Shown here: one piece after another, positions 1 through 39,170 of the stretch | Numbering within the stretch: the stretch's first letter is position 1 | Layout: each line of letters opens with the position of its first letter | NCBI GenBank assembly: GCA_026398275.1 | Contig: JAPLTF010000045.1 | Span: 1 to 39,170 of the forward strand | From: Verrucomicrobiota bacterium | Lineage (GTDB): Bacteria > Verrucomicrobiota > Verrucomicrobiia > Chthoniobacterales > Terrimicrobiaceae | Length of the DNA: 39,170 nucleotides | Direction: 5' to 3' | Position numbers and translations under genes: made by a program | Notes under the pieces: generated by a model | What the model saw: the letters and a program-made list of their open reading frames with translations, nothing else | The model's database searches: none | What the model was told of the DNA's origin: nothing

Positions 1-1
1 C

Positions 2-146
2 CGAAAAGGCCTCAAGCCATGTTTGAAGCCGCTGTTGGCGGTTCTTGAAGAGGCGAAGCTGGTGGCGCAGTTCTGGCTTCGGTCGGGCAACTCTCCGTGC
101 GCAAGCAACGTGGTGAGCTTTACGCTGGAACTCTTGAGCAAAGGGC
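2..146 (+). pseudogene. Transposase fragment (DDE type, IS4/IS1380-like)
   Basis: An open frame enters from the window edge and reads about 48 codons that look like the middle of a DDE transposase. The telling part is a hydrophobic stretch followed by FWLRSGNSPCASNVVSF (about 68-118), which resembles the LRPGN/LRSGN segment of IS4- and IS1380-type transposases. The same frame continues to a TGA at 182-184, but from about 147 on it is only the antisense of the acidic GyrA tail, so the homology must end at or before the gyrA stop codon. The C-terminal part of a transposase is missing. It is probably a decayed insertion whose end lies against the gyrA 3' end. The family assignment is from memory of the motif; the rest of the element lies outside the window. 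Confidence 0.5.
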
Positions 147-2705
147 TTACGCCTCTTCGGTCTCTTCCTCGTCGTCGTCGCTGACGACCGGGGCGATGCC
201 TTGGAGGACTTCGCCGTCGCGGAGGTCGATGAGTTTCACGCCCTGGGCATTGCGTCCGGTCTCGCGGATTTCCTTGATCCGGGTGCGGACCATTTTGCCC
301 TTGTTGGTGATGAGCATGAGTTCGGCGTCATCGCGGACGGTGAGGGCACCGGCGACCCCGCCGGTCTTCTCGTTCGTCTTCATCGTGATGATGCCTTTGC
401 CTCCGCGCGACTGGATCCGGTATTCCTCGAAGCTGGTGCGCTTGCCGAGTCCATTTTCGCCGGCGACGAGGAGCTGGGCGTCCTTGTTCACGACCGCAGC
501 GGCAACGATGAAGTCGCCCTTCTCCGGGCGGATGCCCCAGACGCCGACGGTGTCGCGGCCCTGGTCGCGCATCTCGTCCTCGCTGAAGCGGATGCTCTGC
601 CCGTCGTGGGTGATGAGGACGATTTCGTCCTGGCCGATGGTCATCTTGCAGTCGATGAGCCGGTCGCCCTCCTCAATCTTGATCGCGATGATCCCGCCCT
701 TGCGGATGTTTTTGAAATCGTTGAGATTCGATTTTTTGACGATGCCGCTGCGTGTGGCGAAGACGATGTGGAAGTTTTTGTTCCAGGTATCCTCGTCGTT
801 CTTCTGTCCCTGAACCCTGATGGTCGCGGCGATTTTTTCATCGTTGCGGAGCTCGAGCAGGTTGGCGATCGAGCGGCCCTTGCTGGCGCGCGAGCCCTCG
901 GGAATTTCGAAAACCCGCTCCACGTAGCAGCGGCCGGTTTCCGTGAAGAACATGAGGTAGTCGTGGGTGGTCGCGGTGAAGAGATACTCGACGAAGTCGC
1001 TGTCCTCCTCATTTTCGGATTCGCGGGCGGTCATGCCGATGACCCCCTTGCCTCCGCGTTTCTGGGCGCGGAACGCGCTGACGAGCGTGCGCTTGATGAA
1101 CCCGTTGTGGGTGAGGGTGACGATGACGCCGTCGTTGGCAATCAGGTCTTCGATGGCGATTTCGCCTTCCGCCGGAACGATCTGCGTGCGGCGGGGAGTG
1201 GCGAATTTTTCCTGCAGGGCGCGGAGCTCATCCTTGATGATCGTGAGCACGCGGCTTTCCTTGGCCAGGATGTCGAGCAGGTCCTTGATCGTGGCGACGA
1301 GCGCGTCGTATTCGCTCTTGATGCTGTCGCGTTCCATCCCGGTGAGCTGGTAGAGCCGGAGGTCGAGGATGTGGCCGACCTGCTTTTCGGAGAACTTATA
1401 CTTCCCATCGATGATGCGGGCCTCGCTGCGGATGAGGATGCCGAGCTTCTCGACCGCCTTCTGCGTCCAGGAGAGGGCGAGGAGCTTCGCCTTCGCATCG
1501 TCGCGGTCCTGGGAGTCGCGGATGATCTTGATGAAGTCGTCGATGTTGGCGAGGGCGATGAGGTAGCCTTCGAGCTTTTCGGCTTCGACTTCGGCGGCAC
1601 CCAGCAGGAACCGGGTGCGGCGCAGGATGACCTCGCGGCGGTGCTCGATGTAGCAGTTGATCGCCTCCTTGAGCGAGAGGAGCTTCGGCTTGCCCCGGTC
1701 GATCGCCAGCATGTTGACGCTGAACGAGGATTCCAGCGCGGTGTGCTTGAAGAGGTTGTTGATGATGACCTTCGGGTTCCCGTCGCGCTTGAGCTCGATG
1801 ACGACCCGCGTGTCCTCGGCGCTTTCGTCGCGCACATCGCTGATGCCCGTGAGGACCTTCTCGTTCACGAGGTCGGCGATCCGCTTCACGAGATCCGAGC
1901 GGTTCACGTTGTAGGGGATCTCGGTGACGATGATGCTTTCGCGCCCGCCCTTGCCCTCCTCGACCGCCACGCGTCCGCGCACCCGCACCTGCCCGCGGCC
2001 GGTTTCGAAATACTGGCGGATCCCGGTGGCGCCCTGGATCAGACATCCCGTTGGGAAATCCGGCCCGGTGATGTGGGCCATGAGCCCGTCGATCGTGATG
2101 TCCGGATCATCGATCTGCGCGCAGATTCCGTTGATGCACTCCCCGAGATTGTGGGGCGCGATATTGGTCGCCATGCCGACGGCGATGCCCGTGCCGCCAT
2201 TGACGAGGAGGTTGGGAAATGCCGCCGGAAAGACGGTGGGTTCGGATTCCGTCTCGTCGTAGTTCGGGACAAAATCGACCGTGCCCTTGTCCATGTCCGT
2301 CATCAGGACGGCACCGAGATGGTCGAGCCGGGCCTCGGTGTATCGCATTGACGCCGGTGGATCTCCTTCCACCGACCCGAAGTTTCCCTGCCCGTTGATG
2401 AGCATCTCGCGCATTGCCCATGGCTGGGCCATGTGGACGAGCGTCGGGTAGATCGCCTGGTCGCCGTGCGGATGGTATTTCCCCATCGTTTCACCGACGA
2501 TTCTTGCGCACTTGAGGTGCTTGCGGTTCGGCTGGACGCCGAGCTCGTTCATCGCGAAAAGAATCCGGCGCTGCGAGGGCTTGAGCCCGTCGCGGGCATC
2601 CGGCAGGGCGCGCGAGATGATGACCGACATCGAGTAGTCGAGAAACGACTTCGACATCTCGTCGGCCACGTTCACCAGTTCAACTTTTTCGTTTTGCGTA
2701 TACAT
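147..2705 (-). CDS. gyrA: DNA gyrase subunit A
   Basis: The 852-residue product is the breakage-reunion subunit of DNA gyrase, which with GyrB introduces negative supercoils. The winged-helix domain carries the catalytic tyrosine Y122 (SMRYTEARL). The C-terminal beta-pinwheel has the GyrA box QKRGGKG at about residues 547-553, a mark of true gyrase rather than topoisomerase IV, and a second degenerate RGGKG follows further on. The protein ends in an acidic tail (DDDEEETEE). The gene starts 6 nt after gyrB, so the two are co-transcribed. The start is preceded by TTTAATTTCCT and has no Shine-Dalgarno sequence. In the quinolone-resistance-determining region the residues at E. coli positions 83 and 87 are Gln and Pro (HPHGDQAIYP) instead of Ser and Asp. 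Confidence 0.98.
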   Translation of the reverse strand: MYTQNEKVELVNVADEMSKSFLDYSMSVIISRALPDARDGLKPSQRRILFAMNELGVQPNRKHLKCARIVGETMGKYHPHGDQAIYPTLVHMAQPWAMREMLINGQGNFGSVEGDPPASMRYTEARLDHLGAVLMTDMDKGTVDFVPNYDETESEPTVFPAAFPNLLVNGGTGIAVGMATNIAPHNLGECINGICAQIDDPDITIDGLMAHITGPDFPTGCLIQGATGIRQYFETGRGQVRVRGRVAVEEGKGGRESIIVTEIPYNVNRSDLVKRIADLVNEKVLTGISDVRDESAEDTRVVIELKRDGNPKVIINNLFKHTALESSFSVNMLAIDRGKPKLLSLKEAINCYIEHRREVILRRTRFLLGAAEVEAEKLEGYLIALANIDDFIKIIRDSQDRDDAKAKLLALSWTQKAVEKLGILIRSEARIIDGKYKFSEKQVGHILDLRLYQLTGMERDSIKSEYDALVATIKDLLDILAKESRVLTIIKDELRALQEKFATPRRTQIVPAEGEIAIEDLIANDGVIVTLTHNGFIKRTLVSAFRAQKRGGKGVIGMTARESENEEDSDFVEYLFTATTHDYLMFFTETGRCYVERVFEIPEGSRASKGRSIANLLELRNDEKIAATIRVQGQKNDEDTWNKNFHIVFATRSGIVKKSNLNDFKNIRKGGIIAIKIEEGDRLIDCKMTIGQDEIVLITHDGQSIRFSEDEMRDQGRDTVGVWGIRPEKGDFIVAAAVVNKDAQLLVAGENGLGKRTSFEEYRIQSRGGKGIITMKTNEKTGGVAGALTVRDDAELMLITNKGKMVRTRIKEIRETGRNAQGVKLIDLRDGEVLQGIAPVVSDDDEEETEEA

Positions 2706-2711
2706 AGGAAA

Positions 2712-5402
<2,691 letters not shown>

Positions 5403-5438
5403 TCAAATTATTTCTGGCTTTTTCCACAGGATATTGGG

Positions 5439-7001
5439 ATGGAGGATGGCCTCGTCCACAATATGTTGGGTTCCCCTGTCTTTTCCCGCTGCCGCCTCCA
5501 AGTTTTCGCGGCATGGGTATTCAGGCTGCTCGTTCTTGGCGTGGCACTGGGGGCATTCACCTGGAACTCCGATTCCGTTTTTTTTGGAGGGAACGTCTAT
5601 TTTACCGACGGGGATTGCTATGCGCGGATGACGCGGGTGCGCCTCCTGCAGGAACATCCGCTTGCGCCGATCCGGCAGCATGATTTTGAAAATTATCCGA
5701 TTGGCACGCAGCCGCATACGACGGCCCCGCTGGATTATCTGATCGCGGGATTTTCCGGTGTGCTGGGGATTGTTTTCCGCGAAGCGCTTCCTTTGGCCGG
5801 GGCATGGATTTCACCGATCCTCGGTGTCCTGACGCTGGGGATCCTTGCGGTCTGGTGGCGGAAGCTGCCTTTCGGCGGAGCGACGGTTCTTCTCCTTGCT
5901 GTTTCTCCGATCATCTCGCACGGGTTTCTGCTTGGGCGCCCGGACCACCAGTCCCTGCTGATGCTCTTGATCGCGGTCGCGCTGGCAGCCGAGGTGGACA
6001 TGTGGAGCGGCAAGCCACGCGGACGGATCTCAGCCGTGGCATGGGCGCTTGCGCTGTGGGTGTCGCTGTTCGAGCCGCTGATTCTGCTGTCGGCGATCCT
6101 GCTTCTTCGGGCCGGCGCCCGGCGTCTGGCTTATGCGCGGATACCGATGGCGATCTTCGGTGCGATTCTGCTGACAGGCTTTCTGGTCGATGGTTTTCGT
6201 GTGGCGGCATTCGATGGGCACTTTTCGAGTTGGGCGCTGAACATCGGAGAGCTGCGGCACGCGTCCCTTCCCGTGGTTTTCAGTTGGGCGGGATGGCTGG
6301 CGATCCTTGCGCCCATCGCTTTGCTCGCCGGATATTTCAAAAAGCGGGAGCCGGTTTATCTTCTGCTCTTCGGTCTGACCTTGCTGTTGGCCGGGCTGAC
6401 GTTCTGGCATTTGAGGTGGGGGTATTTCTTCGTCATCGCTTTCGCTCTCAGCCTCCCGTGGCTGCTTCCCCTGGCCCGCTGGAAGGTTCTGGGATGGAGC
6501 GTCCTCATCATTTCGCTTTGGCCTGTTGCCGGCTACTGGGACGGCACGCTTTATCCCGATGATGAGACCTTCCGCGCCCGCGGCGAGTCCGTTGTGGATG
6601 CGGTGGCGCTGCGCGATGCCGCGATCCAGCTGAAAGGACTTCCGGAACGCGGGGTGATCGCCCCCTGGTGGTTCAGTCCGGCGGTCGTGTGGTGGTCCGG
6701 ACAGCCGTGCGTTGCCGGGACATCCCACCAGAGCCTTCCGGGGATTGTCGATGCCTCGGAGTTTTTTTTATCCGAAGGCAGCGGGCAGGAGATTTTGCTG
6801 AAGCGGAAGGCCGGCTACATCATCGCATACGAACCCGACCGCGTGATCTCGAATGCCGCCCAGATTCTGAGCCGGGCTGCGCCTTCAAATCCTCTCGCCA
6901 AGCGGCTCTACGACCATCCGCGCCTGACCGACTTCCGGATGCTCTACGCGAACCGGTTCTTCCGGATTTTCGAATGTCCCGCGTCCCCAAATGGTTATTG
7001 A
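5439..7001 (+). CDS. STT3-like multi-membrane glycosyltransferase-type protein
   Basis: A 520-residue protein with about ten hydrophobic membrane segments between residues 20 and 380, followed by a soluble C-terminal part. After the first segment it has FTDGDCYARM (residues 55-64), like the acidic motif in the first extracytoplasmic loop of oligosaccharyltransferase STT3/PglB and other GT-C enzymes. The C-terminal part begins with GVIAPWWFSPAVVWWSGQ, which recalls the WWDYG region of STT3, although the exact motif is absent. From this I infer a membrane enzyme transferring sugar from a lipid carrier on the outer face of the inner membrane. Substrate and acceptor are unknown. The frame is open far upstream through antisense gyrB. 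ATG 5439 is chosen because AGGA lies 7 nt upstream; ATG 5463 is possible. It stands alone, with no glycan gene nearby. Confidence 0.7.
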   Translation: MEDGLVHNMLGSPVFSRCRLQVFAAWVFRLLVLGVALGAFTWNSDSVFFGGNVYFTDGDCYARMTRVRLLQEHPLAPIRQHDFENYPIGTQPHTTAPLDYLIAGFSGVLGIVFREALPLAGAWISPILGVLTLGILAVWWRKLPFGGATVLLLAVSPIISHGFLLGRPDHQSLLMLLIAVALAAEVDMWSGKPRGRISAVAWALALWVSLFEPLILLSAILLLRAGARRLAYARIPMAIFGAILLTGFLVDGFRVAAFDGHFSSWALNIGELRHASLPVVFSWAGWLAILAPIALLAGYFKKREPVYLLLFGLTLLLAGLTFWHLRWGYFFVIAFALSLPWLLPLARWKVLGWSVLIISLWPVAGYWDGTLYPDDETFRARGESVVDAVALRDAAIQLKGLPERGVIAPWWFSPAVVWWSGQPCVAGTSHQSLPGIVDASEFFLSEGSGQEILLKRKAGYIIAYEPDRVISNAAQILSRAAPSNPLAKRLYDHPRLTDFRMLYANRFFRIFECPASPNGY

Positions 7002-7041
7002 ACGGGTGGAGGAAGCAAAACGAGCAGGCTTGGCATAGTGC

Positions 7042-7956
7042 ATGAACCGTGACAATACTGTCTGTATGCCCAAGTCCAAAGCGTCCATCCCCAAAGCTTT
7101 CGCCGACTTTAAAGCGGATGCCACGAACTGGATCACGCTGGCCACTGGGGAATACTACCCGGATATCTTGGTGGACGCGTGCGAACTTTATAAGCCCGTG
7201 CTGGTTCTTTTTGGGCAACTGGTGAAGACCTCGGAGTCCTCAACGCGGTTGTTCCTTCAAATCGCCGAGCAGTCAGATGGATGGATGCGGGTCCAGCTTG
7301 CCCGTGTGTTTCGGAAGTATGTTAGCCCGGAAACCCCGGTGGAGATGCTCAAGCAGAAGTCGAAGGCTCAACGGATTTGCGATGAGTTTGGCAAAGGGTT
7401 TCGGCCTATCCAAACAGTGCAGGCGGCCTTCCTGACCCGGCCTGTGCCAGATGAGGCGCTGTGCGCTGTGCTCTGGGAATACAAGGACCGGGGCAAGAAG
7501 GGATATGATCTGACAGAAAAGTTTTTCCTATTATTTCGCCGCACCTTTCCAGACTTGGCGCTGACAGGCCCGGAGCGGGCGGGCAAGGACATCCTCATGG
7601 GCGAGGTGTTTCCCAAGTATCCCAAGCCGGACAGGCCCGTGGATTTTCTCATTCGGAGCTCTGATGGCAGCGAAGTTCTTGCCATCGGACTCGCGCGTTA
7701 CGACTCGGATCGCGGCGGGGCTCAGGAGGACGACCGGACGGGCGGCTATCGACACTGTGCCGATGAAATTCTCGCCTACGCGAAAAAACACGGTCTGCGC
7801 ACGAAGGTGATCTTCATCAATGACGGGCCCGGGCTTTTGCTTGGATCCATGTGGAACGATTACGTGGCCTTGGAGAGGTCAAAAGCAGGCAAGATCATGG
7901 TCGCCACCCTGCGCATGGTGCCGGAGCGCATCACGCGCGAGTGGCTGGAATCCTAG
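7042..7956 (+). CDS. Putative type II restriction endonuclease
   Basis: A 304-residue soluble protein ending 12 nt before a DNA methyltransferase gene on the same strand, the usual arrangement of a type II restriction-modification pair. The C-terminal half has a likely PD-(D/E)xK-type core: RPVDFLI (198-204), a short loop, then SEVLAIGLARYDSDRGG (210-226) followed by QEDDRTGGY (228-236). Further on is KVIFINDGPGLLLGSM (255-270). D201, E211 and the acidic cluster 229-231 are candidate metal ligands, but no textbook ExK is obvious. The N-terminal 180 residues show no recognisable domain. The recognition sequence cannot be deduced. The start may be M1 or M9 (7066); neither has a Shine-Dalgarno site. 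The assignment rests mainly on the neighbouring methyltransferase. Confidence 0.65.
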   Translation: MNRDNTVCMPKSKASIPKAFADFKADATNWITLATGEYYPDILVDACELYKPVLVLFGQLVKTSESSTRLFLQIAEQSDGWMRVQLARVFRKYVSPETPVEMLKQKSKAQRICDEFGKGFRPIQTVQAAFLTRPVPDEALCAVLWEYKDRGKKGYDLTEKFFLLFRRTFPDLALTGPERAGKDILMGEVFPKYPKPDRPVDFLIRSSDGSEVLAIGLARYDSDRGGAQEDDRTGGYRHCADEILAYAKKHGLRTKVIFINDGPGLLLGSMWNDYVALERSKAGKIMVATLRMVPERITREWLES

Positions 7957-7968
7957 CTCCCCATCATC

Positions 7969-9288
7969 ATGGCGACCGGCATTCCTCTGGCAAATGGACG
8001 AACGAAAGCATCGCGTGGCAGGACGGATTCTGCCAGGAACCATCGCGACTCTTCCTGTGCCGTCACTTTGACCTACGAAGGAAAGCAAAGCGAGAAGACA
8101 ATCCTCGATACCCCGCCTGCGCGGCTTGAGCGTGTTGCTACCGAAGGCGTGAGCGGGGAGGCCCCCAATCGCCTCTATTTTGGTGAAAACCTTTCGATTC
8201 TCGCCGCTCTGGTGAACGATCCTCTTGTGTGCGGCAAAGTGCGGCTGATCTACATTGATCCGCCTTATGCGACTCAAAGCGTATTTCAGTCGCGCCAGCA
8301 AACTGACGCCTACTCCGATCTGCTGGAAGGTGCCCACTACATCGAATTCCTTCGTGCCCGTTTGATTTTTTTGCGCGAACTCTTGTCGGGCGATGGCTCA
8401 ATCTATGTTCACCTCGATGACAATATGGCATTTCACGCGAAGGCCATCATGGATGAAGTTTTTGGCGCGGAGAACTTCCGAAACTGGATTACGCGCAAGA
8501 AGTGCAACCCCAAGAACTACACGCGCAAGACGTTCGGCAACGTGTCGGACTACATCCTCTTCTACAGCAAGACAGACGAGTATGTGTGGCACCGGCCCGT
8601 CGAAGCCTGGACCCCGCAGCGGGCTGACAAGGAGTATCAATACACCGATGCCCAAACGGGTCGTCGCTACAAAAAAGTGCCTGTTCACGCGCCCGGGGTG
8701 CGCAATGGCGAAACCGGCCAACCTTGGCGTGGCATGATGCCGCCGCCAGGGAAACACTGGCAATACAGGCCACGCACGCTGGATGAAATGGACGCACGCG
8801 GCGAGATCTACTGGTCTCCCACTGGCAACCCGCGCCGGAAAGTGTTCCTCGACGAAAGCGAAGGCATCCCCGTGCAGGACATCTGGCTCGAGTTTCGTGA
8901 CGCTCACAATCAGAACATCCACATCACCGGCTACCCCACCGAAAAGAATCCGGCGCTGCTCAAGCAGATCATTGAAGCATCCTCGAATGAAGAAGATCTT
9001 GTGCTCGACTGTTTCGCCGGTTCGGGGACCACCCTCGAGGTCGCCCATCACCTCGGACGGCGCTGGATTGGGATCGACAACAGCCCAGAATCCCTGCGGG
9101 TTATCCTTCAGCGCTTTGCCAGTGGCTTGGAGCCAATGGGGGACTTTGTGAGCAAGGCTAAACCCGATGATGAAGAGCCTGATCTTTTTGCCAGCAGCGC
9201 TGAGAAAGTCGAATCAAGGAATGGTAACGCCCATCATGCGCCGATTCGAGATTTTGAGATGTGGCAGAGTTGCGCCACTCAGAAATAG
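7969..9288 (+). CDS. Site-specific DNA methyltransferase, beta class
   Basis: A type II DNA methyltransferase that would protect host DNA from the upstream endonuclease. The order of motifs is beta-class: the catalytic motif IV DPPY (97-100, in LIYIDPPYATQ) comes first, and the S-adenosylmethionine-binding motif I DCFAGSGTT (347-355) comes last, with the target-recognition region between. DPPY favours N6-adenine methylation, with N4-cytosine possible. The first 33 residues look unlike a folded domain. The conserved-looking part starts at LTYEGKQSEKTIL, where the codon is TTG at 8068, so a TTG start giving 406 residues is a real alternative. The gene overlaps the convergent lipoprotein gene by 10 bp at its 3' end. 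With its partner it forms a two-gene cassette between unrelated genes, as expected for a horizontally acquired module. Confidence 0.9.
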   Translation: MATGIPLANGRTKASRGRTDSARNHRDSSCAVTLTYEGKQSEKTILDTPPARLERVATEGVSGEAPNRLYFGENLSILAALVNDPLVCGKVRLIYIDPPYATQSVFQSRQQTDAYSDLLEGAHYIEFLRARLIFLRELLSGDGSIYVHLDDNMAFHAKAIMDEVFGAENFRNWITRKKCNPKNYTRKTFGNVSDYILFYSKTDEYVWHRPVEAWTPQRADKEYQYTDAQTGRRYKKVPVHAPGVRNGETGQPWRGMMPPPGKHWQYRPRTLDEMDARGEIYWSPTGNPRRKVFLDESEGIPVQDIWLEFRDAHNQNIHITGYPTEKNPALLKQIIEASSNEEDLVLDCFAGSGTTLEVAHHLGRRWIGIDNSPESLRVILQRFASGLEPMGDFVSKAKPDDEEPDLFASSAEKVESRNGNAHHAPIRDFEMWQSCATQK

Positions 9289-10058
9289 AACGGGAGCCCC
9301 TGCTCGCGGAAGGCGGCTTTTTGCTCGCTGAGATACTTGTCCCCCAAGCGCTCGAATCCGCCCGCAGCGCGGTAGGTTTTCAAAAATCCGTTGATCCCGT
9401 CTCGAAGTTTGTTGTTATCCAATTTCAACCCGACCGCCCAGTTTTCCTTCTGCACCGGCGCGAGCAAAGCGCGTGTGGTGCCGGATTGTTCCCGCGCATT
9501 TTTCCAGACGCTCATCTGGTCGTAGAGGAAGGCGTCCGCTTTTCCCTGAACGACCTCGAGGACGGCGGCCGCCTCCTTGTCGAGCGCGATGATTTTTGCA
9601 TTTTTCAGATTCGCGCGCGCCCAGACTTCGCCCGTTGTTCCCTGGCGGACGGCCAGTGATCTTCCGGGCTGATCGACATCCGCAATGCTTTGGATCGGGG
9701 AGTTCTTTGCGACGAGCAACGCCAGGCCGATCGTCAGGTAGGGGTCCGAGAATGAGATCGATGTCCGGCGTTCAGGGGTGTCGGTCATCGAGGAGATGAC
9801 GCAGTCGATTTTTCCGGTTTTAAGCGATGGGATGAGGCCGGTGAACGGGATGTTTTCGATGCGGACCGGGCGGCCGAGGGATTCGCCCAGCGCCCGGGCC
9901 AGGTCCACGCTCACGCCGGTCGGATTGCCCGAGGCATCGATTGTCTCGAAGGGGGGATACGAGAGATCCATGCCCACGACGAGTTCGTTGGCCGCACGCG
10001 GCCTCGAGCAGGCCGTGAGGGTGCAGGCCGCGAGAAGGATGAGGAGAATTCGTGTCAT
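9279..10058 (-). CDS. Amino-acid ABC transporter substrate-binding lipoprotein
   Basis: A 259-residue family 3 periplasmic solute-binding protein of the HisJ/GlnH type. It begins with a lipoprotein signal (MTRILLILLAACTLTAC, lipid-modified C17) and continues with ELVVGMDLSYPPFE and a GVSVDLARALGE segment that are typical of polar amino-acid binders. The frame is open to 10415, but the lipobox fixes the start at 10058. No permease or ATPase gene is adjacent, so the transporter partners must be elsewhere or the protein works as an orphan receptor. The start lies 60 nt from the divergent gene at 10119, so the two may share a promoter region. The 3' end overlaps the methyltransferase gene by 10 bp. 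The substrate is inferred only from the family. Confidence 0.9.
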   Translation of the reverse strand: MTRILLILLAACTLTACSRPRAANELVVGMDLSYPPFETIDASGNPTGVSVDLARALGESLGRPVRIENIPFTGLIPSLKTGKIDCVISSMTDTPERRTSISFSDPYLTIGLALLVAKNSPIQSIADVDQPGRSLAVRQGTTGEVWARANLKNAKIIALDKEAAAVLEVVQGKADAFLYDQMSVWKNAREQSGTTRALLAPVQKENWAVGLKLDNNKLRDGINGFLKTYRAAGGFERLGDKYLSEQKAAFREQGLPFYF

Positions 10059-10118
10059 GCGGGGATTCTTGGAAGATGCGCCTTCGATGTGCGAGCAATA
10101 AACTCGTGAAATCCCCGG

Positions 10119-10871
10119 ATGATCTGGCATGGTTGCAGCGTGAAACATTGCTTGCCGGTCATCTGTCTTTTTCTGGTTGCTGCAAATGTTCGTGCGGAGC
10201 CTGACGCGGGGGAGGTTCTCAGGGCGGCCCGGGCGAATCCCCTCGGACAGCCGATGGTTCTCGACGCACAGCTCCGCGCCAACGGAAAGAAGGTTCCGTT
10301 CCAAATCGCGGTCCGGGACGGACGGATCTCCTACATTTTTAGAAATCCCTCCCAGGAAATTCTTCTCGGGCTGGGGGACGAGACCTCCACGCTTGAGGAG
10401 CGCAAGGGCGGCCATGCCGAACCGGTCTCGCCGGCGAAATACGATGATTCCGTCCGGGGCGGCCTGCTGACCTACGAGGACCTGGCGATGCGGTTTCTCT
10501 ACTGGAAAAATCCGAAGCTTCTGGGCGAGGAAAGAGTCGGGCCGAGCACGGCGTATAAAATTGAAATCCCTGCGCCGCCCACCGCCACCGAGTATGGGGT
10601 CGTGCGGGTCTGGGTCGACAAAAACACAGGTGCCCTGATGAAGATCGAGGGCTACGACCGCAGGGGCCGGCTCTCAAAAAATTTCATTGTGGTCTCGGTC
10701 CAGAAGATCGACGGGCAGTATATGCTCGAGTCGATGAGGGTCGAACGCATCGACCCCGAGACCCGGAAGGTCGCGCTGCGAACGTATCTCGACATTCTCG
10801 GAAAGGCCGGACGGGTCGATGAGCCGGAAAAGCAGATTTTGCCCGCGAATCCAGCGAATAAACGCGAATAA
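10119..10871 (+). CDS. Outer-membrane lipoprotein-sorting (LolA-like) protein
   Basis: A 250-residue exported protein with a signal peptide of about 26 residues ending in ANVRA. The mature part is rich in alternating beta strands and resembles the half-barrel outer-membrane lipoprotein-sorting family: a central segment with YEDLAMRFLYW, then a strand pair around GVVRVWVDKNTGALMKIEGYD, then KNFIVVSVQKIDGQYMLESM. Such proteins bind the acyl chains of lipoproteins or other lipids in the periplasm; the ligand is inferred. A GTG at 10140 is an alternative start with a shorter signal peptide. The last residues (ANPANKRE) are encoded by the repetitive GCGAAT motif that continues into the downstream inverted repeat, so the natural C-terminus may have been altered by repeat insertion. 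Confidence 0.7.
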   Translation: MIWHGCSVKHCLPVICLFLVAANVRAEPDAGEVLRAARANPLGQPMVLDAQLRANGKKVPFQIAVRDGRISYIFRNPSQEILLGLGDETSTLEERKGGHAEPVSPAKYDDSVRGGLLTYEDLAMRFLYWKNPKLLGEERVGPSTAYKIEIPAPPTATEYGVVRVWVDKNTGALMKIEGYDRRGRLSKNFIVVSVQKIDGQYMLESMRVERIDPETRKVALRTYLDILGKAGRVDEPEKQILPANPANKRE

Positions 10872-10885
10872 ATTCAAGCAGAGAG

Positions 10886-11027
10886 GAATAGGCAGCCACG
10901 TTCAACCCGAAAACGGCGATTGAGAAATTCTTTCAGAATGGAAAGCCCGGCCTCGGACGCTTCGTGTCCTGCGTTGCAACCTCTACAAGAATCAACGTTT
11001 TCGGGTTCAATGCTGTGCCTCCTATTC
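10886..11027. repeat. Imperfect inverted repeat, MITE-like, about 142 bp
   Basis: Arms of about 37 bp (10886-10922 and 10990-11027) are inverted copies. They share GAATAGG at the outer ends and AACCCGAAAACG in the inner part, with mismatches and a small length difference between. The spacer has no open frame of note. On both sides lie GCGAAT-rich tracts (10849-10876 and 11024-11050). The whole structure fills the space between two genes whose 3' ends converge, so it could also fold as a transcript end. Confidence 0.5.
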
Positions 11028-11071
11028 GCGAAGATTCGCGCAATTCGCGGGCCCTTCTGCGGTTTTCGGGA

Positions 11072-11986
11072 TCAGCGGACGTCCAGCGGGCGGTAGACGA
11101 TGATGCCGTAGTGGTCGCTCGAGCGGTTGAGGTATTCCGAGATCCGGCAATCCAAGACCATTTTCCGGCCCATGTCGCGGCGCGAGGTGGCGTGCATGAA
11201 GTGGACGCCGTCCGCCTTTCTGACCGCCATTCCCACGTGCGACGTGTATCCGCTCTTGTCCGCGGACGTGATGGCGATGATGTCGCCGGTCTGGATGAAC
11301 TTTTCGGCGGCGGCGACGCGGGAGCGGGGGATATGATAGACAGGAAGGGCGGAGACCCGGTCCTGGATCCGGGCCATCTCCGGCAAAAGGCCTGGATTAT
11401 TCCGCAGGTAGCGGTAGCCCCTCCAGGCGTTCGTCATTTCGGTGATGTTGCGGCTCAGGCGGACCCCGCCCATCTGGCTGGTGGGATTGACCGAGAGGCC
11501 GCGGGCCCCGTTGTTCGCGAAGACCTCCTCGAGAAAGTGCATGCGCGAGAGGTAGCTCCCGGTGCAGTGTCCGTCGCGGTAGCGCTCGAGTTCGATCAGC
11601 CCGAGGAGATCCTCCGGGCGGTAGTCGGCGTCCTTGACGCGCAACATCCTGGCGAATGCCAGCGAGACCTCGTAATATGTCCAGCAGTCCAGGGCGTTGA
11701 GGTTGACCGATGGCGACTCGATCCGGTCGTCGATCTCAAGCGTGTAGTTGACGTATGGGGTTCCCAGCAGGGCTTTGCCAACCCGGGCGGTCCGCTCGCC
11801 GAGCGGCAGCGAGCGCCAGTCTTCCCTCACGGCCTGCGCGACCAGCCTGTCGAATTTGTCCTTCCCCTTGAACGCTGTTGAGAACGGCAGGCGCGGCTGA
11901 TACTCGGGGATCAACACAGACGCGAAGACGGGGCAGGGGAGCGCCGCGAGAAGAATCCAGGCGAAGGCGATCGGGATTTTGAGCAT
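11072..11986 (-). CDS. DUF1460 family (NlpC/P60-type) amidase-like protein
   Basis: A 304-residue exported protein with a signal peptide (MLKIPIAFAWILLAALP, cleavage near ASV). It matches the DUF1460 group of the NlpC/P60 superfamily. The likely nucleophile is C101 in NALDCWTYYE, the likely base is H250 in YTSHVGMAV, and HFMHATS follows. This group includes N-acetylmuramoyl-L-alanine amidase-like peptidoglycan hydrolases, so a role in cell-wall turnover or peptide recycling is inferred. The frame is open to 12019, but the start at 11986 has GGAG about 8 nt upstream and puts the signal peptide at the N-terminus. It is transcribed alone. Confidence 0.85.
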   Translation of the reverse strand: MLKIPIAFAWILLAALPCPVFASVLIPEYQPRLPFSTAFKGKDKFDRLVAQAVREDWRSLPLGERTARVGKALLGTPYVNYTLEIDDRIESPSVNLNALDCWTYYEVSLAFARMLRVKDADYRPEDLLGLIELERYRDGHCTGSYLSRMHFLEEVFANNGARGLSVNPTSQMGGVRLSRNITEMTNAWRGYRYLRNNPGLLPEMARIQDRVSALPVYHIPRSRVAAAEKFIQTGDIIAITSADKSGYTSHVGMAVRKADGVHFMHATSRRDMGRKMVLDCRISEYLNRSSDHYGIIVYRPLDVR

Positions 11987-12137
11987 GCCAGACACTCCAC
12001 GCCTGAGCGGAGAAATCAAATCCCAAAATCATGCGGATTCATGGGTGGAGTTGTTATCAAGGATGCTGCCCCTACAGGGCAGAAACGCATTTTACCCCGG
12101 ACCCAGGGCGGCGCTGGCGCTTGCCCTGGGCTAGGGG

Positions 12138-12241
12138 CAATGCTGTTCACTTAAGACGGGAGCGCGGGCGTCCCGCCCGCTGTTTTTTCGGTTGCGGGCG
12201 GGACGCCCACGCTCCTTTTTGCAGCAAAGTGAACAGCATTG
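12138..12241. mobile_element. 104-bp MITE-like insertion with perfect terminal repeats
   Basis: The ends are perfect 15-bp inverted repeats (CAATGCTGTTCACTT at 12138-12152 and its complement at 12227-12241). The 10-bp direct repeat GGGCTAGGGG lies immediately outside on both sides (12128-12137 and 12242-12251), as expected for a target-site duplication. Inside is a 22-bp GC-rich inverted repeat. There is no coding capacity, so it would need a transposase in trans. A 10-bp duplication would suit an IS4-type transposase, but this is inference. Confidence 0.85.
12159..12215. repeat. GC-rich REP-like palindrome 1
   Basis: Arms 12159-12180 and 12194-12215 are complementary over 21 of 22 bp and enclose a 13-base loop with six T residues. 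The arm sequence is GGAGCG(C/T)GGGCGTCCCGCCCGC. It sits inside the 104-bp insertion and is related to the palindrome at 13859-13916. Confidence 0.8.
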
Positions 12242-12290
12242 GGGCTAGGGGATGAAGCCCCGTTGGGGCTTAAGGAGCTCGTTTTTTTGA

Positions 12291-13172
12291 TCACTCCTTC
12301 CCCGGCGCGTGGGCGCTCAGGGCTTTCGGCAGCGGGGATGAAAACCTCATCTCCTCCCGCGTGTCGGGATGGGAAAACTTCAGAAACGTGGCGTGGAGGC
12401 CGAGGCGTCCGGCGGGATCCGTGGCGGCGCCGTATTTTTCATCTCCGATGACCGGGCATCCTTCGGCGGCCAGCTGGACGCGGATCTGGTGCCGCCTGCC
12501 GGTCTCGAGCCGGAGCTGGACCAGCGAGACTCTGGAATTCTCCGAAAGCACCTTGTAGTGGGTGATCGCGTGCCGGGTGAGTTCGGAGGCTTTGGTGATC
12601 CGGACTTTGAACTTGTTGGTCTCATCGAGGTCGCAGGCCATGGTGCCTTCCCTGCTCCGGAGCCGCCCCTCGACCACCGCCTCGTAGTGCTTTTCATTCC
12701 CGTCCCAGTGGCCCTGGAGAAATTCCTTCGCCTCCGGAGTCTTCGCAAAAACCATGAGCCCGGACGTTTCCTTGTCCAGTCGGTGGACGATCCAGACCCG
12801 CTCGCGGCCTTTCAGGTTGCTCCCCCGAAGGTAGTTCGTGAGCTGGAAGTAGGCGGTTTTTTCCTCCTCGGCGTTGCTCGCAATGCTCAGAAGCCCGGAT
12901 GGCTTGTCGATGACGAGAAGATGCTCGTCCTCGAACCAAACTTTGATGCCCGAGGAGATCGATGTCTTGGGCGCGGCGTAGCGGACGGGGCTGATTCTGA
13001 CCACATCGCCCGGCAGAAGGGGGTGGTTGAATTGCGTCACCGGCGCGCCGTTCACCGTGACGGACTGGTGTTTCAGCAGGCTGCGGATCTTCGTTTTCTT
13101 TGTCTCCGGCCAGGTGGAGAACAGGAAGGCGAGCAGTTCGCCGGGGGTGCTGACTGTCACCGGTCGGTTCAT
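12291..13172 (-). CDS. RluA-family pseudouridine synthase
   Basis: A 293-residue RNA pseudouridine synthase. An S4 RNA-binding domain occupies about residues 10-62 (LLKHQSVTVNGAPV), followed by the RluA/RluD catalytic domain. The catalytic aspartate is D133 in HRLDKETSG (130-138), and RLETGRRHQIRVQ is near the C-terminus. It would convert specific uridines in rRNA or tRNA; the target cannot be told from sequence. The frame is open to 13619, but the upstream part is antisense-like and Arg-rich. ATG 13172 overlaps the stop of the acyltransferase gene as ATGA, so the two are coupled. The gene ends beside the dispersed repeat at 12061-12271. Confidence 0.92.
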   Translation of the reverse strand: MNRPVTVSTPGELLAFLFSTWPETKKTKIRSLLKHQSVTVNGAPVTQFNHPLLPGDVVRISPVRYAAPKTSISSGIKVWFEDEHLLVIDKPSGLLSIASNAEEEKTAYFQLTNYLRGSNLKGRERVWIVHRLDKETSGLMVFAKTPEAKEFLQGHWDGNEKHYEAVVEGRLRSREGTMACDLDETNKFKVRITKASELTRHAITHYKVLSENSRVSLVQLRLETGRRHQIRVQLAAEGCPVIGDEKYGAATDPAGRLGLHATFLKFSHPDTREEMRFSSPLPKALSAHAPGKE

Positions 13173-13846
13173 TGCCGGCGCTCGATGAGGGAAAATTCCT
13201 GCCGGAGCTTGGCAATCTGGTTGGCTGGAAGGAACCCCCGCCATTGGCTCCCGGGATAAACGATGGCATTTTTCCCGATCAGTGAACCCGGACTCAGGAC
13301 GCTGTTGCAGCCGATTTCCGCATGGTCGCCCACAATCGCCCCGAATTTCCTCAGACCGGTGTCCAGCAGCCCGTCCGGCCCGGGAACCGTCACGCTCGAC
13401 TTGTCGAGCTTCACATTCGAAAGAATCACCCCGGCTCCCAGATGCGACTTGTAGCCCAGGATCGAATCGCCCACGTAGTTGTAGTGAGGAACCTGCGCCC
13501 CGTCGAAGACCAGGCAGTTCTTGAATTCGCAGGAATTTCCAGCCACCACCCCGTTTCCGATGATCACATTCTCGCGGATATAGCAACCATTGCGAATTTC
13601 GCAGTTTTCGCCAATCCAAGCCGGCCCTTTGATCATCGCCCCCTGCTCAATCACCGTTCCTGCACCAATAAACACATTGCTGCTAATAAACGGCTTGCCT
13701 ATTGTTTTTCCTAATATTGCGGGTTTTAGTCGGAATTGCAGATACGTGGCAATTTTTGAGAGCGCCTGCCAGGCGTATTCCACATTTTCGAAGATGACCC
13801 GGTGCTCGGTGTGCTGAAGGTCGAAGAAATTGCTCGGTGCGAACAT
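13169..13846 (-). CDS. Left-handed beta-helix (hexapeptide) acyl/nucleotidyl-transferase-like protein
   Basis: A 225-residue protein made largely of hexapeptide repeats of the left-handed beta helix (for example FISSNVFIGAGTVIEQGA, WIGENCEIRNGCYIRENV, YVGDSILGYKSHLGAGV). It resembles the C-terminal acetyltransferase domain of GlmU-type sugar nucleotidyltransferases, so a role in sugar-nucleotide or envelope synthesis is plausible. No nucleotidyltransferase domain is present. The start at 13846 (MFAPSNFFDLQH) is chosen because the 24 further codons to 13918 are made entirely by a palindromic repeat. It is coupled by ATGA to the pseudouridine synthase gene, and lies downstream of cysS across that palindrome. 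Confidence 0.8.
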   Translation of the reverse strand: MFAPSNFFDLQHTEHRVIFENVEYAWQALSKIATYLQFRLKPAILGKTIGKPFISSNVFIGAGTVIEQGAMIKGPAWIGENCEIRNGCYIRENVIIGNGVVAGNSCEFKNCLVFDGAQVPHYNYVGDSILGYKSHLGAGVILSNVKLDKSSVTVPGPDGLLDTGLRKFGAIVGDHAEIGCNSVLSPGSLIGKNAIVYPGSQWRGFLPANQIAKLRQEFSLIERRQ

Positions 13847-13858
13847 AGTCTTGGTCAA

Positions 13859-13916
13859 GTGGCATGGGCATCCTGCCCATGAGTCATTTTGTGCATGGGC
13901 AGGATGCCCATGCCAC
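13859..13916. repeat. REP-like palindrome 2
   Basis: A perfect 23-bp inverted repeat (13859-13881 and 13894-13916) with a 12-base loop. It lies in the 85-bp gap between cysS and the next gene of the same strand, where its transcript would form a strong hairpin. The arm core TGGGCATCCTGCCCAT is a transition-only variant of the core of palindrome 1. If translated it gives the WHGHPAHAQNDSWAGCPCH peptide, a known annotation artefact type. Confidence 0.9.
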
Positions 13917-13931
13917 ATTGGAGGTCTCGTA

Positions 13932-15329
13932 TCATTTGCGAGTCAGTTTCTGGCCATCCTTGCTGTCTTTGACCGTCCATCCGAGGGCTTGAATCTGGTC
14001 GCGGAGCGAGTCGCTGGCCTTCCAGTCTTTGGAGGCGCGGGCTTGGGAGCGGAGTTCGACGAGGGAGTGAACCGCTTGGGGAATCACTTCGGCTTCGGGA
14101 TCCAGGGCAAGGACGGATTGCACCCCCTCCAACCACTCGACCAACCCTTTGGCTTCCTCCGGAGTGACCTTTCCGAGGTCAATCCGTCGGTTGGTCTCCC
14201 GGATCACATCGAAGACTGAAGCAAGTGCTGCTGAGATATTTAAATCATCGTCTAGAGACGATCCAAACTGTTCTAATTCAGAGATGTTAAGCGCATCTGC
14301 TAACTTTGCAGTATTTGCGAGTTCGCGTATCCTGCGAGTCCACTCATCCAACCTTGCGAGCGCACTGCGAGCGGCAGAAAGCCCTTCGATGGTGAAGTTG
14401 AGGGGCTCCCTGTATTTGACGGAGAGGAGGGCGTAGCGGACCTCGCGGCCGGTCCAGCCTTTTTCCATGGTCAGGTCGCGGAGGGTGAAGAAGTTTCCGG
14501 CGCTCTTGGCCATTTTGGTTCCCTCGACCTGCAGGTGTTTGCAGTGGAGCCAGTAGCGGGAGAATTGGAGTCCGGTGACGCACTCGCTCTGGGCGATCTC
14601 GGCCTCGTGATGGGGGAAGATGTTGTCCTCTCCCCCGCAATGGATGTCGATCTGGGGGCCGAGGATGCCGGTTGCCATGGCGCTGCACTCGATATGCCAT
14701 CCGGGGCGGCCGCGTCCCCAGGGGCTTTCCCACCAGACATCGCCGTCCGCCTGATCCCAAGCCTTCCAAAGCGCAAAATCTCCGACATTCTCCTTCTCGT
14801 ATTCATCGCTCCGGACGCGGACGCCGGCTTGAAGCTCATCGAGGACGATGTGGGCGAGCTGGCCGTAAGCCGGAAACGAGCGGATGCGGAAGTAAACCGA
14901 CCCGTCATCCGCCCGGTAGGCATGACCTTTTTCCACAAGCGTGGAGATCATGGAGATCATGCGGGCGATGTGGTCGGCGGCTGTGGCTTCGGGGAAATGC
15001 TCCGCGCGCTTGATCCGAAGCGCGTCCAGATCCTCGAAGAAGGCTTTTTTGAACGGCTGGGTGAACTCCGCCAGGGGAATTCCTGCGGCCCGGCATCCGC
15101 GGATGGTTTTGTCGTCCACATCGGTAAGGTTCATGACGCGGATGACGCGGAAGCCCCGGAACTCGAGATGCCGCTGAAGCAGGTCCTCAAAGATGTAGGC
15201 CCGGAAGTTTCCGATATGGGCAAAATTGTAAACCGTCGGCCCGCAGGTGTAGAGGCGGACGACCCCGGGTTCCAGCGGGACAAAATCCTCGATCCGGCGG
15301 GAGTAGGTATTGAAGAAGCGAATCGGCAT
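13932..15329 (-). CDS. cysS: Cysteinyl-tRNA synthetase
   Basis: The 465-residue class I synthetase charges tRNA-Cys. The class I signatures are HIGN (38-41, in YNFAHIGNFRAY) and KMAKS near 271, a variant of KMSKS. Zinc ligands are visible as C29 (LYTCGPTVY), the cysteine of WHIECSAM, and the histidines of GGEDNIFPHHEAE. The C-terminal helical bundle and anticodon-binding part follow (WTRRIRELAN onward). The start at 15329 (MPIRFFNTYSRR) matches the family N-terminus; the further open frame to 15380 overlaps the region upstream of pdhA. It is divergent from pdhA with a gap of 106 bp. The first genes downstream on this strand may be co-transcribed through the hairpin at 13859-13916. Confidence 0.97.
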   Translation of the reverse strand: MPIRFFNTYSRRIEDFVPLEPGVVRLYTCGPTVYNFAHIGNFRAYIFEDLLQRHLEFRGFRVIRVMNLTDVDDKTIRGCRAAGIPLAEFTQPFKKAFFEDLDALRIKRAEHFPEATAADHIARMISMISTLVEKGHAYRADDGSVYFRIRSFPAYGQLAHIVLDELQAGVRVRSDEYEKENVGDFALWKAWDQADGDVWWESPWGRGRPGWHIECSAMATGILGPQIDIHCGGEDNIFPHHEAEIAQSECVTGLQFSRYWLHCKHLQVEGTKMAKSAGNFFTLRDLTMEKGWTGREVRYALLSVKYREPLNFTIEGLSAARSALARLDEWTRRIRELANTAKLADALNISELEQFGSSLDDDLNISAALASVFDVIRETNRRIDLGKVTPEEAKGLVEWLEGVQSVLALDPEAEVIPQAVHSLVELRSQARASKDWKASDSLRDQIQALGWTVKDSKDGQKLTRK

Positions 15330-15393
15330 GAGCCGGTCAGTTAAGTGCCCATTGCACGAAAATGCAATCCTCCGGGTCATGCGAGAAACGAAG

Positions 15394-15427
15394 TTGTTGC
15401 AGGAATCCGCTTTTTTTCATTTATTAT
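15394..15427 (+). promoter_or_regulatory. Possible pdhABC promoter
   Basis: TTGCAG at 15397-15402 and TATTAT at 15422-15427 (five of six matches to TATAAT) have a 19-base spacer. They lie directly upstream of the pdhA start at 15436 in a T-rich tract with no Shine-Dalgarno sequence. If real, the mRNA would be nearly leaderless. This is a by-eye match only. Confidence 0.3.
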
Positions 15428-15435
15428 TTTTTCTA

Positions 15436-16452
15436 ATGCCAACATTCAAGGAGGACGCGACCGTTTCCAGTTCCGAGTTTATCAAGGCTTATCGCGTGAT
15501 GCTCCTGGCACGTGTGCTGGAGGAGAAGCTGGCGAGCCTTTACCGCGGCGGGATGATCAAGGGCGGGGTCTTCCTTGGCCGCGGCCAGGAGGCGCTGAGC
15601 GTCTCGGTGGGCCTCCACCTCCACAAGGGCGATATCTTTGCGCCATTGATCCGCGACCAGGCCGGCCGGATGGCATTCGGCGACACCATTCTCGACACCC
15701 TGCGGACGTATCTCGGCTCGCAGCTCGGCCCGATGCGGGGCCGCGACGGCAATATCCACCGCGGCAGGCCGCGCGAGGGGTATTACGCGATGATCAGCCA
15801 TCTGGGGGCGATGATCCCTGCGGTTTCCGGTGCCTTGCTCGCGAGGCGGATGAAGGGCGAAACCGGAATCGTCGGGGCGACCTGCCTCGGGGATGGAGGA
15901 ACTTCCACAGGCGCATTTCACGAAGGCCTCAATGCCGCCGCTGTGGAAAAGCTTCCGCTCGTCCTGGTGGTGGCGAACAACCAGTATGCCTACTCGACGC
16001 CGAATTCCCGCCAGTTCGCCTGCCTCGACCTCGTGGACAAGGCGGTCGGATACGGGGTGGCCGGGCACAAGGTCGATGCCACGGACCTCGAGCAATGTCT
16101 GCTCACGCTCCGCAAGGCCGTAAAGGCGGCACGCGAGGGTGGGGGACCGCAGCTTGTCGTGGGCGATCTGCTCCGGCTCGTCGGGCACGGCGAACATGAT
16201 GACGCCCATTATGTGGATCCCGCTTTGAAGTCCGCACCGGTCGGCCGGGACTGCCTGCTCCTTGCAGAGGAAAAAATCATCGCAAAAAAATGGGCCTCCC
16301 GGGCCGAAACCTCGGCCTGGCGGCACGAGGCGGAGGAGGAGGTCAATGCGACAGTGGACAAGGTCCGGCGCGAGCCCGGCCCCAAGCCCGAAGAGGATGA
16401 CTGGATGGCTTATTCGAAATCCGAGTTCGCCGAACATTACGCAGGAGCATGA
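15436..16452 (+). CDS. pdhA: Pyruvate dehydrogenase E1 component, alpha subunit
   Basis: The 338-residue alpha subunit of the thiamine-diphosphate-dependent E1 that decarboxylates pyruvate (or a related 2-oxo acid). The cofactor motif is GDGGTSTGAFHEGLNAA, with GDG at 152-154 and the closing NN at 181-182 (VVANNQYAYSTP). RGRDGNIHRGRP (101-112) is the usual substrate-side loop. The frame is open to 15310, but MPTFKEDATV at 15436 matches the family N-terminus. Its last 4 bp overlap pdhB (ATGA). Alpha and beta are separate genes here, as in Gram-positive and mitochondrial-type complexes. Acetoin or branched-chain 2-oxo acid dehydrogenase is an alternative, because E3 is not in the window. Confidence 0.92.
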   Translation: MPTFKEDATVSSSEFIKAYRVMLLARVLEEKLASLYRGGMIKGGVFLGRGQEALSVSVGLHLHKGDIFAPLIRDQAGRMAFGDTILDTLRTYLGSQLGPMRGRDGNIHRGRPREGYYAMISHLGAMIPAVSGALLARRMKGETGIVGATCLGDGGTSTGAFHEGLNAAAVEKLPLVLVVANNQYAYSTPNSRQFACLDLVDKAVGYGVAGHKVDATDLEQCLLTLRKAVKAAREGGGPQLVVGDLLRLVGHGEHDDAHYVDPALKSAPVGRDCLLLAEEKIIAKKWASRAETSAWRHEAEEEVNATVDKVRREPGPKPEEDDWMAYSKSEFAEHYAGA

Positions 16453-17417
16453 GCAGCATCACCTATTTGGAAGCCATCCGGCTCGCTCAGGAAAAAGCCC
16501 TCGCGGACGATCCGCGGGTGTTTCTTTACGGCCAGGACGTGGGAAATTTCGGCGGGGCCTTCAAAGCCACCAAGAACCTTGCGAAGGAGTTTCCCGGCAG
16601 GGTTTTTGACGCCCCGCTGAGCGAGGACGCGATCATCGGCATGGCGGTGGGGGCGGCGATCGAGGGGATGCGCCCGATCGTGGAAATGCAGTTCGCCGAT
16701 TTTTCGACCTGCGGGTTCAACCAGATCGTGAACCATGCCGCGACGCTGTATTATCGGACCGGCGTCCCCTGTCCGATCGTGGTGCGCCTGCCATCCGGCG
16801 GAACCTCCGGAGGCGGACCCTTCCACAGCCAGAGCATGGAGGCGCTCTATGCCCACTATCCGGGCCTCGTCGTGATGACTCCAGCGACGGTCGAAGATGC
16901 CTACAGCATGCTGCTCGAAGCGGTGGCCCTCGATGATCCGGTCATCTTCTGCGAGCACAAATTCCTTTACTACCACCTCAAATCCGAACGCCTTCCGGAG
17001 AGCGTTCTGCCGGTTGGTAAAGCCCGCCTTGCCCGCGCGGGCCGCGACGCCACGATCGTCACCCACGGCGCGATGCTGCACGAATCGATCGCTGCAGCCA
17101 CCGAACTGGCCGGCGATGGATACGAGATCGAAATTGTCGACCTCCGCACGGTCAAGCCCCTGGACATGGATACGGTGCTCGCCTCGGTGGCCCGCACCGG
17201 GCGGCTGCTCTGCGTGAGCGAGGAATGGCCGTGGGGCGGGGTCGCCGCCGAGGTGATTGCGCGGGTCACGAGCGAGGGCTTCGGCCTTTTGGATGTTGCG
17301 CCCCAGCGCCTCAACGCCAAGGATACCCCAGTTCCCTATCATCCGGATCTCTGGTCCGTCCACCGTCCGACCGCCTCCGCGATTGCCGAGGTCTCACGCA
17401 GGCTTTTAAATATCTAA
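16449..17417 (+). CDS. pdhB: Pyruvate dehydrogenase E1 component, beta subunit
   Basis: The 322-residue beta subunit of E1; with PdhA it forms the heterotetramer whose active sites lie at the subunit interface. Family marks include VFLYGQDVGNFGGAFKAT (residues 24-41), FDAPLSEDAIIGMAVGAA, and the transketolase C-terminal domain with IEIVDLRTVKPLDMDT. The gene overlaps pdhA by 4 bp and has AGGAG just upstream of its ATG, one of the few clear Shine-Dalgarno sites in the window. It is followed 6 nt later by the E2 gene. Confidence 0.95.
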   Translation: MSSITYLEAIRLAQEKALADDPRVFLYGQDVGNFGGAFKATKNLAKEFPGRVFDAPLSEDAIIGMAVGAAIEGMRPIVEMQFADFSTCGFNQIVNHAATLYYRTGVPCPIVVRLPSGGTSGGGPFHSQSMEALYAHYPGLVVMTPATVEDAYSMLLEAVALDDPVIFCEHKFLYYHLKSERLPESVLPVGKARLARAGRDATIVTHGAMLHESIAAATELAGDGYEIEIVDLRTVKPLDMDTVLASVARTGRLLCVSEEWPWGGVAAEVIARVTSEGFGLLDVAPQRLNAKDTPVPYHPDLWSVHRPTASAIAEVSRRLLNI

Positions 17418-17423
17418 CGTCCC

Positions 17424-18617
17424 ATGGCTCTAGCTCCCATCCTCATGCCGCAGCTTGGCGAATCCATTGCCGAGGCAACCATCGTCAGGGTTTTGTTCAA
17501 AGAAGGCGACGCGGTCCACGCGGATGCCGATCTGATTGAAGTCGAGACCAACAAAGCCGTTATGGGCGTGACCGCGCCGTGTTCGGGCACGCTCGGCCAG
17601 ATCCTTGCCGAAACCGGGCAGAGCTATCCGGTGGGTGCTGTGCTCGGTTATATCGAGATCAGCAAGGAGGATGCCGTGAGACTGGGGCTCGATGAGGACG
17701 ACCAGCCGAAGGCCAAGAGCGTCGAGAAGAAGCGCGTCGATAAGCCCGCTCCTCCCGTGACCGTGGAACCGACGGTCAAAGGCGGACTGCCCGTCCCGGC
17801 TCACGTCGGCGGGGCCAGCTACCTCTCGCCAAGAATGAAGGCCCGCATGGCGGAACTCGGGCTGCGCATGGCCGATCTTTCCGGAATTCCCGGCAGCGGC
17901 GCGGGCGGCCGGGTCACAATTGAAGACCTCGAGCGCTTCATGGCGGGGATCGAGCGGAACAAAACCACGCCCGCCTCGCCGATGCGCAAGGCCGTCGCCG
18001 ACGCGATGATCCGGAGCTGGTCGCGCCCGATCGCCACCGTGTTCCGGCCGATCACCCTCGACAACCTTCTCGCCCACCGGAGCAAGCATCCCTTGAAACC
18101 CGGACCCGCTCTCTACACGCTGCGGGCGCTGGCGATTGCCCTCGGTGAGAACAGCGCGTGCGCCGGCCGCCTCATCGGGGAACGCATCGTGCATCCCCCC
18201 TCGATCGACATCGGATTTGCCGTCGAGGCCGAGGATGGCGTGATGGTGCCGGTGATCCGGAATGCGGACCAGTATCCTCTCAACGATCTTGTGCCGCGCT
18301 ACAACCGCCTGGTCGAGCTTGCCCGCCAGCGCAGGCTCCCGGCAGGGGACACCGGCGGATCGATCGCCACCGTGACAAACTACGGAACCTTCGGACTCAC
18401 GCTTGCCACGCCCATCCCGCTGCCCGAGCAGACCCTGCTGATCGGCATGGGGGTCGGGCGGACCGTCCCGTTCTGGAATCCGGCCATCGAGGAATTCATC
18501 CCGGTCGTCGAAGCCCAGTTCACGCTCAGCTTCGACCACCGCGTGCTCGACGGCGGCGCCGCCGGGCGCCTGCTCAAACGCGTGGCCGAACTGCTTGAAG
18601 GGCCGGAGCAGTTGTAG
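17424..18617 (+). CDS. pdhC: Dihydrolipoamide acetyltransferase (E2)
   Basis: The 397-residue E2 core of the complex. One lipoyl domain occupies residues 1-80, with lipoyl lysine K44 in VETNKAVMG, where the more usual residue before it is Asp. A hinge rich in Lys/Pro/Val follows. The peripheral-subunit-binding domain is at about 131-175 (SPRMKARMAELGLRMADLSG), and the catalytic CoA-acyltransferase domain ends with FDHRVLDGGAAG, giving H372 and D376. No E3 (lipoamide dehydrogenase) gene follows; instead a transposase remnant begins just after the stop. E3 must be encoded elsewhere. Confidence 0.94.
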   Translation: MALAPILMPQLGESIAEATIVRVLFKEGDAVHADADLIEVETNKAVMGVTAPCSGTLGQILAETGQSYPVGAVLGYIEISKEDAVRLGLDEDDQPKAKSVEKKRVDKPAPPVTVEPTVKGGLPVPAHVGGASYLSPRMKARMAELGLRMADLSGIPGSGAGGRVTIEDLERFMAGIERNKTTPASPMRKAVADAMIRSWSRPIATVFRPITLDNLLAHRSKHPLKPGPALYTLRALAIALGENSACAGRLIGERIVHPPSIDIGFAVEAEDGVMVPVIRNADQYPLNDLVPRYNRLVELARQRRLPAGDTGGSIATVTNYGTFGLTLATPIPLPEQTLLIGMGVGRTVPFWNPAIEEFIPVVEAQFTLSFDHRVLDGGAAGRLLKRVAELLEGPEQL

Positions 18618-18630
18618 CAATCGCATGCAA

Positions 18631-18865
18631 TACGGCACCTTCCGGGCCAAAAGTTACTTCATCGGCTCCGGGGGTCGTCGAAGCCGGCTGCCGCTCACTC
18701 ATCGGAAAACGATGCAAGCAATCGGGCATGTTCCGGGGCGAGCCGGGCGCGGATAAAATCCTCGCCTTCCGCTGCATCCATGCCAGCCGCAGGATGGACT
18801 CGTTCTGGAAACACCACCTCATCTCACGCGCCGCTGAGTTCGACACGCTCCCTCTCGCCGCATGA
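18631..18865 (+). pseudogene. ISKra4-type transposase C-terminal remnant, frameshifted
   Basis: Reading from 18631 gives YGTFRAKSYFIGSG. The frame then breaks inside a run of five G residues (18670-18674) and resumes one base later as VVEAGCRSLIGKRCKQSG, followed by MFRGEPGADKILAFRC and RRMDSFWKH, up to TGA at 18863-18865. The joined peptide is recognisable as the C-terminus of ISKra4-family transposases (IGSGVVEAGCK, KQSGMF, ALRC, FW). An intact gene would need four G residues at the break. The upstream part is missing. It fills most of the 327-bp gap between pdhC and miaB, which otherwise holds nothing visible. Confidence 0.75.
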
Positions 18866-18944
18866 TTGAAGATTTTTGTCCTGCACCCTGTCCGGATGAG
18901 GACTGGCAATTTCTCTCCTATTGACTATTTTTTCCCTTGCTTCC

Positions 18945-20297
18945 ATGCCCAGCGTCCACATCAAAACCTACGGCTGCCAGATGAACGAGCGCGACTCCGA
19001 GCAGGTCGCGAAAATGCTGGGCGAGCGAGGCTACCGGATGACCGGCGTGGAGGCGGATGCGGATGTCATCCTGCTCAACACGTGCAGCGTCCGCGACATG
19101 GCCGAGCAGAAGGCGATCGGGAAGATGGGCATGCTGCGCAAGCTCCGGAAGGAGCGCCCGCATCTCGTCCTCGGCTACCTCGGCTGCATGGCGCAGGCGC
19201 GGGGCGAATCCCTCACAAAAACCTCCACGCATGTCGATCTGGTCGTGGGCACACAGAAATTCCACCGTGTGGCCGATTACGTGGACGACCTCCTCCGACG
19301 CCGCATCGAGGCCCGCATGGACGACGAGAGGCTTCCCATTGTCGATGTCGACGAGGAGGAGGGGTCGCAGTCCACAATCCGGGAGCAGGAACTCACCGCC
19401 GGGCAGTGCACGGCCTTCGTCTCCATCATGCAGGGCTGCAATATGCACTGTGCCTTTTGCATTGTTCCGCAAACCCGCGGAGAAGAGCGCGCGAGAATCA
19501 TTGAGGACATCGTCGCGGAGGTGAGGGGACTCGCTGATCGCGGGGTCCGCGAGGTCACGCTCCTGGGACAAATTGTGAATCTCTACGGACGCCATGAATT
19601 TCCGAAAACAGGCGGCCTCAGTCCTTTTGTTCAGCTTCTGGAGGCGGTCTGCGGGGTGGAGGGCATCGAGCGGGTGCGGTTTACATCGCCACATCCCATC
19701 GGATTCCGCGCGGATCTCATCGCTGCGTTCGGGCGCTTGCCGAAACTCGTCGAGCACGTTCATTTGCCCCTCCAGAGCGGCTCCAACAGGATTTTGAAAA
19801 TCATGCGCCGGGGGTATACTTCCGCGGCATTTGTTGATCTCGTCGGGAAGCTTCGCGCGGAGCGACCCGGCATTGCGATCACGACCGATATCATTGTGGG
19901 ATTCCCTGGGGAGACGGATGAGGATTATGCGGCGACGCGCTCGTTGGTCGATCAGGTCGGCTTCGACAATGCGTTCGTCTTCCGGTATTCGCCGCGACAG
20001 AACACGCCAGCGGCAACAATGGGCGAGCAGGTTTCCGAGGACGTGAAGGAATGGCGTAACAAGGATCTTCTCGAAGTGGTCAACCGCTATGTTGCCCGCC
20101 ACCTCGACGCGCTTGTTGGTCAGAACGTCGGGATTCTCTGCGAGGGCGCGAGCCGGAATAACTCCGAGCGTCTCTCCGGACGCACCCGCACAAACAAGAT
20201 CGTTGTTTTTGCGGGAGCCCCGCGCCTGATCGGCCGGCTCTTTGACGTGCGAATCGCACGTGCCAGCTCATCCACCCTGTATGGAGAAGTGGTTTGA
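18945..20297 (+). CDS. miaB: tRNA-2-methylthio-N6-dimethylallyladenosine synthase
   Basis: A 450-residue radical-SAM methylthiotransferase that adds a methylthio group to i6A37 in tRNAs reading UNN codons. The N-terminal MTTase domain has the three cysteines for the auxiliary 4Fe-4S cluster, C11, C47 and C81 (KTYGCQMNERDSE, LLNTCSVRD, GYLGCMAQ). The radical-SAM cluster motif is C165-x3-C169-x2-C172 (GCNMHCAFC). A C-terminal TRAM domain covers about 385-450 (GRTRTNKIVVF). GQIVNLYG replaces the more usual GQNVNAYG. The start at 18945 fits the family end (MPSVHIKTYGCQMN). It converges with the chemosensory operon. Confidence 0.96.
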   Translation: MPSVHIKTYGCQMNERDSEQVAKMLGERGYRMTGVEADADVILLNTCSVRDMAEQKAIGKMGMLRKLRKERPHLVLGYLGCMAQARGESLTKTSTHVDLVVGTQKFHRVADYVDDLLRRRIEARMDDERLPIVDVDEEEGSQSTIREQELTAGQCTAFVSIMQGCNMHCAFCIVPQTRGEERARIIEDIVAEVRGLADRGVREVTLLGQIVNLYGRHEFPKTGGLSPFVQLLEAVCGVEGIERVRFTSPHPIGFRADLIAAFGRLPKLVEHVHLPLQSGSNRILKIMRRGYTSAAFVDLVGKLRAERPGIAITTDIIVGFPGETDEDYAATRSLVDQVGFDNAFVFRYSPRQNTPAATMGEQVSEDVKEWRNKDLLEVVNRYVARHLDALVGQNVGILCEGASRNNSERLSGRTRTNKIVVFAGAPRLIGRLFDVRIARASSSTLYGEVV

Positions 20298-20299
20298 GG

Positions 20300-20313
20300 C
20301 CGCTTTAGAGCGG
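20300..20313. terminator. Short hairpin between converging genes
   Basis: CCGCT and AGCGG form a 5-bp stem with a TTAG loop right after the miaB stop, followed on the plus strand by TTTAAAT. It is short and its T-run is weak, so terminator function is uncertain. Confidence 0.35.
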
Positions 20314-20314
20314 T

Positions 20315-20413
20315 TTAAATAATATGGCGGGTCATGCAAGCTTCGCACATTTCGGTGCCGAAAACCTCGAAGAAGAGATTGAATGTTTCCTCGGTGCGGT
20401 CGTTGTTGCTCAT
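20315..20413 (-). CDS. Small CxxC protein, 32 residues, last gene of the chemosensory operon
   Basis: A short reading frame beginning [19 protein letters not shown] and ending [11 protein letters not shown]. Its ATG overlaps the stop of the hybrid kinase gene as ATGA, the same 4-bp coupling used by four other junctions in this operon. It ends 17 bp before the miaB stop. The only motif is CEAC (residues 23-26), which could bind metal or form a disulfide; the middle is amphipathic and acidic. There is no signal peptide or membrane segment. I do not recognise a family. The evidence that it is real is the coupling and the sensible composition. It may instead be chance. Confidence 0.5.
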
Positions 20414-21603
20414 GGCGTTGCGGCTACCGGCAGGGTGAACGAGAACGTTGAGCCCTCACCGACCTGGCTCCGCACTGACATTTTGCCACCGTGGCCCTCG
20501 ACGATTTTGCGCGCAATGGCGAGGCCCAGCCCGGTGCTCTGTTCGCCGGCTGTTGCCTGGACGCTGGTCCTGCCAAAAGCCTTGAAGAGCTTCGGCAGAT
20601 CCTCCTCGGGAATCCCCTGGCCCTGGTCGGCGACCGAGACGGTCACCGCGCTTCCGGCGCGGGAGATCTGGATCGCGACGCGGGTGTCGGGATGGGAATA
20701 CTTGACCGCATTCCCGATCAGGTTGTTGAGGACCTGCTCGATCTTTCCGCGGTCGATCATGAGGGCAGGGAGGTTTTCGGTGTCTTGGAAATCGAGCTCG
20801 ATGCGTTTCTGGTGGGCGAGCACGCGGTTGCGCGAGACATTGTGGCGGGCGAGCTCGTTCAGGTCGGCCGGCGCGCAATCCAGATGGAGCTGGCCCGACT
20901 CGATCGTGGAGACGTCCAGCAGCTCGTTGATGAGGCTGAGCATGAACTCGCTGGTGGATTTGATCGTGGAGACGAAGTCGCGCTGGTCCTCGTTGAGAAC
21001 GGGAAACGCCTCGGTTTCGAGGAAGTCGCTGTAGGCGAGGATGACGCCGAGCGGGTTGCGCAGGTCGTGGGCCGCCATGCCGAGCAGGCGGTTTTTTTGC
21101 TCGTTGAGCGTCTCGAGGGCGGCGTTGCGGTCGAGGAGCTGCTTCTGGCTTTCCCGCAGCGCGCGCAGAGCCTCGTGAAGCTGGCGTCTGGCGAGACAGG
21201 CGTTCGCGTGATAGCGCACGCGGGCGATCAACTCGATGGGGTCCGGGAGCTTTACGATATAATCGTTGGCCCCCGCCTCGAAGGCGGCTTTTTTTACGAT
21301 TGGCTCGTCTTTGGCCGAAAGGACGATCACGGGAGTATCCTGCAATTCCGGGATTTTGCGGTAGGCTCTGACAAGATCGATCCCGTCCGTGTCCGGCATG
21401 ACGAGGTCCTGGAGGATGACCGAGGGGCAAATCTTTTTCGCCGTGACGACGGCGAGCGCCGCCTCCGCGCAATAGTGGAAGTCAAACCCCGGCTGGGATT
21501 GCAGAATGCGACGGATGGCCTCGCCGATAAGGGCCTGGTCATCGACGAGGAGGACCATCGCCGTGGAATTTTCGCCGTTCGGGACTGGGGATTGCTGGTT
21601 CAT
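20410..21603 (-). CDS. WspR-type receiver fused to a histidine kinase
   Basis: A 397-residue cytoplasmic protein. Residues 15-135 are a receiver with D21/D22, the phospho-acceptor D66 (ILQDLVMPD) and K118 (IVKLPD). A coiled-coil linker ([15 protein letters not shown]) leads into a HisKA domain with H179 ([11 protein letters not shown]) and a full HATPase domain: N-box [11 protein letters not shown] (293-303), G1 DQGQG (326-330), G2 TGLGLA (357-362). The receiver and linker closely resemble Pseudomonas WspR as I remember it ([33 protein letters not shown]), yet the GGDEF output is absent. From gene order it should receive phosphate from the CheA-like kinase and then control its own kinase activity; the next partner is unknown. 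The start at 21603 gives a 4-bp overlap with cheB; 21621 is also open. Confidence 0.9.
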
Positions 21604-22616
21604 TTTCCGGTTGGTATCCATCGGTTGATTCTCGGGGCCATCGAGGAAAGGGGCAGGATTTCAGAAGCGAATTGAGCAGCCGCTTTGGGCATGCCGAAGA
21701 GAGCCGACGATTTTTCGTCCTGGGCGATGGTCAGAAACCCGGCGTCGCGCATGGCATGGAGCCCTGCGGCCCCGTCTTTTCCCATGCCGGTCAGGATGAT
21801 GCCCAAGGCCTTGCCTCGCCAGTTACGTGCGATGCTCGAAAAAAACACATCCACCGACGGTTGGTAGGCCAGCCCGCTAATCGTATGGTCGTATCGGAGG
21901 CGCGAGCACGAATGGGCCTCGATGTGGCCGTCCTTCCCCGCGAGATAGATGTGGCCGGGTTCGATGAGGTCGCCCTCAGCGACCAGCTTGAGAGGAACTT
22001 TGGCGAAGCCCTTCAGCCACGTGGCCAGGTCTTCGACAAAACGCACGTCGATATGCTGGACAATGACAATTGCCGCGCGGTCCAGCGGGGCGAGGCCGCC
22101 GAGGATTTCAGCGATTGCGGCGGGCCCACCGGCCGAGCACCCGATGGCCACCAGCGTGTCGGTGGCTCCGGCAACCCCGCAGGCGAGGGTCTCCGGGCGG
22201 CAGACCGGCGGTGGTTCAGGTTTGTTTTGTTCGGCGACGATCGCCCCGATCTGTGAGATTTTCTGGAGGAACTCCTTGCGGCTGGAGTCATTCGAAAGCG
22301 AAGGGGTTCTGATCACATCGAGCGCCCCCGCGCCCATGGCTTCGAATGCAAGCGCGCAGTTTCCGGCGATCGAGGCCGTGACGACGAGGATCCCGGTCGG
22401 GCAGGCGCTCATGATCTGCCTCGTGGTTTCGGCCCCGTTGATGCCCGGCATCACAAGGTCCATCAAAACCAGCTCCGGAGTATTCTCCCGGCAGAGCCTC
22501 AGCGCTTCGGGGCCGCTTCTGGCGGTCCACAGCACCCGGTGTTCGCGGGTCGAGTTAAGGGTCGAGGCGATGGCTTGTGTCGCAATGTCGAGGTCGTTGA
22601 CGATTCCTATTTTCAT
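21600..22616 (-). CDS. CheB-type chemoreceptor methylesterase (WspF-like)
   Basis: A 338-residue response regulator that demethylates (and deamidates) glutamyl residues of the chemoreceptor, resetting its sensitivity. The N-terminal receiver has phospho-acceptor D53 ([10 protein letters not shown]). The C-terminal methylesterase domain has the catalytic triad S161 (IGCSAGGP), H188 (IVQHID) and D281 ([10 protein letters not shown]). It overlaps cheA upstream and the receiver-kinase gene downstream by ATGA. In the wsp operon the gene at this position is wspF, whose loss locks the pathway on. Its position and domains fit that role here. Confidence 0.95.
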
Positions 22617-24805
22617 GGGGTTGATTCTTCTCCGAGCACATCCGCGACGGCGCGTGCGAGGCCCTCGTCCTGGAAGCTGCCTTTTGTCAGGTAGTAGTCG
22701 GCTCCGGCATCAAGCCCGCGGAGCCGGTCCTCCTCGCGGTCCTTGTAGGAAACAATGATGACCGGGGTATCGCGGAGCCGCGCGTCGTTTTTGATAAGGC
22801 GCGTGAGCTCGATGCCGTCCATGCGGGGCATGTCCACGTCGGTGACGACCGCAGCGAAACGCCCGGTTCGTGCCGCATTCCAGGCATCCATGCCGTCAAC
22901 CGCCACCTCGACCGCGTAGCCTAGCGAGGAGAGGAGTTTGCGTTCGAGTTCGCGGACGGTGAGAGAGTCGTCCACCACAAGGATCTGGCGTGCGGCTTTT
23001 TCGGGACCGGCGGACTTCGCCGCGATGCCGTGAATCTGCCCGCCGGCGGCCAGGCGCCGGACCGAGAGAAGAAAGTCCTCAACGTCGACCAGCAACATCG
23101 GCGAGCCATCCTCGGTGAGGGCGGTGGCTGCGATGTCGCGGACACGGCCGAGCCGCTTATCCAGAGGTTGAACCACGATTTCACCTTCACCGATAAACCG
23201 GGAAACGACAATTCCGAAATGCCCGTCAGCCGAGGAGAGCAGCAGGACGTTGACCTCTTCGTGTCCATCGCGATCCACTGGGCGGCCGAGGACCGCAGCC
23301 CCATCCACGATGCCGACGCGGCTTTGATCGATATGGATATACTGCGCCCCCTCTATGGATTCGATGTCTCCCGCCAACACCCTGAGGACCCGATCCACCC
23401 TGGCAAGCGGGATCGCATAGGGCTCGCCTGCAATCTCGAAAACGAGCGCCTTCATCACCGAAAGCGAAATCGGCAATTGGAGGAGGAAGGCCGTGCCCTG
23501 CCCGGGTTCGGATGAGATCCGGACCGTGCCGCGGGATTCCCTCACGGCGGATTGGACCACGTCGAGCCCGACGCCACGGCCGGAAATCTCCGTGACTTCG
23601 GAGCGCAGGGAGAAACCGGGGAGGAACAGGAATTCGAGGAGTTCTCCCACGGCCAGTTTTTCGGCGGTCCCGGCATCGGTAAGCCCCTTGGCAACCACGC
23701 GGGATCGCAGATCCGCAGGATCCACACCCCTTCCATCATCACTGACGCGAATCACCAGAAACCCCGCGCTGTGGGAGGCTTCGATAACGAGACGTCCAGC
23801 GGCGGGCTTGCCTGCGGCAGTGCGCTCCTGAGGGGATTCGATGCCGTGGTCGATGGCGTTTCGCACGAGATGCAGCAGGGGGGATTCGATGGAATCCAAC
23901 AAGTCACGGTCCACGTCCGTTCCCTCACCCCGGACCTCAAATGACACCTCGCGACCGAGGCAGCGGGCGGTGTCGCGTGCAGCCCGCCGGAGGGAGGACA
24001 CGATCGCGCCGAAAGGCCGCATCCGGCAGGCCAGAGCCTGGCCGTAAAGCCGCTGGGAGAGCTGGGCGGCATTCCTCTCAAAACGTTCAAATTCCGCAAG
24101 GCCCGTGAGAACGAGCCGGTCGCCCGATTCGATCATTGTCTGCAACTGCTGGAGGGAGGATGTGACATCGCCGCCGCCCGAGGCGGATGCGATCGTGTTT
24201 TCCAATGTTGCAGCCGTCTTCCGCTGGTGGCGGTGGAGACGCCAGAAGTCGTTCGAAAATGCGCAGATGCGCCTCGAAGCGACCAGGGATTCTCCGGCGC
24301 TTCCCAGCAATTGGTCGAGGCTTTCGGCTGCCACTCGCAGGGAGCGGGAGTCATCCTCTGCTTTTACGGTTGGGGCGGCGGATTCGGCGGCGGGGGCTGC
24401 CGCCACCGGTGCCGCAGAGGCTTCGTCCGGCGCTGCGGCTCCGGCCACAAAAACCTCCACCTCGTCCTGTATTTCGGCGGGAGATTCCGCCGAAGCGAGC
24501 CGGCTCAGGAGGTCCACCCCTCGAAGGAGGCGGTCAATCGCGGAACTGCCGAGAACCACCTCGCCTTTTTGGGCCGCGACAAAGGCGTCCTCCATGGCGT
24601 GGGCAACGAGCACAGCGCCCTCGAGCTCGATGATGCGGGCGGCTCCCTTCAAAGAATGGGCGGCGCGCATCAGGGATTCCAAAAGCAAGGGGTCGCCGGG
24701 GCGGATTTCCAGCGCCACGAGGCAATCGCTGAGGATCCGGCACTGCGTCTCGCTTTCCGCCAGAAAGAGTTCGCGCATCGAGAAGCTGCTGAGGTCGCCG
24801 TTCAT
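22613..24805 (-). CDS. Hybrid CheA histidine kinase with C-terminal receiver (WspE-like)
   Basis: A 730-residue chemosensory kinase. The domains in order are a P1 Hpt with phospho-histidine H50 (MRAAHSLKGAAR), an Ala/Pro-rich linker near 120-150 with no CheY/CheB-binding P2 domain, dimerisation and HATPase domains (HLVRNAIDHGIESP, SDDGRGVD, GRGVGLDVV), a CheW-like regulatory domain from about 450, and a C-terminal receiver with D656 (VVTDVDMPRMDG). The missing P2 and the fused receiver are the design of WspE and FrzE-like kinases, not of flagellar CheA. It should be activated by the MCP-CheW array and phosphorylate its own receiver, CheB and the receiver-kinase. The gene lies 4 nt after the second cheW. 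Confidence 0.96.
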   Translation of the reverse strand: MNGDLSSFSMRELFLAESETQCRILSDCLVALEIRPGDPLLLESLMRAAHSLKGAARIIELEGAVLVAHAMEDAFVAAQKGEVVLGSSAIDRLLRGVDLLSRLASAESPAEIQDEVEVFVAGAAAPDEASAAPVAAAPAAESAAPTVKAEDDSRSLRVAAESLDQLLGSAGESLVASRRICAFSNDFWRLHRHQRKTAATLENTIASASGGGDVTSSLQQLQTMIESGDRLVLTGLAEFERFERNAAQLSQRLYGQALACRMRPFGAIVSSLRRAARDTARCLGREVSFEVRGEGTDVDRDLLDSIESPLLHLVRNAIDHGIESPQERTAAGKPAAGRLVIEASHSAGFLVIRVSDDGRGVDPADLRSRVVAKGLTDAGTAEKLAVGELLEFLFLPGFSLRSEVTEISGRGVGLDVVQSAVRESRGTVRISSEPGQGTAFLLQLPISLSVMKALVFEIAGEPYAIPLARVDRVLRVLAGDIESIEGAQYIHIDQSRVGIVDGAAVLGRPVDRDGHEEVNVLLLSSADGHFGIVVSRFIGEGEIVVQPLDKRLGRVRDIAATALTEDGSPMLLVDVEDFLLSVRRLAAGGQIHGIAAKSAGPEKAARQILVVDDSLTVRELERKLLSSLGYAVEVAVDGMDAWNAARTGRFAAVVTDVDMPRMDGIELTRLIKNDARLRDTPVIIVSYKDREEDRLRGLDAGADYYLTKGSFQDEGLARAVADVLGEESTP

Positions 24806-24809
24806 AAGA

Positions 24810-25346
24810 TCATCGCGCCGCCGCGTCGAAGGCCCCGAAGAGAGAGCTCACGTCGAGCCATCCGACTCCCTGTCCGTCCCCGGATGCGAAGATTCCTTTG
24901 ACATGGGTGCGACCCGAAGCCTGCAGGGTTGAGGGAGTGGGCTGGAGGCTGGATTGAGTAAACGCCGACACGCCCTCGGCTTCGTCCACGCGGGCGGCCA
25001 CCCGCCAGCCCCCGTGGGCCAGCACAAGCAGCATCGGCCGGTCCGCAGAGGCTCCGGGCGCACAGCCGAGGACATCGGCCAATGAGAAGCACAGCGTGAC
25101 GGCTCCCCGCACGTTCACGACACCCGCGATAGACGCTCCACGGTGGGGCATCGAATGAATAACAGGAAGCGGAGCCGCGAGCTCCACGTAGGAGGGCTCG
25201 ATCCCGAATCGCTCGCTGCCGACGCGGAATACGAAGAGCATGAGGCGGCCCTCATGGTCGGATGAGGGGGGAGTCGCAGCGATTTCCGAGCGCCAGCGCT
25301 CGCGGTCAGCAGTCCCGGGTTCGCGTTCGAAAAATGCGGCATTCAT
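24810..25346 (-). CDS. CheW coupling protein (WspD-like)
   Basis: A 178-residue coupling protein that links chemoreceptor and kinase. After an N-terminal extension of about 35 residues comes the CheW fold, with LFVFRVGSERFGIEPSYVEL and the conserved core SIAGVVNVRGAVTLCFSLADVLG. Its place, between the CheR gene (4-bp overlap) and the kinase gene, is that of wspD, which also has an N-terminal extension. It is the second of two CheW proteins in the operon and presumably sits at a different place in the array. Confidence 0.93.
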   Translation of the reverse strand: MNAAFFEREPGTADRERWRSEIAATPPSSDHEGRLMLFVFRVGSERFGIEPSYVELAAPLPVIHSMPHRGASIAGVVNVRGAVTLCFSLADVLGCAPGASADRPMLLVLAHGGWRVAARVDEAEGVSAFTQSSLQPTPSTLQASGRTHVKGIFASGDGQGVGWLDVSSLFGAFDAAAR

Positions 25347-26665
25347 TGCGCGGGTGATTTGTTGGCGCGGCGGCGCAAATGGGAGGCCGCACGCCCATCC
25401 ATCTCCAGGAGGAGGGTGAGATGGGTGAGGGATTCATGGTGCGATGGATCGAGATACAGCGCCTTGCGGTAACACGCCTCAGCCAGGTCGCTGCGACCGA
25501 GTGCCCCGCTCACGACCCCGCGGAGGCAGAAGAAATCCGGATCCGCCGAGGCGGGCAGGCGATCGAGCATGGCGGCGGCCAATGCCTCTTCTCCGGCATC
25601 GGCGAGGGCGCGCGCCGCTTCGAGCGAATCGCCGGGTGGTTCCCTATGCACTGCACGGGACGGAGCAGTCAGCTTTTTTAAGGGCGTGCGGACGGGCGTT
25701 TCCTTGAGCTGGTTCCGGGATGCAGCCCCTTCAGGGGAAAATGTCTTTTTTCCTTTCACCCAGGGCGGCGCTGGCGCTTGCCCTGTGCTTTTGGATGCAG
25801 CCCCGTTGGGGCTTGAGCCATGACTCGGACGCGCGGGACGGCGGGAACTGACGGTCCAAGGCGGGGGAAGCGGCTCGATGGGTGCGGCATTTTTCACGCA
25901 GGCGAAGGCCATCGGGAGACCGGCGGTGGCGAAGCCGCATTGCAGTGCGAGAGGCGGTTCGACCGGTCCCAGAAAGAGAATCCCGTCATCGCTGAGCACG
26001 GCACGGAGGCGGGCAACGACAGCGCGCTGTGTCTCCCCGGTGAAATAGATCAGGGCGTTGCGGCAGAAGATCACATCGCTTTGCGGCAAGACCGAAGACG
26101 GGTCGGCAAGGTTGATCATCTGAAAATCGACCTGTTCACGGATCTCATCCGAAACCCGCCTCGCCCCGCCAGGAAGGCTCTCGAAATATTTTCCGAATTG
26201 CGATTCATCAAATCCTGACCGGAACGAGTTGCGCCGGTAGGTGGCGGCGCGCGCGGTGGCGAGAGATTTTTCGCTGATGTCCCCCGCGCGGACCTTGAAG
26301 CTTCCGGGTGCCAGTCCCGCTTCCAGCAGGCGCATCGCGATCGAGTAGGGTTCCTCTCCGGTGGCGCAAGGCAAAGAAAGAACCCTCAGGCAGGCGCCCG
26401 GATGGGCTGGACTCCATGCACTGACAACCCATTCGGCCAGCGCGTCGAAAGCTTCCATGTTGCGGAAAAACCAGGTCTCCGGAACGAGCGAGGACTCGAG
26501 GAGGGCTTTCCACTCGCTGGTGGAAGTGTCCAGTAATCGGTTCGGGTTCTGGCAGACATCGATCGCGCGGCGGATTTCTTTTCGCAGGGAAACCTCACCC
26601 GTTTGGGCGGCGTCAATGCCCGCATGCGAGCGCAGCATTTCCAGGATGGAATCCTCGGAGATCAT
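25343..26665 (-). CDS. CheR-type methyltransferase with TPR domain (WspC-like)
   Basis: A 440-residue chemoreceptor methyltransferase. The N-terminal helical domain (1-75) includes the conserved PETWFFRN. The S-adenosylmethionine-binding domain has LSLPCATGEEPYS (96-108), GDIS (128-131) and IFCRNALIYF (199-208). Residues 345-430 form a TPR-like helical part (FFCLRGVVSGALGRSDLAEACYRKALYLDP in overlapping segments). CheR fused to TPR is the WspC design; the tetratricopeptide part may dock the enzyme. The linker at about 282-316 is encoded by a dispersed nucleotide repeat. The start at 26665 overlaps the cheW stop by ATGA and is preferred to the open frame up to 26770. Confidence 0.94.
   Translation of the reverse strand: MISEDSILEMLRSHAGIDAAQTGEVSLRKEIRRAIDVCQNPNRLLDTSTSEWKALLESSLVPETWFFRNMEAFDALAEWVVSAWSPAHPGACLRVLSLPCATGEEPYSIAMRLLEAGLAPGSFKVRAGDISEKSLATARAATYRRNSFRSGFDESQFGKYFESLPGGARRVSDEIREQVDFQMINLADPSSVLPQSDVIFCRNALIYFTGETQRAVVARLRAVLSDDGILFLGPVEPPLALQCGFATAGLPMAFACVKNAAPIEPLPPPWTVSSRRPARPSHGSSPNGAASKSTGQAPAPPWVKGKKTFSPEGAASRNQLKETPVRTPLKKLTAPSRAVHREPPGDSLEAARALADAGEEALAAAMLDRLPASADPDFFCLRGVVSGALGRSDLAEACYRKALYLDPSHHESLTHLTLLLEMDGRAASHLRRRANKSPAQ
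25719..25822. repeat. Dispersed repeat, copy B, inside a coding region
   Basis: A second, uninterrupted copy of the repeat at 12061-12271. It has the same 28-base core (25761-25788 approximately) and the same closing AGCCCCGTTGGGGCT stem. It lies wholly within the CheR-TPR gene, where it is read in frame on the minus strand as a Pro/Ala/Ser-rich linker (GQAPAPPWVKGKK in its centre). Confidence 0.85.
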
Positions 26666-27114
26666 GCCTCCTCCGAAGTCAGGGCTTCCCAGACGTCCTC
26701 CGTGAGAACGGATGCCGTGTCGAGGCGTTGGATCCATCGATCCCCGAGGGCCGCAATGCGACCCGCGCATGGAAAAGAGACCGCGCGGGCACCAGGCTCG
26801 ACAAAATCGCTCTCCTCAAATGCCTGCACGCGCGTGACATTTCCGCCCAGCAGTCCGAGGACGCGATCGCGGCCGCCGATGGCGAGGCGCTGCAGGATGA
26901 TGCGCGTGGAGAAGCGGACAGGAGACGGAGTTCCGGCGAGAAGGATGCCGCAGTCAACGACCGGCACCGGGCTGCCGCGATAATTGAGGATCCCCGCGAC
27001 AGATCGGGGCGCACCCGGGGCGGATTTCAGCGAGGCGCAGGGAACGACCTCCACGACGGAAGCCGATGCGACCGCGTAGGTATCGGTGCCCGCATCCATC
27101 AGAACGTAGAGCAT
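26662..27114 (-). CDS. CheW coupling protein (WspB-like)
   Basis: A 150-residue CheW-domain protein, essentially the bare fold: an N-terminal strand ([15 protein letters not shown]), then SVAGILNYRGSPVPVVDCG in the conserved receptor-binding region, and a C-terminal helix. Its ATG overlaps the chemoreceptor stop (TGATG), and its stop overlaps the cheR start. The position directly after the receptor gene is that of wspB. It should couple receptor and kinase. Confidence 0.92.
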   Translation of the reverse strand: MLYVLMDAGTDTYAVASASVVEVVPCASLKSAPGAPRSVAGILNYRGSPVPVVDCGILLAGTPSPVRFSTRIILQRLAIGGRDRVLGLLGGNVTRVQAFEESDFVEPGARAVSFPCAGRIAALGDRWIQRLDTASVLTEDVWEALTSEEA

Positions 27115-28712
27115 CAGCCTGGGAGTTTGAAGCGGGAGATGCCGCTTTGGAGGCCGCTCGTGGCTTCGTTGAGCTGGTCGATGGCGCGCGAGCTGTCGCG
27201 GATGCTGTCGGCGGTGAGGCGGGCGGCCTCGCCGAGCTGTGTGAGCGCCTCGCTGATCTGCTGCGCGCCCTGGGTCTGGGAGCGCATGCCCTCGTTCACG
27301 CTCTCGACGCTCGGGGCCAGCGACTGGACCTCCGAGATCACCCGGTCGAGCTGCGTTCCCACGGCGGCGATCTCCGTCGCACCGCGCCGCAGCTCCTCCG
27401 CGAATTTATCCATGCCCATGACGCCCGCGCTGACGGCGCTGACCATTTCCTTGACCATCTGCTCGATGTCGCCGGTGGAGGCGGCGGTCTGGTCGGCCAG
27501 GCGGCGGATTTCGGTGGCCACGACCGCGAATCCCCGTCCGTATTCCCCGGCTTTCTCCGCCTCGATGGCGGCGTTGAGGGAGAGAAGGTTCGTCTGGTCG
27601 GCCACCTTGCCGATCGTCGAGACGACCGCGTTGATGTTGCCGGCCTTTTCGTTCATCACGCCCAGCTTTGAAGTGATCCCGACCGAGGCTTCCAGAATGC
27701 CGCGCATGATTTTTTCCATGCGGTCGAGGCCCTCCTTGCCGCCCGACGCCATCTCGCTGGCCTGCTCGGCCACCGCGCTCACGCTGTCCGCCGTCTTCAG
27801 CAGCTCCGAGCTTGTCGCGCTCATCTCCTTCGCGGTCGCGCTGATCTCCGCCGATGTCGTGGCCACTTCCCCGGCGGTCGTCTGCTGCTCCTTGGTGGTG
27901 GCCGCGATCTCCACGGTCGAGCTGTTGACCTGCAGGCCGCTGCGCTGCACCTGCCCGATCAGCTCAGAGAGCGAGGCGATCATCGCTGCGAAGCTGCGCG
28001 AGAGCGAGCCGATCTCGTCGCCGCGCGCCGTGTCGCCGAGCGAGATCGTAAAGTCGCCGCCAGCCATTTGGCTTGCCGCCGCTTCGATCCGGGAGAGAGG
28101 GATCGTGATATTCCGCGAAACGATCAGGCCGACGATGGCGACGATGATCAGAGCGATTGGTGCCCCGAACAGAACCAGGCGCTCCAGCTGAAGAGCCGAG
28201 TCGCTGGTTGCCTTGTCAACCGCATTGAACTCCGCCATTTCCAGGCTTTTGAGGTGTTCGATTGCCATGAAGAGCCGCTCCATCTCCTTGGAGCTGCGCT
28301 CCACGCTTTCCGTGAGCCCGGCTGCCTCCCTGTCCTCAGCCTCGGTTTTCAGCTGAAGCAGCAGGGACTTGCAGATCGAGTCGATGCCGGCGATTTCCTC
28401 GCCGCGCCCGTCGGCTGCGGCGGAAGAGCGCAGCGCCTGAATTTTCGTTTCGAGCAGGGGCATGGCCTGCTCAAGCTGCGCGAGGTGGGCCCGGTTGCCC
28501 GTGACCAGAAACTGTCGCTGCCCGTCCTGCCCGTCCACAATGAAATCGTGAAACGCGTCGAGCCTGGCGATAAAATCGCGCTCCTCCCCGGCTTCGTGAA
28601 AATTTCTTTCGAGCTGCCTGACCGAGAGGAAGGACGATATGGAGAGGGCGACGATGGCGAGGAACGCGACCGCGTAGCCGGCGAAGATTTTGGTGCCGAT
28701 AGTGAGTTTCAT
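27114..28712 (-). CDS. Methyl-accepting chemotaxis protein (WspA-like)
   Basis: A 532-residue membrane chemoreceptor. TM1 is at about 9-29 and TM2 at 179-199. The extracytoplasmic part between them is a helical, CHASE3- or four-helix-bundle-like sensor with a QRQFLVTGN segment. A HAMP domain (about 200-252) and a long helical signalling domain follow. The hairpin tip reads [20 protein letters not shown] followed by [16 protein letters not shown]. The segments [17 protein letters not shown] and the end SGISRFK strongly recall WspA as I remember it. There is no C-terminal CheR-tethering pentapeptide. The start at 28712 puts TM1 at the N-terminus; the frame is open to 28775. First gene of the operon; a promoter was not securely located. 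Confidence 0.95.
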
Positions 28713-28847
28713 GGGATTGGGGGAAGCGGGGTTGATGTGCGCGACACCCGGGCACCTATTTGCGTCGCTTTCCACAGAGTTTTCAAGAGGAAATCAAGAA
28801 GATATGGGGTGGACCCGTTCCGCCCCGGTTACGACTGCGACGGGGTT

Positions 28848-28967
28848 TCAATCTCTGAAACAGCCATGCCGTCGGCCGCGCATGACCACCAACGTCAGCC
28901 CGATGGATAGCAGCATCCAAACCGCAGGCTCGGGGATCGCGACGAGGGCGATATTTTGAGCATTTGC
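28848..28967 (-). pseudogene. Orphan PEP-CTERM tail
   Basis: The last 40 codons before the stop read NIALVAIPEPAVWMLLSIG, then LTLVVMRGRR. This is a complete PEP-CTERM sorting signal: PEP motif, membrane helix and Arg-rich end. Such tails are recognised by exosortase and anchor or sort secreted proteins. Upstream in this frame, and in the two others on the strand, there is no exported protein domain or signal peptide, so only the tail seems to survive. A shifted frame at 28970-29080 reads plausibly (RCGLALENGEYADAGRLLAL), which hints at a frameshift. The full reading frame begins at 29117, but the earlier part looks unlike protein. It occupies the gap between the chemosensory operon and the GH78 gene, which otherwise shows nothing. 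Confidence 0.5.
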
Positions 28968-29132
28968 TGGAAGACGGCGGGTGCGGCGGATTTTTTCCCA
29001 AGGGCCAGCAAGCGGCCCGCATCTGCATACTCGCCGTTCTCCAAAGCCAGGCCGCAGCGCGCAAAGATCCATCCGGCCGGGTCGGCTTGACCGGCAACCA
29101 CTCGGCCAGCCGGTCAAAGGATCACGCGTGCT

Positions 29133-31391
29133 TCATGGCCGGCTGAGCTTGGTGGTCAAACGGTGGCGTCCGCTGGCAAGCGGGGCTGCCTTGCGACCGG
29201 GCAAACGAAGTTCAGCCCTGACGCCCTCGGGCACCGTCACATCGACAACCATGGTGCGACCGCGGACTCTCCAGCAGCACTCCGCAAGGCCATGCGGTGT
29301 CGGCAGGGAAGTCTCGGCCGACGTGATTCCGTCGCCGGGCTCGGGTGCGAAGAGGATTTTTTTGAAGCCCGGCGCCAGCGGGCGGATGCCGCCGATGACG
29401 CCATACATCCACTCGCCCACAGCGCCGTAGGCGTAGTGGTTGAAGGAGTTCATCCCGACCGGACCAAAACCCTCCTCCTTGGTGTAGCTGTTCCACCGCT
29501 CCCACATGGTCGTGGCTCCATTGCGCACGGTGTAGAGCCACGAGGGATAGTCCTCCTGCAGGAGAATTTTGTAGGCGAGGTCGGTGCGGCCGAAACGGGT
29601 CAGAACCGGCAGGAGCAGGGGGGTGCCGACGAAGCCGGTGGTGAGATGACAATTCCTCGCCTCGACCAGATCGACCAGGTGCGCGAAGGCTTTTTGGCGG
29701 AGTCTGGACGGCAGCAAATCAAACGCCAGGGCCAGCAGGTAGGCGGTCTGGCAATGCCCGACCACGCGGCCATCGGGCGTGACATAAGCCTTTTGGAACG
29801 CGACGACGATTTGCGCATGCAGCTTCTGGAACCGCCGGGCATCGTCCTTGTGGCCGAGGAGGCCGGCAATCTTGGTCAGAAGGCTTGTCGTGTGCGCAAA
29901 GTAGGCTGTGCCGACCAGATCGCACGGCACGGGGGCGTGGTTGGGCACCACCGCATCGATGGCCAGCCAATCACCATAAGCGGTTCGCGGACGGATCAGA
30001 TTTTTCGCCGTGCGGCGCTGGCATTCGATCCAGCGGACCATTGCGTCGTAGTTGTCGGCCAGAATGCTCTTGTCCCCGTAGTGCTGATAGATCTCCCACG
30101 GGCAGATCACGCCGGCATCGGCCCACGCCGCATTGCCGAATTGATGGGGACCATATTTTCCCAGGACATCCGGAGCCACGTCGGGGAAGGCGCCGTCCTT
30201 GCGTTGTCCGTCGCGCAGATCCTGCAGCCATTTGTGGAAAAACCTGCGGACGTCGTAATGGAAGGCTGCCGTGCCGATGAAGACCTGCGCATCGCCGGTC
30301 CACCCGAGGCGCTCATCGCGCTGCGGACAATCCGTCGGCACATCAAGGAAGTTGCCCCGCAGTCCCCAGCGGATGTTCGCGTTGAGGCGGTTGAGCAGCG
30401 GGTTGGAGCAATGGAACTTGCCGGCCGGCTGCATGTCGGTGTGGAGCACCATCGCGGTGAGCAACGAGGCATCGGGCTGGCCCGCAAGGCCGGTCACTTC
30501 GACATAGCGGAAGCCGTGGAAGGTGAAGCGTGGCGTCCATTCCTCCTCGCCCCCGCCCCGGCAGATGTAGGTGTCGATCACGCGCGCGAGGCGGAGATTC
30601 TCCCGGTAAACCGTCCCGTCGGCGTTGAGCATTTCGCCGAATTTGAGGACGATTTTCTGCCCGCGCCGGCCGCGGACTTTCAGCCGGCAGAGCCCGGCGA
30701 TGTTCTGGCCGAAGTCGAACACGAAGGCCTTGGGCGCGGGCTCCGTAATCTTGCGCGGGTGCAAGATCTGGGTGACGCGCACCGGCTCGTTGAGCTTGGG
30801 CTGGAGAACGCCACGGTAGGCGGGGAACACATCAACCTTGCGCCAGCCATCCGACGACGCGGACGGCACGCACCACTCGCCGAGCTCCTGCCGCGCATCG
30901 TAGGTTTCGCCGTGATAGATGTCCGACTGGACGATCGGGCCGTAACGCATTTCCCAGGCCTTGTCCGAGCCCAGCGTGATGCGCCGTCCGTCGCGCAACT
31001 CGACATCGAGCCGCGCGAGCAACTGCGGATGCGTGCCGTAGTGGTTGCGCTCGTTTTTCCAGAGCAGCGTGCCCGTATACCAACCGTCCCCGAGGATCGC
31101 GCCGAGCATGTTCTCGCCGGCGAGGAGCAGCTTGGTCACGTCGTATTCGAGCACCTGCGCCCGCTCGCGAAAATCCGACCACCCGGGCATGAGGAAGTCG
31201 CCGCCGATTTTGGCACCATTGAGATGCATGTCCGCGACCCCGAGCGCAGTCCAAGTCAGCGTGGCGCGCCTGACCGGTCCGGGCAGATGGAATGAACGGC
31301 GCAGATATGGGCAGGGCGGTTCGCCCGTGGTCGGACGCTGGCGGTCGCCGATCCATTGGGCGCGGGTTGCGATGGTATTTGTTGGAGACAT
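29133..31391 (-). CDS. Alpha-L-rhamnosidase, GH78
   Basis: A 752-residue glycoside hydrolase that removes terminal alpha-L-rhamnose. N-terminal beta domains include FDFGQNIAGLCRLKV, the typical bacterial rhamnosidase segment. The (alpha/alpha)6 catalytic domain holds DCPQRDERLGWTGDAQVF near residues 353-370, the general-acid region of GH78, and later TTMWERWNS with a second conserved acidic residue. A C-terminal beta domain follows (GVRAELRLPG). There is no signal peptide from the start at 31391, so the enzyme is probably cytoplasmic and works on imported oligosaccharides or glycosides. The frame is open to 31484. The 277-bp gap upstream (31392-31668) shows no gene or clear signal. Confidence 0.93.
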   Translation of the reverse strand: MSPTNTIATRAQWIGDRQRPTTGEPPCPYLRRSFHLPGPVRRATLTWTALGVADMHLNGAKIGGDFLMPGWSDFRERAQVLEYDVTKLLLAGENMLGAILGDGWYTGTLLWKNERNHYGTHPQLLARLDVELRDGRRITLGSDKAWEMRYGPIVQSDIYHGETYDARQELGEWCVPSASSDGWRKVDVFPAYRGVLQPKLNEPVRVTQILHPRKITEPAPKAFVFDFGQNIAGLCRLKVRGRRGQKIVLKFGEMLNADGTVYRENLRLARVIDTYICRGGGEEEWTPRFTFHGFRYVEVTGLAGQPDASLLTAMVLHTDMQPAGKFHCSNPLLNRLNANIRWGLRGNFLDVPTDCPQRDERLGWTGDAQVFIGTAAFHYDVRRFFHKWLQDLRDGQRKDGAFPDVAPDVLGKYGPHQFGNAAWADAGVICPWEIYQHYGDKSILADNYDAMVRWIECQRRTAKNLIRPRTAYGDWLAIDAVVPNHAPVPCDLVGTAYFAHTTSLLTKIAGLLGHKDDARRFQKLHAQIVVAFQKAYVTPDGRVVGHCQTAYLLALAFDLLPSRLRQKAFAHLVDLVEARNCHLTTGFVGTPLLLPVLTRFGRTDLAYKILLQEDYPSWLYTVRNGATTMWERWNSYTKEEGFGPVGMNSFNHYAYGAVGEWMYGVIGGIRPLAPGFKKILFAPEPGDGITSAETSLPTPHGLAECCWRVRGRTMVVDVTVPEGVRAELRLPGRKAAPLASGRHRLTTKLSRP

Positions 31392-31668
31392 AAAAAGAAA
31401 CGGGGGATCATTCTGACAACGGCAACCCAGAAGTCGAGCCAGACTTGATGCCACGAGGCACCGACGACGCGAAGCTCTGCCCATGGTGGCTCAAGCGGCC
31501 ACGGAAAACCGAAAAGGCGTCGGGAACGAGGGTGGCCGTGGACCGGAAGGATGACTTCATCAGTTGGAAAGTGTGGCGGCGACGCGTTCGTCAAGCAGGC
31601 GGCGATTTTCCATGGCCCGTTGATGGGTGATTGCACATTTGTTCTCTCTCCAGTTTTGTTCTGTGGGC

Positions 31669-34600
31669 CTATTTGTGCTTCGCAGCCTCCGCCTGAGCTC
31701 GGACGAAGAGGCGCGTCTGCCCTTTGGCAAAGGTGCATTTGAATGTTCCGCCGGTGTATGTTGAGCCATCGAATGCATCGGTCCATCGGCCATCACCCGG
31801 AAATTCCAACCTCACGGTCCCAGCCACCGGGGCCGTAACCGAGACGACCCCTTTCGCGGCATTGACAACATAACCCACCGGCGCATAGCAGCGTGCGCCT
31901 GATGAGAGGACAAAACTCCTCACGGCTTCTACGTTGGTCAGTGGTAGAGCGCTCCATGTCAGCGAGCCTTCGCCTTGCAGCGGTCGCCCGGCCCCGCCCG
32001 GTGGCCGGTCCGCAGGATTGGCAGAAACGTAGGTGGCCCAGCCTGCATCTTTGGCTGTGGCATAGGGATTTACCGGACCCGCATCTACGAGAATCGAACC
32101 GGTTGCGTTAGCCCGTAAGATGCCTGACCGCGTTGCGGCGTGCGTTGCCACCGGCAGTCCCAGCCATTTGGCCGGTGCATCCAAACTCCATTGCTGTGAC
32201 AGTGGATTGATCAGCCCGATCGATCCAACGGCTAGAAACGTGCGGCCTCCCTTCTCGATGACGCCGGAAAGCCTGGCAAGGTCTTCGGGATCGGCGGCCA
32301 CCGCGTTGGCAACCACAACCAGCTTTACGCTCTCGGGCAATTTGGCCACATCCGAGAGAAGATAGACTCCAATTGGCGCTCCCAACTTGGCCACCGCAAA
32401 GAGAAAGTCGGCGTTGGACAACTTGAAGGATTTCGAGTGCGGGGTGACCCAGGCAAAACTGGTGTCGTCTATGAGGAATCCGATTTCAGGCTGAGGGGTT
32501 CGGTCCCAGCCCAGCGATTCGGCTTGGATCCGGTGCATGGAGGCAAACTCCCGCTGCAATTGTTCGTCATCGTGCCAGCTGCTCAACAGCGAGTACCAGT
32601 AACGGCTAATGCCATTCACCACATCGTCGGCCAGGATCCGTCGATTCATGGTAATTGCCCCCGCCCGCGGATCGTTCGGATCGAAAAGGGTGTGCCAAAG
32701 CCCGTGATGGAGCCACGAGAACAGGTCGTTTTCGTTGAGGTATGCTTTGCCCGCAAGCCGAATGCTTGCCGTGCAGCCACCCTGTGACACAAAGGCCGCC
32801 TCCAAGGCGTCAGGGATTGTGCGGAAGTTGTGAAGAGGAACGCCGGCGAGGAAGTCGATCTGAGGATCGTCGAGCAATTGACGCAACGCAAAATGGCCGG
32901 AAAGACTCTGGCGAGGCTCGCCAGCCAGCTGGACGGTATAACCGTAGAATGCCCCTGCCAGAAGCTGCGGCGCAGATTCTTTGGACACATGCGCGAAGTA
33001 GCTTATTGTCTCCGCCGTCGAGTCGGAAATGAACTGCTGGTAGGCGGCCGCCCGCCGTCCCGCGTCGGTATCCGGATACAAATCGGTTCCAGAAATCATC
33101 CTTTCTTCCGGAGGCGGAATTTCTTTCCACGGAAATCCTTTGGCCTCACACCATCGGATGAAAGCCTGTTGTTGGATTGGCGAATAGTCGCCGCACAGCG
33201 TGTCATTAGACGCCCAGGCGAACCATTCTTCGGTCACCCCACCCATCAACAGTATTCCAACCACGCGGTTGGCCCATGGCTGGCTTTGCACGTATGCGAT
33301 GAGCGTCCGGAGGTTCTTGGCCTGTTGTTCGCGCCATGCCGAAGATGTGAACGACGCTGCGATCCCTCCCGTTTCCTCCCAGACGATGTCCTTACCATCC
33401 TTGCGCACAAGGACACGATCCTCCGGGTGTTCCTTGAACCATCTAGGCGGCAGGCTCAGGGAGACGCGAAGCAGCAAGTTGGCCTCCGGGTTGGCCGCCA
33501 GCGCCATCGCCGCATATTCATCGAGTTGTCGAAAGTCAAAACTCCCGTCGGGCTGCCATGTGGGCCGGGTGACGTTATGCACGTGACGTCCCGCGTTGGT
33601 CACGAGCGAAAACAGGTTGGCTCCATGTTTGCCGAATTGGTTGACGTTGCCCGGCATAAAGTCAAACGTCGCATAGCCGCTCCATGGCATGGGCTTTCCG
33701 TTCTTCAGAAAGGTTGGAACCCCATTGACCACCTTGCGCTTCATCTCGGGAAATCCGGGCTTCGATTCGTTGACAATCTCGATCCCCATGGGACTCGCCT
33801 GCAAGCGTCCCGCACGACCGACAAGGCTGACTGATGCCTTCCTCGACGGCAAATACTCTGGCACCTTGCGCCGGATTTCCGCCTCCCCTTTCTCGACAAG
33901 CGCCAGAACTTCCTGCTCGCTCAGTCGGATCCTCCACAAAGTCCATCGACCGTCTTCGACCTGCAGATCGAGCTGTTCTCCGGCAACAATTCCCTGCGCT
34001 TGCACAGAAAGAACAGCTTCCGCCCCGGCCGTGAGAGGACCGCTCCCCCCGAGAGTGGCCATGCGCGGGTCTGTTCCGTATTGGACCCGCAAGTTTGAGA
34101 AGGCCATTTTGTAAGTCCGTCCGGCTTTGGGGTCACGAACAACAAGCGCCAGCGTCACCGGCTGCCGAAGTTTTTCGCCTCCTGAGTTTGGACCAAAGTC
34201 AAAAGTCACTTCTTGGGATTGCCCGGGGGAAATCGCCGGAGCACCCGCGGCGGGTGCGCTCAGCGGCTTTCGCGCCTGGTCGGTCCACCAACCCACCTCA
34301 CTGACAATGCATGCCACTTCCACCGGAATATCTCCATCGTTGCTCACCGTCAGCAAAACCTTTTGCGGCACCTGGTTCAGACGCTCGTCAACGGTGATCA
34401 TTGCCGGCGGACAGGGATCCTTGTCGAATCGAAATTCCCATTCCGCGGCCGGAACGCCCTTCCTTTCCACCAGCTCAAACCGGTGGGTGGCAAACTTCGC
34501 CGCTCGCTCCAACGGATTTGCCAGAGCAGGCTGAACCCCGCATAACGTCTCAAAAACCGGCAGCGAATCGACCGTCGGACGGACGTAGGCGTCGCTCGGA

Positions 34601-34719
34601 TATTCTGTGCCCTCCGAAAGACAGGAAAACGTTGATGCAAAGATAATCAAGGGACAGGCCAGCCAGGCTCTGAACCAAATGCTAAATATGGTATTCGACT
34701 GATTAAAATGACGCTTCAT
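31669..34719 (-). CDS. Secreted GH42-like glycoside hydrolase-type protein
   Basis: A large exported protein (1016 residues) with a hydrophobic signal segment (FRAWLACPLIIFASTF) about 15-35 residues from the chosen start. The first 350 residues look like beta-sandwich domains. A TIM-barrel-like part follows: GVPTFLKNGKPMPWSGYATF, then a barrel with WQPDGSFDFRQLDEYAAMA, LLLRVSLSLPPRWFKEHPED and GILLMGGVTEEWF, which resembles the GH42/beta-galactosidase-type clan GH-A fold. A beta-galactosidase trimerisation-like domain may follow (PEIGFLIDDTSF onward). Catalytic glutamates and substrate are not certain. ATG 34812, 5 nt after the upstream stop, is an alternative start with 31 more residues before the signal. 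It is probably co-transcribed with the pseudopilin-like gene. Confidence 0.7.
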   Translation of the reverse strand: MKRHFNQSNTIFSIWFRAWLACPLIIFASTFSCLSEGTEYPSDAYVRPTVDSLPVFETLCGVQPALANPLERAAKFATHRFELVERKGVPAAEWEFRFDKDPCPPAMITVDERLNQVPQKVLLTVSNDGDIPVEVACIVSEVGWWTDQARKPLSAPAAGAPAISPGQSQEVTFDFGPNSGGEKLRQPVTLALVVRDPKAGRTYKMAFSNLRVQYGTDPRMATLGGSGPLTAGAEAVLSVQAQGIVAGEQLDLQVEDGRWTLWRIRLSEQEVLALVEKGEAEIRRKVPEYLPSRKASVSLVGRAGRLQASPMGIEIVNESKPGFPEMKRKVVNGVPTFLKNGKPMPWSGYATFDFMPGNVNQFGKHGANLFSLVTNAGRHVHNVTRPTWQPDGSFDFRQLDEYAAMALAANPEANLLLRVSLSLPPRWFKEHPEDRVLVRKDGKDIVWEETGGIAASFTSSAWREQQAKNLRTLIAYVQSQPWANRVVGILLMGGVTEEWFAWASNDTLCGDYSPIQQQAFIRWCEAKGFPWKEIPPPEERMISGTDLYPDTDAGRRAAAYQQFISDSTAETISYFAHVSKESAPQLLAGAFYGYTVQLAGEPRQSLSGHFALRQLLDDPQIDFLAGVPLHNFRTIPDALEAAFVSQGGCTASIRLAGKAYLNENDLFSWLHHGLWHTLFDPNDPRAGAITMNRRILADDVVNGISRYWYSLLSSWHDDEQLQREFASMHRIQAESLGWDRTPQPEIGFLIDDTSFAWVTPHSKSFKLSNADFLFAVAKLGAPIGVYLLSDVAKLPESVKLVVVANAVAADPEDLARLSGVIEKGGRTFLAVGSIGLINPLSQQWSLDAPAKWLGLPVATHAATRSGILRANATGSILVDAGPVNPYATAKDAGWATYVSANPADRPPGGAGRPLQGEGSLTWSALPLTNVEAVRSFVLSSGARCYAPVGYVVNAAKGVVSVTAPVAGTVRLEFPGDGRWTDAFDGSTYTGGTFKCTFAKGQTRLFVRAQAEAAKHK

Positions 34720-34817
34720 AAGCTGATTTGTGATTTGCTTTCCCGCTCCGGGAGTTTCTGCGCCGTTCGCTTCTATGGAATTGGTGTGTTTTTCGGTGTC
34801 AGCAGTGCTCATGGTGA

Positions 34818-35591
34818 TTAGCGCGCCAAAATGGAAAAGTTTTCCTCTTTGAAATCGTCTGTCCTTATTGCAGCAACATGACCGTCGAGAAAAAGGCAGG
34901 TAATAGAATCGCCAGACCAACGGGGCCCGGACCAATGCATGGGATCGATTCGAACAAACGAGATCCAGGCCTGAAAATTCAACCCTATACTCGGATTGGG
35001 GCCAGCGACGATACTCAGGCTTTCCATACAAACGATCTGTTGGGATGGCAAATCAATGGCTGGGAACGGCCGGGGACTGTTCAAACCGGAGACCCAGTCG
35101 CCTTGATCGGCCGGCAGAGCTGAGGTCTGATACCAAACCCAACCAAATCCCGCCTCGATCCGGCAAAGTTCGCCCGGCGATTCATCCTTTCTCTCCCCGG
35201 TGAAAAGATTTGGCACGTCGTCCCAGATTCCCTTCGGATATTTACTGCTCCATGGCGTGTAGCTGGGGTTCCAGAACATCTTGGCCGAGCCGCCTGTGTA
35301 ACGCATGAGGTAGTGGCACCACCAGGCTCTATAGTTTCCGGTCAGTTCGGGATCATCGCCCATGTTGATGAAATTAGTCGGCAAACATCGGCCTTCGTTA
35401 TCGGCTAGATAGGCAGAGTGGGCTCCTCCAATTGCCTTTAAATATGAAATCTTTTGCGCCGATCTGGCCGCAGACATCGCTTTCTGCGTCCCGGCATAGC
35501 CAAGGGCAGCCAAAATCGCAACGATGGTGATGACCGCCAACAACTCGATCAAAGTGAAGCCTGTGTTGCCCTTGGCGCATCGACTACACAT
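34818..35591 (-). CDS. Prepilin-type N-terminal domain protein (pseudopilin-like)
   Basis: A 257-residue protein with a type IV prepilin leader: a short basic leader, then GFTLIELLAVITIVAILAAL, which would be cut by prepilin peptidase after the first Gly and methylated. The C-terminal part has the LFLDGHVAAIRTDDF ending of the DUF1559-like (H-X9-DG) pseudopilins that occur in many copies in Planctomycetes, Verrucomicrobia and Lentisphaerae. Its role there is not established; a surface or secretion-related function is inferred. The start at 35591 places the leader at the N-terminus, with the open frame going on to 35672. It sits inside the hydrolase cluster, between two glycoside-hydrolase genes. 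Confidence 0.88.
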   Translation of the reverse strand: MCSRCAKGNTGFTLIELLAVITIVAILAALGYAGTQKAMSAARSAQKISYLKAIGGAHSAYLADNEGRCLPTNFINMGDDPELTGNYRAWWCHYLMRYTGGSAKMFWNPSYTPWSSKYPKGIWDDVPNLFTGERKDESPGELCRIEAGFGWVWYQTSALPADQGDWVSGLNSPRPFPAIDLPSQQIVCMESLSIVAGPNPSIGLNFQAWISFVRIDPMHWSGPRWSGDSITCLFLDGHVAAIRTDDFKEENFSILAR

Positions 35592-35752
35592 CGCGACCAC
35601 GCGCTTCTGCTTGAAACGCCGTGATGCGGGGTGATAGGGGACAGGGGTCACTGGATTGGTAATATACTGCAACCAGTGTCATTTGTCGATGCCAATTCTT
35701 CTGATTCTCATCGATTGTATTACTGAAGAGTGAGAGCGCCTGTTCGTCCGCA

Positions 35753-38700
35753 TCAGCCAGCGGACCATGTTGGCAATTGAAAGAGTCCAAAGTCCTTCAG
35801 GCAATAGGCTTCGCCAGGCTGTGGGCCGTTCGGAACATCACCGCCGTGCCAGAAGATTCCCCATCCGTGCTTGGGCAGCAGATCGGGCTTATGGAAAGGT
35901 CCAAGCAGATTGCAAGGCAAGCCGGTGATTTCGATTGCAAATTCCTCTGGATCGGTCGGGGCGACGGCATACTCCAGACTTGGACCATAGGTTTGGTGAC
36001 GCTTTTCTCCGAAAACCACTTCAATGAGGGAGCCATTCCAAGCGGGCTTATCGAACAGCAGGGTTCCTTTCCCCGATGGCCGCCGGAATCGATAGGAAAC
36101 CTTACGATCGTAGAAAGGCATTCCCTGCCTGGCCCATGGGCCGAGTCCGATGGGATTCCCGGCGGGAGCGAGGACAAAGCCCTGGTTGGCGGGGCGAACC
36201 GAAAAATTCCCCCAAAGATAAATTTGGTCGATTTCCTGGCGGACATCAAACGGGTGGCCTATCAGATGGATGGAATTGTCGCCCGGTCGCAGAAGGTGTC
36301 CTGCGGCCACGCGCTGGATCCGCCAATCCAGCCAGCGTGATCCCCTGCTGGTGTCGAGGGGATGTCCGTTGATTTGGATCTGCCACTGATCCGGGCATTC
36401 GAAGCAAAGATCAATAGAAGCCAAATCGGTGCCGGGTAGGATTGTTGCGGTGTAGCATGCGGTGCCGCCGCTCTCAGGTCGCATGCGCAGGTTTGCGGAA
36501 ATCACATGATCGCGGTATTGGATCACATTTGTCCAACCGTTGGTTTCCATGCCGTTTTGCTCCCAATAGATGCGGTTGGACTCGTAAACAAGACGACGGG
36601 GAAAACTTTGTCCGCCCACATCCAGGGCGCAATTGTCGATCACGAGCACATTGGGATCGAGAAGTTCGGCGCCGAGAAACTCGACCGGCGACTCCTTTCC
36701 CCTGTCCGCACAAACCAAGGCGCACGACGGCACGGCAGGAGGCAAAGCTGTTCCTTTCCGGGCAAAAAAGAGTATCTGCGCATCGCTGGCTGGAATCCGC
36801 AACTGCCCATCGAAAGGATGGATCAGTCCCGTCTGCGGATCAAGCAGCCGGCCGCCATTCGTATCATCGGCCGCTGACAGGCTGGCGGACCAGTCTGAAG
36901 GCGATGAGTTGACAATCAAATAATAAACCCCCTCCTCGCATTCACGGCGTTGATGGGCAATCCCCGACATCCCTGCGGTGGATATTTTCAAACGTGGCGG
37001 AACCAAGGCGACAACAAGAGCGACCAACTCCTCCGGAGAAGCAGCCCACTGCACCGGGAGGTGATCGGGCCATGCATCGGGACGACCATCCAGCCACGCC
37101 GTCACCGGTCGCACTCCGAGGATTTTTCCACCGTTTGCAGCGAAATCCACGAGCAATTTGAGGGACGCAGACCTCAAATTTTGAAGCCCTGGCGGCAGGA
37201 CGACGAGTTGGTAAGTTTGCTCACCGACTCTCATTTGATCGGCCTCGACGCTCGCCGACTCCGCCAAGACGTATTCATCGCCGATATCGAAATCTGCCTG
37301 AGCGTCGGACAGGGCCTGGGCAAACTTTGACGTTGCCCGCCGCAAAGGGAGGACACTGCGCTGGGTGCCCGCGAAAGCGGTCCGCATATCGGTCAGGGCG
37401 TCATGCGCGGGCTGGCCTCCTGAAGTTCCGAGATCTGCCACGCAGTCCGATTTGGCCGAGAGGCAATAGCCGGTCGTGAGCGGATCGACGACAAGAATCC
37501 TCTGGCGGGTTTTGCCGTGAGCGGCAAGCCACGCAAGGCGCGCGAGTTCGTCATTGAGGGGGCCGAGCGCATCGAACCAAGGGCTCTGCTCGCTAAAAAA
37601 CTGCGGATGATCCTTTTTACGGGCGCCACGGATGGTGGTTGTCGAGTAATGGGGCACGAAGAGGTTGACCCCATGAACGGCAAGAAACCGTCCGATGCGA
37701 AGCCAATCGAGCGGAGTGGAGTCGTGGCCGCCCGCGCCCCAGCTTTCGTTCATCACCCGCTTCTTGCCAAGTTGGTTCGCCACCGACTGGACCTGCTTGA
37801 GGAAATAGAGGGCATGCGCCTCGGTGCCGGGCTCCGTCGGATCCACGTTCTGCGGATCGCCGTAGTCGTGACCTTCGAGCGCAAAGCATTCGAGCAGGTC
37901 GGTGCCCGGCCAGTCCGTGTGAGCAAGGAGATGAACGTGGCCCGGGGTGGCGTAGGGACAAGGCCAATCGTGCTCGAGGTAGTGGCCGGTGAGCGGGATG
38001 CCGTTCTCGTGGCACCAAGCTTCGAGTGGCAGGGCGAAGTTCTCCATCCACAAAGCGTGGAGAGTCTCGTAGAAATCAAATCGTGTCGCAGCGCTGGTCG
38101 GCGAGTCAAAGTAAAGATCAGCCAGGACAGTCTCGATCGGGTAGTTGTGACGCCGAAGAAACTCGGCCTGGACCAAACGGCTGAAATGCAGCCCGGGTCC
38201 CCATGGCCCGTGCGAATCCGCCGTGAGATGCGGCTCGTCGGTGAAAATCGCAGCACAGGTTTTCCAGTCCTCCGCGCCGAGTTCATCCCGGTAGCGGTTG
38301 TAAGTGGTTTCCAGAAAGGTCTGCGTCGTTTTTGGGTCGAGCAGGCTCGTGTAAGGAAATTCCCCGTGCCAGGACATCGGCGGCATCCGCTCCATTACAA
38401 ACGCACACCAATTAGCCCCATCTTGTAGCGTGCCGGGCTCAACCATCTCACACGGAATCCCATTTTCCGTACGATAAACCGCCAGAGCATCGCTGGGTGG
38501 ACGCTCGGGCAGGGCACCAAATTTCGGGATGAGAAACCGGGCCGTCGTTTGAGGGGCAAGAGCAGGAACATGCCCGCCCGCAAATCCGCTGGGATAAGAG
38601 TTTTCGTCGTAAAGGGCCGGCACCAACCCCAATCTACGGCACTCGGCGATGCAATGGCGGATGACCTCGAACCAGCGATGGGAAAGATATTCCGTGATAA

Positions 38701-38893
38701 GCCCCGGCCGGGGATGCAGGAAAACACCACCGTATCCAACGCGCGCGAGATTTTCCAGCAACTCCGTGAGCCTTTTCTCCCCAGGACCGGTCTCGTATTC
38801 GTCGTTCAGGACAAAAAACGGCCAAGGACGGAAACTGTTGGACGGGTTGGAAAATCCAGCGAGGTAACTGGGAAGCGTTTGCTCTGTTGTCAT
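35753..38893 (-). CDS. Large glycosyl hydrolase, GH106-like
   Basis: A 1046-residue protein without a signal peptide. Its N-terminal half looks like a TIM-barrel hydrolase: FRPWPFFVLNDEYE (21-34), GYGGVFLHPRPG (53-64), LVPALYDENSYPSGFAGG (90-107), IFTDEPHL (216-223, with E220 a candidate acid) and MNESWGAGG near 405. These are typical of proteins filed under glycosyl hydrolase/GH106-type alpha-L-rhamnosidases. The C-terminal half has a beta-galactosidase-like flavodoxin-type domain (LVVLPPGLQNLRSASLK) and beta-sandwich carbohydrate-binding parts (DWRIQRVAAGHLLRPGDNS). Rhamnosidase activity is supported by the GH78 gene in the same cluster, but the family is not certain. It lies 161 bp upstream of the pseudopilin-like gene. 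Confidence 0.7.
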   Translation of the reverse strand: MTTEQTLPSYLAGFSNPSNSFRPWPFFVLNDEYETGPGEKRLTELLENLARVGYGGVFLHPRPGLITEYLSHRWFEVIRHCIAECRRLGLVPALYDENSYPSGFAGGHVPALAPQTTARFLIPKFGALPERPPSDALAVYRTENGIPCEMVEPGTLQDGANWCAFVMERMPPMSWHGEFPYTSLLDPKTTQTFLETTYNRYRDELGAEDWKTCAAIFTDEPHLTADSHGPWGPGLHFSRLVQAEFLRRHNYPIETVLADLYFDSPTSAATRFDFYETLHALWMENFALPLEAWCHENGIPLTGHYLEHDWPCPYATPGHVHLLAHTDWPGTDLLECFALEGHDYGDPQNVDPTEPGTEAHALYFLKQVQSVANQLGKKRVMNESWGAGGHDSTPLDWLRIGRFLAVHGVNLFVPHYSTTTIRGARKKDHPQFFSEQSPWFDALGPLNDELARLAWLAAHGKTRQRILVVDPLTTGYCLSAKSDCVADLGTSGGQPAHDALTDMRTAFAGTQRSVLPLRRATSKFAQALSDAQADFDIGDEYVLAESASVEADQMRVGEQTYQLVVLPPGLQNLRSASLKLLVDFAANGGKILGVRPVTAWLDGRPDAWPDHLPVQWAASPEELVALVVALVPPRLKISTAGMSGIAHQRRECEEGVYYLIVNSSPSDWSASLSAADDTNGGRLLDPQTGLIHPFDGQLRIPASDAQILFFARKGTALPPAVPSCALVCADRGKESPVEFLGAELLDPNVLVIDNCALDVGGQSFPRRLVYESNRIYWEQNGMETNGWTNVIQYRDHVISANLRMRPESGGTACYTATILPGTDLASIDLCFECPDQWQIQINGHPLDTSRGSRWLDWRIQRVAAGHLLRPGDNSIHLIGHPFDVRQEIDQIYLWGNFSVRPANQGFVLAPAGNPIGLGPWARQGMPFYDRKVSYRFRRPSGKGTLLFDKPAWNGSLIEVVFGEKRHQTYGPSLEYAVAPTDPEEFAIEITGLPCNLLGPFHKPDLLPKHGWGIFWHGGDVPNGPQPGEAYCLKDFGLFQLPTWSAG

Positions 38894-38903
38894 AAATATT
38901 GAC

Positions 38904-38921
38904 GCAACTACTGCTAGTTGC
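38904..38921. promoter_or_regulatory. Palindrome upstream of the large hydrolase gene
   Basis: GCAACTA-CTGC-TAGTTGC is a perfect 7-bp inverted repeat with a 4-base centre, 10 bp upstream of the hydrolase start at 38893. A second perfect palindrome, CGCAGCGCTGCG, lies at 38931-38942. Either could be an operator or end the transcript of the preceding gene. No regulator gene is in the window. Confidence 0.4.
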
Positions 38922-38951
38922 TCCGCACCGCGCAGCGCTGCGTCGTTAACT

Positions 38952-39170
38952 TTAATCGATCAACTCGATGACGATCTCGGAGATCGAGGCGGCTTTCGCT
39001 TCGCCGAGCTCCATCCCCGTTTGTTTGTAAAAGCTGACCCCGAAGCAAGCCAGGTTGTCGAGTGGTATTGGATTGCCATCTGACCCGGCCCAATTGACCG
39101 GCGCATCGGAAACCAAGGTGCGGGTGTTGCCGTTGTTGCTCACCGTCGCGGTCACCATTCCCGTCTTGAG
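38952..39170 (-). CDS. C-terminal end of an unidentified protein (partial)
   Basis: Only the last 72 residues lie in the window; the rest continues past its right edge. They read LKTGMVTATVSNNGNTRTL and end in AASISEIVIELID. The composition (Ser, Thr, Asn, alternating hydrophobic residues) suits a beta-sandwich domain of a secreted or carbohydrate-binding protein, in keeping with the cluster. I do not recognise a family. It is followed after 58 bp by the large hydrolase gene on the same strand. Confidence 0.6.
   Translation of the reverse strand, partial: LKTGMVTATVSNNGNTRTLVSDAPVNWAGSDGNPIPLDNLACFGVSFYKQTGMELGEAKAASISEIVIELID

Follow-up and report, generated by a model that had tools for sequence, protein, structure and literature searches.

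A Wsp-type chemosensory operon of Verrucomicrobiota with a histidine kinase joined to a WspR-type receiver and stalk

Judged from its sequence, the window (the whole stretch of 39,170 nucleotides analysed here, from a Verrucomicrobiota bacterium) contains a genuine Wsp-type operon with a WspR-type receiver and stalk, and in its terminal protein these are followed by a histidine kinase. The operon probably encodes an array of the Wsp type, the type assigned to alternative cellular functions, in which CheA passes phosphate to a histidine kinase controlled by its own Rec domain and this kinase acts on an unlinked regulator.

Seven close-packed genes on the minus strand (28712-20410) encode an MCP, CheW, CheR-TPR, a second CheW, CheA-REC, CheB and a REC-HisKA-HATPase protein, which is exactly the order of wspA-F,R (Table 1). 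ORF and Pfam domain calls bear out the gene order and domain content given for all seven in a preliminary description of this DNA, and the junctions it listed hold when computed with the likely start codons: the MCP stop and the first CheW start overlap by 1 bp at 27114; overlaps of 4 bp join CheW to CheR (26662-26665), CheR to CheW (25343-25346), CheA to CheB (22613-22616) and CheB to the REC-HK gene (21600-21603); and a gap of 4 nt (24806-24809) separates CheW from CheA. Starts at 28712 for the MCP, 26665 for CheR and 21603 for REC-HK (M7 of the longest ORF, invariant in homologues) are better than those of the longest ORFs. The periplasmic part of the MCP gives a weak CHASE3-like match, and the TPR match of CheR (E 1.8e-5) falls slightly below the Pfam cut-off. 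About 420 nt from the operon on its 5' side is a gene for an alpha-L-rhamnosidase in the same orientation. On the 3' side the neighbour of the REC-HK gene is miaB, which is convergent, so the REC-HK gene is the end of the operon. Promoter and terminator scans gave no usable match. Elsewhere in the window, a 1120-aa ORF without a Pfam match (31669-35031) is situated between an alpha-L-rhamnosidase gene and another ORF of rhamnosidase type (35753-38893).

Table 1. Genes of the operon and parts of its terminal protein (residues numbered in the 403-aa ORF).
Feature	Position	Strand	Details
MCP, WspA-like	27114..28712	-	longest ORF to 28775; 2 predicted membrane segments, HAMP, MCP signalling domain
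CheW, WspB position	26662..27114	-	
CheR methyltransferase with C-terminal TPR, WspC-like	25343..26665	-	longest ORF to 26770
CheW, WspD position	24810..25346	-	
CheA hybrid, WspE-like	22613..24805	-	Hpt, HATPase, CheW-like, C-terminal REC
CheB methylesterase with REC, WspF-like	21600..22616	-	43-47% identity to Pseudomonas WspF
Terminal REC-HisKA-HATPase_c protein, WspR position	20410..21603	-	longest ORF to 21621
WspR-type receiver	21214..21555	-	phospho-Asp D72, Lys K124
WspR-type helical stalk, residues 128-174	21100..21240	-	aligned to 3bre/3i5a through residue 174
HisKA (DHp)	20893..21099	-	H185 in HDLRNP
HATPase_c catalytic domain	20422..20754	-	N and G boxes

A CheB profile search found 80 named loci, mostly wsp operons of Pseudomonas and Burkholderiaceae with the same gene order; identity to Pseudomonas is mostly 44-49% for CheA, 49-57% for the C-terminal signalling half of the MCP and 58-64% between the terminal receiver and that of WspR. 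Against the PDB, the receiver and stalk of the terminal protein match WspR (3bre/3i5a, 191/184 bits, best E 3e-55), whereas the best non-WspR receiver reaches about 59 bits and PleD 48 bits. In a receiver tree of 108 rows, which included receivers of CheA and CheB proteins and 39 others from the window's genome, the 56 Wsp terminal receivers, among them those of the window, WspR and WspH, form one clade (100/99) apart from all of these. Both the PDB match and the tree thus identify the terminal receiver as an orthologue of WspR. Within the clade the window groups with L076/L077 (100/92) and L049 (100/97), and the REC of the window CheA falls in the CheA-REC clade (100/100). The base of the terminal-receiver clade forms no resolved order in this tree, which gives no direction to the exchange (GGDEF lost here versus gained in Proteobacteria). 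The test of WspR against generic receivers that the preliminary description had proposed came out in favour of WspR.

The terminal protein consists of REC (residues 23-136), HisKA (175-243) and HATPase_c (290-400), all above the Pfam cut-offs and with intact kinase catalytic motifs. This agrees with the complete kinase described before, whose H179, counted from M7, is H185 of the longest ORF. The WspR-like linker is equally real: similarity to WspR runs unbroken to residue 174, where HisKA begins. AlphaFold predicts a single helix from residue 128 to 203, leading from receiver alpha5 into the DHp domain (mean pLDDT 80.9, pTM 0.45). As had been noted, the window has no GGDEF domain, and none occurs on its contig.

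In the kinase tree, which has long branches, the HisKA-HATPase region of the window forms a group with those of L076, L077 and L049 (99/95). This group lies outside the clade (96/86) that holds the hybrid kinases of other Verrucomicrobiota operons together with generic kinases, and it is far from WspH. A tree constrained to unite the window kinase with the hybrid kinases was rejected, marginally, at p-AU 0.036. The tree thus indicates that the window kinase joined the receiver separately from the kinase of Burkholderia WspH; the marginal AU rejection makes a separate origin from the hybrid kinases probable without proving it.

The conserved receiver lysine and the kinase histidine are 61 residues apart in the window group, 68 in the hybrids and 33 in WspH. 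All three lengths equal 5 modulo 7, and the chance that two further lineages match the first in this way is 1 in 49. By these lengths the three kinase lineages join the receiver at one heptad phase, and the fusion is heptad-consistent. In Rec-controlled kinases the helix or stalk lengths are multiples of seven, and in LvrB a coiled coil forms when Rec is phosphorylated, which releases the catalytic domain (PMC13269768); the shared phase and the continuous predicted helix agree with both this rule and this mechanism.

The outputs of related operons were surveyed in 388 genomes of the phylum. CheB of this type (E<1e-100) was found in 26 of them beyond the window's own, with a search profile made from kinase-type operons, so that the sample may be biased. 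None of these 26 operons has GGDEF as its terminal domain; the linked GGDEF protein in relatives that the preliminary description had considered is therefore missing both here and in the phylum relatives. Instead, five have REC-HK outputs, mostly with an additional receiver at the C-terminus; in 15 the protein ends in a region of about 245 residues; one has a lone receiver, and five have no regulator directly after cheB. Where scanned with Pfam (L052, and also the deltaproteobacterial L106), the 245-residue region is a SpoIIE phosphatase, and the receivers of proteins with SpoIIE-type outputs largely cluster together. REC-HK-REC proteins also occur in G006, G009 and G012 of the same family and in G054 of the same order. 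REC-GGDEF is the usual terminal gene in Proteobacteria and in a small number of other groups. Any GGDEF domain at all was found in only 141 of the 388 genomes, which marks the phylum as poor in cyclic-di-GMP enzymes.

In Mariprofundus (L078:7013-8508) the gene after REC-GGDEF encodes a receiver that clusters with those of phosphatase type, at which point the contig ends, and in L014:7228-10150 a REC-HK-REC comes directly after a REC with a short Cys-rich tail; such tandem terminal receivers of the Wsp type are possible intermediates of output exchange. The Cys-rich motif, PICSxCKxIRxDxNYW..., follows the Wsp-type receivers of L014:7228-8058 and L124:5037-5879 and has no Pfam match. The operon at L220:7041-17261 has two consecutive MCP genes and a cheB without a following regulator gene, so its output must be unlinked.

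Identities of the terminal protein and of the adjacent miaB product are discordant. REC-HK is 75-77% identical to the window in G439/G440 and 58% in G255, whereas MiaB reaches only 62% (G439), 58% (G440) and 47% (G255). The same-family genomes G006, G009 and G012 have MiaB at 74-75% but REC-HK at only 45-47%, and the same-genus genomes G001-G003 (MiaB 75-83%), whose contigs end near miaB, have no REC-HK at E<1e-60. The operon thus departs from the species tree, and by this comparison horizontal transfer inside the phylum is its probable origin. The cheA genes of the two closest relatives each contain one in-frame TAG, at different positions (L218:10184-10186, L219:2826-2828). Recoding was rejected because TAG terminates other genes there; it is unlikely, and these codons are more probably nonsense mutations or assembly errors.

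We would give roughly even credence to a wider reading: that, except in Proteobacteria, the Wsp array serves as a platform independent of cyclic-di-GMP with exchangeable outputs, that histidine kinases were coupled to it, always at one coiled-coil phase, at least twice independently in Verrucomicrobiota (three times if Burkholderia is counted) and a SpoIIE-type phosphatase elsewhere, and that the operon moves horizontally together with its output.

In the proposed mechanism the state of the receptor would set how active CheA is, and CheR-TPR and CheB would adapt this activity. Phosphorylated CheA would hand its phosphate to the terminal protein at D72 and thereby alter receiver pairing. The signal would then pass along the retained WspR stalk, as one coiled-coil helix continuous with DHp, and switch the kinase domain, which would phosphorylate or dephosphorylate an unlinked response regulator. 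We infer the phosphate flow, the sign of regulation, the partner and the stimulus.

One rival reading makes the terminal protein an ordinary hybrid kinase with a generic receiver that adjoins an unrelated chemosensory operon; in its favour, REC-HK proteins are widespread and hybrid kinases are numerous in this genome. Such an arrangement is extremely improbable: the tree contradicts it, receiver and stalk are of the WspR type, and the gene shares 4 bp with cheB and holds this position across genomes. Bifunctional HisKA kinases use an acidic residue adjoining the histidine and an asparagine at +4, and the HDLRN motif retains both. The terminal protein may accordingly serve mainly as a phosphatase or sink, so that receiver phosphorylation driven by CheA shuts the kinase or triggers dephosphorylation of the regulator. 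The two precedents differ in direction, CheS3 being inhibited and LvrB activated; the former favours a phosphatase and the latter activation. We consider this version unlikely, although it is the most serious of the alternatives.

The pathway could also still end in cyclic-di-GMP, with the kinase as an added relay step. By domain searches for orphan regulators, the genome has 51 receiver matches, 11 of them far from any kinase, and its only GGDEF protein is a REC-GGDEF-EAL on another contig (G000:C75:45806-47635, also L045:9807-11636). This protein bears a receiver and has no kinase on its contig, so that REC-HK might phosphorylate it. Yet it is kept in most family members searched, is present in the same-genus G002 and G003, both without the operon, and missing from G439, G440 and G255, which share REC-HK, and its receiver lies outside the WspR clade. 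Since it is inherited independently of the operon, a dedicated partnership is unlikely, and the relay as a whole seems to us improbable. The single-domain receiver C68 does not co-occur with the operon either. Thus neither candidate supplies the co-conserved orphan regulator that had been suggested; co-occurrence covered these two, out of a set that also holds NtrC-type, LytTR and other orphans. A role in flagellar taxis is unlikely: the genome, 98.7% complete, has only three CheW domains and no FlhA-family match, which makes this the sole array found and one unlikely to steer flagella.

The exchange of a diguanylate cyclase for a kinase, which the preliminary description read as a rewired Wsp pathway, has precedents. 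In the Burkholderia Wsp H-system (WspH/WspHRR), reported from Burkholderia only, the DGC module is replaced by a histidine kinase, and an unlinked OmpR-type regulator, RowR/Bcen2424_1436, is proposed downstream (PMC4324302, PMC8552884). HisKA-HATPase domains occur on about 40% of the response regulators in CheR-TPR/ACF clusters, according to a survey that gives architectures and does not appear to resolve Wsp orthology or independent kinase origins (PMC3447774). With WspH, CheA3-CheS3 and this frequency published, the window operon is ordinary within a known kind and adds modestly to its evolution. New here are a kinase lineage separate from WspH and probably from the hybrid kinases of relatives, a heptad phase shared by three lineages, and the probable horizontal acquisition. 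The signalling principle is already known; what is gained concerns breadth and evolution, not a new mechanism. A 2021 survey described Wsp as exclusive to beta- and gammaproteobacteria; kinase-output Wsp systems now extend beyond Burkholderia, one array type feeds different output modules, and the natural set of receiver-stalk fusions bears on the question of how a single receiver can act on cyclase, kinase and phosphatase outputs.

The window operon resembles the surface-sensing Pseudomonas R-system (WspA-F, WspR) in gene order and in the WspR-type receiver and stalk, and differs in its output, HisKA-HATPase instead of the GGDEF enzyme that makes cyclic-di-GMP. With the Burkholderia H-system it shares the Wsp array and the fusion of a WspR-type receiver to a histidine kinase rather than GGDEF. 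WspH, however, is a separate unit lying upstream, has no WspR stalk (Lys-His 33 versus 61) and carries a kinase of a distant lineage; the window protein has neither a WspH-like kinase module nor the stalkless upstream arrangement. A kinase-output strain, Burkholderia cenocepacia NCTC13227, also has an unlinked CheB-REC-GGDEF pair (L188:7240-9460); in the tree its receiver joins the linked WspR of Paraburkholderia (100/97), and L162 and L163 have similar REC matches. The surrounding 19 kb has no MCP, CheW, CheR or CheA match, and the pair may supply the diguanylate cyclase that the H-system lacks or be a relic of an R-system. In the Che3 system of Rhodospirillum centenum, CheA3 was shown biochemically to phosphorylate CheS3-REC1, and only phosphorylated CheS3 phosphorylates CheY3 (PMC3868531). 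A CheA that targets the receiver of a second kinase is what we propose for the window; unlike the window protein, CheS3 is a REC-REC-PAS-HWE kinase, and its CheY3 is encoded within the cluster. LvrB has the same Rec-stalk-DHp-CA layout with a heptad-spaced stalk; here the lengths 33, 61 and 68 agree with one another modulo 7. Unlike the window protein, LvrB is not described within a chemosensory operon.
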